From a virus, in IMG/VR virus record IMGVR_UViG_3300020194_002029, positions 1 to 50,271 of that record: DNA of 50,271 bases. One strand, 5' to 3'. Position 1 is the first letter of the stretch, and each line of letters starts with the position of its first letter. Below are positions 1 through 50,271 of this stretch, in pieces. Made by a program: the position numbers and the translations under genes. A model generated the notes under the pieces. That model did no database searches, was not told the DNA's origin, and was given only the letters and a program-made list of their open reading frames with translations.

Positions 1-69
1 AAAATGTGGGGTCTTGGCACTCCAGAAGATTTGGATTTATTTTTGAAGTATGAAATTAATAGCTCATAG
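1..69 (+). CDS. C-terminal end of a sugar-nucleotidyltransferase-like protein (partial)
   Basis: The window opens inside a reading frame that ends at a TAG at 67-69. The visible residues include MWGLGTPEDLDLFLK, and a W-G-x-G-T-P-E-D-L ending is typical of the C-terminus of nucleotide-sugar pyrophosphorylase-type proteins. The frame overlaps the start of the next gene by 20 nt, so both probably belong to one glycan-related operon. Only 22 codons are visible, so the family assignment is an inference from one short motif and the start lies outside the window. Confidence 0.5.
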   Translation, partial: KMWGLGTPEDLDLFLKYEINSS

Positions 70-472
70 AGGAAACATTAAGGGCCCAAATCCTCAGCGA
101 GAAAATGATCCTAAATATATTCTTGAAGCAATTGATCGTGGATATGATGTAGAGATTGATGTTTGGGGCGATAAGCAACTTTGGCTCGGTCACGATAATC
201 CACAATACCCATGCCCCTTAAGTTTTCTAATACAAAACAGAAATAAATTATGGATCCACTGTAAAAACGATCTTGCATTATTTACTCTCATACATTTTGA
301 ATATTTAAACATTTTCTTTCATCAAGAAGATGATCGAACATTAACTTCAAAAGGATACATATGGACATATCCAAATAAAAGTGTTTGTCAAAAAAGTGTT
401 TTAGTATTAGAAGATACAAGAAATTATGTTGGTAAAAATTGCTTTGGATTGTGCGGGGATTATTTGCTTTGA
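50..472 (+). CDS. Small glycerophosphodiester phosphodiesterase (GDPD)-like protein
   Basis: The N-terminus has the GDPD/PI-PLC-like TIM-barrel signature: IAHRG (residues 4-8), then N-D-P-x-Y-I, then DVEIDVW (residues 33-39, the metal-binding E-x-D) and LGHD (about 46-49). These match the HRG / ExD / H catalytic set of the family, which hydrolyses glycerophosphodiesters or related phosphodiester-linked head groups. At 140 aa it is far shorter than cellular GDPDs (about 240-300 aa), but the sequence ends in a conserved-looking GLCGDY segment and seems to be a complete compact version. It sits in a glycan-modification cluster, overlapping the genes on both sides, so a role in trimming or decorating envelope or virion glycans is an inference. 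Confidence 0.7.
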   Translation: MKLIAHRGNIKGPNPQRENDPKYILEAIDRGYDVEIDVWGDKQLWLGHDNPQYPCPLSFLIQNRNKLWIHCKNDLALFTLIHFEYLNIFFHQEDDRTLTSKGYIWTYPNKSVCQKSVLVLEDTRNYVGKNCFGLCGDYLL

Positions 473-1365
473 AAAACTGGAATCCCCATAATATTAAAGA
501 CTCCATTACTGGAGAAACCTTAGGATATATTAATGATTTCACAAATTTTAAACTCTCTTTGTATAAAAGTTTACTTAAAAAATTCGAGTTTTTAGAAAAT
601 ACAATTTCAATTATTATACAAGGACCATTGCACGAACGAAGTATATCTACTATAGAAAGTTATTTAAAGTACGGGGAAGTTATTGTAAGCTGTTGGGAGG
701 ACGACAACCTTTCACTTCTTGACAAGTATAAAGAAAAAATAACTATTATCAAAAATAAATATTCAGATATCAAAAAATACATATCAACTTCACACAGGCA
801 AACAAGACCGTATATTTTTCAAAATTACACAACCCGAAATGGGCTAGCTGCAGCAAATGGATTTTTTTCAATAAAAGTCAGATCTGATGAAAGCTTTCCC
901 GTCTTAGATCCCCTTATAAATATTCTTAAAAATAACAGAGACTCAATAGACCCTAAAACGGGTAAAAGTAATTATCATAAAATTACAACATCTAATATTT
1001 ATTTTAGGTATGATAAAGAAAATAAATTTCATCCATCGGATCATATCATTGCTGGGCACACCTTTAGACTAAAAAAAGTATTTGAAAGATCAATGATGTA
1101 TTGCTTCTTAAAAAAAAATCTTAATTTATCGCCAGAACAACTAATCGCAACCTCTGCAATTGAAAGCTACTTTGACCCAATTCTTGAAAAGAGGGGTTCG
1201 GTAGATAGAGAAAGATCAATTGAGTTAATGAAAAAACATTTTGACATAATTAGAATCAAAGATCTTCCTGGGGCGATATGGACATCTAGCTACAGAAAAT
1301 ACAGACCATTAAAATCAGAAGAGGATTGGTGTCACCATATAGACTTAATAGGTGCCAAAGGTTGA
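439..1365 (+). CDS. WavE-like LPS-synthesis glycosyltransferase family protein
   Basis: After about 55 divergent residues the protein shows TISIIIQGPL, then SYLKYGEVIVSCWEDD, then NGLAAANGFFSIKVRSDE near residue 140-155. This order (IxxQGPL, VxxSxWxDD, K-x-R-S-D) is what I recognise from WavE lipopolysaccharide-synthesis proteins (Pfam WavE), which are probable glycosyltransferases. The start is uncertain: there is no ATG in this frame before the core, and the frame opens with TTG at 439 inside the GDPD gene. Another TTG or GTG a few codons later is equally possible. The overlap with the preceding gene suggests translational coupling. Substrate unknown. Confidence 0.6.
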   Translation: MLWIVRGLFALKNWNPHNIKDSITGETLGYINDFTNFKLSLYKSLLKKFEFLENTISIIIQGPLHERSISTIESYLKYGEVIVSCWEDDNLSLLDKYKEKITIIKNKYSDIKKYISTSHRQTRPYIFQNYTTRNGLAAANGFFSIKVRSDESFPVLDPLINILKNNRDSIDPKTGKSNYHKITTSNIYFRYDKENKFHPSDHIIAGHTFRLKKVFERSMMYCFLKKNLNLSPEQLIATSAIESYFDPILEKRGSVDRERSIELMKKHFDIIRIKDLPGAIWTSSYRKYRPLKSEEDWCHHIDLIGAKG

Positions 1366-1409
1366 ATAATTATAAAACATGATTATTATCAATAAATCAT
1401 TTAATAAAC

Positions 1410-1967
1410 ATGTCAATATCTTTATATAAACCAAACAGTAAAAACTCCGGATGCGCATTTAATTTCAAAATAGGAGTAGACAAAAAAAAGGAACCAGTAA
1501 TTTACGCAAAAGCCATACAACAACATGGTTGGGATGATAAAACTAAAACAGGAAATTTTTCAGGAAATGCATCTGACCCCGAAAAAAACATTAATATTAA
1601 ATTTACAGAGTTTGAGATAGGCGGAGTATTAAGTGCATTTAAACATAGAAATGAATTCTCATCCTTTCACTCGTACGAAGATAACAAAACAAGTATAAAG
1701 TGCACCCCTTGGGATAAAAAAACCAAGATTAAATCTGGCGACAAAGAGTCGTGGGTTACATTACCGGCATTTGGAATTAATTTCACTAGAAACGGAAACC
1801 AAGCCTTCAGGATACCTATTGAGCCTGGAGAGGTTGAAAACTTATCTGAGTTTTTCAAATTTTATTTAGAAACTCTTTACAGGCATAGACGAAAAATTGA
1901 AATAGAAAAAGCCAAAGAATACAACTCTCAAAAAGAAAACGGAACAGACAATAAAGCGCCGTTTTAA
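1410..1967 (+). CDS. Unknown protein, possibly single-stranded nucleic-acid binding
   Basis: A 185-aa protein with no family I can name firmly. The first two thirds read as an alternating beta-rich domain (FNFKIG, EPVIYAKAIQQHGWD, NINIKFTEFEIGGVLSAF, FSSFHSYEDNKTSIKCTPW), followed by a basic amphipathic helix (YRHRRKIEIEKAKEYNS) and a short polar tail ending in APF. The arrangement of strands followed by a helix is reminiscent of small Whirly/PC4/Pur-type ssDNA-binding folds, but this is only an impression. The stop codon overlaps the start of the next gene by one base (TAATG). It lies among glycan genes, with an annealing-like gene 3 kb downstream. Confidence 0.45.
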   Translation: MSISLYKPNSKNSGCAFNFKIGVDKKKEPVIYAKAIQQHGWDDKTKTGNFSGNASDPEKNINIKFTEFEIGGVLSAFKHRNEFSSFHSYEDNKTSIKCTPWDKKTKIKSGDKESWVTLPAFGINFTRNGNQAFRIPIEPGEVENLSEFFKFYLETLYRHRRKIEIEKAKEYNSQKENGTDNKAPF

Positions 1968-3874
1968 TGCCAAAGAAAAAGATAGTTATACATAGTAATC
2001 ATTGCAGAGCTTTCACAGGCTTTGGAAAGAATGCTAAAAATATCCTTATATATTTAGAAAATACAGGCAAATATGATATTATAGAATTCTGCAATGGAAT
2101 AAAATGGGGAGACCTAGCCTTATCGAAAATGCCATGGAAAGCAGAGGGCTCTCTTCCATCCAGTCCATCAAGATTAAAAAAATTACAAAAAGATCCAGCT
2201 CTCGCAAGAGCAGCAGCCTATGGTTCTGAGATGGTAGATGATATCATCGAAAGGGAAAAGCCAGATATATACTTGGGCATAGAAGACATATGGGCTTTTT
2301 CAGGCTATACAAAAAAAACCTGGTGGAATAAAATTAACTGCATGGTTTGGACAACATTAGACAGTTTACCCATTCTTCCAGATGCAATTGCTGCTGCTCC
2401 AAAAATTAAAAATTTTTACACATGGGCAGAATTTGCTCAAAAATCACTCAACAATCAAGGACAAAAACATGTAAAAACATTACGAGGTTCAATAGATGAC
2501 ACACATTTTTTTAGATTGAGTGACAATAAAAAGCTTAAGTTAAGAACAAACAATAAAATATCAAAATCAGATTTAATTATTGGTTTTGTTTTTAGAAATC
2601 AACTCAGAAAAAGCGTACCAAATCTACTTGAAGGCTTTAAAATTTTTTGCGACAAAAATCCACAAATTAATGCTAAGCTTTTGTTGCACACTTCCTGGTC
2701 AGAAGGTTGGGATATTCCTAGATTAATTAAAGAAAAAGGGATAAAACCTTCTTGTATACTTACTACTTATTTTTGTAAACACTGTAAAGAGTATGAGATA
2801 AAATCTTATACTTCCGAAAAAATAGATTGCCCTTTTTGTAAATCTAAAGAGACTCAATCAACAATCACTTCTTTATCTGGAGTTAACGAGTCTCAGTTAA
2901 ATGAAATATATAATTTAATGGATGTATACTGCCATCCATTTACCAGTGGAGGTCAAGAGATACCCATACAAGAAGCCAAACTAACAGAACTCGTCACCCT
3001 AGTAACAAATTATAGTTGTGGCGAAGATTCTTGCGTGAAAGAAGCTCAATCTTTACCCCTCTCCTGGACAGAGTACAGGGAACCAGGAACTCAATTCATT
3101 AAAGCAAGCACTTGTCCTACAAGTATCAGCAATCAATTAACAAAGTTTATTACGTTAAAGGAGGATGATAAAAAAATCATGGGAAAAAAAGCGAGGGAGT
3201 TTGTACTAGCAAACTATAGCGTAAGCGTAATAGGTAAAAAACTTGAAGATATATTTGATAAAATGCCAAGTATCGACTGGGATTTTAATTTTGAAATTGA
3301 AGAAAGAGACCCCAACTATGAACCTCCAGATATCAAAAGCGACTCTAATTGGCTTAAAGATATATATAAAAATATATTAAAAGTAGAATCTAGTGAGCTC
3401 GACGAGGGTCATAAACATTGGATGAAAAGACTTGCATCCGATATATCAAGAGATAAAGTATTAGAGTATTTTAAAAGCGTAGCAAAAAAAGAAAATCAAG
3501 AAAATAAAAAAATTGACCTTCAAGATTTTCTGGATACAGATAACCCAAAAGACAAACTTTTAATAGTTATGCCTGAAAGGATCGGTGATGTTTATTTATC
3601 GACATCACTCTTACCTAATTTCAAAAAACAATATCCAGACCATAAAATTTACTATGCAACTTCTCCGAAATACTTTGGCGTATTAGATGGAAATCCGTAT
3701 ATACACAAATGCATACCTTATCATGAAGAACTGGCAAACCTACCCTTAATGGAAGGTAAGGGAGAGAACAAAGGATACTTCGATATGGTTTTCATTCCAT
3801 TTTTAGGAACGCAAAGAGTGATCAATTATACTCATAACGGAAAAGATAAAATACAATTTGACTTATGCACTTAA
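1967..3874 (+). CDS. GT4-type glycosyltransferase fused to an N-terminal half of a GT9 (heptosyltransferase-like) domain
   Basis: Residues 1-430 look like a GT-B glycosyltransferase of the GT4 type: an N-terminal IHSNHCRAFTGFGKNAKNIL segment, and a C-terminal donor-site region YCHPFTSGGQEIPIQEAKLTE with the two glutamates of the E-x-n-E motif. Between the lobes is a small zinc-ribbon-like insert, CKHC ... CPFC (about residues 269-291). After a linker, residues about 525-635 start a second GT-B fold, LLIVMPERIGDVYLSTSLLPNFKKQYP, which is the hallmark N-terminus of GT9 heptosyltransferase-like enzymes. The frame then stops (TAA at 3872-3874) in the middle of that fold, and the remainder is encoded by the next gene. 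It may glycosylate host envelope or virion; the target is not visible. Confidence 0.75.
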   Translation: MPKKKIVIHSNHCRAFTGFGKNAKNILIYLENTGKYDIIEFCNGIKWGDLALSKMPWKAEGSLPSSPSRLKKLQKDPALARAAAYGSEMVDDIIEREKPDIYLGIEDIWAFSGYTKKTWWNKINCMVWTTLDSLPILPDAIAAAPKIKNFYTWAEFAQKSLNNQGQKHVKTLRGSIDDTHFFRLSDNKKLKLRTNNKISKSDLIIGFVFRNQLRKSVPNLLEGFKIFCDKNPQINAKLLLHTSWSEGWDIPRLIKEKGIKPSCILTTYFCKHCKEYEIKSYTSEKIDCPFCKSKETQSTITSLSGVNESQLNEIYNLMDVYCHPFTSGGQEIPIQEAKLTELVTLVTNYSCGEDSCVKEAQSLPLSWTEYREPGTQFIKASTCPTSISNQLTKFITLKEDDKKIMGKKAREFVLANYSVSVIGKKLEDIFDKMPSIDWDFNFEIEERDPNYEPPDIKSDSNWLKDIYKNILKVESSELDEGHKHWMKRLASDISRDKVLEYFKSVAKKENQENKKIDLQDFLDTDNPKDKLLIVMPERIGDVYLSTSLLPNFKKQYPDHKIYYATSPKYFGVLDGNPYIHKCIPYHEELANLPLMEGKGENKGYFDMVFIPFLGTQRVINYTHNGKDKIQFDLCT

Positions 3875-5040
3875 TAGAACAGTATGCGCTCTCTTGCGGG
3901 GTAAAAATAGATAAACCATATATAGACTTAGCCTATTTCCCTATTGATCAAAAAAAATATATAACCTTACACGCAAGCAATAGGATACAATCCAAGACAT
4001 ATGATTTTTATAAAGATGCAATAGAATTAATGCTTCCTTATTTAAAGGAAGAGAATATATCCATTATACAAATAGGAGAAATTGGCGAAGAAAAGTTTGA
4101 CGCCTGCGTTAGTTTATTAGGGCGAACGAACATAAGGCAAGCATCTTATGTGATTAAGAATAGCCTCCTTCACTTATCGACAGATTCATTTAGCACTCAC
4201 GTAGCATCAGGTTTTAATAAAAAAATAGTATCACTTTATTCAACTTCTTATAAAGAATGCTGCGGCCCATATTGGGGAGACAAAGACAAGCAGATATTGA
4301 TTGAACCAAACAGAGAAAACAGAAGAGCTTCCTTCTCTGACAATGAATACCCTAAAAGTATAAATGAGATCATGCCTGAAGTAATAGCTAAATCTGTTAT
4401 CGATTTACTTGGAATTAATAATGACCTTGAAAAAGTAAACACCCTTCATGTTGGTAAATTATATCACGGCCAGTCTCTTGCCGTTATTCCTAATCAACCC
4501 CCACCGAAATTGTTTGCCCAAAATCAACCAATTAATTTATGGGCCCACGAGCACTTTGATGAAGAAAATATCATTAAATGGAGTATAGGTAGAAAAGTAA
4601 ATATCTTCACAAAACAAACAATCAATATAAAATATTTATCAACAATAAAAGAAAATATTCATCAAATTAATTTTTTTCTAAATGATTCTAACGATAATTG
4701 TGAAGACTTTTTTTCTGAAATCAAAAAACTAGGAATACGCCTAAAACTTATTTGCGAAAATCCAGATATAATAAAATCAGTTCGATTAAAATTTTTTGAC
4801 TGGGATGTACATCTATTGGAAAAGACAACAAAAAAAGACCTTGACAATGCGGATAAATTATGTAATAATAGTCGTTACAAAAGTTCTCAATTAGTGTGTT
4901 CAAATCAAAAATTATATGCAAGCAAAGCAGCGTGGAAAAACAAATTAGAAGGAAACCACAATAAAATTATTGATTGTCCCGAATTTTGGGAAGAGCTAGC
5001 TAACATTAAAATATACAACGACTACAGAAATGACAAATAA
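3865..5040 (+). CDS. C-terminal half of a GT9-like glycosyltransferase plus a domain of unknown function
   Basis: Residues 1-180 continue the GT9 fold begun in the preceding gene: ITLHASNRIQSKTY, IIQIGEIGEE, and a donor-site region SLLHLSTDSFSTHVASGFNKKIVSLY, matching the (S/T)DS-x-x-x-H pattern of heptosyltransferase-like enzymes. Residues about 200-391 form a separate region ending in KLYASKAAWK and CPEFWEELANIKIY that I cannot assign. The ATG at 3865 overlaps the previous stop by 10 nt, and the frame is -1 relative to its neighbour. A TGA at 3859-3861 closes this frame just upstream, so the gene probably starts at this ATG by coupled reinitiation and makes a split enzyme. A sequencing indel is the alternative. 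Confidence 0.65.
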   Translation: MHLIEQYALSCGVKIDKPYIDLAYFPIDQKKYITLHASNRIQSKTYDFYKDAIELMLPYLKEENISIIQIGEIGEEKFDACVSLLGRTNIRQASYVIKNSLLHLSTDSFSTHVASGFNKKIVSLYSTSYKECCGPYWGDKDKQILIEPNRENRRASFSDNEYPKSINEIMPEVIAKSVIDLLGINNDLEKVNTLHVGKLYHGQSLAVIPNQPPPKLFAQNQPINLWAHEHFDEENIIKWSIGRKVNIFTKQTINIKYLSTIKENIHQINFFLNDSNDNCEDFFSEIKKLGIRLKLICENPDIIKSVRLKFFDWDVHLLEKTTKKDLDNADKLCNNSRYKSSQLVCSNQKLYASKAAWKNKLEGNHNKIIDCPEFWEELANIKIYNDYRNDK

Positions 5041-5866
5041 ATCAAAATCATCCTCAGACAATTCAGTAACGTATCAATCTAAAACAGAAGCAAAAGAATT
5101 AAAAGTAAAATATCCAAAAAATTACGCCGACGGACCAGGCTTATTCCAGCGCAATGCATTTGGATTACTTGGTAATGTAGATTATGTTTTTGCCGAAGAT
5201 GGTTCGGTCAATTGGAGAAGTATGATCAAGGATGAACACCTTTTTCCAAATCGCTCATGGTTTGATTTGCGCAAAAAAGATGTGCCACGAACAATCGATG
5301 GTCTTGGCGATCATCAACTACTTATTAAACTCAGTGGAATCAAAGAGCTCGCGAAACTTCGCGGCTTTACAGATGTAGCATATGAAGTGGTAAAGTGTCA
5401 ACCCGATCATGTCGCAGTGATTTGCAGAATGACTTTCCTACCAAACTACGAAACTGGCGGCAAACCAGTACAATTTCAAGATATGGCAAATGCAACGCTC
5501 GACAACACAAGTAGTTTTGCAACCAAGTTCCTGGAAACTATCGCATGCAATCGCGCATTTGTTCGTTGCGTTCGCAACTTTCTAAACGTTCACATCGTTG
5601 GAGATGATGAAATTGATAAATCAAACAATCCCGGCGGCGGAAACAATTCGTCATTAAACATTTCGGCATCACTCACACCATATTCGATGGTGGAAAATCT
5701 GTCCAAAGAAAAATTAAACTGTTCTAATTTTGAAGAATTTAAAGTGATACTCAGAGACTGGTGGAAGAATGAAAAATATCAAAACGATAACGCAAAAAAT
5801 TGGAATGATTTTTCAGATATTTCTCCAACGGATGCCAGGATGTTAATGAGAATAATTAATTCTTAA
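5030..5866 (+). CDS. Probable phage ssDNA-annealing recombination protein (Rad52/RecT/Erf-like)
   Basis: A 278-aa protein beginning with a polar tail, then NVDYVFAEDGSVNWRSMIKDEHLFPN, IDGLGDHQLLIKLSGIKELAKLRGF, VAVICRMTFLPNYET and TSSFATKFLETIACNRAFVRCVRNFLNVHIVGDDEI. The block of helices rich in A/N/R just after the central sheet resembles the core ending of phage single-strand annealing proteins, in which a T-R-A or N-R-A helix is conserved. The C-terminal 60 residues form a separate small domain, as in many annealases. Assignment to one annealase superfamily is not possible by eye. It overlaps the preceding gene by 11 nt and is the last gene before a convergent junction. Confidence 0.5.
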   Translation: MTNKSKSSSDNSVTYQSKTEAKELKVKYPKNYADGPGLFQRNAFGLLGNVDYVFAEDGSVNWRSMIKDEHLFPNRSWFDLRKKDVPRTIDGLGDHQLLIKLSGIKELAKLRGFTDVAYEVVKCQPDHVAVICRMTFLPNYETGGKPVQFQDMANATLDNTSSFATKFLETIACNRAFVRCVRNFLNVHIVGDDEIDKSNNPGGGNNSSLNISASLTPYSMVENLSKEKLNCSNFEEFKVILRDWWKNEKYQNDNAKNWNDFSDISPTDARMLMRIINS

Positions 5867-5882
5867 AATTATTAGGCTATTC

Positions 5883-5923
5883 AAGCTATCGGTGCAAAAA
5901 CACACTTCAATGTATCATAGCTT
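5883..5923. repeat. Weak inverted repeat at the convergent junction
   Basis: AAGCTAT (5883-5889) and ATAGCTT (5917-5923) are perfect 7-bp inverted arms around a 27-nt loop in the 56-bp spacer between convergent genes. The long loop and the lack of a clean GC stem with a T-run make it a poor intrinsic terminator, though its place between two converging operons is where one would expect termination. Confidence 0.25.
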
Positions 5924-7056
5924 TATAATTTATTTTTAATTTCCTGTATTTGCTGTTCTAAAAAATCAATTTTCTTTTGCTGTTCTTGTATTGCTCCAAT
6001 CAATACGGGAACTATTTTTTCATATCTAATTGCCAGGGTTTTGTTTTCTCTTTGTTGAACAACTTCAGGAATAATTTCATTAACTTCTTGAGCGATTAAA
6101 CCTATATCCTCTCCTGCATAAGTTGACTGTTTTTCGTTCCATGTAAAACGTACTGGATTGATTGCTAAAACGCTAGATAAGCAATTATCTAATTTAGTGA
6201 TATTGTCTTTTAGTTTTTTGTCTGACAAACTGTATGCAATAATATCGCCCTGAACATATAAATTAGCAGGAATACTACTAGTAGAAGGAGATCGTATATA
6301 TAAACTACTAGAAACTTGTTCTAAACCATTAAAGAAACTCCCAGGCCTACCCTGCATCAATCTAACATTATAATCTACTTCGTTTAGAGTTGAGTCTAAT
6401 AAATTTTCTATAGAAAAGTCGATATAAGCCCTATCTGGATTTTTTAGTTCTAAACGTTCGTGAAACGCTCCTTTACACCATATACCTTCGTGACCGCGTC
6501 CATGACCAGTAATTATAAGCATGGAGGCATTATCGACATCACCAGGAGAAAAAGTCATTCTACCAGAAGCGCTATCCGTAAACCACCTATGAATCCATTG
6601 ATCTGTTCCGTGAAAATAAATTCCGCCAGTATCTTTGAAAGCATCCATTATCAACCCTTCGTTAATTCCGTGATTGCTTTCGGTAGCTAACTTTAACTGT
6701 CCACCTTCATAAGGATATTCTACAGAAGCGCCCAAAGTCAATTGCCCCTCTTCTATTATTGCTCCTCCACGTTTTATTGTCAGAGGTCCATAACTTACAA
6801 CACCATTATAACAACCAATATTAAACGTGTGATCATCAACTTCAGTACCTAAATCAGCATTACCTAAATAATCTCCAATAATATGACAATTTATTTTTGA
6901 ATCTATATTATTGCCAACGCCATTTATAATAGTAGATCGCACACTGTCATGGATTTCATTTCTATACCCTGCGCCAATTAAATTATTATCATTAAAATAA
7001 TCTCCTTTGCCATCCACAGATAAAGGCCTACTTGATATATTTGTACTTCCACTCAT
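5923..7056 (-). CDS. Tail fibre / spike with C-terminal peptidase S74 intramolecular chaperone
   Basis: A 377-aa last gene of the tail operon. The N-terminal 270 residues are low-complexity beta-type fibre sequence with glycine turns. From about residue 275 it has SDKKLKDNI, LSSVLAINPVRFTWNEKQ, GLIAQEVNEIIPEVV and YEKIVPVLIGAIQEQQKKI ending in a short coiled coil. This is the classic S74 (endosialidase-type) chaperone domain, which helps a trimeric fibre fold and then cleaves itself off at the serine of the S-D-x-x motif. Only 4 nt separate it from the upstream 2874-aa tail protein, so it is probably the distal part of the same tip or side fibre. Confidence 0.85.
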   Translation of the reverse strand: MSGSTNISSRPLSVDGKGDYFNDNNLIGAGYRNEIHDSVRSTIINGVGNNIDSKINCHIIGDYLGNADLGTEVDDHTFNIGCYNGVVSYGPLTIKRGGAIIEEGQLTLGASVEYPYEGGQLKLATESNHGINEGLIMDAFKDTGGIYFHGTDQWIHRWFTDSASGRMTFSPGDVDNASMLIITGHGRGHEGIWCKGAFHERLELKNPDRAYIDFSIENLLDSTLNEVDYNVRLMQGRPGSFFNGLEQVSSSLYIRSPSTSSIPANLYVQGDIIAYSLSDKKLKDNITKLDNCLSSVLAINPVRFTWNEKQSTYAGEDIGLIAQEVNEIIPEVVQQRENKTLAIRYEKIVPVLIGAIQEQQKKIDFLEQQIQEIKNKL

Positions 7057-7060
7057 AAAA

Positions 7061-10000
7061 TTAAAACACTGTTATCCAGGGACCGGATCCCTCTTTATAC
7101 ACTTGAGTTTCATTGGAGGATGTTCGACGTATATAATACCACGCGCTCTCTTCGTTATTCCAAATTAATCCATAATCAGGAGCAAATTCAAAATACGCAT
7201 CTCTTGGAATAAACCACCACCCACTTTTAGATCCCCAATTAGAACAAAATATCCACAAGTCAAGACCAACAGAAAAATCTCTCAAATAAACAGATCTATT
7301 ATAATTATCATCTCTAGCCCAGTATACGTAAGCCCAACCGTAAACTGCCGAAAATATCCACTCTCTCGTCAAACAAAAACTTTGAACAAAAAATGAATCA
7401 TTCTCCATGTTATTTATTAACATTCCCGGAAACCAGCTTCCAGTAATCCAATTTCCTAACTCAATAGTTATTTCATTTGCTCCGTATTTCCAATATCCAG
7501 TTGATATACTTGAATGAATATCATCTAAACGAACCTCCCCCGCTGTTCCGGTTTGACTTAAAAGAGTAGTTTGTGTTATAATATTTTTGGTTCCATTTAA
7601 TATCGTTTGATTGGTTCCCCCGCTTATAGAATTCTCTACTCCAGAAAGTATTCCATTTGAACCCTGTATATTGCCATCCTCTTCTGCAGGCATGCTGTTT
7701 TCAAATCCTCCAGCAATAACAGAAAAATTATCTTTACATATATTTGCATAGCCTCCCCCTATTGCTGAAAAATGAGAAGAGACCTGATTCTCTGCTCCCC
7801 CAGCAATCAAAGAAGCTATATTGTCAACGACATTATCTGGATTAGAAATAAATACATTATTATATCCACCGCCAACAAATGACCCTAATTCATCAACAGC
7901 CTGACCACCATCAAGCATATTATTAATATAAGTAGATAAAGCCCCACTACCAGTATAACCAAACCCAGTGTCTATAATAGAGTTATTAATAAATGTGCCC
8001 TTAATTTCTACCTTACCCTTGGCACTAGAATATCTAATGTAAGATAAAATTTCAGATGAGTCACTTGAGTTTGCTTTTGGGTTTATACCCCCTACGTCAA
8101 AATAAGCTATTGTTGTATTATTTTCAAAATCTGTTGCCAGCAAGTATCCAGCAGGTTCATAATCATCTGTTGTCCTAGGCTGTCTAGTATCAGAATTAAA
8201 CAACCCACCTTGAAATTGATTAGACCTTAAAACCCCACCGACACCATTTTCTCCTACCTCAAGCTTACTTGCTATATATCCATCTTCCGCCAAAAGAAGT
8301 CCCGTGGCTACACTGGAGAATTCTGCGCCAAACGGCTCCCATTTGCTGCTTGTATCTGGAGTTTCTGGATTGGATGATGTTGTTGTGTGACTCTCTACGC
8401 ATATATAATAATTTCCATTATATTTAATAATATCACCCCTATAATCAGTTCCAAAATATTCTGTATTATTACCATTAGTTGACCAGTCACCCCTATATGA
8501 AGTAGCTACCCCATCTTTTCTTTTGGCAATTTGCCATACTCCGCTCCAACCTAAAGCTCCTTCATTGGTTGGGGCGGCAGTTGTATCATCCTTGTGGCTG
8601 GAAAAGATTGCTGTGGATGCATAAATTTTTTCTCCATTTTGTATATCAGTCGGAATAGAAGTATTCCATATTGAATTGGCCGGGAGATTAACTTTAGATT
8701 TTGTAAAATCATAAGTATAAGATTGTGTAGGCTTTGGTACATCGCCAGCTGATTTTGTATACAAAACAATTTCCGCCGCAACATCGCCATCTATTTTTTC
8801 AGGAGCTCCAAACGTAAAAAGAGTTCCCGCTGATCCGCTTACAGAAGATCCTTTTATTGACCATAAATACCCAGTGCCGCTAGCTCCTCCAATAGTATCA
8901 CTCCATGAGCTTCCTGGATTTGTTACTCCTGTTGAGGTTGTACTGTACGTTGGTTGACCCACGCTTTTTTGAAACCAAAAATTTGCAGCGACACCATCTT
9001 TTCTTTGAGCAACTTGCCATACTCCGCTCCAACCCGAAACTCCTTGATTGGTTGGGGCCGCAGTTGTATCATCCTTGTGGCTGGAAAAGATTGCCGTGGA
9101 TGCATAAATGTTGTCTCCATCTTGTATATCAGTCGGAATAGAAGTGTTCCATATTGAATTAGTCGGGAGATTAACTTTAGATTTTGTAAAATCATAAGTA
9201 TAAGAGACTGCAGGTTTATCCGGTGATACACTGCCAGCTGATTTTGTATACAAAACAATTTCCGCCGCAACATCGCCATCTATTTTTTCAGGAGCTCCAA
9301 ACGTAAAAAGAGTTCCCCCTGATCCGCTTACAGAAGATCCTTTTATTGACCATAAATACCCAGTGCCGCTAGCTCCTCCAATAGTATCACTCCATGAGCT
9401 TCCTGGATTTGTTATTCCTGTTGAGGTTGTACTGTACGTTGGTTGACCCACGCTTTTTTGAAACCAAAAATTTGCAGCGACACCATCTAATCTATGAGCA
9501 TATACGCTAGGAGAAGACCAACCGCCTTGAGCAGACACCCCTGTTTGGTTTTTTGACCCCAAAAACAATGCTCGAGAAACATATATTTTACCATTATCAG
9601 AATTAATACTTGGAACACTAGAAGTCCATCCGCCAGAAAGAGCGTTTAATTTGTTTTCTTTAAAATTAAATGTAGTTGTTGGAGCGGCAGTTCCACTTGT
9701 GTTATACAATACAACTTCTGCTATAGCTTCTGTTTCTACCCTGGAAGGCGTTTGCCATGTATAACTTGTTTGACCAGCCCTCTTTTCCCCTCTGCTAACC
9801 CATAAAAATCCAAGATTATCAGCGGTTAAATTAATATCGTTTGCGTCTGTATACCACCCGGTTGGAGTATTTGAGCCATTTGAGGTTGGAGCTCCCGGGT
9901 TAGTACCATTTCTTTTAAACACAAAATCTATAGAAGTTCCAGCGATAGATTTAGAAATTGTTTGTGTTGCGGAAATAGAACCGGTTTCACCGTTATATTT

Positions 10001-13000
10001 TTCAAAACTAATATTATAAGTGATGCTTCCTGAAAATGTCGATGCAGACATTGAGTTATTGGGTAAATCAGTAAAACCAAATTGCCAGTTTGTATGATTG
10101 GTTCCTGTAGTTGTTTTTTGAGAACCAATATAACTTAACCCAGTCTTATCCCTAGAACTCACCTTGCATTGACCTGCGGATAAGGTTGCCGAAGATGCCA
10201 CGGGTTTTAATCTCAGTGCTCCATCAAAAACAATAATATCCGTTCCGCTTCCACCATAATCAAACGTCCCATCTTCATCTACTTCAGGGAGATTATGATT
10301 TTCATTTAATAACTTTACAGTTACTACATTTGAACCATCTTTTATTCTTGAAATTGTTAAAGAATCTTGTACAGTAAATGATTCGCTATTATTTGAAGTG
10401 CAACTAGCAGTAACTATAACAGCTCCACTCTCTATTAGATTAAAGTCTTCAGCTGCTATATAAACTTCTTCTCCAGTCGCAGTTGCAGATGCAGACGTAT
10501 CAACTATTGATGTCCTAAATATAGCAAGCCCTGCATCACTACTCCAATTAATAACTTCGTTTATATTTTTCTTTTCTGCATTAATTTTAATGATTTGAGG
10601 ATTTAATGCGCTATAACCTTTTGTATATTTATCTTCGGTAAAAGTATACGATTCAGCGAAAATATTTAGAGCTTTCGAAGTATCTCCATCTCGACTAACA
10701 GAAAATGTTTGACGCTTAATAATTGCAAATGGTTTGTCGCTAAAAGTTCTGCCAGAAATTACATAATCAATATATACAGAAGTGGAAGAATCATTTAAGT
10801 TAGAATGATCTGCAACCCTTGCAACTCCGCTTTGACCCGAAACGGCACTTATGCTACCCGCGGATATTTCTGTAGCAGTACCTAAAGTACTAACATTTAC
10901 AGTAGCTATTGTAAATTTTCCCGCAGATAATGCTGGCGAAGTTGAAAACTGTAATGGATTTGTTCCTTCCCAAACCTGTATATCAGTTCCTGAGTGCAAA
11001 TATTCATCCCCAGTACTTGGTGTTTCGGGCTGTCCATTTTTTTCATATTCGTATCTTTCTTTGAAATGAAAATTATGATTTTCGTTAGTTAAGATTGTCG
11101 TGATTGAATCAGAACCTTCCTCTAATACATAAATTGAAATTTCATCAGAAATAGAAGGGCTTGTTGGATTTCCATATATATCTTGAGCTTGTTCGCTAGA
11201 TACTTTTATTGTCGATAAACCATGTATAACTTGTTTTGGTGTTAACCCTTCATTGACAAAATCTGAGTATTTTACCTTAACAGAAGACAGAGAACTATAG
11301 GCAGACTGATACCCAGTCGAAGAACTTCCTGTTGTGATCAGCGATCCATCTACTGCATTATATAAGGGAACTTTAGTTGACTCCCATTTTAATCTTTGAT
11401 TGTTTCCTTGAGTGTCAACATTAATAGTTATTTCGCTCAAGTCAGAAGAAAAATCTTTTTTAATTTTAAAATATTGAGAAGTTGACGAAACCCTTATTGA
11501 CTCAGTTCCTTTTCCGTCAACCAATCTAGTAATAACAGATTCTCTCTGAATATCAGAGTGAACGCTTCTTGCGTAGAGCAGAATTGTATCTTGATATTTA
11601 CTTGAACCATCCACATCTTTTTCTTCAACTAGAGAATGATAACTTTCTCTAAATCCCGCTTGACCAGGAAGTATCGCTCCGTTTTCTATATATACAGGAA
11701 GTTTAACAGAAGTACTAAAAACTCCAGGCCCATTATCAAAAGCAGCAGTATAATCATTTGACCACCTAAATCCATAATTATTTTGATAAGCAGAAAGCTC
11801 AGTAACACTCAACCAACCACCACTAGAATTTACGTGTTGAAATATATTTTCTTCAGAACCATCGTGAAACAGCCTGACAGCCCTAACTTGTATATCTTCC
11901 GCTCCCTTTATAGAAGAATTTCTAAATGTAATTGTAAGTTTAGCAACTTCGTCAGATATATTATTATTGTCAACTGCATCAAAACCATCGGCAGGCTGAA
12001 AACCTTCGTCATTTTCTATATAAGAAAAATATCTAGGAGAAGGGTTGATTTCAACAAAGTCATAATCTTTATTATTTTTTTGCTTCATTCTTCCGCGAAG
12101 CATTAACTCTCCTTCTTCAAAAGATAAACTATTTAAACCTTGTTGAAAAGCAAATGATCCATCTCCACTCAAAACAAAACCTTCGACACTAGGCTCCAAT
12201 AGATCTTTACCTTCTTGAAATTCTAATCCATAAAAGTTTGTGCTTCCTATAGATCCAGCTTTATCTGTTTCAGTTTTTATTCCATCTCCTTGATTAAAGA
12301 CCTCTATTCTATGACCCTTAATTTGACCAGCTGTTATTTTATCAGCGCTTAAGTCATTTATATGAGCGGTTTTAATCGCTGCTTCAGCAATATTAGCAGT
12401 ACCAATCAATGCGTTCGCAAAAGCTTGATGGACCGGAGTTGCAACTCCATTGGTATTTCTTGCTACAACAAAGTCTCCATCGTGAAAATCAGTAACCGTT
12501 AAAGATATAGAGTTTTCTGGAGCACTTGTATCCTGAGAATCAGCAATATGCTCATTATTTTGTATAGGATTATTTGATGGATGAATATTGCTCGTTTTAT
12601 ATTGCAAACCTTTAAAGTATACATTTTTTACTCCATTAAAAGGGTCGTTATCATAATCAAATTCAGTCCACAAAGACACACTTTCTCCAGCGTAATTCTT
12701 TTCTCCTAAATTCTTATGATTAATTTTATAGTTTGTTAAGTTTAAATCATTAGATGCATTATTCCTATCCCACCAAACATAACCATCTGTAGTTTCTCCC
12801 GCTTCTACTATATACCCAGTTCCATCATTATATAAAACATGTTGGTCCCATGTGATTTTTCCATTAGCAACATCATCCTGAAATGGATTATTTGGAACTA
12901 AAGCTATACTATCTGCAAAACCTGAAGTCATACTAATCTCAAAATCGTCTATATCTGTAGCAGTAGCTACTCCAAGAGTCAAAGTTAGACCATCAATATT

Positions 13001-15685
13001 ATCATTGCTATTAAAATCAGTAAATGGGCTTTTATTTCCCGCAAAATCTACAGCTCTAACCCAAAAACTTTTTGTATCTCTAGTTTTACCAAAATAAGAA
13101 GCCTCAATAGATGGGCTATTTGCGGGGACATCAAAAAGATTGACAGCGTTTGTGATTTCTAGTGCGGGGTCTAGAATTTCTCTTGGGGTTTCTCCAACGC
13201 TATAAGCAACTCCATCAACCCTTCTGTATCCAGTATTTTCTGCGGCAAGCCACACCGAATTATTTTTCTCGAGATAAGTATCATCACTTATCCATAATTC
13301 ATAATGATCTATATCATTTTCCGACCATGTTAATAATTTTTCTGGATTACTTGGATCATAGTCTGCAGTTGGTGCCTTCCAACTAAAGAAATAGTTTTCA
13401 AACGCAGTTGTTCCATTAAACCCAACAGGGGCACCTGGAACAGCTCCTGCAGCAAAAGTAGGATCAGATCTCATTACTTTACCGGGCGCAGCTTTTGGGT
13501 CAGTAGAACTTAAATTCCTTGGATATACAATTACTTTTTCTAATCCGTTTTCTCCTCCCCCATAAGGAACGTTGTATAAAACTCCAGTACCAAAATCATC
13601 AAAAGGAAGAATTCGGTAATAGTAACCTTCGATATTTTTTATTTCATTTCCTAAATCATCTGCATCTGGATGAATATCTACTATTTGGGTTATATTATCG
13701 CCATAAGTTGCATCCCCAGGTCCGATTATTTTCTTTACAAAAGAACCTCCCTCATCAGGAGTTCTTGTATCTGGCAGTCCATTCTCATCTAAATACGTAA
13801 AACCACTAAAATCTCTAGCTATAACATTACCTTGTTCATCTAAAGTTTCAACTTGATTATCAGGAATTCTATAAAGATATACCTGAGTTGTTTTTTCTTG
13901 AAAACCTAGAGCATAATTGAAATTAAATTTTACTTTCCTTACTTCGGATACACTGTCTACTTTCTCTCTAAATCCTGCAGAAAGAATACTTGGAGCTGGA
14001 TTATCTGCAATTAAAGTTAAAGGATCATTGATTATATTTAAGTCATTACCTATAAGAGAAATCTGTAAACCTATAGACCTCTTTCCTCCGTCAGCTCTAT
14101 ATTGAGTTCCGTATAAGCTATTATTAATTTCTCTAGTATATTCGTATTGATTAAAAATAGATGCACTGCTATTTTTGTATTGAATTTCTAAATCTCCATT
14201 TTCATCAATATCTAGAGTCTTCGACGATACTTCATCGCTAATAGACAATAACTTCTGTCCTGAATCTTTATCATATAAATATCCATTCACACCAAGAATG
14301 CTTGGAACATCAATATTATTAAAAGTAAACCTGTACTGGTTTAAATCAATAACATTATCATAAGCATCTACAAAGTCCCATTTAAATAAAAAAGAATCCC
14401 CCTGTTCAGTATATCGAAAATTATTTATTTTAACTTTACAAGCATAAGGAAATAATTCACTGCCAAAATTACCATTTTCTGCTACGTATTTCTCACTTGA
14501 TAAACCAAAATAATCCTTAGGAGTAATTGCATAATAATAATTGTATCCCCATAATTGTTCGTTAATAAAGCTATTGAATGATATATCTCTCGTTTCATAT
14601 TTATAAGGAATAACTTCTTCTGAAATTTTCTCCCAGATAACTTCGTTATTGACAGGAGATGAGGTCTGACTAGATGTATGTCCAGCAACACACTTATAAA
14701 CCTTATCTAAATATAAAACTTTTTCATCAACAGAATATTCTTGATTTTCTTCCCAGTTTAATGCGGAGTTAATATCCTTATAAAAACTTAAACTGATATC
14801 AAAAGAAGACGGATCATAAATATCATATTTATCGGGAATAGCTATAAATCGATATCTAGCACCAGTCGAATCAAAATCTAACTCCCTCCATGAAAACTGC
14901 ACTGTATTTCCATTTAACTCATAAATTAAATTAGCTATGTCTGATTGTGGATTTTTTAATATTAGAAGTGCCTCACTTTGTCCCCCTCTTGCATCAATAC
15001 ATTTAATTTTAACCTCAATTTCTCGACCGATATTCAGCTCATTAAAAACTTCAGTAGTTAAATTTAAGTTAAACTCTCTATAGTTTTGTAAAATTGCATT
15101 TACATTAGTAGAGTTTAAACTAGAAGCCATTGAAACAGAATTAGAAAAGTCAATTAAAACCCCATCGCTAAAAACTTCTATTTCGAAATGTGAGAAAAAA
15201 GGATCACTTAAAAGATCGTAATTTAAAGATTTTCCTTCTTTTGGGTGTCCTCCAGGAGGTAATAGTTCCCACGTAATATTCAAGTCTTTTTTGCCAAATT
15301 TCTGCTCGACAACAATATTATCTCCAAAGTTTTCTGCTGCAGTAATTATGGAAAGAGATTGATTAACACGAGCCTCAATAGAGTCAATCTTTAAATTATT
15401 TATAGTAAATGTTCCATTAAAATCAGGTGGAACCACAGATATATTCCCAACCAAAGATTCGGACTTTACCCCTATATCGCTTCTACAAAATACTCTAACT
15501 TCAAATTCTCCATAATTACCTTTTAATGAAACAACATGACTGCAGGTTTCACCCGAATTGAAAACTAAATCAGATCCCTTTCCAATATTCTCTTTAAAAG
15601 AATAATTCGACGAAGTTCCGTATATCTCATAAGAAGCATTTAAGTCTATTACTTCGAATTCTATCAATAAGGATGATTCTTTCAT
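7061..15685 (-). CDS. Giant (2874 aa) modular tail tip / host-recognition protein
   Basis: The gene begins at a TAATG overlap with the J-like gene and reads like a continuation of a lambda J C-terminus. Modules by approximate residue: Fn3-like beta domains (1-900; for example SFWVRAVDFAGNKSPF near 865); a carbohydrate-binding-like segment near 313-360 (W-x-Y-x-V-D-E-K-V-L-Y ... Y-K-C-V-A); a helical junction AAIKTAHINDLSADKITAGQI near 1105-1130; two modules starting LTNENHN / LLNENHN (near 1540 and 1800); two tandem repeats of about 160 residues (2067-2391) plus a diverged third copy; a second carbohydrate-binding-like segment near 2398-2450; YadA-head-like GGGYNN / AGGAENQ / GGGYANI / AGGFENS repeats (about 2598-2695); and a Trp/Tyr-rich C-terminus (2745-2874). 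It most likely binds the host surface and forms the central fibre. Confidence 0.8.
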   Translation of the reverse strand: MKESSLLIEFEVIDLNASYEIYGTSSNYSFKENIGKGSDLVFNSGETCSHVVSLKGNYGEFEVRVFCRSDIGVKSESLVGNISVVPPDFNGTFTINNLKIDSIEARVNQSLSIITAAENFGDNIVVEQKFGKKDLNITWELLPPGGHPKEGKSLNYDLLSDPFFSHFEIEVFSDGVLIDFSNSVSMASSLNSTNVNAILQNYREFNLNLTTEVFNELNIGREIEVKIKCIDARGGQSEALLILKNPQSDIANLIYELNGNTVQFSWRELDFDSTGARYRFIAIPDKYDIYDPSSFDISLSFYKDINSALNWEENQEYSVDEKVLYLDKVYKCVAGHTSSQTSSPVNNEVIWEKISEEVIPYKYETRDISFNSFINEQLWGYNYYYAITPKDYFGLSSEKYVAENGNFGSELFPYACKVKINNFRYTEQGDSFLFKWDFVDAYDNVIDLNQYRFTFNNIDVPSILGVNGYLYDKDSGQKLLSISDEVSSKTLDIDENGDLEIQYKNSSASIFNQYEYTREINNSLYGTQYRADGGKRSIGLQISLIGNDLNIINDPLTLIADNPAPSILSAGFREKVDSVSEVRKVKFNFNYALGFQEKTTQVYLYRIPDNQVETLDEQGNVIARDFSGFTYLDENGLPDTRTPDEGGSFVKKIIGPGDATYGDNITQIVDIHPDADDLGNEIKNIEGYYYRILPFDDFGTGVLYNVPYGGGENGLEKVIVYPRNLSSTDPKAAPGKVMRSDPTFAAGAVPGAPVGFNGTTAFENYFFSWKAPTADYDPSNPEKLLTWSENDIDHYELWISDDTYLEKNNSVWLAAENTGYRRVDGVAYSVGETPREILDPALEITNAVNLFDVPANSPSIEASYFGKTRDTKSFWVRAVDFAGNKSPFTDFNSNDNIDGLTLTLGVATATDIDDFEISMTSGFADSIALVPNNPFQDDVANGKITWDQHVLYNDGTGYIVEAGETTDGYVWWDRNNASNDLNLTNYKINHKNLGEKNYAGESVSLWTEFDYDNDPFNGVKNVYFKGLQYKTSNIHPSNNPIQNNEHIADSQDTSAPENSISLTVTDFHDGDFVVARNTNGVATPVHQAFANALIGTANIAEAAIKTAHINDLSADKITAGQIKGHRIEVFNQGDGIKTETDKAGSIGSTNFYGLEFQEGKDLLEPSVEGFVLSGDGSFAFQQGLNSLSFEEGELMLRGRMKQKNNKDYDFVEINPSPRYFSYIENDEGFQPADGFDAVDNNNISDEVAKLTITFRNSSIKGAEDIQVRAVRLFHDGSEENIFQHVNSSGGWLSVTELSAYQNNYGFRWSNDYTAAFDNGPGVFSTSVKLPVYIENGAILPGQAGFRESYHSLVEEKDVDGSSKYQDTILLYARSVHSDIQRESVITRLVDGKGTESIRVSSTSQYFKIKKDFSSDLSEITINVDTQGNNQRLKWESTKVPLYNAVDGSLITTGSSSTGYQSAYSSLSSVKVKYSDFVNEGLTPKQVIHGLSTIKVSSEQAQDIYGNPTSPSISDEISIYVLEEGSDSITTILTNENHNFHFKERYEYEKNGQPETPSTGDEYLHSGTDIQVWEGTNPLQFSTSPALSAGKFTIATVNVSTLGTATEISAGSISAVSGQSGVARVADHSNLNDSSTSVYIDYVISGRTFSDKPFAIIKRQTFSVSRDGDTSKALNIFAESYTFTEDKYTKGYSALNPQIIKINAEKKNINEVINWSSDAGLAIFRTSIVDTSASATATGEEVYIAAEDFNLIESGAVIVTASCTSNNSESFTVQDSLTISRIKDGSNVVTVKLLNENHNLPEVDEDGTFDYGGSGTDIIVFDGALRLKPVASSATLSAGQCKVSSRDKTGLSYIGSQKTTTGTNHTNWQFGFTDLPNNSMSASTFSGSITYNISFEKYNGETGSISATQTISKSIAGTSIDFVFKRNGTNPGAPTSNGSNTPTGWYTDANDINLTADNLGFLWVSRGEKRAGQTSYTWQTPSRVETEAIAEVVLYNTSGTAAPTTTFNFKENKLNALSGGWTSSVPSINSDNGKIYVSRALFLGSKNQTGVSAQGGWSSPSVYAHRLDGVAANFWFQKSVGQPTYSTTSTGITNPGSSWSDTIGGASGTGYLWSIKGSSVSGSGGTLFTFGAPEKIDGDVAAEIVLYTKSAGSVSPDKPAVSYTYDFTKSKVNLPTNSIWNTSIPTDIQDGDNIYASTAIFSSHKDDTTAAPTNQGVSGWSGVWQVAQRKDGVAANFWFQKSVGQPTYSTTSTGVTNPGSSWSDTIGGASGTGYLWSIKGSSVSGSAGTLFTFGAPEKIDGDVAAEIVLYTKSAGDVPKPTQSYTYDFTKSKVNLPANSIWNTSIPTDIQNGEKIYASTAIFSSHKDDTTAAPTNEGALGWSGVWQIAKRKDGVATSYRGDWSTNGNNTEYFGTDYRGDIIKYNGNYYICVESHTTTSSNPETPDTSSKWEPFGAEFSSVATGLLLAEDGYIASKLEVGENGVGGVLRSNQFQGGLFNSDTRQPRTTDDYEPAGYLLATDFENNTTIAYFDVGGINPKANSSDSSEILSYIRYSSAKGKVEIKGTFINNSIIDTGFGYTGSGALSTYINNMLDGGQAVDELGSFVGGGYNNVFISNPDNVVDNIASLIAGGAENQVSSHFSAIGGGYANICKDNFSVIAGGFENSMPAEEDGNIQGSNGILSGVENSISGGTNQTILNGTKNIITQTTLLSQTGTAGEVRLDDIHSSISTGYWKYGANEITIELGNWITGSWFPGMLINNMENDSFFVQSFCLTREWIFSAVYGWAYVYWARDDNYNRSVYLRDFSVGLDLWIFCSNWGSKSGWWFIPRDAYFEFAPDYGLIWNNEESAWYYIRRTSSNETQVYKEGSGPWITVF
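8512..9483 (-). repeat. In-frame tandem duplication of about 485 bp within the giant tail gene
   Basis: Two adjacent copies, 8512-8994 (483 bp) and 8995-9483 (489 bp), are nearly identical. The 6-bp length difference lies in the GDVPKP versus GSVSPDKPA linker. Both encode the module FWFQKSVGQPTYSTTSTG ... IPTDIQ ... KDDTTAAPTN. A third, much more diverged copy lies at about 9490-9960 (TPTGWYTDANDINL ... KNQTGVSAQGGW). The length differences preserve the frame and the copies differ by scattered substitutions, so this is a real domain duplication and not an assembly error. Confidence 0.9.
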
Positions 15686-18600
15686 TAATTTAAACTTTCT
15701 AAAGTTAAGTTTTCAGGGGCTTCAGGTTTTTCCATATCGGCTTGAGGTGGAATTGGTAAATTTGGTCTACGAATTACATCTTTTCTTTCTACGGCCAAAA
15801 ACTTAGAACTATTATATTCTAAACCTGCAACCTCATATTCATTAGGGGCAACCTCTTTTACTGTTAAAGTTCTAAATAATTGTCTTTCATAGTATCTTAT
15901 AGAACTATCTTGCGGGCCAGGCGCAAAAGTAACAACCACAGACATACTTTCATCATTACTTATTAATTCAGAAGCGTCACTAGAGTCAACAAGCTCGATA
16001 ATATTTCCAGAGATATATATAATATCCCAAGTTTTATCTATATCATCATAACCAGATCCACTAATTGTAACAGTTGGATTATCCATTAAGGTCACACCTC
16101 GTGAGCTATTAAGCACGATTCTAATAGATTGCTCTTGTTGCCTTGAGTTGGAAGCAGAAACAGAATAAATTTTATCAGATTCTATGTCAACGGTGTGATC
16201 TCTGTTAATGCTAGCCCCAAAAGTTCTATCTTTAATATCATTGTGAATATTCTCTATACTCTTATCTCCACCCCTCTTAACATACTCTTCAACTGATACA
16301 AGAGAACACCAAAAACCACTATCTCCGAAAATGCGAGCAATCCATACTTCAAAATCAAAATTTAATAAATTAATCCTAGAAGTACCACTAGGAATTTCCT
16401 GGAATATACTAGGAATCCAAATATTATATTTATAAAAAATAACGGCGGCTCTGATTTTATCAAACCAATACCAAGTATAACCCGCATCGTCGATATATAT
16501 AAATATCCAATCAAAAGTTTGATGATAAACCCACCCACCTATTTCATTATAATCTCCTAATTTTTTTACGTAAAACCATGAAGACCATTCTAAGCTATAT
16601 ACCCATCCATTATCATCAGATGAATCAATATATACCGTACCTAATAAACTATCTTCATACCACCCATTACCACTTAATGAGTTATTTGAAATATTCAAAT
16701 TGTTTAACACAACATCTAAATCCATAGAATACCCAGTAGGTTGCGCAGCGACACCTTTGATAGCATATACAGAGCCAACATCAACCCTAGACAAAGATTC
16801 TAATGTAATTCTATCTGTTGTCCCCGGAGGAGAAACAAGATACACATAATGTTCTCCGCCATCATTACCCCATATATCCTTACCATAGTCATTAAAATAT
16901 ATATTTTTATAACTTCCATCAACACCTAATTCTTTTCTCGATAACTGAAAAGAATGGTCAGTTTTATTTGTGACATAATAAACTTTTTTACTAGACAAAC
17001 CGCCCGGCAAAGTTCCGGATGAATAGAATTTCACAACATCTCCATCTTCAAATTGGTGGGAAAAAACTTTTATGCGGTTTTCCTTTATATCTAAGTCAAC
17101 CTCTCTTATTTTCTTTAAATATTTAATTTCAGATTTTTGTCCCTGCCTACCAATAAAATCTGAATTTAAAGATAAAAATCCTAAGTATTTAGTGAATTGC
17201 TCCGTATATATAGAGTTTATAGTTGCATCTTGATCTATTGGATTGTTTTCAAACTTAGAGGCAATCTGCATCTCTTTTATTGAATTAAAAATATTTGATG
17301 TAGATATATTGATTTCGACTTGACTCATTCCCGGCTCATCCAATAAAAATTTATCTATAAAAACGCTAGAGTTACTATCAAAATAAGTTTTATCTCCTTC
17401 TGAGTAGTAGGTTCCTGTTGATTTACCTAAAATTCTTCCGCTTTTATTGTGGCCAACTCTGAGTTCATCAGAAACTTCAAAAACACAGCCTGGGTATAAA
17501 TAAGCTGCTTCTTGACCTGCTTTAAATACTATAGATTCTGTTTCAAGTTGAGAGGTCATTAAAACCCATTTTGCCATTCTCCTTGCTTGTGACTCAGAAG
17601 TTATACCTATACCTAAAATTTCCTTCTCTATATAGCCAAATTTTTGTATACCCTGAGCATCTTCTTCAAACACTAGCTGGGGACTAAAACCTTTATTTTT
17701 ATCGTTAAAACGCACTAAGCATGCGGTGACTCTTTTATTTTTATTTACCCCAGAATAGACAAAACCCCCTCCTCCAACATTAGAGTTATTAAATAACATT
17801 ACTGGATTTTTTAAAGAGTCTTGAATAGTAAATATTTTACCCCCAGAAAATGCGACCATTGATCTAAATACAGATGTTATTTGTTTAATTATAGCTAAAG
17901 CCTCCCTTCGTTCTGTTAAAATCATATTAGCCGTAAATCTAGGTTCTACAATTTCATGATTTATTTGGCAAGCGCAACCACCAATAACTTTATTGACTGA
18001 TATGTTTGTATTACCAGTTGAAGAGCTCTTAAAAGCCTCTGACACTGTTAGTGATTGATTGTCTGTTATTGTAGAAACTGTATATTCATATTGATCTACA
18101 GTTATAATGGACCCGACATACAATTCTTTTAAAAAATAAGACCCACTATCTCCTATTAACTTATTTTCCCCAGCATTGTAACTTATATTTCCACTTAAAA
18201 CTCTTGTTATTTGATTACTTAATGGTACTCCACTTACTTTGATTGTTAAAGTTTCCGGGTCCGAACTAATAATCGCCCTCTCTTCTATTAATATCTTGCC
18301 ATCCCTAGCGGCGGCTTGATACTGAGCCTCGTCGTCCGTCAAGTCTTGGGAATTTGCGTGAATAAAGAATGCTATTTTTTTCCCAGTCATATAGTTCCCA
18401 TCTCCAAATTCTTTTATAAATCTTGACTTAACCTCATCTGTAATACTTAAATCTTCAGTAGTTGTCATAAGCAAAGTATTTCTTTGATCCAAATCGGTAT
18501 AAGATTCTAATTTAAATTCTCTTGGATCAATTTTTATAACTAAACTCTTTGGACTAGTTTCTTGATTTATTACATTGGTTGTTGAAAATCTCCTAGGAAA

Positions 18601-20490
18601 CAAATTTTTAGTTTCAATTGGGTATGATGTCTCAACTAATTCATCACAATATTTAGCAACTTTATACAGTTGCCACTTATCTATATCAAATTCTTCTAAC
18701 CCGTATTTACCAACTCCATAACGGGCGTTATATAATATATCATATAATACCCAGGCAGGATTATCGGACCACTGTTTAAAATCATCGCTAATAGAATGGA
18801 CAGAGACGGAATCATTATCTTGTCCCTTCATCAAACCATCCCATACACCACTGTAAATCCTATTAACTGGATCGTAATTGCTAGGCAGCAATAGTTTTTT
18901 GCATTTTATATGATACGCCCTCGTGGGCAATCGGTTTATATTTTTACTATCTACTTTTAAAGCAACAATTGCACAATTTGTATACTGCATATTTTCATCT
19001 ATATAATCAACTACATGACTTAACTGAATGTTTCTTGCTCTACTAATACCCCCAACGACCTTATCTTTTACTGTTGGATCAAATTCAGGGCTTAATTTTA
19101 CAATTTTAAAAATAAAATTATTTCCACCAGATTCTAGATTGAGATAATGATCAAAATTTACAGTTACATCGAATTGATATGCGCTTGTAGCAATGCCGTC
19201 AACCATAAAATAAGACTTCTCATCGCTATCGTTTTTTATAGATGTTACTCCATTACCTGATTCTAATGAAAATGAACAGCCTGAATTTGATTCGTGAATA
19301 TTATACTCCCTTCCACCGTGGGATACTAATATAGCAAATCGTAAGCGATGATTATCACCAAGCTTTCCAACTTCTCCTTGATCATTAGAGTCAGACACTT
19401 CAGCTTTGAATGAAAAAACGCATTTAGAAACAAACGGATTAGTGACCGAATGAGACAGAATCTTAGCGTCATTATTTATTGCATCTTGAATATTTCGCCA
19501 ATGTGGTGGACTACTGTCTGCATTATCAGCTCCATATGGAGAGGGGCCGACTATTATTTGCTCATATCTGATTACGCTAGATATACCTTTTTCTAAAACT
19601 CCAGTTTCATTATCTAATCCCTGCTTAAATCTAGGTTTTCCAATTCCGTCCATATTTTCATTTAGCACCCAATTCAGACTTCCAATTTGATTAAAGGTAG
19701 AGCTTGTATTTCTTACTTGAACATTATTAAAATATATACCTTCAGTTATATCTTGAGGATCAAGCAAAGCTCCATTGTGGTTACAAAATCCTTCTATAGG
19801 ACCTTCACATAATAAATCCATATATATTTTTTCAGAATAAGATTCTAACAAGTTATCTTTCTTGGAAGGCTTTCTCTTAGCTTCTTCCCACTCAGATATT
19901 CCAGCTGCTCCAATTCTTAATCTTCCATAAGCTAATGGCACAGCAATACCTTGCTGTTTTCTTGTTGTACCCCCTGACATTAAAAAAGATTTTGTGCTAA
20001 CAGGGTCTTTTCTTTTTGGTGGTTCAGGAGGTTTTGTAATAGCTTGCATGACCAAACCTATTGCTACACTTATAGCTACTTTTGCCAGTAGGCTTCCTCC
20101 CGCAAGCCAACCTGCGGCAGTGGTCAATCCTGCAACTAAAGCCCCTGCAACAAAACTTACAGTACTAACGACAGCTGCAACTACAGAGCTTATGACAGCG
20201 CCACCTTCAGCATCTGGGAGTATATGAATTTCATCATCTTGATACAATAAAGCTTCAGATTCTTTATGGACATAATATTCGACAGCTTCATCTGCACTAT
20301 TCATTTCAAACGGACTTCTTCTGAAAACATGATACATTTTACCTTTTCGATCCTGTTGAATTATATAATCTATAAAACCAGATTCATTTGCATCAATTGC
20401 AAGACAAGCTTCATGTAGATTGCTCACACTAAGCCTCCATTTTTTACCAAAACGCCTACCTAAACTTCCATATAAATATACAGTTTTCAT
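15685..20490 (-). CDS. Tail tip attachment protein: gpI-like N-terminus fused to gpJ-like body
   Basis: The N-terminal 160 residues match a lambda gpI-type tail assembly protein: MKTVYLYGSLGRRFG, a ubiquitin-like region, then a long Gly/Ala hydrophobic stretch (about 97-152). The gpJ-type body follows from about 165 (SFLMSGGTTRKQQGIAVPLAYGRLRIG, MDLLCEGPIEGF, WVLYDILYNARYGVG, KQITSVFRSMVAFSGGKIF). Residues about 1150-1260 include a DGDVVKFYSSGTLPGGLSSK beta module. Residues about 1263-1397 are an unusual Trp/Tyr-rich segment (GGWVYHQTFDWIFIY). The protein ends in YEVAGLEYNSSKFLAVE, the conserved end of the J baseplate core, and the Fn3-like remainder seems to have moved to the next gene. In lambda I and J are separate. 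It should form the trimeric tip of the tail. Confidence 0.88.
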   Translation of the reverse strand: MKTVYLYGSLGRRFGKKWRLSVSNLHEACLAIDANESGFIDYIIQQDRKGKMYHVFRRSPFEMNSADEAVEYYVHKESEALLYQDDEIHILPDAEGGAVISSVVAAVVSTVSFVAGALVAGLTTAAGWLAGGSLLAKVAISVAIGLVMQAITKPPEPPKRKDPVSTKSFLMSGGTTRKQQGIAVPLAYGRLRIGAAGISEWEEAKRKPSKKDNLLESYSEKIYMDLLCEGPIEGFCNHNGALLDPQDITEGIYFNNVQVRNTSSTFNQIGSLNWVLNENMDGIGKPRFKQGLDNETGVLEKGISSVIRYEQIIVGPSPYGADNADSSPPHWRNIQDAINNDAKILSHSVTNPFVSKCVFSFKAEVSDSNDQGEVGKLGDNHRLRFAILVSHGGREYNIHESNSGCSFSLESGNGVTSIKNDSDEKSYFMVDGIATSAYQFDVTVNFDHYLNLESGGNNFIFKIVKLSPEFDPTVKDKVVGGISRARNIQLSHVVDYIDENMQYTNCAIVALKVDSKNINRLPTRAYHIKCKKLLLPSNYDPVNRIYSGVWDGLMKGQDNDSVSVHSISDDFKQWSDNPAWVLYDILYNARYGVGKYGLEEFDIDKWQLYKVAKYCDELVETSYPIETKNLFPRRFSTTNVINQETSPKSLVIKIDPREFKLESYTDLDQRNTLLMTTTEDLSITDEVKSRFIKEFGDGNYMTGKKIAFFIHANSQDLTDDEAQYQAAARDGKILIEERAIISSDPETLTIKVSGVPLSNQITRVLSGNISYNAGENKLIGDSGSYFLKELYVGSIITVDQYEYTVSTITDNQSLTVSEAFKSSSTGNTNISVNKVIGGCACQINHEIVEPRFTANMILTERREALAIIKQITSVFRSMVAFSGGKIFTIQDSLKNPVMLFNNSNVGGGGFVYSGVNKNKRVTACLVRFNDKNKGFSPQLVFEEDAQGIQKFGYIEKEILGIGITSESQARRMAKWVLMTSQLETESIVFKAGQEAAYLYPGCVFEVSDELRVGHNKSGRILGKSTGTYYSEGDKTYFDSNSSVFIDKFLLDEPGMSQVEINISTSNIFNSIKEMQIASKFENNPIDQDATINSIYTEQFTKYLGFLSLNSDFIGRQGQKSEIKYLKKIREVDLDIKENRIKVFSHQFEDGDVVKFYSSGTLPGGLSSKKVYYVTNKTDHSFQLSRKELGVDGSYKNIYFNDYGKDIWGNDGGEHYVYLVSPPGTTDRITLESLSRVDVGSVYAIKGVAAQPTGYSMDLDVVLNNLNISNNSLSGNGWYEDSLLGTVYIDSSDDNGWVYSLEWSSWFYVKKLGDYNEIGGWVYHQTFDWIFIYIDDAGYTWYWFDKIRAAVIFYKYNIWIPSIFQEIPSGTSRINLLNFDFEVWIARIFGDSGFWCSLVSVEEYVKRGGDKSIENIHNDIKDRTFGASINRDHTVDIESDKIYSVSASNSRQQEQSIRIVLNSSRGVTLMDNPTVTISGSGYDDIDKTWDIIYISGNIIELVDSSDASELISNDESMSVVVTFAPGPQDSSIRYYERQLFRTLTVKEVAPNEYEVAGLEYNSSKFLAVERKDVIRRPNLPIPPQADMEKPEAPENLTLESLN

Positions 20491-20510
20491 TTTACCTTAA
20501 ACCTTTTAAT

Positions 20511-20519
20511 GTTATACAC
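20511..20519 (-). promoter_or_regulatory. Putative late-promoter motif GTGTATAAC upstream of the I-J gene
   Basis: GTGTATAAC (minus strand) overlaps the stop codon of the K-like gene and lies 20 nt before the ATG at 20490. An AAGG four bases before that ATG is a good Shine-Dalgarno. The same arrangement occurs upstream of three other minus-strand structural genes, which is the only reason to call it regulatory. Confidence 0.4.
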
Positions 20520-20850
20520 TTATATTTTCATATAAGTAAAATTCATCAAACCTGATACTATATATTAAATATGGTATACATAATTCATCTGACGCATTAA
20601 TATCAATCTCACTAGGAGTTGCACAGCTTCTAGTATGAGAATGAACTATAACGACTGGTTCGTAATCAATTATTATTGACGAATCCATTAAAAAACGATT
20701 TTCTGGATCATGACTAATATTCTTTACTTTTAAAAAGCGTAAACCTTCATTATCTTTATAAATAATTCCGCAAGACTCTTTGGTAGAATCCTCGCAGAAT
20801 GCATTCTTTATTATGGGTAATAAACCCTGATTCTTAATCAGTTCCAACAT
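20512..20850 (-). CDS. Lambda gpK-like tail assembly protein, JAMM (Mov34/MPN) metallopeptidase domain only
   Basis: The short protein carries a complete JAMM zinc-peptidase motif: a glutamate in KESCGIIY (about residue 25), then HSH (about 70-72), then seven residues, S and D (HSHTRSCATPSEID). Lambda K-type tail proteins combine this domain with an NlpC/P60 cell-wall hydrolase domain; here only the JAMM half (about 112 aa) is present. It sits exactly where K belongs, between L and I-J. The frame also allows a TTG one codon earlier (20853), but the ATG at 20850 is preferred. The start overlaps the L gene by 17 nt, implying coupling. Confidence 0.85.
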   Translation of the reverse strand: MLELIKNQGLLPIIKNAFCEDSTKESCGIIYKDNEGLRFLKVKNISHDPENRFLMDSSIIIDYEPVVIVHSHTRSCATPSEIDINASDELCIPYLIYSIRFDEFYLYENISV

Positions 20851-21937
20851 CAAATTTATCTGTGCCAGGAAAACCGCCGAATTTCAATAATGTCTCAGAA
20901 TTTGCCTGATTATATAATTTCAAGTTTTCATCTCGATTATGCACGGAAAATCTCTTTTTACAGGCTTCCAGTGTTTTTTGGCATTCATCCTTTAACCAAT
21001 ACTCTTGAGAAAAAAATGGATGAAATTTTGCAGGTGCATCATGGGATTGAATACAAACAAAGACCTGAGGCGTAGAATTGTAAGGGTTAGAGGATTTTGT
21101 TGGAAAAATTTTCACAATATCATTTAATTCATATCCAACAGGATTGGAAGAATCATGATTTCTACCAAATCGGCTCCACTCTTTTACTTCAGAGGAAAGT
21201 ATTCCGTCTGGATACAAACCGGGATCAATATATCCTACGTTATATTTATCCTCCACTAACGGCATTTTATAGGAAAAGTTGCTTCTTAAACTCTTTCCGT
21301 TTGACGTTTCGATTGGCAGTCCTTTATATCCACAACCAACACTGCATCTATAGGTAAAACCACAATACCCAGATAACACAACCCTTGCTGGGACTAAAGT
21401 ATTCTCTAATTCAAGAGATGAAACAAGCTCAAACCTTATTGCCTCTCGACTTTCTTCAGTTTTTCTACCTATATAATAGACGTCATCCGGAAAATGAGCA
21501 TTAGTATCTGAAGAATTATATGGATTTGTTTCATTAACAAAATTCTTATTATCTAAAAACCTAACAAAAGTTCTTTTTCTTGTGACTTTGCAATTAGCAA
21601 AATCTTCATTTGAGTGAGCGATTTTAGAAAAAAGACCGTGAGGATTAGCAAGAGTAATCATTGGTCTTGGCAGCCTACCATCAGATTTGCTCTCAAAACC
21701 CTCCGCAAGCATTGGCAATGATTGATAAGCCTTATTCTGCCAGTATATCGGGTTCCCTTCATTAGAAACTGGGGTGAATCTATACACAGGTTCTGCTCCA
21801 AAATTAACCCCGTACACACCAGATAATAAATCAAAATTCGACTGAAGGTTGCTGAAATCTATTTCATATAAATCAATAATAGAGTCTGAAATAACAGACA
21901 AACTCTGATTCATTAAATTGGCAGATGAATTCGACAT
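20834..21937 (-). CDS. Minor tail protein L-like (cysteine-rich, probable Fe-S) with an inserted module
   Basis: The order M-L-K-I-J and the sequence both support gpL. The N-terminal half (YRFTPVSNEGNPIYWQNKAYQSLPMLAEGF) is the upper tail-tip domain, and FELVSSLELENTLVPARVV precedes a Cys cluster YCGFTYRCSVGCGYKG (C192, C198, C202). The C-terminal pair C319 and C326 (CQKTLEAC) precedes KFGGFPG, as in lambda L, whose four cysteines bind an iron-sulfur cluster. Between the two Cys pairs, residues about 262-316 (VGYELNDIVKIF ... VFVCIQSHD ... YWL) look like the carbohydrate-binding-type module seen elsewhere in this tail, inserted inside the metal domain. It should bridge the M protein and the J tip. 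Confidence 0.85.
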   Translation of the reverse strand: MSNSSANLMNQSLSVISDSIIDLYEIDFSNLQSNFDLLSGVYGVNFGAEPVYRFTPVSNEGNPIYWQNKAYQSLPMLAEGFESKSDGRLPRPMITLANPHGLFSKIAHSNEDFANCKVTRKRTFVRFLDNKNFVNETNPYNSSDTNAHFPDDVYYIGRKTEESREAIRFELVSSLELENTLVPARVVLSGYCGFTYRCSVGCGYKGLPIETSNGKSLRSNFSYKMPLVEDKYNVGYIDPGLYPDGILSSEVKEWSRFGRNHDSSNPVGYELNDIVKIFPTKSSNPYNSTPQVFVCIQSHDAPAKFHPFFSQEYWLKDECQKTLEACKKRFSVHNRDENLKLYNQANSETLLKFGGFPGTDKFDVGTD

Positions 21938-24900
21938 TACGTATATAAAATTATATCAGATGTTACCTCTTCTCCATCTCTAGATCTTATCATAAAGGTG
22001 CCAGAATAAAAATTCTCCTTTGCAGAAGATACAATATTGCCCGTATTTCCATCAGAATCTCTATATAAAATTTCTCTATCACCAACAGATGACAATCTTG
22101 AATCAGGCTTTATTTCGTCCAATACATCGAATGAAACCTCAAAAAATCTCTCTTTTCCGGGGGGTATAATTGTATCGGCGTGCATTTTTATAAATTCTTC
22201 ATTTATATAATAATCTGTCGATATATTAATATTTCTATCTTTAGTATAAGTTATAAGACCATCATTTCTTTGTATATATGTTCCAAGCGAATTCAAATTA
22301 TCATCAAGTAGATCAAAGGTTAAGCCTCCCTCCGAACCCCCAGAGAAAGAATTTTTTCGAATTTTAATTCTTTTGCCATATAAGTCTAAAGTACTAGATC
22401 TTAAATTAACAAAATTACCTTCATTATATTCAGGTAATTGAATAATATACTCGGATTGACTTGAAATATTTGATTCTGTCCAGACTGGGGGCGTTATTAA
22501 AGAATTTATATAGGCCGCAGACCCTATTGCTAATTCTAAATTTATCCTATACACAAACTCACTAGAGACATGAATTGTACTATATATATATACATTTTGA
22601 TTAAAAACATCTGCATTCTCAAGCCAATAATTTAAACCGCCTTCATCGACATCTCGACCTAGTAAAGTTTGATATATGAAATTAATACTATTTTGATCAG
22701 GTATAGCCCCAAGCCATGCCCCATCCTTAAAAGACGGATGATCGTATATCATGTATTTCATTTTGTATTCTTCTGAATCCATCATGTGATATAAAACTTC
22801 TCTATTGGTATTAATCCTGAAATTATCCATCCAACCCTGAGACTCAGCGCTCCCAGGAATCCTATTAAATAACACTGAATATAATGTCGACACACTTTCA
22901 TAGCTTTTTGCATTATTTAAAAAATCTTGAGAAAATTTAAATTGTTTGGCAGGCATTATTCTTGCCTCGCTTTTTCCTCCATGCAGCTCCCAGTGAGTCT
23001 TACCCCATTGATATTTAGTTAATCCAGACTGATCTTTTATGTAATTTGTCCAGAATTGTTCCAAATCATAGTATAGATTAACATATGTTGCAAAGTCAAA
23101 ATCTTTCAAACCTACAATCTTAAAAGATCCATCCATTTTACTAGAAAGAGATCTAATTGAATCTATATTTAAATTTTCGCCACCTATATTTTTTATACTT
23201 CCCCTTGCTCTATATTTTTTATCTATATAAAAAGAACCTAACTCATCTTCTTTTCTAATAACTATAGGAGACTGTGTTGTGGCTTTTGCCGGAGATTTTA
23301 TAGCGGGTTTGTTAGCTATAATGTTAGAGTCTCTTTGATCCGCAGTAAAAAATAATGGGTACTCAATAAATTGTGCATTAATTGTATGATTATTTTTATA
23401 TTCGTATGTATGAGTCCAAGTCTGACAAACAAAATTGCGGTCTCGATCATAGGGAGCTGGCGGGGTAAACTGAAAAGGTAAATAACCTTTATTATGTTCT
23501 AAAAAATGGAGTATTGCATAAGCTTCAGAATCATCTCTGTTTTTAAAAGTTAAATCCAACCTTAAAAGACTTTCATTGATTCCGTCAGAATACATCTGAG
23601 TGGCGCCGTTTCCGAGGTTAGATTTTTGAAGTCTGAACTTTTGACTAACCTTTAAAGAAATTGACGGATTCCATTTAAATGCTCTAGTCCAGTATTCTTC
23701 ATTTTGATCACTAACTATTAACTCCCCATCTTTATTATAACTTGTTTCATATGGAATAACAAAAGATGAAGCTGTTTTATTTATATAATAATAATATCTA
23801 TTTATAGGTTCAACATAAACCACGTCATTCTTAGAATAAATATTCGATGAGTTATACTCTTGAGCTCTTCTTACAAAACCTCCATCGTTAGTTCTTATTG
23901 TAGAATAATTGTAATTAACTATTTCTAAATTAATATTATTACTGTTTTCAAAACTTAGTTCATGATTCACTTCAGAAGAATAAAACTCTAACGATTGAGT
24001 TTTTGTAGAATCATATGGAAAAAAGGTAGACATACCGTCCCACCGAAATCCCTTTATGCTTGAATTATACTCTAAATTATTGCTGATGGACTTTCTTTCG
24101 TGTTGCCCTAATTTATTTTCTATAAAATGAATTATAGCATTAGCTTCTCGATTATCCCTATTATTAAATTTTAAATTTGCAGTGAAATTCAAAGAATTGA
24201 TGCTCTTTGGCATTAGCCTATAATATCCATTGCCATACTGCTGTACGTAATTATTTGATGTATATCTAACACTAGATCCATAGTCTACATCAAAAAAGAA
24301 AGAGTCAGAACTCCAACCGTATAAATCATCACTATTGGGCACTCTATTCTCTGTTTTAATAATTGTTTCACTTGAACTGATTTCCGGTGAAGATATGACA
24401 TCATTCTCTGTAAACCCTCTAACCCATAACCTGGTTTGTTTAAGTTTTTGTAAAAAAGGATCCCTTTGCTCACTAGAAAGATCTATATTAAAAATAGGTG
24501 TATCTGATCTATTTGATTCCACTATAGTATCCCTCGAGGCGAATCCCTGCTTCATAGACCACCATTTATTTGTTGATTGAATATGAAAATCAAAAGCGAA
24601 ACCTTCGTTGTATTTACTTGTATTCACTTTTTCCATCAGGGCCCAACCTTCTTGAATTCCAAACATATAATCTTCCACTTCGGCGACAGAACCAACAAAT
24701 AAAGCTCTATGATCAATATCTTCCTCTAATAAAGGTTGACTAAACTCACTATATATTCCGGTGGGGTACAAGTTATCCCCAGAAGGTCTAACATTTAAAA
24801 TCATAATTTCAGATAAATCTTCATTACCACCTGCGTGAGTCAAAAAATAAAAATTTGGAAGGGAAACCTCATTTATAACTTTCCATTCCTTTTTAAGTGA

Positions 24901-27354
24901 GTCAAACTCTAGTAAATGACAGCAGGAAATAGAATCAAACCAATATGTCGAACTTTTAAAATCTGGCTTACTTATATTTAGAGCTAAAACTTTCACTCCA
25001 CCACTTGAAGATCTTGAAGGAATGATTGCTCTTATACTGTTACTGCCACCATTTTTCGTCTGCGAGTTGACCTGGTACTCTTGATCTACCCAAGAAATCG
25101 AGCCATCTGTATTTATATATTCAGCATCAGGTATCCAAAAATTATCATTATTTGGCAAAAGTTCCTTTTCCTCCGTAATGTTCCAAGATCTTAATTTAGA
25201 ATCAGCCAACATAAGCATGCTATTATCTCCAGAAAACATTAATTCGGCATTTCCATTTGACGATAGCGTTACCGATCTTGCTCGTTTAGCAAACTGCCAT
25301 TTTCCATTTACTTTTTTAAATAAAAATAAAGCAGTATTACTCCAAGAACTATGCGTTAACATAGCGAACCAATTGCCATCTCTAGATATAGCGACAGGAT
25401 TTTTAATACTGTTATTTATTTTAATAAATTCACTGACCGCCTTAAATACTTGACCCTCACCACCATCTTCTAGTTCATAGCTTCGATCTCCGTCAGCATA
25501 AGCCTTAATATCTACATCTTTATTTAAATTATTTGATAAATCTAAAATAACAACTCTACCTTTTGGAGATGAGCGGTCGTCGGGATTAGAACTCCAATTA
25601 TGTGACGCGAGAATCAAGTTCTGATTATCAGATGTAAAATTACCAACAGAATAAAAATATCCTTTTTTGTAAAATTTTTGCTGAAATCCGTTGTTTATTT
25701 CCAGAATTGTTAGATATCCTTCTACTGAATAGTCGGCGTCATCCATCCACCCTGCAGAAAGATCTGAATTACTAAAATATTTAGGATTATTTGTGGAAGC
25801 TTGAAATCCAGAACCTATTGAATTTTCTGTAGAGATAATCGGCTTAATAGCTTCATTATAGTTATATAAATCCTTCAATTCATACCACGTAGAGTCCTTT
25901 TGTAAATTAACAGGGTTTATAGGGATTCCAGCAGTATTTAACCATTGACCATAAGCTTTAAATGAAAATTCTAACCCCTGATCGTTAGATAAAAAAGTTG
26001 GTTTATTTATCCATGAAATAGACGTTATCACTCCATTAGAGACGGTTGCGTCAAAAGTTCCTTCGGAACCTGCTATACCAGATTGAGATACTGTCCCCAC
26101 TAATTTCACCTTTAGTTTTGATGCTAAAATCGCGATTGCCAGAAAAAGCAATCCATAACCTTGGGGCGGGGATATGTTAAGATCTATAATTCCAGTCGAA
26201 TAACCGTTCAACCACCCAGTGCCTCCATTTTCGAGCTCTAAATCCCTAACAACGCCAGGCCAAGTACAGTAAGCGATATGAGAGCAGTCATCACTTATAG
26301 CTGATAATAAAAAATTTGAACCAACATTAATAGAGTCTTCAAGTTGCCATGAAGAAGATTGGGTATTTCTAGAATAAGATTCTAGAGAAGTACCCTTTTT
26401 CATGATGCATCTTAATCCATTGTCGCTAAATTTTATTTTATCTATAGATTCCTTAATTTTTTGAGAATAGTCGAAATCAACATTTAAGTTATGTAATTGA
26501 AATACATGCTCTTTTCGTTTTGGAGTTCTATCTTCTATATAAACATAAGCTCTATTTTCATTTTCAATTTTATACTTTTTTTTCGTAAAAAAAGTTTGAT
26601 AATCTAAACCATGAATTTGAAAATATAAACTTTTTTCATTTGGATCTAAATTTCCTGAAGAATTTGCTTGATTAAATCCAGCTATGTTCGTTCTTAGATA
26701 ATTTTTCATCCAGTCAATCCAGATATCTTCGCCGCCCTGATTTACAGGCAGAGATCTATTTTCAGCTTCTCCGTATTCTAAATAATGCTCTTTTCCCCAG
26801 GCTTCTATACCAAGATTATATCCTTCATTTACAGCGTTTTCATAAGCAAGAAGTAAGTCTCCTGAGCGTTTTACATAATTAGTCCAATCTCTACCATTCC
26901 ATACAAAATTATTAACACCTGCAAGAAACCATTCTGAAGTAAAATTATTTAAAGTATTTTCTGTAGCATCTAAAACTTCACTCAAAACAAAATCCCCAGG
27001 AACAATATCTTTGTCAGAATAATTTTCCTTTACATCGATAATTAAAAATTCACCATTACTGTTTTGACTTCCTGATACTACAATTTTTTGACCACCTTGC
27101 AAGAATGATACGTCGTTATCGTAGTCATAAATATAAAATGTTTTAAACCCTCCCCAAACCGGCCCATCAGTACTAAAATAAAAACGATTATTTTTACTCA
27201 GTGAATAAGATGGAGAATGTGCTATATCATCTTTAGCATAGTAAAATTTATGACTTTCTGGGTGGAATACAATATCAAATTTTTTATAAGATCGGTCTTC
27301 AATATAATTACCCAAATAATTCTGAGTGTTAGTAAGTAAGTGAGCCCTTTCCAT
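21937..27354 (-). CDS. Giant minor tail protein (1805 aa) containing two gpM-like domains, a beta-propeller-like region and DUF4214
   Basis: Two gpM-type domains are visible. One lies near residue 1055-1090 (LKFNNRDNREANAIIHFIENKLG). A complete one lies near 1240-1335 (LTFKNRDDSEAYAILHFLEHNKGYLPF, then PPAPYDRDRNFVCQTW and AQFIEYPLFF), the hallmark of lambda M minor tail proteins of only about 110 aa. Around them are large additions: an N-terminal AWGKEHYLEYGEAENRSLP motif (about 182-200) repeated near 1450 as YQWGKTHWELHGGKSEARIMP; a central region (about 350-850) with propeller-like repeats (AISDDCSHIAYCTW, AISRDGNWFAMLTHSS, MFSGDNSMLMLADSKLRSWNI); carbohydrate-binding-like segments (about 20-50 and 1150-1190); and a DUF4214-like helical pair (about 1485-1600; VLFNRIPGSAESQGWMDNF, TLLGRDVDEGGLNYWLEN). 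It probably forms a ring at the tube end plus decorations. Confidence 0.8.
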   Translation of the reverse strand: MERAHLLTNTQNYLGNYIEDRSYKKFDIVFHPESHKFYYAKDDIAHSPSYSLSKNNRFYFSTDGPVWGGFKTFYIYDYDNDVSFLQGGQKIVVSGSQNSNGEFLIIDVKENYSDKDIVPGDFVLSEVLDATENTLNNFTSEWFLAGVNNFVWNGRDWTNYVKRSGDLLLAYENAVNEGYNLGIEAWGKEHYLEYGEAENRSLPVNQGGEDIWIDWMKNYLRTNIAGFNQANSSGNLDPNEKSLYFQIHGLDYQTFFTKKKYKIENENRAYVYIEDRTPKRKEHVFQLHNLNVDFDYSQKIKESIDKIKFSDNGLRCIMKKGTSLESYSRNTQSSSWQLEDSINVGSNFLLSAISDDCSHIAYCTWPGVVRDLELENGGTGWLNGYSTGIIDLNISPPQGYGLLFLAIAILASKLKVKLVGTVSQSGIAGSEGTFDATVSNGVITSISWINKPTFLSNDQGLEFSFKAYGQWLNTAGIPINPVNLQKDSTWYELKDLYNYNEAIKPIISTENSIGSGFQASTNNPKYFSNSDLSAGWMDDADYSVEGYLTILEINNGFQQKFYKKGYFYSVGNFTSDNQNLILASHNWSSNPDDRSSPKGRVVILDLSNNLNKDVDIKAYADGDRSYELEDGGEGQVFKAVSEFIKINNSIKNPVAISRDGNWFAMLTHSSWSNTALFLFKKVNGKWQFAKRARSVTLSSNGNAELMFSGDNSMLMLADSKLRSWNITEEKELLPNNDNFWIPDAEYINTDGSISWVDQEYQVNSQTKNGGSNSIRAIIPSRSSSGGVKVLALNISKPDFKSSTYWFDSISCCHLLEFDSLKKEWKVINEVSLPNFYFLTHAGGNEDLSEIMILNVRPSGDNLYPTGIYSEFSQPLLEEDIDHRALFVGSVAEVEDYMFGIQEGWALMEKVNTSKYNEGFAFDFHIQSTNKWWSMKQGFASRDTIVESNRSDTPIFNIDLSSEQRDPFLQKLKQTRLWVRGFTENDVISSPEISSSETIIKTENRVPNSDDLYGWSSDSFFFDVDYGSSVRYTSNNYVQQYGNGYYRLMPKSINSLNFTANLKFNNRDNREANAIIHFIENKLGQHERKSISNNLEYNSSIKGFRWDGMSTFFPYDSTKTQSLEFYSSEVNHELSFENSNNINLEIVNYNYSTIRTNDGGFVRRAQEYNSSNIYSKNDVVYVEPINRYYYYINKTASSFVIPYETSYNKDGELIVSDQNEEYWTRAFKWNPSISLKVSQKFRLQKSNLGNGATQMYSDGINESLLRLDLTFKNRDDSEAYAILHFLEHNKGYLPFQFTPPAPYDRDRNFVCQTWTHTYEYKNNHTINAQFIEYPLFFTADQRDSNIIANKPAIKSPAKATTQSPIVIRKEDELGSFYIDKKYRARGSIKNIGGENLNIDSIRSLSSKMDGSFKIVGLKDFDFATYVNLYYDLEQFWTNYIKDQSGLTKYQWGKTHWELHGGKSEARIMPAKQFKFSQDFLNNAKSYESVSTLYSVLFNRIPGSAESQGWMDNFRINTNREVLYHMMDSEEYKMKYMIYDHPSFKDGAWLGAIPDQNSINFIYQTLLGRDVDEGGLNYWLENADVFNQNVYIYSTIHVSSEFVYRINLELAIGSAAYINSLITPPVWTESNISSQSEYIIQLPEYNEGNFVNLRSSTLDLYGKRIKIRKNSFSGGSEGGLTFDLLDDNLNSLGTYIQRNDGLITYTKDRNINISTDYYINEEFIKMHADTIIPPGKERFFEVSFDVLDEIKPDSRLSSVGDREILYRDSDGNTGNIVSSAKENFYSGTFMIRSRDGEEVTSDIILYT

Positions 27355-28286
27355 TATTTAATAATTTGCTGGATTTGTATTTTTGATATAGCATGACTAT
27401 TCTCAGCTATATTCATTTGCTGGTTTATAATTTTACCTGCGATAGAAAAATGTGCTATTTTAACTCCTTGCATAGAATACATAAATATATCAAATACACT
27501 ATCATCTAAATTATCAGATTGAGAAAGTCGTTGTTGATCCCCGTAGCTATTTAAATTATCAATTAATTCAGTGCCAACAATTTCTCCTTGAGCTTCTATA
27601 TTTTCGGAAGACACCCTAGTGGGTACAGCTCCTCCCGCATAAGTAGCTATTTGAGTGTTTTCATTTGCCCTGATTCTATTAGAGACTTTTCTGTTCACAA
27701 GAATATTATATTTCAAACTAAGCATTTCAAACCCAGAACTAAAAACTGATTGGGTTTCTGCTCCAGAAATCTTAATTGACCCAAAGGATTTAATTGCGTG
27801 ACCAAAATCAATATCCTGTTTAGTTAGCCATTTATCTGGATAATTAGAAATAGTCCCATATATATCATAGCTTGCGTTGGCCATAATTAAACCAAAAGGC
27901 TTCATTTCAAAACCAAAAGTTTTAAGATACGCATTGTCAAAATTATACCGTCCAACATAATTATCATTAATTGGATTTTCTGTAATACTATCTTTACCTC
28001 CACCAGACATAGCTATTTCAGCCAATTCTAAAAACGCGCTCAGATTATCTTTAGACATAGAAGATGGAGATATATAAAAAGAAATGGATAAATTTCCAGT
28101 CACACCGTTTTTTGGCCTGTACCCAGCAAACTCAACCTTGGACCCCATAATAGAGTTATCGAAACCACCAAAAACTCTTTCTTTTTCAAGAGTTGTTTGA
28201 ATGCTTAAACTTGCAGAATTAACAAAAACCTCCCTACCACCTAGTACAATCCTACCATCTTCAAATCTTAATAACGGAGTTGTCAT
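27354..28286 (-). CDS. Tail-tube-like protein (paralogue, 310 aa)
   Basis: Its N-terminus (VNSASLSIQTTLEKERVFGGFD) and the segment AYLKTFGFEMKPFGLIMANASYDIYG follow the same pattern as the probable major tail tube at 40923 (VQSANYSFSINRQDVNQFG; FISNYSIEAAVGGMPTANVTVDG). That suggests a beta-sandwich tail-tube fold. It lies directly between the M-containing gene and another tube-like gene, just downstream of the tape measure, where lambda has no tube gene, so it may be a distal tail or tail-tip ring related to the tube. It shares a base with the following gene and is 1 nt from the preceding one. Confidence 0.55.
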   Translation of the reverse strand: MTTPLLRFEDGRIVLGGREVFVNSASLSIQTTLEKERVFGGFDNSIMGSKVEFAGYRPKNGVTGNLSISFYISPSSMSKDNLSAFLELAEIAMSGGGKDSITENPINDNYVGRYNFDNAYLKTFGFEMKPFGLIMANASYDIYGTISNYPDKWLTKQDIDFGHAIKSFGSIKISGAETQSVFSSGFEMLSLKYNILVNRKVSNRIRANENTQIATYAGGAVPTRVSSENIEAQGEIVGTELIDNLNSYGDQQRLSQSDNLDDSVFDIFMYSMQGVKIAHFSIAGKIINQQMNIAENSHAISKIQIQQIIK

Positions 28287-28287
28287 T

Positions 28288-29439
28288 TTATCTATTTTTA
28301 GTTTCGAAACCTTTATAGGTCATTGAAATTGATAACTCTTCGCCCACAGAACCATTTATTGTCTCACCTATTAATCTAACATTATAAAGCTTTAATTGAT
28401 TTATAACTAAATCATGATTAAATGCATCATAAATATCAACAAATATATTACTGGTCGGAGCGCTTTGAATTCTATCTTTTATTTCCCTTATTTCATATTC
28501 TTCCGCAACAATCGATAGATTAAAATCTGTCTCTATTGGATATATAGTATCGATTTGTATTGGTGTTAAATTATTATGACTCGGTCCAGTATTAGTGTCC
28601 CAATCCCGTAAAGATCCTTTTGGTAAAGCGTATATAGGTTTTGTGTTAATTACCCTAGTAAAGCTAAAAGAAGTGATTGGGTCAATTTGAAAATCATTAA
28701 CCGTAACTTTAATGCTGGATTGATCTGGATATTGAATTTCTGATTGATTTAACTGGTTGTCACTTATATCAGTAATACTATACGGAGAAAAAGCGTTTTT
28801 GCCAAGTAATAACCACGCACTCCTAATTCCATTTCTTGAGCTACTCCACGACTCACTTTTAGAATAATTTGGAAGCGCTTGATATTGTTCAAATGATATA
28901 GTTAAAGTTCCAGAATTCCAATCTGATGTAACTAAATTCGTAGAGGCTTTTTTGCCCAGGTAAACCTCTGCTTTAGTATATTCATTACCTGGCTGATACG
29001 GATAATATCTACTAGAATTAAGCATTTTATACGGTAAAACATTCGCAACATTAGCCCCCATATTTCCATATACAATAATATTGGTTTTTATCTCAGGTAT
29101 ATTACCAACATTACAAGTCACAGAATAAGAAGATACTCTTCCTTTGGTAAATCCGAACCCTTTTTCTAACTCACTATACAGTATTTCTCCAGTTATATCT
29201 TCTTCATCGAATTTATATTTCCCTAGAGCATTTTTTTCCAATAAAAGGTCGGGGCCAGTCATCAATCTTGTAATATTAAAATTACCAACCATTGGAGAAT
29301 CTACAAAAGCATTCACAAAGCCAACTCCTGCAATATTTACTGGTTTTTCATTAATGCTATAACTTCCATCGACCGACTGTACCCCCTCAAGCACATTGTC
29401 GTTGATAATAACATATTGCTGGTAATTCGAAAAACTCAT
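28288..29439 (-). CDS. Tail-tube-like protein (paralogue, 383 aa)
   Basis: Shared features with the major tail tube candidate are VQSVDGSYSINEKPVNIAGVGF, DSPMVGNFNITRLM and VSSYSVTCNVGNIPEIKTNIIVYG, the last being the strand-turn-strand VGxxP segment common to the tube-like proteins here. The C-terminus (ELSISMTYKGF) also ends on a beta strand. The start overlaps the tape-measure stop (TAATG). Position directly after the tape measure suggests a distal tail or adaptor ring. The family is inferred from internal similarity only. Confidence 0.55.
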   Translation of the reverse strand: MSFSNYQQYVIINDNVLEGVQSVDGSYSINEKPVNIAGVGFVNAFVDSPMVGNFNITRLMTGPDLLLEKNALGKYKFDEEDITGEILYSELEKGFGFTKGRVSSYSVTCNVGNIPEIKTNIIVYGNMGANVANVLPYKMLNSSRYYPYQPGNEYTKAEVYLGKKASTNLVTSDWNSGTLTISFEQYQALPNYSKSESWSSSRNGIRSAWLLLGKNAFSPYSITDISDNQLNQSEIQYPDQSSIKVTVNDFQIDPITSFSFTRVINTKPIYALPKGSLRDWDTNTGPSHNNLTPIQIDTIYPIETDFNLSIVAEEYEIREIKDRIQSAPTSNIFVDIYDAFNHDLVINQLKLYNVRLIGETINGSVGEELSISMTYKGFETKNR

Positions 29440-32400
29440 TATTCAGAAGAATCTAAAAGGCCACCAGGTCTTTGCTCTTCAACAATGATAGATAAAACCT
29501 GATTTTTAACTCTTTCCGCAAGTTCTTGACTTTGTTTTTGTTTTGATGATTCTGATCCAGGGTCGGTTTTTTCTTCTGAAGATTTCTGTTCTTGAACCTT
29601 GCCATCCTCAACATTAATGGTAATATTAATATTATTAGTATTCGAGCCTGGAGAGTTACTATTTTCATTAAACAGAGAACCTGAAGAATTCTCATCAACA
29701 AAACCTCCTTCATTATATTTACCGGCATTAATTTTGTCTAAATTTGATTTACCAATTTTTCTTGCAGAACTTGCTTTAATCACATATTCTCCATTACTCA
29801 GCATGGCTGGAATCTGATCGATTCCAGATTTTCCAGAAATCCATCCTCCTGCATTTTTCTTTTGCACTGGATCATTTTGATCGATTTGGGCATCAATAAT
29901 ATCCGGCCTTAAGCCAGGTCTCAAAGATGGAGTGAGAGATCCTCCAAAAGAATATTTATTAATCTTACCGCCTCTTGAAGCGTGTGCATCAAAACTGTCG
30001 CCGATATCCATTCCATAATCTAAATTATATTCAAAAGGTTGGCTTTGTTGCAGGGCTTCGCCCATACTCATGCCTGGATTTGCTTCTTGAAGTGCGGAAG
30101 CGTCTGACATGCTGGTGCCAGAAGAATTAGCCCAAGAGTTCATCATTGCATTCTCTCCTAGAGCTCCTGATTCCGCCATTGCTTCGAGTCCCTGTGAAAG
30201 TCCATAAGATATTACAGTCCCCACTACTCTTGCCAACAAAGCTTTTCTTCTGGCTTTTTTCGCTGCGCGCCTTCTCTCAGCTTCCTGCCTAGCGATTTCC
30301 TCTTTTCTTAAAACGTCTGCCATTTCCGCCCTATCTTGCTGTACCCCTACATTTCCAGATTGAGAATAAAAGTATGAGCTCATTTTTTTTGCTTGATAGA
30401 GTCTACCAGACTCAATACCCCTACCCCCTCCGAATTTAGATCGAAGTGCAGAACCAACCTCTCCTTTGGGAGTTTCTTCTACATTTCCACCCTCACTGAA
30501 ACCTGGAATACCAAGAAATGAGCCAACCGCTTTAAATGGACTTGAGATCATACTAAATATATCCCCTAGTCCAGTAGCGATATCGCCAAAAAAATCTTTA
30601 CCAGCTGTGTACCCCCCCTTTAATGCATTTGTTATATCAGAGCTTGCGGGAGAAGATTCTCCAGAAAATTTTCCCGGACCTTTAATTGCGGATGAAAAAT
30701 CTGAACTAGAAGAAGGGTTTTCGTTTATAGCTCTTCTGATTGCTGCAGAATTATTTCTGCTTGAACGAAACCCTTGAGCAGGGGAACTAAAAAAATCACC
30801 TACAGAGACATTTTTTGTTTCGTTTGGTTCGAAAAAAGATCCAACGCTCCCTCCCGCATGATACTTTTCTGGCATGCGGCCATTATTTAAATTATGCATA
30901 AAAGATCCACCATATTTATTTACGGCAGCACCACTCATTAAATATTCTCCATCTGAAACCATTGCTGGTACAGTGCCACCCGAAGAGTAATTCCTAACAC
31001 CCCCACCTGTACTCATTCCCCCACCGATAGCTCCCACAATTTGATAAGCTGCTTTTTGAAGAAAAGCCTGTTGGATCATTCCTAGAAAATTGTAAGCAAC
31101 ATCCATCAAAGCATCATCTAATTTTTTAGTTCCATCCAATGCAGATCCCATAGCATCAGCCAATCCATTTGCTAGATTTTCAGGTATTCTTTGACCTAAT
31201 TCATAGTCCATGAATTGAACTTGTTCGTTCATTTTTTCAATGCCTTTTTTGAATCCTCGACCCATGGCTCCTGGACCTTTCATATTTCTGATTTCATCTA
31301 ACCTAGCTTTTGCTTTTGCGCGGATAGCTTCAACACCTTTATTTTCTTCTTCAGTTATCTTCCCGAGTTCCTTTTTGATTTCTTCTAATTTTTCTTTTTC
31401 TTTATCGTTTTCTGTGTTGATTAATTCTTTTTTAGCTAAAAGAGATTCGTAATGTTCAAGCTCTTCTGGGCTTAAAGCCTCCTTGGCAGATAGAGGTTCT
31501 TTCCTTGGTCCTGATTGCCATAGTATTTTTTGATCATACTTTTGCAATTCCTCACCTAAACCGCCCAAAGTTTCTTGTTTTTGTTTTCTGTTGACCTCTT
31601 CTAGAGTCATATCGCCGATGCCATAAAGTTCTTTATTTTCTTTACTTAAGTTGAGTTTATTTAACTCCTCAATTCTTTTAGCTTCTTGACTTGATTTAAA
31701 GCTTGCAACACCTTGCTCTGCATAAGCAATTCCCATAAGAGCTCTTTGTTCTTGGGTAACATGTGTTCCAGAAGATTGTATTGCAGCTTCAGCGATGTCT
31801 CTATCATAACCCTGCATTCTTTGGGTTCTTGAAGCCTCTTCATTATACTTTCTTAATTCGTCTGTGTTCTCTTGTTGTATTCTTTTTCTATCTGCAAGAA
31901 TTTGATTTCTTTCATTTTCTAGGTTGATGCCCTTTACTTTTAAGCCGTTATCTTCTTTTAATTGACGATTAACTTCACTATATTCTTCTGCTAAAGCTCT
32001 TACAGCTTCTGTTTGACCATCTGCAGCAGCAGTATCACCTATCTTTGACTCATATTCTTCAATTGCTGCAAGTAAATCTTTTATAGGTATATCATACATT
32101 GAAGAGGTTATTTCTGTTTTTGTTGTGCTCTCTGATAATTTTTCCCCCTGGACTCCAAGAGATTTCGCAAGGTTGGCTCTAAGATCTGAATCACCCATAG
32201 CGAGATTAGTTATCTTTTGACGCAAGTCGCCTTCGGCAGCTATTTGACTGCTCTTTAAATTATCTGCGGCTTCGTCTAAAGCATTATTGTATTTTAATTG
32301 AGCCACTTCTTTTTCACTTAAAAACTTCTTTTGCAATTCTGTTTCGACCAAGTATAAATTTGATCGAGTTAAGGCGTCTTGTTTGATTTTCATTTCCGCA

Positions 32401-35400
32401 TTAAAAGTTCTTTTCTTTATTTCTCTTAACGCTTTAGCTTTATCTATTTCAACAATAACTCCATCTAATTCTTTTTGTTTCGCATTGACAAAATCTGTAT
32501 AAATTTTTTCTCCTTGAGATTGCACGGCTCTAGACCTCGCCTCTTCACTTAGTATATCCGCTTTTTGACCTTCAGAAGTAACTGCTTGTTTGCCAAGCAT
32601 TAATTTTCTATATTCTTCTTTTGAAAATTTCTGTTCTCCATAAGCAAGATATTCACTATCTTCGTTTTTGAGTACAAAATCCAACAGCTCTGGAAAAGAT
32701 TCTCTGGCAGACTTTTTTTCCGAAATTAGAGATTGCCTGAAAGTTTGAGGCATCATAACTTGCCCTTGCGCATCTGTATAACCAAGCTCTCTAGCAACTT
32801 TTGAATAAATATTCATTTCATCACTTGCGATATCTACTTGCTTATAGCTTCCAAGTCCAGTTGCTGTTTGCGACTTTCTGGTTGTTTCTGCTTTGCCAGT
32901 TTCAAATAAACTTTCTTTGTTTTCTCCCCTCTCTAAAGTTCTTAATTTTACTAGTCTTGAAAACTCTGCAAGCTCTTCTTCTGATATATTTTTTAATTTA
33001 CCCTCTCCAGCCCTTAATGGAGTCATACCGAATGCAGCTTTATTTAAAGCGTCTCTAACAGTTGCTTCTCCTCCCAAACCTAACCGTTTTGCTGTAGAAC
33101 CAAGATTTGCGCTGCTTAAGGTTTCAGCTAATTCGCTGCCCTGCATAATTTGAGAAATAGATTGAGCAGAATTTTGGGTCTGAGAGGTTATTACTTGCTT
33201 TTGTTTTTCTGTCAAAGCTTTTGTATTTTCGTCCATAGCAGAAGTCCAACCATCAAAAGCTCCATATAACGCTCCAGCAGCAATAACAAAGGGAGCCGCA
33301 GGCCCAAAAAATGGAGCAATCATGCTTGCCATATATCCAGTTGAAGCCGCTCCTTGCAAGGCGCCTCCCGCACCATACATAGCAGCTCCAGTTCCCGTTT
33401 GCCCAGGGCCGCCCTGTTGCAAATATGACGCAGCCATAGGTAGCCCTAGAATTGCAGTCATGCCCGCATTACCCCTAACCTGAGCTCCCCTTCGCTGCCT
33501 GCTTTGTTGAGTTAGCTGAGTTTCGGCTTGAGCTCTAGCTGTTTTTGCTGTAGTTAATTTATTTTCTGCTGCAGCTGCACGTCTTGTCGCTTCAGTTTTT
33601 GTTCTTTCTGAAGCGTAAGCAGATTGAGATATACTTGAATAACGTCTTTTGTGTTCGGTTAATTTTTTAATTTCTGCATCATGCTTGGCCATTTCTGCTC
33701 TTGATTTTTCCATTTGAGCATTGTAGTCTTCAACAGTTGCATCACCCTTTAGGCCGCTAAATATATCTTTAATCATTCCAGGCATTGCGTAATTAGGCAC
33801 AAAACCTTTCGCCCCAAAAACATCTTTCAAGCCATTGGGTTCATCGTGTGTATTTGTTACTCCCAGGCCAATAGGATTCGAACTGCTCATGAGAGCTCCA
33901 TGAGTGCCTATACGAATTTGTGAAACTGGAACACCAGCAGCTCTTTCTCGTCCTATTGCATCGGATAATGGATCGGCAAAGTTGGGGATGTATCCAGAAG
34001 CATTAAATAATTTATTTAATTTTCGCCAAGTAGTAGGAAGGCCCTCTTCTTCCAGCCTGTTAAGTTGATTTTGTTTTGTATTGTCAAATTTCTCGCCACC
34101 CACATAAATATCATCTCCCTTTTTTGTTATTAGGTCACTCGTACTACTAGTAGTAGTTGCACCCTTAAGATTTGTACGCATATAATTTAAAACTTTTTTG
34201 GGAATGCCTCCTCCTTTTGCTGCAGCTAAATTATATTTTGCTTCGATAAGATTCAAATGACTATTGCCCATGAATTCTGCAATATTTTCAGCGTTAGCGC
34301 CAGTGAAATCAAAAGGAGCTTGACTATCTGCAACTTTTTTATTATCTAAAGATCCTCTAACTGCAGATTCAAACAAACCTCCCAGCACAGAACCCTCCAT
34401 ATGTGTCTTTAAAACATTAATTCCAGCTTTACCAATTTTACCTCCAAACATATCCTTTCCAATGGCGTGAGAAAATTTATCAAAACCAGGACCAACATTG
34501 TCATAAAGCTGTTTCTCTAATTTGCTTTTTCCTAAAATACCTTGAATGCTTCCAACGTCACCATCAGTTATTTCATAAACAGCCTTGGTTGGTAAAGTTG
34601 CAACTACAGGAGTTGATCCTTCATCAGATAAATTTCGTTTTCTTAACTTTGGATTAGCCTTGAGCAACTCTTTTGCTTTTGGAGGCAAGCTATTATATGT
34701 TTGCTGATACTGTTCACCTTCAGCTGCCCCTTCTCCACCAAACCCCAATAGAACTCCCATTTTTTTGATCTGATCTCCGTATAAAAGATTCAAATTAATA
34801 GCAGGTCCAGCTTTTGCTTTAGTTTTTGATTTAGTTTTTGATTTATTAAAATTGGGTATAAATCCGCCTGCGGCGTATGGATCAAACCCATGAACTTCTC
34901 CAAATGCTTTCTGGTAATTTGTTCCAGCTCGACTAGACTTGGGGGGCATAATAGCTGGCTGTTGAAAGCCAGCGAAATTCTTAATTCGCTCTGCACTATT
35001 GTATATTACAGAGCCCTGTCCAGGCATATCCATACTTCGGATATTGCCTGCTGCATAACCACCTCTCGCGGCTTGTTGGCGCTCTGAAAAATTTGGAATA
35101 TGCCCTTCGGCTTTTCCACGCCCTTTAGTTAAACCTGGTCCGTATCCTTGTTTATATAAGCTTGCAGCAGTTTGACGAGTAACCTCATTTAGTACTCGAG
35201 CTTCTGATACTTGAGCCTGAATCAAGCCAAGAATCATTTGCTCTTTTTGAGTTCGACTAATATCCGTTCTTAAAATTTCCTTGCTTAATTGAGCATTTTG
35301 TCCAACAAGGGTAACCAAAGATGTTTGTATAGCTTTCTGTTTTTGAGCTTGAGTAGTTATGCCTATTAAAGAATTTAAACTTTCTTTTGTAAACTTAAAT

Positions 35401-36728
35401 GCTTGAGCAAATAGTTTAACAAACACAGTTGTTATAACCACCAATCCTGGACCAGTAATTATATTACCCAACCCTCTTAAAAATCCCGAAGCAAATTTAC
35501 TACCCGTACTTTCGCCATCGCCCAACACACCAGAAGCGGTTTCGGCAAATGATTTTACAGTATTTAATATTTTCTCCATTCCAGGAGCAAGCATAAGTTC
35601 ACCAATTTGAGCGCTTACTTGTTTAATTGCATTTCCAGTTTCACTTGCCATTGCAGACATAGTATTTCTTAACTGCTCATTTTTTTGAATAGCTTCATCT
35701 GTTGCTCCTGAAGCAATTTGAGTTGCTGTAGACAAAATACCGTTCTGCTTTGCTGCGTCTCCAAGAACAGCTTTAAGAACATTGATTTGAAATACTCCAC
35801 CAACAGTTTGTGCAATTTGAGCTTTTTGAGCTTCACTTAATTTATCAAAAGTATTTGCTAAATCTGTTAAAATTCTTTTTGCTCCCAATGTTTTGCCTTC
35901 AATATCTCTGACAGCGATACCTAAATTTTCTAATTGGTTTAAAGTATCTGTGCGACCAACTCTAGTAAAAATTGTTTTCAACGAGTTCCCGATAACTTTT
36001 CCACCTCGAGCAGTTTGTTGTTGAGCGGCAGTAACCAAACCAATTAATTCATCGATGTCAACCCCAGCCCCTTTTGCGGCAGCGCCTGTTCTAGCAATAG
36101 CGTCAGCAAAGTCTTCTGCGCTCACTGCGAATTTAACATCTACAGCGGCAAATTTACTCACCAATTGAGTGGTATCTTTGATTTGATCTCCATAAGTATT
36201 CATGGCCGCAGTTAAAGATTTAACTGCTTCCGCAGAATCCATACCTGTTAATCGAGTAAGAATTAAGGCATCTTTTGTTCGTTTTAAAGATTCTTCTACA
36301 GCTAAGCCTTGACGAGCGTATTCTGTTGCAGCTTGAGCTGCGACATTAAAAGCTGCGCCAGTTTCTTTGGCGACTTTAAATAATCCGTCGCTAAATTTAT
36401 CTAAATTTTTTGCGCTTAATCCCATGACAACGTTTATATCTGCCATGGCTTTTTCTACTTCAATCATGTTTTTAACCATCCCCTTAAAAGCATCAGACAC
36501 TCCGTTGATTATAGCCATACTTGCGCCGAAGGCTATAATACGAGCATTTGCAGCTTCCATTGATTTGGAAAACTCATCCGCTCCACGTTTCATGTTTCCA
36601 AGGGGTTGCGTTGCGCCCTTGTCGTCAACAGTTATTTTAATTGGTTGGCGACGTATTCTGTTTATAGCTGCTTGAACAGATGCTTCAAGAGGCTTGGTAT
36701 TCCCGTGTATGTCAAGATCAATGCTCAT
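29439..36728 (-). CDS. Tape measure protein (TP901-type core, 2429 aa)
   Basis: Residues about 50-400 are a typical TP901-family tape-measure core: IAFGASMAIINGV, VEKAMADINVVMG, KFSDGLFKVAKETGAAFNVAAQAATEYARQGL, GVDIDELIGLVTAAQQQTARGGKVIGNSLKTIFTRVG. Hydrophobic, potentially membrane-active segments lie near 425-450 and 1110-1160, and a long charged helical/coiled-coil region spans about 1450-1880. G-[FHY]-[IV]-P-N-[FY] occurs four times (near 543, 624, 912, 977). Near 786-829 are residues resembling a PD-(D/E)XK nuclease (FE, PFDF, IEAK). The C-terminus repeats the VPAMVSDGEYLMS / IPAMLSNGEYVIK motif. At about 0.15 nm per residue the length predicts a tail near 360 nm. ATG at 36728 follows AAGGAATAAGGAA. 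Confidence 0.95.
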   Translation of the reverse strand: MSIDLDIHGNTKPLEASVQAAINRIRRQPIKITVDDKGATQPLGNMKRGADEFSKSMEAANARIIAFGASMAIINGVSDAFKGMVKNMIEVEKAMADINVVMGLSAKNLDKFSDGLFKVAKETGAAFNVAAQAATEYARQGLAVEESLKRTKDALILTRLTGMDSAEAVKSLTAAMNTYGDQIKDTTQLVSKFAAVDVKFAVSAEDFADAIARTGAAAKGAGVDIDELIGLVTAAQQQTARGGKVIGNSLKTIFTRVGRTDTLNQLENLGIAVRDIEGKTLGAKRILTDLANTFDKLSEAQKAQIAQTVGGVFQINVLKAVLGDAAKQNGILSTATQIASGATDEAIQKNEQLRNTMSAMASETGNAIKQVSAQIGELMLAPGMEKILNTVKSFAETASGVLGDGESTGSKFASGFLRGLGNIITGPGLVVITTVFVKLFAQAFKFTKESLNSLIGITTQAQKQKAIQTSLVTLVGQNAQLSKEILRTDISRTQKEQMILGLIQAQVSEARVLNEVTRQTAASLYKQGYGPGLTKGRGKAEGHIPNFSERQQAARGGYAAGNIRSMDMPGQGSVIYNSAERIKNFAGFQQPAIMPPKSSRAGTNYQKAFGEVHGFDPYAAGGFIPNFNKSKTKSKTKAKAGPAINLNLLYGDQIKKMGVLLGFGGEGAAEGEQYQQTYNSLPPKAKELLKANPKLRKRNLSDEGSTPVVATLPTKAVYEITDGDVGSIQGILGKSKLEKQLYDNVGPGFDKFSHAIGKDMFGGKIGKAGINVLKTHMEGSVLGGLFESAVRGSLDNKKVADSQAPFDFTGANAENIAEFMGNSHLNLIEAKYNLAAAKGGGIPKKVLNYMRTNLKGATTTSSTSDLITKKGDDIYVGGEKFDNTKQNQLNRLEEEGLPTTWRKLNKLFNASGYIPNFADPLSDAIGRERAAGVPVSQIRIGTHGALMSSSNPIGLGVTNTHDEPNGLKDVFGAKGFVPNYAMPGMIKDIFSGLKGDATVEDYNAQMEKSRAEMAKHDAEIKKLTEHKRRYSSISQSAYASERTKTEATRRAAAAENKLTTAKTARAQAETQLTQQSRQRRGAQVRGNAGMTAILGLPMAASYLQQGGPGQTGTGAAMYGAGGALQGAASTGYMASMIAPFFGPAAPFVIAAGALYGAFDGWTSAMDENTKALTEKQKQVITSQTQNSAQSISQIMQGSELAETLSSANLGSTAKRLGLGGEATVRDALNKAAFGMTPLRAGEGKLKNISEEELAEFSRLVKLRTLERGENKESLFETGKAETTRKSQTATGLGSYKQVDIASDEMNIYSKVARELGYTDAQGQVMMPQTFRQSLISEKKSARESFPELLDFVLKNEDSEYLAYGEQKFSKEEYRKLMLGKQAVTSEGQKADILSEEARSRAVQSQGEKIYTDFVNAKQKELDGVIVEIDKAKALREIKKRTFNAEMKIKQDALTRSNLYLVETELQKKFLSEKEVAQLKYNNALDEAADNLKSSQIAAEGDLRQKITNLAMGDSDLRANLAKSLGVQGEKLSESTTKTEITSSMYDIPIKDLLAAIEEYESKIGDTAAADGQTEAVRALAEEYSEVNRQLKEDNGLKVKGINLENERNQILADRKRIQQENTDELRKYNEEASRTQRMQGYDRDIAEAAIQSSGTHVTQEQRALMGIAYAEQGVASFKSSQEAKRIEELNKLNLSKENKELYGIGDMTLEEVNRKQKQETLGGLGEELQKYDQKILWQSGPRKEPLSAKEALSPEELEHYESLLAKKELINTENDKEKEKLEEIKKELGKITEEENKGVEAIRAKAKARLDEIRNMKGPGAMGRGFKKGIEKMNEQVQFMDYELGQRIPENLANGLADAMGSALDGTKKLDDALMDVAYNFLGMIQQAFLQKAAYQIVGAIGGGMSTGGGVRNYSSGGTVPAMVSDGEYLMSGAAVNKYGGSFMHNLNNGRMPEKYHAGGSVGSFFEPNETKNVSVGDFFSSPAQGFRSSRNNSAAIRRAINENPSSSSDFSSAIKGPGKFSGESSPASSDITNALKGGYTAGKDFFGDIATGLGDIFSMISSPFKAVGSFLGIPGFSEGGNVEETPKGEVGSALRSKFGGGRGIESGRLYQAKKMSSYFYSQSGNVGVQQDRAEMADVLRKEEIARQEAERRRAAKKARRKALLARVVGTVISYGLSQGLEAMAESGALGENAMMNSWANSSGTSMSDASALQEANPGMSMGEALQQSQPFEYNLDYGMDIGDSFDAHASRGGKINKYSFGGSLTPSLRPGLRPDIIDAQIDQNDPVQKKNAGGWISGKSGIDQIPAMLSNGEYVIKASSARKIGKSNLDKINAGKYNEGGFVDENSSGSLFNENSNSPGSNTNNINITINVEDGKVQEQKSSEEKTDPGSESSKQKQSQELAERVKNQVLSIIVEEQRPGGLLDSSE

Positions 36729-36760
36729 TTCCTTATTCCTTAGATAAGGTATTTATACAC
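36729..36760 (-). promoter_or_regulatory. Putative late-promoter motif and SD of the tape measure gene
   Basis: On the minus strand GTGTATAAAT is followed by a short leader containing TAAGGAATAAGGAA directly before the ATG. The TATAAAT core also resembles T4-type late promoters. CCTTAT and ATAAGG in the leader are complementary and could fold a small hairpin over the upstream AAGG, so translation may be tuned. Shared with the sites upstream of 20490, 38867 and 43859. Confidence 0.45.
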
Positions 36761-36765
36761 CAAAA

Positions 36766-37752
36766 TTATGTCACGCCATGTAATTTCATTAAATCTTCCA
36801 TATTTAAAGAACCACCTTTCTTTTTGGCTTCTGCATGAAGATCTACGCCGCCGCTAGGTTTTTCTATACCAAGACGTTCATAATCTTCTTTTTTTGCCCC
36901 AACAATAGTACTTCCATCTCCCGAAGAAACTTTTTCTTTTACTTTTTCGCGCTCAGTTTGCGAACTGCTTCCAAACTCGATAAGTTTTGCAGGATCTTTC
37001 ATTATTGCTTCTGGAATATTTTCATTATGATCAAATATATTTTTAAACATTCTTGTATAAACAATTAATTTTATTTGATTGTATGTCAATTCACAAAATG
37101 GTTTTCCATAAAACTGCATGCTATCTTCAGCAAAGCTAAGATATGGATTGTAAAAATCTTCGAGTATTGTATATTGAACATTTTCCTCGTCGAACCCTTG
37201 AAATATAGAGTTGTATTTATGTATCACGTTTTTAATGTCATAATCCTCTAATTCATCGAATACATCTTCAGGAAACAAAGGTTGAGACAAACCCTTATCT
37301 TTAAAAAAAGACTTGATCATATAAAAATCATTTGATCGATCTTTTGCATACCTCTCACAGGTATTACCAACAAGATTAAATTTTTCAAGTAACTTGGCTT
37401 TAAGCAACTGAGTTTCTTTTTCTATAATTTTTTTTTGTCGATCAATATCTTTTTGAAGCATTAATTTTCTCAGAGCTTTTTTTAGATTTTCGATATACAA
37501 TTTTTTTGCATTTATATACTCTTCATCAGCATCAACCCATTGATCTTCTTTTTTTAGATAATCAAGCATCTCTTTTTCGGTTGGCACACCTCGCTTTTTT
37601 GCTTGATTAAAATAGCGTTCCTCTATTTCTTCTAATTCCACCTGATCATGAGGAGTCAAGTGCTTAATAAACACTTGCTCATCATTGATTTCGGTAGTCG
37701 AGTAACCCCGAACAATATCCCTAAATATTCTTCTGCGTTTAGAAGATTCCAC
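36766..37752 (-). CDS. Tail assembly chaperone candidate 2 (328 aa), directly upstream of the tape measure
   Basis: The frame opens immediately after the TAA of the preceding gene: TAA, TGC, then GTG used here as start. It is in the same frame as that gene. Residues 29-75 (IKHLTPHDQVELEEIEERYF ... GVPTEKEMLDYL) resemble residues about 65-110 of the upstream product (MKQPTRRQIEEAELEF ... GILTKAMLAKKY), so the two may be paralogues. The rest is strongly charged and helical, ending in a Gly/Lys-rich tail. By position it matches the G/GT chaperones that coat tape measures in siphophages. No ATG is available near the 5' end, so translation needs the GTG, coupled reinitiation, or readthrough. Confidence 0.5.
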   Translation of the reverse strand: MESSKRRRIFRDIVRGYSTTEINDEQVFIKHLTPHDQVELEEIEERYFNQAKKRGVPTEKEMLDYLKKEDQWVDADEEYINAKKLYIENLKKALRKLMLQKDIDRQKKIIEKETQLLKAKLLEKFNLVGNTCERYAKDRSNDFYMIKSFFKDKGLSQPLFPEDVFDELEDYDIKNVIHKYNSIFQGFDEENVQYTILEDFYNPYLSFAEDSMQFYGKPFCELTYNQIKLIVYTRMFKNIFDHNENIPEAIMKDPAKLIEFGSSSQTEREKVKEKVSSGDGSTIVGAKKEDYERLGIEKPSGGVDLHAEAKKKGGSLNMEDLMKLHGVT

Positions 37753-37755
37753 GCA

Positions 37756-38577
37756 TTATACGTTTCCTTCTTCGATGTCTTTATCTAGTCTTTCAAAATC
37801 TGCTTTACTTACAGCTCCAGAGCTATAATACCAAAAACTAAATAAAGCCGCAACTTTACCACCAACCAACTCATACATCTCATCACCATTTTCTTCTAAA
37901 TCATAATAGCTTTGTAGTTTTTGCTCAAACTCATTTCCTTCAAATAACGGGTGCATGCCTTCTTCATCCTCTTTTTGTATGAAAGTAAGATTTAATATAT
38001 ACCACTGTATCACTTTATTTTCAGCTCTTACATCAGCAGTATGATTAAATAAATTAGCGTATGAAGTTTCAATATCAATAATATTTTTTCTCAGCAAAGC
38101 AATTTCACCAGCAATTTCATTTGACCTCTTTTTATCCTCATCACTTAACCCACTAGTTTTAACATTCAACTTTTCACTTTCTTGTGAAAGCTCGCCGTAT
38201 TTAACATACATTTTAGTGAGAGACTTAGCATCTTCTACGGCAAGTAATCCACCTGTATCACTATATTTTTTTGCAAGCATAGCCTTAGTTAAAATACCTT
38301 TGCGAATGCACGAGCTCATTTCAACGCTAAATTCAAGCTCAGCTTCTTCTATTTGCCTGCGCGTGGGCTGCTTCATAATAACCCTATAAGGAACCCCTTC
38401 TGACACTTCTTTAGTGACAGAAATTTCTTCGTCCTCACCGGTTGCTTGATTTTGAACAACCTTAGTTTCAGTTTTCTTGACTTTTTCTTCTTTCTCAAAA
38501 GTAAAGCTATAAATTTCTTTTAGCTTTTTACGTGTGTCGTCCATTGTAGGGGTAGTGGTTTGATTTTGTTCTGTCAT
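37756..38577 (-). CDS. Tail assembly chaperone candidate 1 (273 aa)
   Basis: A charged, mostly helical protein. Visible landmarks are a polar N-terminus, EIYSFTFEKEEKV, a central VPYRVIMKQPTRRQIEEAELEFSVEMSSCIRKGILTKAMLAKKY segment, coiled-coil-like KKRSNEIAGEIALLRKNIIDIE, and a C-terminal KVAALFSFWYYSSG. No signal or membrane segment. Two genes upstream of a tape measure is the standard place for tail assembly chaperones, and the acidic helical make-up fits. It starts 2 nt after the preceding gene. The family is inferred from context; I do not recognise it from sequence. Confidence 0.5.
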   Translation of the reverse strand: MTEQNQTTTPTMDDTRKKLKEIYSFTFEKEEKVKKTETKVVQNQATGEDEEISVTKEVSEGVPYRVIMKQPTRRQIEEAELEFSVEMSSCIRKGILTKAMLAKKYSDTGGLLAVEDAKSLTKMYVKYGELSQESEKLNVKTSGLSDEDKKRSNEIAGEIALLRKNIIDIETSYANLFNHTADVRAENKVIQWYILNLTFIQKEDEEGMHPLFEGNEFEQKLQSYYDLEENGDEMYELVGGKVAALFSFWYYSSGAVSKADFERLDKDIEEGNV

Positions 38578-38579
38578 GA

Positions 38580-38867
38580 TTATTTAAATGTAAATGCTAT
38601 AGTATAATTATCTAAATCTCCAAGGATATTTCTAATTGTTTCGTTGCCAATATCTAAAGTTCTTTTACGAAAATGTTGCAACTTTTCTTCGTCGAAGTAG
38701 TCGGCTTGATCAACAATAGGGACACAACCCTCAGGGAGATTTTTTCTTAATTTACTAAAATTAATCTCATGCTCTTTATGTAAGTCCTCAAGCATTACGA
38801 GGAAACCCTTAAAAAGGGACACCGTATTCCTGTGACAACATTTTTTAAAAATGTCTTCTGCGTTCAT
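38580..38867 (-). CDS. Small unknown protein, first gene of the minus-strand tail operon
   Basis: A 95-aa protein (MNAEDIFKKCC ... LVMLEDLHKEHEINFSKLRKNLPEGCVPIVDQADYF ... FTFK), helical at the N-terminus. I recognise no family. It is preceded on the minus strand by GTGTATATC and by AAGG four bases before its ATG, so it appears to head the tail operon. It lies between the neck genes and the chaperone-like genes, so a structural or assembly role is likely by context. Confidence 0.55.
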   Translation of the reverse strand: MNAEDIFKKCCHRNTVSLFKGFLVMLEDLHKEHEINFSKLRKNLPEGCVPIVDQADYFDEEKLQHFRKRTLDIGNETIRNILGDLDNYTIAFTFK

Positions 38868-38924
38868 TAAACCTTATACCTGAAATGATATACACAAAAA
38901 AAAATCTTTCGTGTAAAAAGATTT
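38868..38924. promoter_or_regulatory. Divergent spacer with TACAC-N15-GTGTA symmetric motif
   Basis: The 57-bp gap between the divergent 95-aa (-) and neck (+) genes holds TACAC at 38891-38895 and GTGTA at 38911-38915, 15 nt apart and oriented outward. Read outward they give GTGTATATC (minus) and GTGTAAAAA (plus). The same symmetric layout occurs in the other divergent spacer at 43880-43913. Likely back-to-back phage promoters or a single dyad operator. Confidence 0.45.
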
Positions 38925-39404
38925 ATGGCAGAATTTTTATCACCTTCTGAACGAGCGAGTATTGCGGCGAACTTACTTGATCTTCATGATACATTTGGAA
39001 GAGACATTGTTGTATACAAAGAAGCAAAGAAAGTAATTATAAGCACTGATCCAAATTTTAATTATTTGTATGGCAAAGCCGGGCGGAACACTCCAAGCGT
39101 AGAAAATGTTCCCGTTAGAAAAGTTTTTAAAGCCAGAGTGAGGTATGATACAGATAGAAGTTTAGAATACTTTGGTGAAACTCAGACACAATCTAAAATC
39201 AAAAGACCAGATTCTAATAGTGTTATTAGATTAAAATTAAAAGTTGAAGACTACGACTATATTAAAGATGCCAAAAGAATAGAGCTGGACGGTAGAATGT
39301 TTTCGATTTATTCTGACCCAAGACCCCATGGATTATTTGACGCAATACAATTTATAACTTTATTTTTACTACCAATTGAAACTAATGGCCAATCAACTAA
39401 ATAG
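38925..39404 (+). CDS. Probable head-tail/neck structural protein
   Basis: A 159-aa protein beginning SPSERASIAANLLDLHDTFGRDIVVYKEAKKVI, with a beta-rich C-terminal half (IRLKLKVEDYDYIKDAKRIELDGRMFSIYSDPRPHGLFDAIQFITLFLLPI). The size and helix-then-beta-barrel profile fit a head-tail connector or stopper protein. It heads a plus-strand set (159, 207, 281 aa, then the tail tube) that has the usual neck-to-tube order. The assignment comes from context; no diagnostic motif is visible. Confidence 0.5.
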   Translation: MAEFLSPSERASIAANLLDLHDTFGRDIVVYKEAKKVIISTDPNFNYLYGKAGRNTPSVENVPVRKVFKARVRYDTDRSLEYFGETQTQSKIKRPDSNSVIRLKLKVEDYDYIKDAKRIELDGRMFSIYSDPRPHGLFDAIQFITLFLLPIETNGQSTK

Positions 39405-40008
39405 ATCCATAAAAAATATCATACACAATAAGGTAAGCTCAAATAAAAAATTGCAAATTGAGATCAGACAATTAATAGAAAAACAATTTAAAATTGCTCA
39501 TGATAAATTAATGAGAGATTTTGACTCACACCCAGTCACACGAGAATTAGAGTCTGGGCCGGGAGCCTCAAATATCACAGGTACTTTATCTTCAGGAAAT
39601 CTTTTTGGTTTTATTGGCTTCACTGCTGGATCCAAACCAACTCAATCACTACGATCAAGATTAAATAGTACAAATATTTTAATCAAACATAGAAAAATGT
39701 CATCATTTGGATTTATTTGGACATATGTAGTCAATTCTCCATCACTTAAAGAATTGTATAAACTATCACCCATGCCTTGGGCCAAAGGGGCTAGTTGGCT
39801 ACAGGAACTAGAGGGTCGAGGAATACCCAATTTAGGCCAATATATGTATAAAGACATGAGATCAAGCAGGTCAGAAGCTGGTTTTCAAAATAAAAACCTA
39901 CAACCAGGCGGAAGCATTAAAATGCCTTATATTAAAGAATTGTTGCAAGAATTTGAAAAAAGTTTAAATTCAATCAGCGCATCAAGAGTATCAAAATCCA
40001 ATTTTTAA
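39385..40008 (+). CDS. Probable neck / tail completion protein
   Basis: Basic N-terminal helices (SIKNIIHNKVSSNKKLQIEIRQLIEKQFKIAHDKLMRDFDSHPVTRELESGP) followed by a beta region (GNLFGFIGFTAG ... FGFIWTYVVNSPS) and a SWLQELEGRGIPNLGQYMY segment. Tail completion proteins of siphophages have comparable size and an early basic helix, so that role is plausible. A TTG three codons upstream (39376) also fits the frame; the ATG at 39385 is chosen. It overlaps the upstream gene by 20 nt and is 1 nt from the next one. Confidence 0.45.
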   Translation: MANQLNRSIKNIIHNKVSSNKKLQIEIRQLIEKQFKIAHDKLMRDFDSHPVTRELESGPGASNITGTLSSGNLFGFIGFTAGSKPTQSLRSRLNSTNILIKHRKMSSFGFIWTYVVNSPSLKELYKLSPMPWAKGASWLQELEGRGIPNLGQYMYKDMRSSRSEAGFQNKNLQPGGSIKMPYIKELLQEFEKSLNSISASRVSKSNF

Positions 40009-40009
40009 C

Positions 40010-40855
40010 ATGAAACCACAATTTCAACACGAACTAACTACAAGCTTCATGCTTTGGGCAGACAATTTTATCACAGACAAAGGTGATGCCTATCAAAATT
40101 ATCAATCCCCGCTATACCCTATGGGAATAGATGATCAACTTGGAGAGGCTTTTGTTGCATACAGCAGTCCGCACAAACAATGGGTTTTTGATAACAGTAT
40201 TTATGGTGCCCAGGTTCCTAGCGGAATCTATAACAATGGAAACTTTATGCCTAGAGGAGAAAATGGATTAATTTTAGATTTTGATGATGGAAGAGTTATA
40301 CTTGAGTCATCTTTTGGATCAAACAATCATAATTTAACCGCAGCATATTCAGTAAAAGATTTTAATTGGTATATAACAAACCAAACAGAAGAACAATTAA
40401 TTGTTGAAAGTAAATTTGACTCAAACGGAAGATTCAAGCAGGAGCAATCCGGAATACCGCCTCACAAGCAGGTCGTTCCAGCTATTTTTGTTAATCCAGA
40501 ATTAGTCCAAAATGAACCATTTGCATTTGGAGGTGAAGATAAAACCTCAACAAGCATTAGATGCGTGGTTTTTGCCGAGAATACTTACCAACTAGACGGA
40601 GCGTTATCTATTTTCGCAGACTCCAAAAACGAAGTATTTAAAAAACTACAGTTTGAAGATTATCCTTTAACTGAATATGGAGATGTTATAGATTTTAATT
40701 ATTTTAAACTATTAAGTACAAAACCAAAAGATTTTTTCCACATTGAAAACGTAACATGCTCAAAACTTAGCGATAGAGTCTCTAAGAACATTGATCCATC
40801 TCTCTTTATTGGTTTTATTGATTTTGAAATCACAAATTTAAGATTTCCAAGATGA
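40010..40855 (+). CDS. Virion structural protein of unknown role (281 aa)
   Basis: A single beta-rich protein: FMLWADNFITDKGDAYQNY, KQWVFDNSIYGAQVPSGIYNNGNFMPRGENGLILDFDDGRVIL, AAYSVKDFNWYITNQTEEQLIVESKF, VVPAIFVNPELVQNEPFAFGG, LDGALSIFADSK and a C-terminal FIGFIDFEITNLRFPR. I have the impression of closely similar proteins next to tail genes in marine phages, but cannot name a family. Position between neck genes and tail tube suggests a neck or tail terminator component. Confidence 0.5.
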   Translation: MKPQFQHELTTSFMLWADNFITDKGDAYQNYQSPLYPMGIDDQLGEAFVAYSSPHKQWVFDNSIYGAQVPSGIYNNGNFMPRGENGLILDFDDGRVILESSFGSNNHNLTAAYSVKDFNWYITNQTEEQLIVESKFDSNGRFKQEQSGIPPHKQVVPAIFVNPELVQNEPFAFGGEDKTSTSIRCVVFAENTYQLDGALSIFADSKNEVFKKLQFEDYPLTEYGDVIDFNYFKLLSTKPKDFFHIENVTCSKLSDRVSKNIDPSLFIGFIDFEITNLRFPR

Positions 40856-40922
40856 TAAATTTCCCTTCCGTTTATAAAAAATGTAATTAGAAGAAGAATT
40901 TAAATCTCACACTTTTATCATT

Positions 40923-42305
40923 ATGGCAAAAACTTCAAATCGAGCTCGAGTAATTTATCAAAGCGAGGCGCTATACGTTGGCACCACAGACGCAACAGGA
41001 CATCATTATGCAACTGCACAAGATTGGTCAACAAGTCCTCCTCAAAATAAAGTAACGCACGCAACACATCAAGCAATGCAGGATCACTTGATGGGTAATC
41101 CTGATCATGTTACAAGAACAGGAATCCAACAATTGCGCAGAGTTCAAAGTGCAAATTATAGCTTTTCAATTAACCGTCAAGATGTCAATCAATTTGGACA
41201 GCTTGCTCGAATTGACTCTGTAGCAATCGAACCTCCTACAGTTAGCTTGGATTTTTCTTATTATTTAACCAATGGAATTAATGAACGCCTTTTAGGTTTC
41301 GGCATAACAGGTAATAGAAACTCTCTTACAGATGAACTTTTAATTGGTAAAATTAATCCAGATGGAAATCCTGTTGGAAAAAACTTTTTCATTCTGACAA
41401 CTCCAGAAGGTAAAGACGCAGTCAATAATGTAGAACATGACAGCGACTCAAATAGTGTGATTGCACTTGGAAATGGTTTCATTTCAAACTATTCTATTGA
41501 AGCGGCGGTTGGAGGAATGCCAACTGCTAATGTTACCGTAGACGGTTTAAATTTAAGAACTTACAATGGAACACATAAACTTCCTACTCCATCAATTGAT
41601 ACAGTTCACGGTTATGAAGTGGATGGAATAGAATTTTCACTACCTCCTGCAGTTAGCGGAAAAGGAGAAAGTACAGTGGGAGATGATGAAATTTGGGGTT
41701 CCTGGGATGATGGTTATGACGGTGACACTAACGGACTTCAAGACGAAGGCTTATCCTGTCTACGCCCTGGAGACATAACTTTAAGTTTGGGAACAGATGG
41801 TATTGCCGGAGGATTTGAAAATTTACCAAAAGACGACCCACGTCTCGCATCTCACGACCCAACCAAAGATTATGCGGATGGTTCTGCTCATATTCAGAGC
41901 TTTAGTATTGATGTTCCTATCAATAGAAGCGTCATCCAAAGACTTGGAAATACTTATGGTTATGCAAGAGTCACAGATTTCCCAATTAATATTTCGGTTT
42001 CTGTAAATGCGATACTTTCTGATCTTAAAAGCGGAAACGTAGCAGATTTGCTTTTTGATCAAGAAGAGCATGATCTTGTATTTACAATGAGAGAGCCAAC
42101 CCAAAGTGGAAATGGTCCAATCGCGCTACAATATATGATTAAAGGTGCAAGACTTGAGGGTGAATCTTTCTCGTCTTCAGTTGGAGATAATAAAAGCGTG
42201 GATATTACATTTACAGCTCAAGTTGGTGGAGCAGAAGATTTAAATAATGGAGTATTTATATCTGGCTCAAGAAACGCTTTAGAAATAGCTAATTACTTTA
42301 TTTAA
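40923..42305 (+). CDS. Probable major tail tube protein
   Basis: A 460-aa beta-rich protein. Key segments are RRVQSANYSFSINRQDVNQFGQLARIDSVAIEPPTVSLDFSY, NGFISNYSIEAAVGGMPTANVTVDGLNL, SIDVPINRSVIQRLG and the C-terminal SFSSSVGDNKSVDITFTAQVGG, typical of siphovirus tail tubes, where the closing strands have a V-D-I/V-x-F pattern. It is the longest plus-strand gene after the neck proteins, has its own 67-bp upstream spacer (with TTTATAAAAAATG and an A/G-rich stretch but no clear SD), and is followed by a strong terminator. Three other proteins in the window resemble it. Confidence 0.7.
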   Translation: MAKTSNRARVIYQSEALYVGTTDATGHHYATAQDWSTSPPQNKVTHATHQAMQDHLMGNPDHVTRTGIQQLRRVQSANYSFSINRQDVNQFGQLARIDSVAIEPPTVSLDFSYYLTNGINERLLGFGITGNRNSLTDELLIGKINPDGNPVGKNFFILTTPEGKDAVNNVEHDSDSNSVIALGNGFISNYSIEAAVGGMPTANVTVDGLNLRTYNGTHKLPTPSIDTVHGYEVDGIEFSLPPAVSGKGESTVGDDEIWGSWDDGYDGDTNGLQDEGLSCLRPGDITLSLGTDGIAGGFENLPKDDPRLASHDPTKDYADGSAHIQSFSIDVPINRSVIQRLGNTYGYARVTDFPINISVSVNAILSDLKSGNVADLLFDQEEHDLVFTMREPTQSGNGPIALQYMIKGARLEGESFSSSVGDNKSVDITFTAQVGGAEDLNNGVFISGSRNALEIANYFI

Positions 42306-42325
42306 TTTTTAAATTAAATAACTCT

Positions 42326-42355
42326 AAAAAACCCTCGAGTAATCGGGGGTTTTTT
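42326..42355. terminator. Bidirectional intrinsic terminator
   Basis: A 13-bp stem (AAAAAACCCTCGA at 42326-42338; TCGGGGGTTTTTT at 42343-42355, one G-T pair) closes on a GTAA tetraloop. The A-run on one side and T-run on the other give rho-independent termination in both directions. It sits between the convergent tail-tube and tube-paralogue genes and overlaps the last bases of the minus-strand gene. Confidence 0.93.
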
Positions 42356-43859
42356 ATTGGAAATATAACCTTAAGCCGTCTGTTTCAGAAATATCAAACG
42401 AAAACTCTACATCGACAGTAGAATTATTATTGACTTGATGCTTGTGAGCTTGTCTTTTTAGCTGAGCCCTTGAGATATCAAAGTTCATGCCCTGAGAAAC
42501 GTTCAAAGTATTTTGTATCTCTTTTGATGTCAAATCTACATCCGCTACAGCAAATTTTTTATATGCGCCTTCGCCAACATGAATATGAACATATTCAGAT
42601 TCATAAATAAAATTTGGATTAACTAGCGCATAACCGTTATATTCTAACTTTGTTTTCTCAGAATCGACTAGCGGTATCCTACCCCATTCATAACCTCCTG
42701 TACAGACATAAAAATAATTATTATCTTCAGAAATTAACCATTGACCTGGAACACCAACTTCTTCTCTGAGTTCCCTAACAAACGGAACCCTCCTCCACTC
42801 ATCATCAAACACAGCAACATAATAAAAGCCATCGATTACATAGTCTTGCCCTTGATAACCCAACACCCTTAATCCAACTTTGTTTTGAATAATCATTTTA
42901 TATACATTTGATTGTCCAAAAAAATCATCTACTCCATTAAATTCAAATTCTCTTAAAATCAAAGACATAGAAATCGTTCCAGTGATAGGTAATTGAAGCT
43001 TTCTATCAAAAACATAATTACTACCCAAGCCATAAACAGACTGCCTTTCTACAGGCACGCTTATATTTATTGACTGTACGGCTGCATGAATTGAATCAAT
43101 TTTAGCTCCCCCCTGAGCTCCGCTAATTTTTTCAATTTCAACTTGTACATCTCCAGGCATGACCGTGGATAATTCTGGGTCCATATGTTCGTCAAACACT
43201 CTTCCTACCCTCTCAAGATCGTGACCTAAATCTCCCAAAAACGAAGGGTAAAGAATTAATTCTTCCGGGGAATTTACATTATCTTTTCCAAGCTTTATTG
43301 ACGGGTATTTAGGATTGGATATTGAATTATATTCTGAAAAATTCATCGAACTTCCCAAAAATTCCATATTGCAATACGGAAAGTTTCCGACTGAAGCATT
43401 ATAGCTCCATTTTGACATAAAAGCATTCCCAATACCTATAATTGTATAACCATTAAAATCTGACTCTGAAATTATAGATGACATATCCAAATGTTTATCT
43501 AAATTGGATGCAACAACAAAAATATTTATGTCATCTTTCTCCTCAAAATCAAAAAAATTTCTGAACAGACTATAGTTTTTTCCTATATAAAGGTTTGCTC
43601 CTATCTCATTTTTTCCTTCTGCAAATAAATAATTCATAGAAAATGAAACATCTGGAGATTTTACAACTGGACTTTGGAATCCCCTAGTAATAAATTTATC
43701 ACTACCTAAAGCTTTAACATCAACACTTTGATTTACAAAAGCGTATTCAATACTTTGTACTCTAATTGCATCAAATAAGATGCTTGACATTGCATATTCT
43801 TTATAAGCAGGCGCATCCGAAAATAAAACTCCCAATCTTTCATGGGTCAACCTTGTCAT
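42354..43859 (-). CDS. Tail-tube-like protein with inserted surface modules (about 501 aa)
   Basis: Its layout follows the plus-strand tube candidate: IQSIEYAFVNQSVDVKALG, QSPVVKSPDVSFSMNYLF, NAFMSKWSYNASVGNFPYCNMEFLGSSM, SINISVPVERQSVYGLGSNY and a C-terminal VDVEFSFDIS. Two consecutive copies of a Y-Y-V ... E-W-x-R-x-P module are inserted near residues 345-420 (FYYVAVFDDEWRRVPF, NYFYVCTGGYEWGRIPL), a motif common in phage fibres. The frame can start at GTG 43874, but ATG 43859 is preceded by AAGG at 4 nt and stands 20 nt from a GTGTAATAA motif, as at other structural genes, so it is preferred. Confidence 0.6.
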   Translation of the reverse strand: MTRLTHERLGVLFSDAPAYKEYAMSSILFDAIRVQSIEYAFVNQSVDVKALGSDKFITRGFQSPVVKSPDVSFSMNYLFAEGKNEIGANLYIGKNYSLFRNFFDFEEKDDINIFVVASNLDKHLDMSSIISESDFNGYTIIGIGNAFMSKWSYNASVGNFPYCNMEFLGSSMNFSEYNSISNPKYPSIKLGKDNVNSPEELILYPSFLGDLGHDLERVGRVFDEHMDPELSTVMPGDVQVEIEKISGAQGGAKIDSIHAAVQSINISVPVERQSVYGLGSNYVFDRKLQLPITGTISMSLILREFEFNGVDDFFGQSNVYKMIIQNKVGLRVLGYQGQDYVIDGFYYVAVFDDEWRRVPFVRELREEVGVPGQWLISEDNNYFYVCTGGYEWGRIPLVDSEKTKLEYNGYALVNPNFIYESEYVHIHVGEGAYKKFAVADVDLTSKEIQNTLNVSQGMNFDISRAQLKRQAHKHQVNNNSTVDVEFSFDISETDGLRLYFQ

Positions 43860-43879
43860 TATTCCTTTTGCCACGAATG

Positions 43880-43913
43880 TTATTACACAATTAATATGGT
43901 TTTAGTGTAATAA
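43880..43913. promoter_or_regulatory. Perfect 9-bp dyad TTATTACAC-N16-GTGTAATAA in a divergent spacer
   Basis: TTATTACAC (43880-43888) and GTGTAATAA (43905-43913) are exact reverse complements, 16 nt apart, in the short gap between divergent structural genes. Outward reading gives GTGTAATAA toward each gene. With the similar site at 38891-38915 this is either a pair of back-to-back late promoter elements or a regulator-binding dyad. Confidence 0.5.
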
Positions 43914-43923
43914 ACCTTGAGTT

Positions 43924-45609
43924 ATGCCTAATCAAAAAATATCAGAGTTACCTTATAGCGATATTCTCTATGCTAGTCAGATTTCTGGCAATCAATTTTA
44001 CATTGAAGAGCTTTCCGAGCAAGAAAAACTTGACCTAATTAATTTGCACGCAGAAGAAGTCCAATTACTTGAGGATATCTCTTCATTGCAGGTAACAGAA
44101 ACATCTGTAGAGTCAAATATCTCTAGTTTACAAGTCACGCAAGAATTAGTTCAGACGATTATAGATGGATTTATACCATCTGAAGAGCAGCTAGCAGAAT
44201 TGAATCAATTAGATTCAGATATTTCTTCGTTAAATCTCGTAGATATTGATCTTGATAGTGATATCTCCAGTTTACAATTTGATACTTCAGAAACTAGAGG
44301 AGATATAGATAATATTGAGTTGAAAACTGCGGACAGACATTATCTTCTAATAGCTAGAGAAAATTATAGAAACGAAAGAATTTCATTTAAAAATTTACAC
44401 AGATCGATTCTTGAGGAATCTGTTTACCTTAAATCTAATCAAAGAATTGAAGGAGAAAAAACATTTTTAGATCCATGCACAATAAAAAAGCGGTCTAATT
44501 TTACAGAAATAAAAGATAACTCAGTCGATGGAGCTATAAGCGGTCATTCATTTTTTGCTCGTACTGGATTTTTTGAAAATTCTTTTGGCAATTTTCCACA
44601 TTTTCACCCTGAAGAAAATATCATCAACTCAACTTTGTGTGAACAAAACCTAAATATTAGCGGATCCTTAAATCTATCCGAAGACTTACAAAAAGAACAA
44701 TCGTTAAATATTAAAAATTTTAAAAGTCATCAAGATTCTTATTTTACAAGCGACATTACAGGATTAAATAATTTATATACTCAAGATCTAACGTGTTACG
44801 GAAATGCCGGGGTTAAACTCAACCTAGATTGCCATGGAAATATATATACCGAAAGTTTAATTTTTTCTCCCGACAATAAAAAGATCGATTTTTCTAATAA
44901 TAGCCTTAAGTTTATAAATAATTTTTCTCCCTTAATAAATGCAGGGAATCAAAAAATATCAATCAAAGATAATTTCTTAATACAAAATTCCACAGTAAAT
45001 ATAAGTTCATCCCCATCTGATATAGAGACAGAAGGATCTTTCAACATAATTGGAAACACTTATATCGACAAAATATACAGCAAATATAACAACGAATATA
45101 AAACAATTATAGCTGGAGCAGATGAATCAATTCAATTTCGAACCCAAGTCTTACCAAACCAACAACAGCAAAAAATTTATTTACCAAAAACTTTTCATAC
45201 TGCTCCAGTAGTTCATTGTACTTTAGAAAACTCTGGTGGTTCGGTAGATTTTGCCTTGGTGCAAGTTGACAAATCTTTTATTGAAATCAAACTGAGTTCA
45301 GCAACAACCTCAAATAACTTATATATCAATATTTTTGCCTGTTCTCCGTCAGAATATGCACCAAATAAAAATTCTATAGTTAGATTTACTACTGCATTAT
45401 ATGCTACAAATTATTTTATAATAGGCTTCCCTACAGCTCAAGATGAAATACCCACTATACTTAATCAGCTAGAAGGGGATATAATTACAGAACATGCAAT
45501 ATCTAGTGTAACTAAATCAGCGTTTGCAATTAGATTTGCAGACACTTTACCTACAATATCAAAACTTCACACAATTTTAACACTTCCCAAAACACAGAAA
45601 CTTAATTAG
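43924..45609 (+). CDS. Tail fibre-like protein with coiled-coil repeats and beta-sandwich C-terminus (561 aa)
   Basis: Residues about 50-125 contain four D/N-I-S-S-L-[QN] repeats (EDISSLQV, SNISSLQV, SDISSLNL, SDISSLQF), consistent with a trimeric coiled coil. A conserved ISFKNLHRSIL ... NQRIEGEKTFLDPCT block (about 150-185) is shared with the next gene. The C-terminal 170 residues hold two consecutive beta-sandwich units (IYLPKTFHTAPVVHCTLENSGG ... FIEIKLSSA; then FIIGFPTAQDEIPTILNQLEGD ... FAIRFADT) with a faint resemblance to H-type lectin folds. Probably a receptor-binding or side-fibre protein. It reads divergently from the tube paralogue. Confidence 0.6.
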   Translation: MPNQKISELPYSDILYASQISGNQFYIEELSEQEKLDLINLHAEEVQLLEDISSLQVTETSVESNISSLQVTQELVQTIIDGFIPSEEQLAELNQLDSDISSLNLVDIDLDSDISSLQFDTSETRGDIDNIELKTADRHYLLIARENYRNERISFKNLHRSILEESVYLKSNQRIEGEKTFLDPCTIKKRSNFTEIKDNSVDGAISGHSFFARTGFFENSFGNFPHFHPEENIINSTLCEQNLNISGSLNLSEDLQKEQSLNIKNFKSHQDSYFTSDITGLNNLYTQDLTCYGNAGVKLNLDCHGNIYTESLIFSPDNKKIDFSNNSLKFINNFSPLINAGNQKISIKDNFLIQNSTVNISSSPSDIETEGSFNIIGNTYIDKIYSKYNNEYKTIIAGADESIQFRTQVLPNQQQQKIYLPKTFHTAPVVHCTLENSGGSVDFALVQVDKSFIEIKLSSATTSNNLYINIFACSPSEYAPNKNSIVRFTTALYATNYFIIGFPTAQDEIPTILNQLEGDIITEHAISSVTKSAFAIRFADTLPTISKLHTILTLPKTQKLN

Positions 45610-45610
45610 T

Positions 45611-47032
45611 ATGGCAAGAGATAATAGAGTATCATCGATGACAGAAGTTACAGGTCTTTATGCAGACATTGATAACTTGACTCCCCTTGGAGAGCCACCA
45701 ATAGGAGTACCCTCAGATGAAGATGCATTATTTTTAATTGCTAAGTCTGGAGTAGAAAACCAAAAAATTACTTTTAAAAATCTTAAAGGATCTATTCTGG
45801 GAAACAGTGTTTTACTAACTGGGAATCAAACCATCAGCGGAGAAAAAACTTTTGCAGACGTTTGCACTTTCGAAGATACTGTTTTCTTACATGAAGTAAT
45901 TGATACTACAATAGAAGGAGATATTAGTGGTTATGTTTTTCTTGGGACCTCTGCAGCTTTTGAAAAAATAGGTGTTGGAGATAAATTTAAGAATGGAGGT
46001 GTTGAGCCTGAATATGATTTACAAATTGAAAAAGATGTTCTGATTAGTGGAGACTTAAATGTAGACGGTTCTACAACTTTAAACGGAGATTTAACCTTGA
46101 GAAATCTTGAAGTCACAGGAAATATGAATGTTGATGGTAAAGGAGAATTTCAAGGTGATTTATTTGTCGAGAATGATTTAAATATAGATAACGATTTGCA
46201 AGTATCGGGAAGCGGAATTGTAGATAAAGACCTACATATTTCAGGTAATTTACTTGTAGAAAATAAGATTATAAATACCACAAACGAAAACATTTATATT
46301 AATTTTCAAGATAACGAGTTGGTTTTAAATTCAAATAACTCGTCAATAAACATATCTGATCAAGAAGTCTCTCTTAAAGCGAACAACAATTCAATTTTTA
46401 AAATCAATCAGGATGGAAATATTTTAATTAACTCAGATACAGACTTAGGTATTTTTAATGTAAGTGGTGAAGCGTATATTGATTCTTTATATTCTCAAAG
46501 TTCAGATGGATCCTGGACAAAGCTTTTGCCTGAAACTCAAGATCAGTCAATTTATTTTTCGACCCCCCTATTAGAGGGGAGAGATAAGCAAGTTATTGAG
46601 CTTCCAAAAACATTTGGTTCAATTCCTAATATACAAAATTCCGTAGAAATACAGGGGGAGGCAGATCCAATTTTAATTAATTTTTCTGGAGTGAACGAAA
46701 ATTCATTTGTAGTTTTCTTTGACAGAACCCTCGATACTAATAACTATATTTTACATACTCAAGCTTCAGTTGGAGGCTCAACTTCCATCAACCAAACAAC
46801 AACTCAATCATTTGTATCTTCAATTGCTGCAGGATCGAGCTCTTACAATATTTCTTATCCAGAAGCTTTTTCATCGAAACCTTCGGTGTCAGTAAATTTA
46901 GAAATTGTTGGAGGTCAACTTGCGGACTTCGAACCTTTTGGTATTTCAAATATTTCTGAAACTTCTTTTGATTTAGTTTTTGCCTCGAATATAACGCGAG
47001 AATATAAAGTTCACGTTTTTGCATCAAGATAA
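45611..47032 (+). CDS. Tail fibre-like protein, paralogue of the preceding gene (473 aa)
   Basis: Begins 1 nt after the previous stop. It shares the ITFKNLKGSILGNSVLLTGNQTISGEKTFADVCTF block with that protein. Residues about 140-220 are short repeated beta units (SGDLNVDGSTTL, NGDLTLRNLEVTGNMNVDG, GDLFVENDLNI, DLHISGNLLVEN) typical of triple beta-helical fibre shafts. The C-terminus again has two beta-sandwich units (VIELPKTFGSIPNIQNSVEIQGE; YNISYPEAFSSKPSVSVNLEIVGG ... FGISNISETSFDLVFAS). Likely duplicated fibre genes with diverged tips. A sigma-70-type promoter starts 3 nt after its stop. Confidence 0.6.
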   Translation: MARDNRVSSMTEVTGLYADIDNLTPLGEPPIGVPSDEDALFLIAKSGVENQKITFKNLKGSILGNSVLLTGNQTISGEKTFADVCTFEDTVFLHEVIDTTIEGDISGYVFLGTSAAFEKIGVGDKFKNGGVEPEYDLQIEKDVLISGDLNVDGSTTLNGDLTLRNLEVTGNMNVDGKGEFQGDLFVENDLNIDNDLQVSGSGIVDKDLHISGNLLVENKIINTTNENIYINFQDNELVLNSNNSSINISDQEVSLKANNNSIFKINQDGNILINSDTDLGIFNVSGEAYIDSLYSQSSDGSWTKLLPETQDQSIYFSTPLLEGRDKQVIELPKTFGSIPNIQNSVEIQGEADPILINFSGVNENSFVVFFDRTLDTNNYILHTQASVGGSTSINQTTTQSFVSSIAAGSSSYNISYPEAFSSKPSVSVNLEIVGGQLADFEPFGISNISETSFDLVFASNITREYKVHVFASR

Positions 47033-47035
47033 GTC

Positions 47036-47064
47036 TTGACAAAGCTTTGACTATTTAGTATAGT
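47036..47064 (+). promoter_or_regulatory. Sigma-70-type promoter for the deoxyribosyltransferase-like gene
   Basis: TTGACA (47036-47041), a 17-bp spacer and TATAGT (47059-47064). The -10 ends 6 nt before the ATG at 47071, so transcription should begin at or next to the start codon, giving a leaderless mRNA. Confidence 0.8.
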
Positions 47065-47070
47065 TAGAGC

Positions 47071-47610
47071 ATGACAAATCTATTATACAGAACTAAATGT
47101 TATTTGGTAGGCCACATGCAATATGTGAGTGGTCGTAATTGGAGAGATCATGCAGCTGAAAAACTTGAACCTTTAAGTATTACATGTTTTGATCCTTATA
47201 AAAAACCATTCATAAAAGATGTAGAAGAAGATGAAGCGTCTCGCCAAGAAATGGAAACTTGGATGCGCACTAAACAGTATGATAGGGTCACAGAAAGAAT
47301 GAAAACTGTAAGAGCATACGACCTAAATTTAGTAGATAGAAGTGATTTTATTATCGCTCATCTTGTCCCTGAGGTCGCAAGTTGGGGAAGTGCAGAGGAA
47401 ATAGTGACAGCTGTAAGAGAGAAGAAGCCTGTATTCGTAAGTATGGAGGGGGGCAAATCTAAAACTCCTTTATGGATGCTTGGAATGTTCCCTCATAAAT
47501 ATATTTATAATAGTGTTGACGAAATCATAGAAATGCTTTATGCTATTGATGATGGCAATAAATCAATTGATTCGGATCGCTGGAGACTTCTGAGAAAAGA
47601 GTTCAGATGA
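47071..47610 (+). CDS. Nucleoside 2-deoxyribosyltransferase-like protein
   Basis: A 179-aa protein with a Rossmann-like start (CYLVGHMQYVSGRNWRDHAAEKL ... FDPYKKPF), then VRAYDLNLVDRSDFIIAHLVPEVASWGSAEEIVTAVREKKPVFVSMEGG. The D-L-x-x-V-D-x-S-D-x-x-I and S-x-G-S/T-x-x-E-I pattern is the catalytic signature of nucleoside 2-deoxyribosyltransferase-type folds, with the SWGSAEE glutamate as candidate nucleophile. Typical members exchange bases between deoxynucleosides or hydrolyse nucleotides, so a role in phage nucleotide salvage is likely. It is leaderless from its own promoter and overlaps the following short ORF by 4 nt (ATGA). Confidence 0.7.
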   Translation: MTNLLYRTKCYLVGHMQYVSGRNWRDHAAEKLEPLSITCFDPYKKPFIKDVEEDEASRQEMETWMRTKQYDRVTERMKTVRAYDLNLVDRSDFIIAHLVPEVASWGSAEEIVTAVREKKPVFVSMEGGKSKTPLWMLGMFPHKYIYNSVDEIIEMLYAIDDGNKSIDSDRWRLLRKEFR

Positions 47611-47729
47611 TAGAAATATTAGCGTCCTCATATGAATTATTTTCTGGAGATTTTTTATTATTCGGCTTACTTGGTGGTATAGCAGCGTTTATAAGAAAGA
47701 AGGAAGATACATCTTTTTACGATAGTTGA
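47607..47729 (+). CDS. Small hydrophobic membrane peptide (40 aa)
   Basis: The ATG overlaps the stop of the upstream gene as ATGA, a standard coupling signal. The product is MIEILASSYELFSGDFLL ... followed by FGLLGGIAAFIRKKEDTSFYDS: one hydrophobic segment (about residues 15-29) with a Gly-Gly centre, followed by positive residues, consistent with a single-pass membrane protein with its C-terminus in the cytoplasm. Function unknown. Confidence 0.5.
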   Translation: MIEILASSYELFSGDFLLFGLLGGIAAFIRKKEDTSFYDS

Positions 47730-47738
47730 AATTAATAC

Positions 47739-47767
47739 TTGACATTCTTTTAAATTTATAATATAAT
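47739..47767 (+). promoter_or_regulatory. Perfect-consensus sigma-70 promoter
   Basis: TTGACA (47739-47744), 17-bp spacer, TATAAT (47762-47767): full consensus at both hexamers. The -10 ends 7 nt before the ATG at 47775, again predicting a leaderless transcript. It probably drives the 57-aa gene, the DUF736/SSB-like gene and the holin-like gene. Confidence 0.9.
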
Positions 47768-47774
47768 CAATCCC

Positions 47775-47948
47775 ATGAACAGTAAATCAGCAAAACAAAT
47801 TCGAAGCATATTAAATTATGATCCGAAACTAGCAGATGAAACTAGCAAGCGAGTATATTCTCGCGTAAAAAAACAATACAATAAACTTAGTGAAGGAGCA
47901 AAACCTTTATTTTTACAAGAACTTAGAAATTTATACAAACAAAATTAA
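47775..47948 (+). CDS. Small basic protein of unknown function (57 aa)
   Basis: Starts at an ATG positioned at the predicted transcription start of a consensus promoter. The product is helical and basic (SAKQIRSILNYDP, TSKRVYSRVKKQYNKLS, KPLFLQELRNLYKQN) with no recognisable family. A small, strongly expressed basic early protein could bind nucleic acid or a host protein, which is speculation. It is 2 nt from the next gene. Confidence 0.65.
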   Translation: MNSKSAKQIRSILNYDPKLADETSKRVYSRVKKQYNKLSEGAKPLFLQELRNLYKQN

Positions 47949-47950
47949 TT

Positions 47951-48295
47951 ATGAGTAATCAAACGCAAGAAAAGCAAGAATCAAAGTGGCGCAGCAGAGA
48001 GCTTGGAGCTCTATGGGTGCGAAGTGGCAAAAACCAAAAGTATTTGTCCGGAAGTATCAATATCGAAACAATGCCTGGAGTTACAGAAAACATCAAGGTG
48101 GTTGTATTCACAAACAAAAACAGAGAGAAGAATGAAAAAGCTCCTGATTATGTTCTCTATCGATCTGAAGATCAAGAGCAGAAAACAGACACAGATCTAG
48201 CAGCCACTGCAAGTCAAGCAGCTAAAGAAGTTAGCAGTGAAACCCCTCAACCATCTCTGAATCAAGACTCAGATATTCCAGAAGAATTATTTTAA
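47951..48295 (+). CDS. DUF736-like / SSB-like small OB-fold candidate (114 aa)
   Basis: Residues 13-72 read ELGALWVRSGKNQKYLSGSINI ... IKVVVFTNKNREKNEKAPDYVLYRSE, matching the pattern of DUF736-type small phage/plasmid proteins (G-A-x-W, K-x-Y-L-S/T-G, V-F-x-N, K-A-P-D-Y). The rest is a flexible acidic tail rich in T/S/Q/A ending SDIPEELF. An acidic disordered tail with a terminal hydrophobic residue is how bacterial SSBs recruit partners, so a ssDNA-binding role is a reasonable inference. It follows the 57-aa gene by 2 nt. Confidence 0.55.
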   Translation: MSNQTQEKQESKWRSRELGALWVRSGKNQKYLSGSINIETMPGVTENIKVVVFTNKNREKNEKAPDYVLYRSEDQEQKTDTDLAATASQAAKEVSSETPQPSLNQDSDIPEELF

Positions 48296-48301
48296 TAATA
48301 T

Positions 48302-48517
48302 ATGAACAATATCTTATCTAAATTATCGAGTACTGGCGAAAAGCAATTTTGGCACAGTAAAAAGTTTTGGGCAGCAATAGTAGCTGTAGCAGTCCCTATC
48401 TTAAATCATTTTTTTAAGTTGGGATTAACGCAAGAAGTTGTGGTTCAAGTTGTCGGTCCAATTTCGGCTTATATTCTTGGCCAAGGTCTCGCTGATCTAG
48501 GCAAGAACAAAAGTTAA
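48302..48517 (+). CDS. Holin-like small membrane protein
   Basis: A 71-aa protein with a polar N-terminus, a first hydrophobic segment (about 22-38, WAAIVAVAVPILNHFF), a short loop, a second one (about 45-62, VVVQVVGPISAYILGQGL) and a charged end (ADLGKNKS). Size and two membrane segments fit a class II-type holin. No endolysin gene is adjacent in the window, so lysis function is an inference from topology. Confidence 0.55.
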   Translation: MNNILSKLSSTGEKQFWHSKKFWAAIVAVAVPILNHFFKLGLTQEVVVQVVGPISAYILGQGLADLGKNKS

Positions 48518-48525
48518 TCGTTCTT

Positions 48526-48549
48526 TGAAATTTAGAAGTATAAATTTCA
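48526..48549. repeat. Inverted repeat TGAAATTTA-N6-TAAATTTCA before the tmRNA gene
   Basis: The 9-bp arms (48526-48534, 48541-48549) are perfect but almost all A-T. It lies 9 nt after the holin-like stop codon and 52 nt upstream of tmRNA. It could be a weak terminator or a regulator site; there is no good T-run. Confidence 0.4.
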
Positions 48550-48588
48550 CTTTGTTATTAATTAAATAATTAATTCACCTCATTAATT

Positions 48589-48594
48589 TATACT
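48589..48594 (+). promoter_or_regulatory. -10 element of the tmRNA gene
   Basis: TATACT ends 6 nt before the first base of the tmRNA acceptor stem at 48601, the distance expected for a transcription start exactly at the mature 5' end. No convincing -35 is visible 17 bp upstream (the region is a run of A/T), so the promoter may need an activator or read-through adds to it. Confidence 0.55.
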
Positions 48595-48600
48595 TCAAAT

Positions 48601-48967
48601 GGGCGCGTACTGGATTCGATTTAAGTTGGATGAAATATGGCGCAAGTCGAAGAGGTGCCTGGCTTCGTTAAAAGGCACAAACTTGTACATGGCAAGAATA
48701 AAAATCGTGTCCAAGCTTTCAGCCCAGTGGCTGAGAAATTGGCTTTAGCAGCTTAGCTCTGCTACCCCTCCCTATCAGACGCAGATAAGATAGGTGAGGG
48801 GTCATTTATCTGCAAAACAGAAAAAGTTTATTTGTATCACAAACTGTAAATAATTGAAACAAATGGTTGGATGTTTATATCTAAACCTTAAAAAAAATAA
48901 ACTAAACTTGTAGACTCACACTTCTTAAAATTTAAAGACGCGGGTTCGACTCCCGCCGCGTCCACCA
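48601..48967 (+). ncRNA. ssrA: Phage-encoded tmRNA (ssrA)
   Basis: The 5' end GGGCGCG pairs with CGCGTCC (48957-48963) to form a 7-bp acceptor stem with one G-U, followed by an encoded ACCA. The T-arm is GCGGG-TTCGACT-CCCGC (48940-48956). The 5' segment CTGGATTCGA is the conserved tmRNA start. An in-frame tag runs 48691-48756: it begins GKNKNRVQ, continues AFSPVAE and ends KLALAA followed by TAG. The LALAA end is the ClpXP degradation signal. Downstream, ACCCCTCCCTATC pairs with GATAGGTGAGGGGT as part of a pseudoknot. tmRNA rescues stalled ribosomes by trans-translation with SmpB. The gene is one-piece and about 367 nt, normal for the class. The tag start codon is the most likely reading. Confidence 0.96.
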
Positions 48968-48976
48968 ATTATTTTA

Positions 48977-49393
48977 ATGATAATCACACAAAAATGTATT
49001 TTTGATGATTCTTCTAAATTAATTTTTTATGATCTATTAAAGACCTTTGAAGCATACTTTGCAAACGACATATTAATGGAATCAGTTGCTACAAATGGCT
49101 CTAAATTTTTAGACATAAACTTTAATAAAAATAGCATATTCAAGGAAAATTATTATACGATATTAATAAATGCCCTTGATTGCTATCAACCTTTTCTAAG
49201 AGTTGATCAGCTATTCAAAAATAGAATTGAGCTACAGTGTTGCTTTTACAATTTCGGCATAGCAAAAGGAGAGTCATTTATATATATGGTAAAAAACACA
49301 ATGGATTGGACTAATAACAACAATTTTTATTGTCAAGTAATTAATTTAATAGAACCAAACGAAGAAACAATTCAAAATTTTTGGAGATCATGA
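48977..49393 (+). CDS. Unknown protein (138 aa)
   Basis: Begins 9 nt after the tmRNA 3' end, so it is probably co-transcribed with it. Alternating hydrophobic/polar sequence (KLIFYDLLKTFEAYFANDILMES, YYTILINALDCYQPFLRVDQLF, CQVINLIEPNEETIQNFWRS) suggests a compact alpha/beta fold. Several cysteines but no metal motif. No family recognised. The stop overlaps the next ATG (ATGA). Confidence 0.55.
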   Translation: MIITQKCIFDDSSKLIFYDLLKTFEAYFANDILMESVATNGSKFLDINFNKNSIFKENYYTILINALDCYQPFLRVDQLFKNRIELQCCFYNFGIAKGESFIYMVKNTMDWTNNNNFYCQVINLIEPNEETIQNFWRS

Positions 49394-49686
49394 AAATTTT
49401 AGATAAAATTAAAAAAATTATACCGACTAAAAGTTCGATCAGTGACGAGGAAGCCACTCTTAATTCAATTATATTAAATAGATTGTTTGCAGAAAAAAAA
49501 TCTTTAAATAATCGACCTAATGAATTAACAGAAGAAGAGTGGGTTCGCGAAATAAATTCGATGATTTTTTCTTTTAGAACAGTAAAAAGCAATGTATACT
49601 TAAGATCGCCCACAAGGAAAAGGCAGAGGGAATTAAGAATACAAAAAGGTTTTAATTCCTTTATTAACTATTATAATCAACTGTGA
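49390..49686 (+). CDS. Unknown protein (98 aa)
   Basis: The ATG at 49390 overlaps the upstream stop as ATGA and is preceded by GGAG at 5 nt, so it is preferred to the TTG at 49381. The protein has a basic N-terminal helix (KILDKIKKIIPTKSS), a central ELTEEEWVREINSMIFSFRTV helix and a basic SPTRKRQRELRIQKGF patch, which could contact nucleic acid. No family recognised. Confidence 0.5.
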   Translation: MKILDKIKKIIPTKSSISDEEATLNSIILNRLFAEKKSLNNRPNELTEEEWVREINSMIFSFRTVKSNVYLRSPTRKRQRELRIQKGFNSFINYYNQL

Positions 49687-49687
49687 T

Positions 49688-49909
49688 ATGAATGAAGACG
49701 AGGAAGATGATGAATTGTTTATTACAGGTCCAAAAGATTATGACGAGCAAACAGATTCTTTTCGCATGGACTTGGAGAATCTGATTTATCATTACATTGA
49801 TGAATTTGATATCAATACAATCACAATCATTGGAGCATTACAAGAAAAAGTAGTCGAACTTGCCAACGAAGGAAATGTAGAATTTGATTCGGATATCGAT
49901 TTAGATTAA
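49688..49909 (+). CDS. Small acidic protein (73 aa)
   Basis: Starts 1 nt after the previous stop. Strongly acidic at both ends (MNEDEEDDELFI; FDSDIDLD) with a predicted central helix (LENLIYHYIDEF, IIGALQEKVVELANEG). Highly acidic small phage proteins sometimes act as DNA mimics or inhibitors, but nothing here shows that. Last gene of the tmRNA-linked set; a new promoter follows. Confidence 0.5.
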   Translation: MNEDEEDDELFITGPKDYDEQTDSFRMDLENLIYHYIDEFDINTITIIGALQEKVVELANEGNVEFDSDIDLD

Positions 49910-49917
49910 TTTTTCGC

Positions 49918-49946
49918 TTGACTAAAGCGCCACATTATGAGATAAT
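49918..49946 (+). promoter_or_regulatory. Sigma-70-type promoter
   Basis: TTGACT (49918-49923), 17-bp spacer, GATAAT (49941-49946), ending 8 nt before the ATG at 49955. Third member of the leaderless-promoter set. Confidence 0.75.
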
Positions 49947-49954
49947 ACTCTTAT

Positions 49955-50224
49955 ATGAATAAAATCTCATTAAACAAAGATGGTACTCCCCGCAAACGCC
50001 GCAACAGTGGCAAAGGCGGTTCCGCTATTGTGACCTTGTCTATTCAAGAGATTCTCGATCTTGCCGCGCAAGATGTTAACAAAATTCCTGTGAGCGAGGA
50101 TTGGGTAAAGGGAAGACTTTACGCAAATTACCTCTCAGGCAAAACAGTTTCTCATGATTTTTCTGATCTGCAATCTGTAGAAGACAAGATTGAATACGCA
50201 CTTACCGACTTTGACAATGAATAA
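49955..50224 (+). CDS. Unknown protein with basic N-terminus (89 aa)
   Basis: The N-terminal DGTPRKRRNSGKGGSAIVTLSIQEIL is basic and flexible, followed by helices (LDLAAQDVNKIPVSEDWVKGRLYANYLSG). Compositionally a candidate DNA-binding or replication accessory protein. It precedes and overlaps by 8 nt the start of an AAA+ ATPase gene, hinting at a replication operon. No family recognised. Confidence 0.5.
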   Translation: MNKISLNKDGTPRKRRNSGKGGSAIVTLSIQEILDLAAQDVNKIPVSEDWVKGRLYANYLSGKTVSHDFSDLQSVEDKIEYALTDFDNE

Positions 50225-50271
50225 TTATTTTTCTCATCTTATTGGGCAAGACAACGTAAAGAAGAAGCTCA
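50217..50271 (+). CDS. Start of an AAA+ ATPase (clamp-loader or RuvB-like), truncated by the window
   Basis: The ATG at 50217 overlaps the previous gene by 8 nt. The 18 visible codons read MNNYFSHLIGQDNVKKKL, the [IL]-[IV]-G-Q-x-x-x-x-x-x-L motif that opens RuvB, clamp-loader and related AAA+ ATPases. The Walker motifs lie beyond the window, so the specific family is undecided. Confidence 0.5.
   Translation, partial: MNNYFSHLIGQDNVKKKL

Follow-up and report, generated by a model that had tools for sequence, protein, structure and literature searches.

Phage-borne tmRNAs as such are already known. Complete ssrA genes are carried by mycobacteriophages Bxz1, Cali, Wildcat and others and by Bacillus phage G (PMC4131195), and ssrA was reported in 402 of 18,146 phage genomes (PMC9004378). 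The locus described here likewise holds a complete phage-borne ssrA, in a phage unrelated to Bxz1, Cali, Wildcat and phage G as far as could be seen. Melnitz and the pelagimyophages are also an aquatic phage group retaining a tmRNA; theirs is two-piece and permuted and is reported to be under a glutamine riboswitch, whereas the present one is one-piece and follows a boxA-like leader. The bacterial one-piece tmRNA (RF00023), whose commonest tag length is 10 aa (PMC11915505), is the same in its tRNA-like domain with G3:U70, its tag frame ending in ALAA, its four pseudoknots and its encoded CCA. The gene in the window (the whole stretch of DNA analysed, 50,271 nt, which is an entire IMG/VR record) differs from it in a tag of 21 aa, in a 3′ end that runs straight into protein genes and in having no smpB of its own. 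The motif GYTCTTTAANA is shared with the boxA of E. coli suhB and of rRNA operons (PMC5725501). Like the rRNA-operon boxA, it stands just 5′ of a structured untranslated RNA, but here it adjoins tmRNA rather than rRNA and is a candidate NusB-S10 site only. The novelty lies in the long tags and the boxA-like leader of a one-piece tmRNA kept across a phage lineage. With a tmRNA in every member checked, tags of its own and a leader like that of rRNA, this lineage offers a way to test why phages carry such a gene.

The tmRNA gene lies at 48601–48967; it, its leader and the flanking genes given below are all on the + strand. It was the sole gene called by ARAGORN in the window, and its ends and tag agree with the Rfam match, which covered model positions 1–374 of 374 of RF00023 with 141.5 bits (E 1.7e-55; gathering score 47). 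The permuted-tmRNA model reached only 17.9 bits at this locus, and no Rfam family other than RF00023 exceeded threshold in the window. The sequence-only reading had described a complete tmRNA with all hallmarks and had named a covariance-model search with the tmRNA Rfam model as the check; the significant full-length match bears the description out. Read directly from the sequence, the acceptor GGGCGCG/CGCGTCC has 7 bp with G3:U70 (5′ strand 48601–48607, pairing with 48957–48963), the T-arm GCGGG-TTCGACT-CCCGC is standard and CCA is encoded. The T-arm, the 3′ acceptor strand and the CCA together span 48940–48967, a segment swapped as a cassette in relatives. The tag reading frame called by ARAGORN, GKNKNRVQAFSPVAEKLALAA followed by the stop TAG, occupies 48691–48756 (gene positions 91–156). 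Pseudoknots PK1 (48648–48678), PK2 (48765–48813), PK3 (48817–48864) and PK4 (48865–48902) could all be drawn, and covariation in relatives supports each.

Relatives were collected with the 89-aa protein encoded at 49955–50224, a bait chosen independently of the tmRNA. All 28 viral contigs found in this way (70–100% identity) carry a tmRNA above the Rfam cut-off. ARAGORN missed the tmRNA in 11 of them, and pipelines that annotate with this program will therefore report too few phage tmRNAs of this family. The conservation of the fold was scored over 90 pairs from the structure of the window sequence across 29 tmRNAs. Pair cells were kept in 94.3% of cases, against about 40–44% when the partners were slid by 1–3 columns, a control that is generous to the drawn structure because that structure was taken from one of the aligned sequences; the double changes are the stronger evidence. 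Compensatory changes on both sides were found in 41 of the 90 pairs, and both sides had changed in 9 of the 12 pairs of the first stem of PK2 and in 5 of the 6 pairs of the second stem of PK3. The acceptor stem was 100% paired, and the G3:U70 alanine signal was kept in the tmRNAs of all 29 relatives. The drawn pairs at columns 60/74, 195/215, 196/214 and 302/315 failed to hold. In six contigs (L020, L022–L025 and L029) the tmRNA measures 391–392 nt and has 23 nt inserted behind the first PK3 stem.

The tag was compared with those of 103 distinct bacterial ssrA genes, sampled from three bacterial groups only, where it measures 9–16 aa, against 21 aa in the window. In a tree with the sampled bacterial ssrA genes the phage tmRNAs formed one clade (support 0.999), within which tags range from 19 aa up to 31–32 aa or more. 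Among 20 distinct 21-aa tags, pN/pS was 0.39 in the tag frame, falling to 0 at GKN and to 0.11 over the last five tag codons, whereas the two shifted frames gave 0.88 and 2.02; all these ratios are approximate because RNA structure constrains the tag region too. GKN was invariant while codons 2 and 3 varied silently, and ALAA was invariant across the 21-aa tags despite many silent changes. The earlier description of a distinctive 21-residue tag, longer than common host tags, is supported, and so is a phage-specific tag; it exceeds the sampled bacterial tags, and its frame is under purifying selection. Searching 84,980 genomes for GGATTYGA-N50-80-TACATGGCAANAA returned 46 stretches, none with an ARAGORN tmRNA; the tag signature looks phage-specific by this measure, a weak indication given so exact a pattern. 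Judged from the alignments, both the tmRNA fold and the tag frame are under selection, and the presence of the tmRNA in all relatives checked makes a working role in infection probable.

Other tags were seen among the phage tmRNAs. Very basic tags that reach about 31 aa or longer and seem to be internally duplicated occur in L137, L143, L147 (31–32 aa), L132, L138, L139 and L145. On the other hand, L128, L130, L153, L154 and L157 have acidic tags with an EELEMVA end in place of ALAA. With the start chosen by ARAGORN the tag of this acidic group has 21 aa, and it would have 34 aa if translation resumes at a conserved HG position.

The tmRNA sits within a conserved gene order. A sigma70-type promoter, TTGACA-N17-TATAAT, matches the consensus at 12 of 12 positions (47739–47767), and nearly all relatives whose sequence extends far enough in this direction have a 12/12 match 563–862 nt ahead of the tmRNA. 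The first gene after the promoter is small and conserved (114 aa, 47951–48295; weak DUF736 match below cut-off), and it is followed by a holin-like gene of 71 aa (48302–48517; phrog_9987 holin, E 1e-10). Downstream, a 138-aa gene of the same operon (48977–49393) starts 10 nt past the tmRNA 3′ end, and conserved 101-aa (49381–49686), acidic 73-aa (49688–49909) and conserved 89-aa bait genes complete the series. Given the conserved distal promoter and the next gene only 10 nt downstream, the tmRNA is probably cut from a long transcript.

Between the holin-like gene and the tmRNA, a boxA-like motif, CGTTCTTTGAAA, was found at 48519–48530. It matches the boxA-like consensus TGYTCTTTRAMA at 11 of 12 positions and the strict E. 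coli boxA at 8 of 12. The leader is conserved in the relatives, whose motif fits the boxA-like consensus at 9–11 of 12 positions and, at best, the E. coli rrn boxA at 11. A TCTTT core is present at −14 to −16 in 17 of the 21 distinct leaders of the bait-derived set, compared with a chance rate of about 9% of 30-nt stretches, although these leaders are related to each other and the figures do not count independent events. Examples just before the mature 5′ end are AGCTCTTTAACAGTTTAA in L013 and TGATCTTTAACAGTTTAT in L014. In the window and L005 the motif lies about 65 nt further out than in most relatives, with hairpins of differing sequence in between. The window motif stands about 70–80 nt ahead of the tmRNA and is separated from it by a hairpin at 48535–48596 (12-bp outer stem 48535–48546/48585–48596; −14.0 kcal/mol, z −4.0); the L005 hairpin, in the same place, has −15.9 kcal/mol and z −3.35. 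The leader is not indispensable, because one subclade of five contigs (L020, L022–L025) is without a good boxA. Some relatives that have no holin just upstream of the tmRNA still keep the motif, and its conservation as part of the holin gene was rejected on this ground. It was also rejected as a general phage promoter: of the same-strand window matches of at least 11/12 only one adjoins the tmRNA, and the others lie elsewhere and share no context. When viral contigs were scanned for a boxA beside the 5′ end of a tmRNA, 43 stretches were returned, and several of these belong to phages whose tags are quite different; being selected by the motif, this set says nothing on frequency.

In the window the motif marks the end of translation and the start of a 450-nt untranslated stretch, and so would be placed where protection from Rho would be needed. 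We lean slightly towards the leader acting as a boxA. Alternatively, the motif could be a processing or start signal of the tmRNA, serving RNase P or transcription initiation; this would concern the leader part only and is possible, but clearly the less probable of the two. For antitermination, a spacing as tight as 14–16 nt from the mature 5′ end should not be required, and L035 has a promoter that ends shortly before the motif. Against this alternative stand the distance of the motif from the 5′ end in the window and L005, its closeness to the E. coli rrn boxA and the conserved promoter hundreds of nucleotides upstream in most relatives. In bacterial genomes where both leaders could be read, the resemblance of the ssrA leader to the rrn leader motif weighs against it as well.

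In bacteria, an exact pattern for the boxA-like motif beside ssrA was matched in 20 of 296 Bacteroidota and 12 of 198 Desulfobacterota, with 1 and 0 genomes for the reversed-pattern control, and in none of 185 Gammaproteobacteria. ARAGORN placed a tmRNA at 28 of the 32 bacterial matches. Where samples were drawn independently of the motif, readable leaders carried it in 3 of 17 Bacteroidota (among them the doubtful L197, where it stands 22 nt off), 2 of 15 Desulfobacterota and 0 of 19 Gammaproteobacteria. In the Bacteroidota and Desulfobacterota loci L165, L172, L175 and L178–L196 the motif lies 3–9 nt ahead of ssrA. A similar motif was present in the rrn leader of three of the four bacterial genomes with a readable 250-nt rrn leader, and in G249 the ssrA leader resembles the rrn leader motif (GTTCTTTGAAAA and GCTCTTTGAAAA). 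No report of boxA beside ssrA was found in the literature searched, whose coverage left out most subscription journals. These leaders suggest a transcription control common to rRNA and the ribosome-rescue RNA in some bacteria, an arrangement of which we found no description.

SmpB (PF01668) was not found in 29 records, comprising the group and outliers; these are fragments and include contigs of 126 and 140 kb. The remark that no smpB is visible thus applies to the relatives as well as the window, and without smpB the phage tmRNA would depend on that of the host. Clues to this host conflict. Shine-Dalgarno sites are few (2 of 25 genes), and the tree shows a weak affinity of the phage tmRNAs to a Bacteroidota clade (support 0.777); against this stands the perfect TTGACA/TATAAT promoter, of a kind that Bacteroidota are not known to use. 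No close cultured relative of the window phage was found, and the RuvB/AAA-like and 541-aa proteins of a 140-kb relative, the largest size among the relatives, had no match in cultured phages.

Taken together, we consider it quite probable that the phage supplies a working tmRNA during infection. We infer expression, charging, SmpB use, NusB binding and the fate of tagged proteins as follows. A transcript from the promoter at 47739 would run through the 114-aa gene, the holin-like gene, the tmRNA and the four small genes behind it. At the boxA-like leader RNA polymerase probably takes up the NusB-S10 antitermination complex of the host, and would then cross the untranslated structured stretch without a Rho stop. 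After release by RNase P and 3′ nucleases, the tmRNA would be charged via G3:U70 by the alanyl-tRNA synthetase of the host and brought by host SmpB to ribosomes that have stalled on broken mRNA. There the tag GKNKNRVQAFSPVAEKLALAA would be added to the nascent protein, which would then be degraded via its ALAA end. It is plausible that such a tmRNA changes rescue or tagging relative to the host; retention of the C-terminal ALAA, the usual degradation signal, favours ordinary degradation over a new fate.

The RNA might instead act mainly as a decoy or competitor that takes SmpB or replaces the host tmRNA in favour of the phage, rather than adding capacity, for example by keeping proteins from a host protease adaptor. 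Phage DS6A carries a form with the tRNA-like domain only, and such a molecule strongly inhibits tmRNA (PMC4131195); moreover, the body of the phage tag is unlike the sampled bacterial tags and some relatives have altered T loops. But a decoy needs no tag, and here purifying selection acts on the tag frame, the tags keep ALAA at the end and all pseudoknots are retained, which makes this explanation unlikely. A host ssrA acquired by imprecise excision or recombination, without function for the phage, is a good deal less probable still. Host ssrA is indeed a common integration site and prophages carry pieces of it (PMC9004378), yet pairs and reading frame would have decayed in a copy free of constraint, whereas this one is conserved in 28 of 28 contigs with compensatory changes and a selected tag, and it belongs to a single phage clade with long tags absent from the sampled bacteria. 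A bacterial origin or a chimeric assembly of the record is scarcely credible: although it is an uncultured 50-kb fragment in which no terminase or capsid genes were recognised, tape measure, tail fibre and holin genes lie on the same piece and the neighbourhood is repeated in 28 other viral contigs. The tape measure protein has 2429 aa and only distant relatives, the tail fibre ends in a domain common to many tail fibres, and a glycosyltransferase is also encoded. Among the tail genes of the window, a Prok-JAB domain protein (E 3e-7) is encoded at 20512–20853, and the 140-kb relative L118 encodes an rIIA-like protein at 9922–12207.

The 3′ end of the phage tmRNA varies separately. Variants of the T-arm and 3′ strand do not track the rest of the molecule (alignment A2, columns 375–403), and swapped 3′ ends were found in L003, L005, L006, L007, L014, L026 and L036, some of them without an encoded CCA. 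The tmRNAs of L003 and L004 are near-identical, the T-arm excepted, while L006, L014 and L036 have a common 3′ ending with AAA replacing CCA. Three relatives have an altered T loop. Given the altered T loops and missing encoded CCA, a few of the tmRNA copies may be impaired. In L009 (1596–2171), and at the same place in L010, an HNH/endonuclease VII-like gene begins 42 nt after the tmRNA; the L009 product matched PHROGs phrog_3322 (E 2e-20) and no Pfam family. Between tmRNA and endonuclease gene both contigs hold a remnant, ...CACTTCCACCA, which resembles a displaced old 3′ end, and they combine an altered 8-nt T loop with this displaced remnant (TTCCACCA). L014 has such a remnant and no endonuclease gene. 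These arrangements suggest that homing into the tmRNA 3′ end would explain the cassette swaps. An intron in the T loop of L009 was rejected, as the tmRNA 3′ end is complete ahead of the endonuclease gene.

More tentatively, a widespread uncultured phage group and some bacteria may transcribe tmRNA under boxA/NusB-S10 antitermination, the phages with a private long-tag tmRNA (some tags very basic, some acidic and without the ALAA end) whose 3′ end would be a recurrent target of homing endonucleases; we hold this wider picture to be somewhat short of an even chance. Outside the phage clade, the viral contig L037 carries at 7976–8342 a tmRNA of bacterial type with the tag AKNNNSYALAA, and this contig is perhaps a provirus at a host ssrA.
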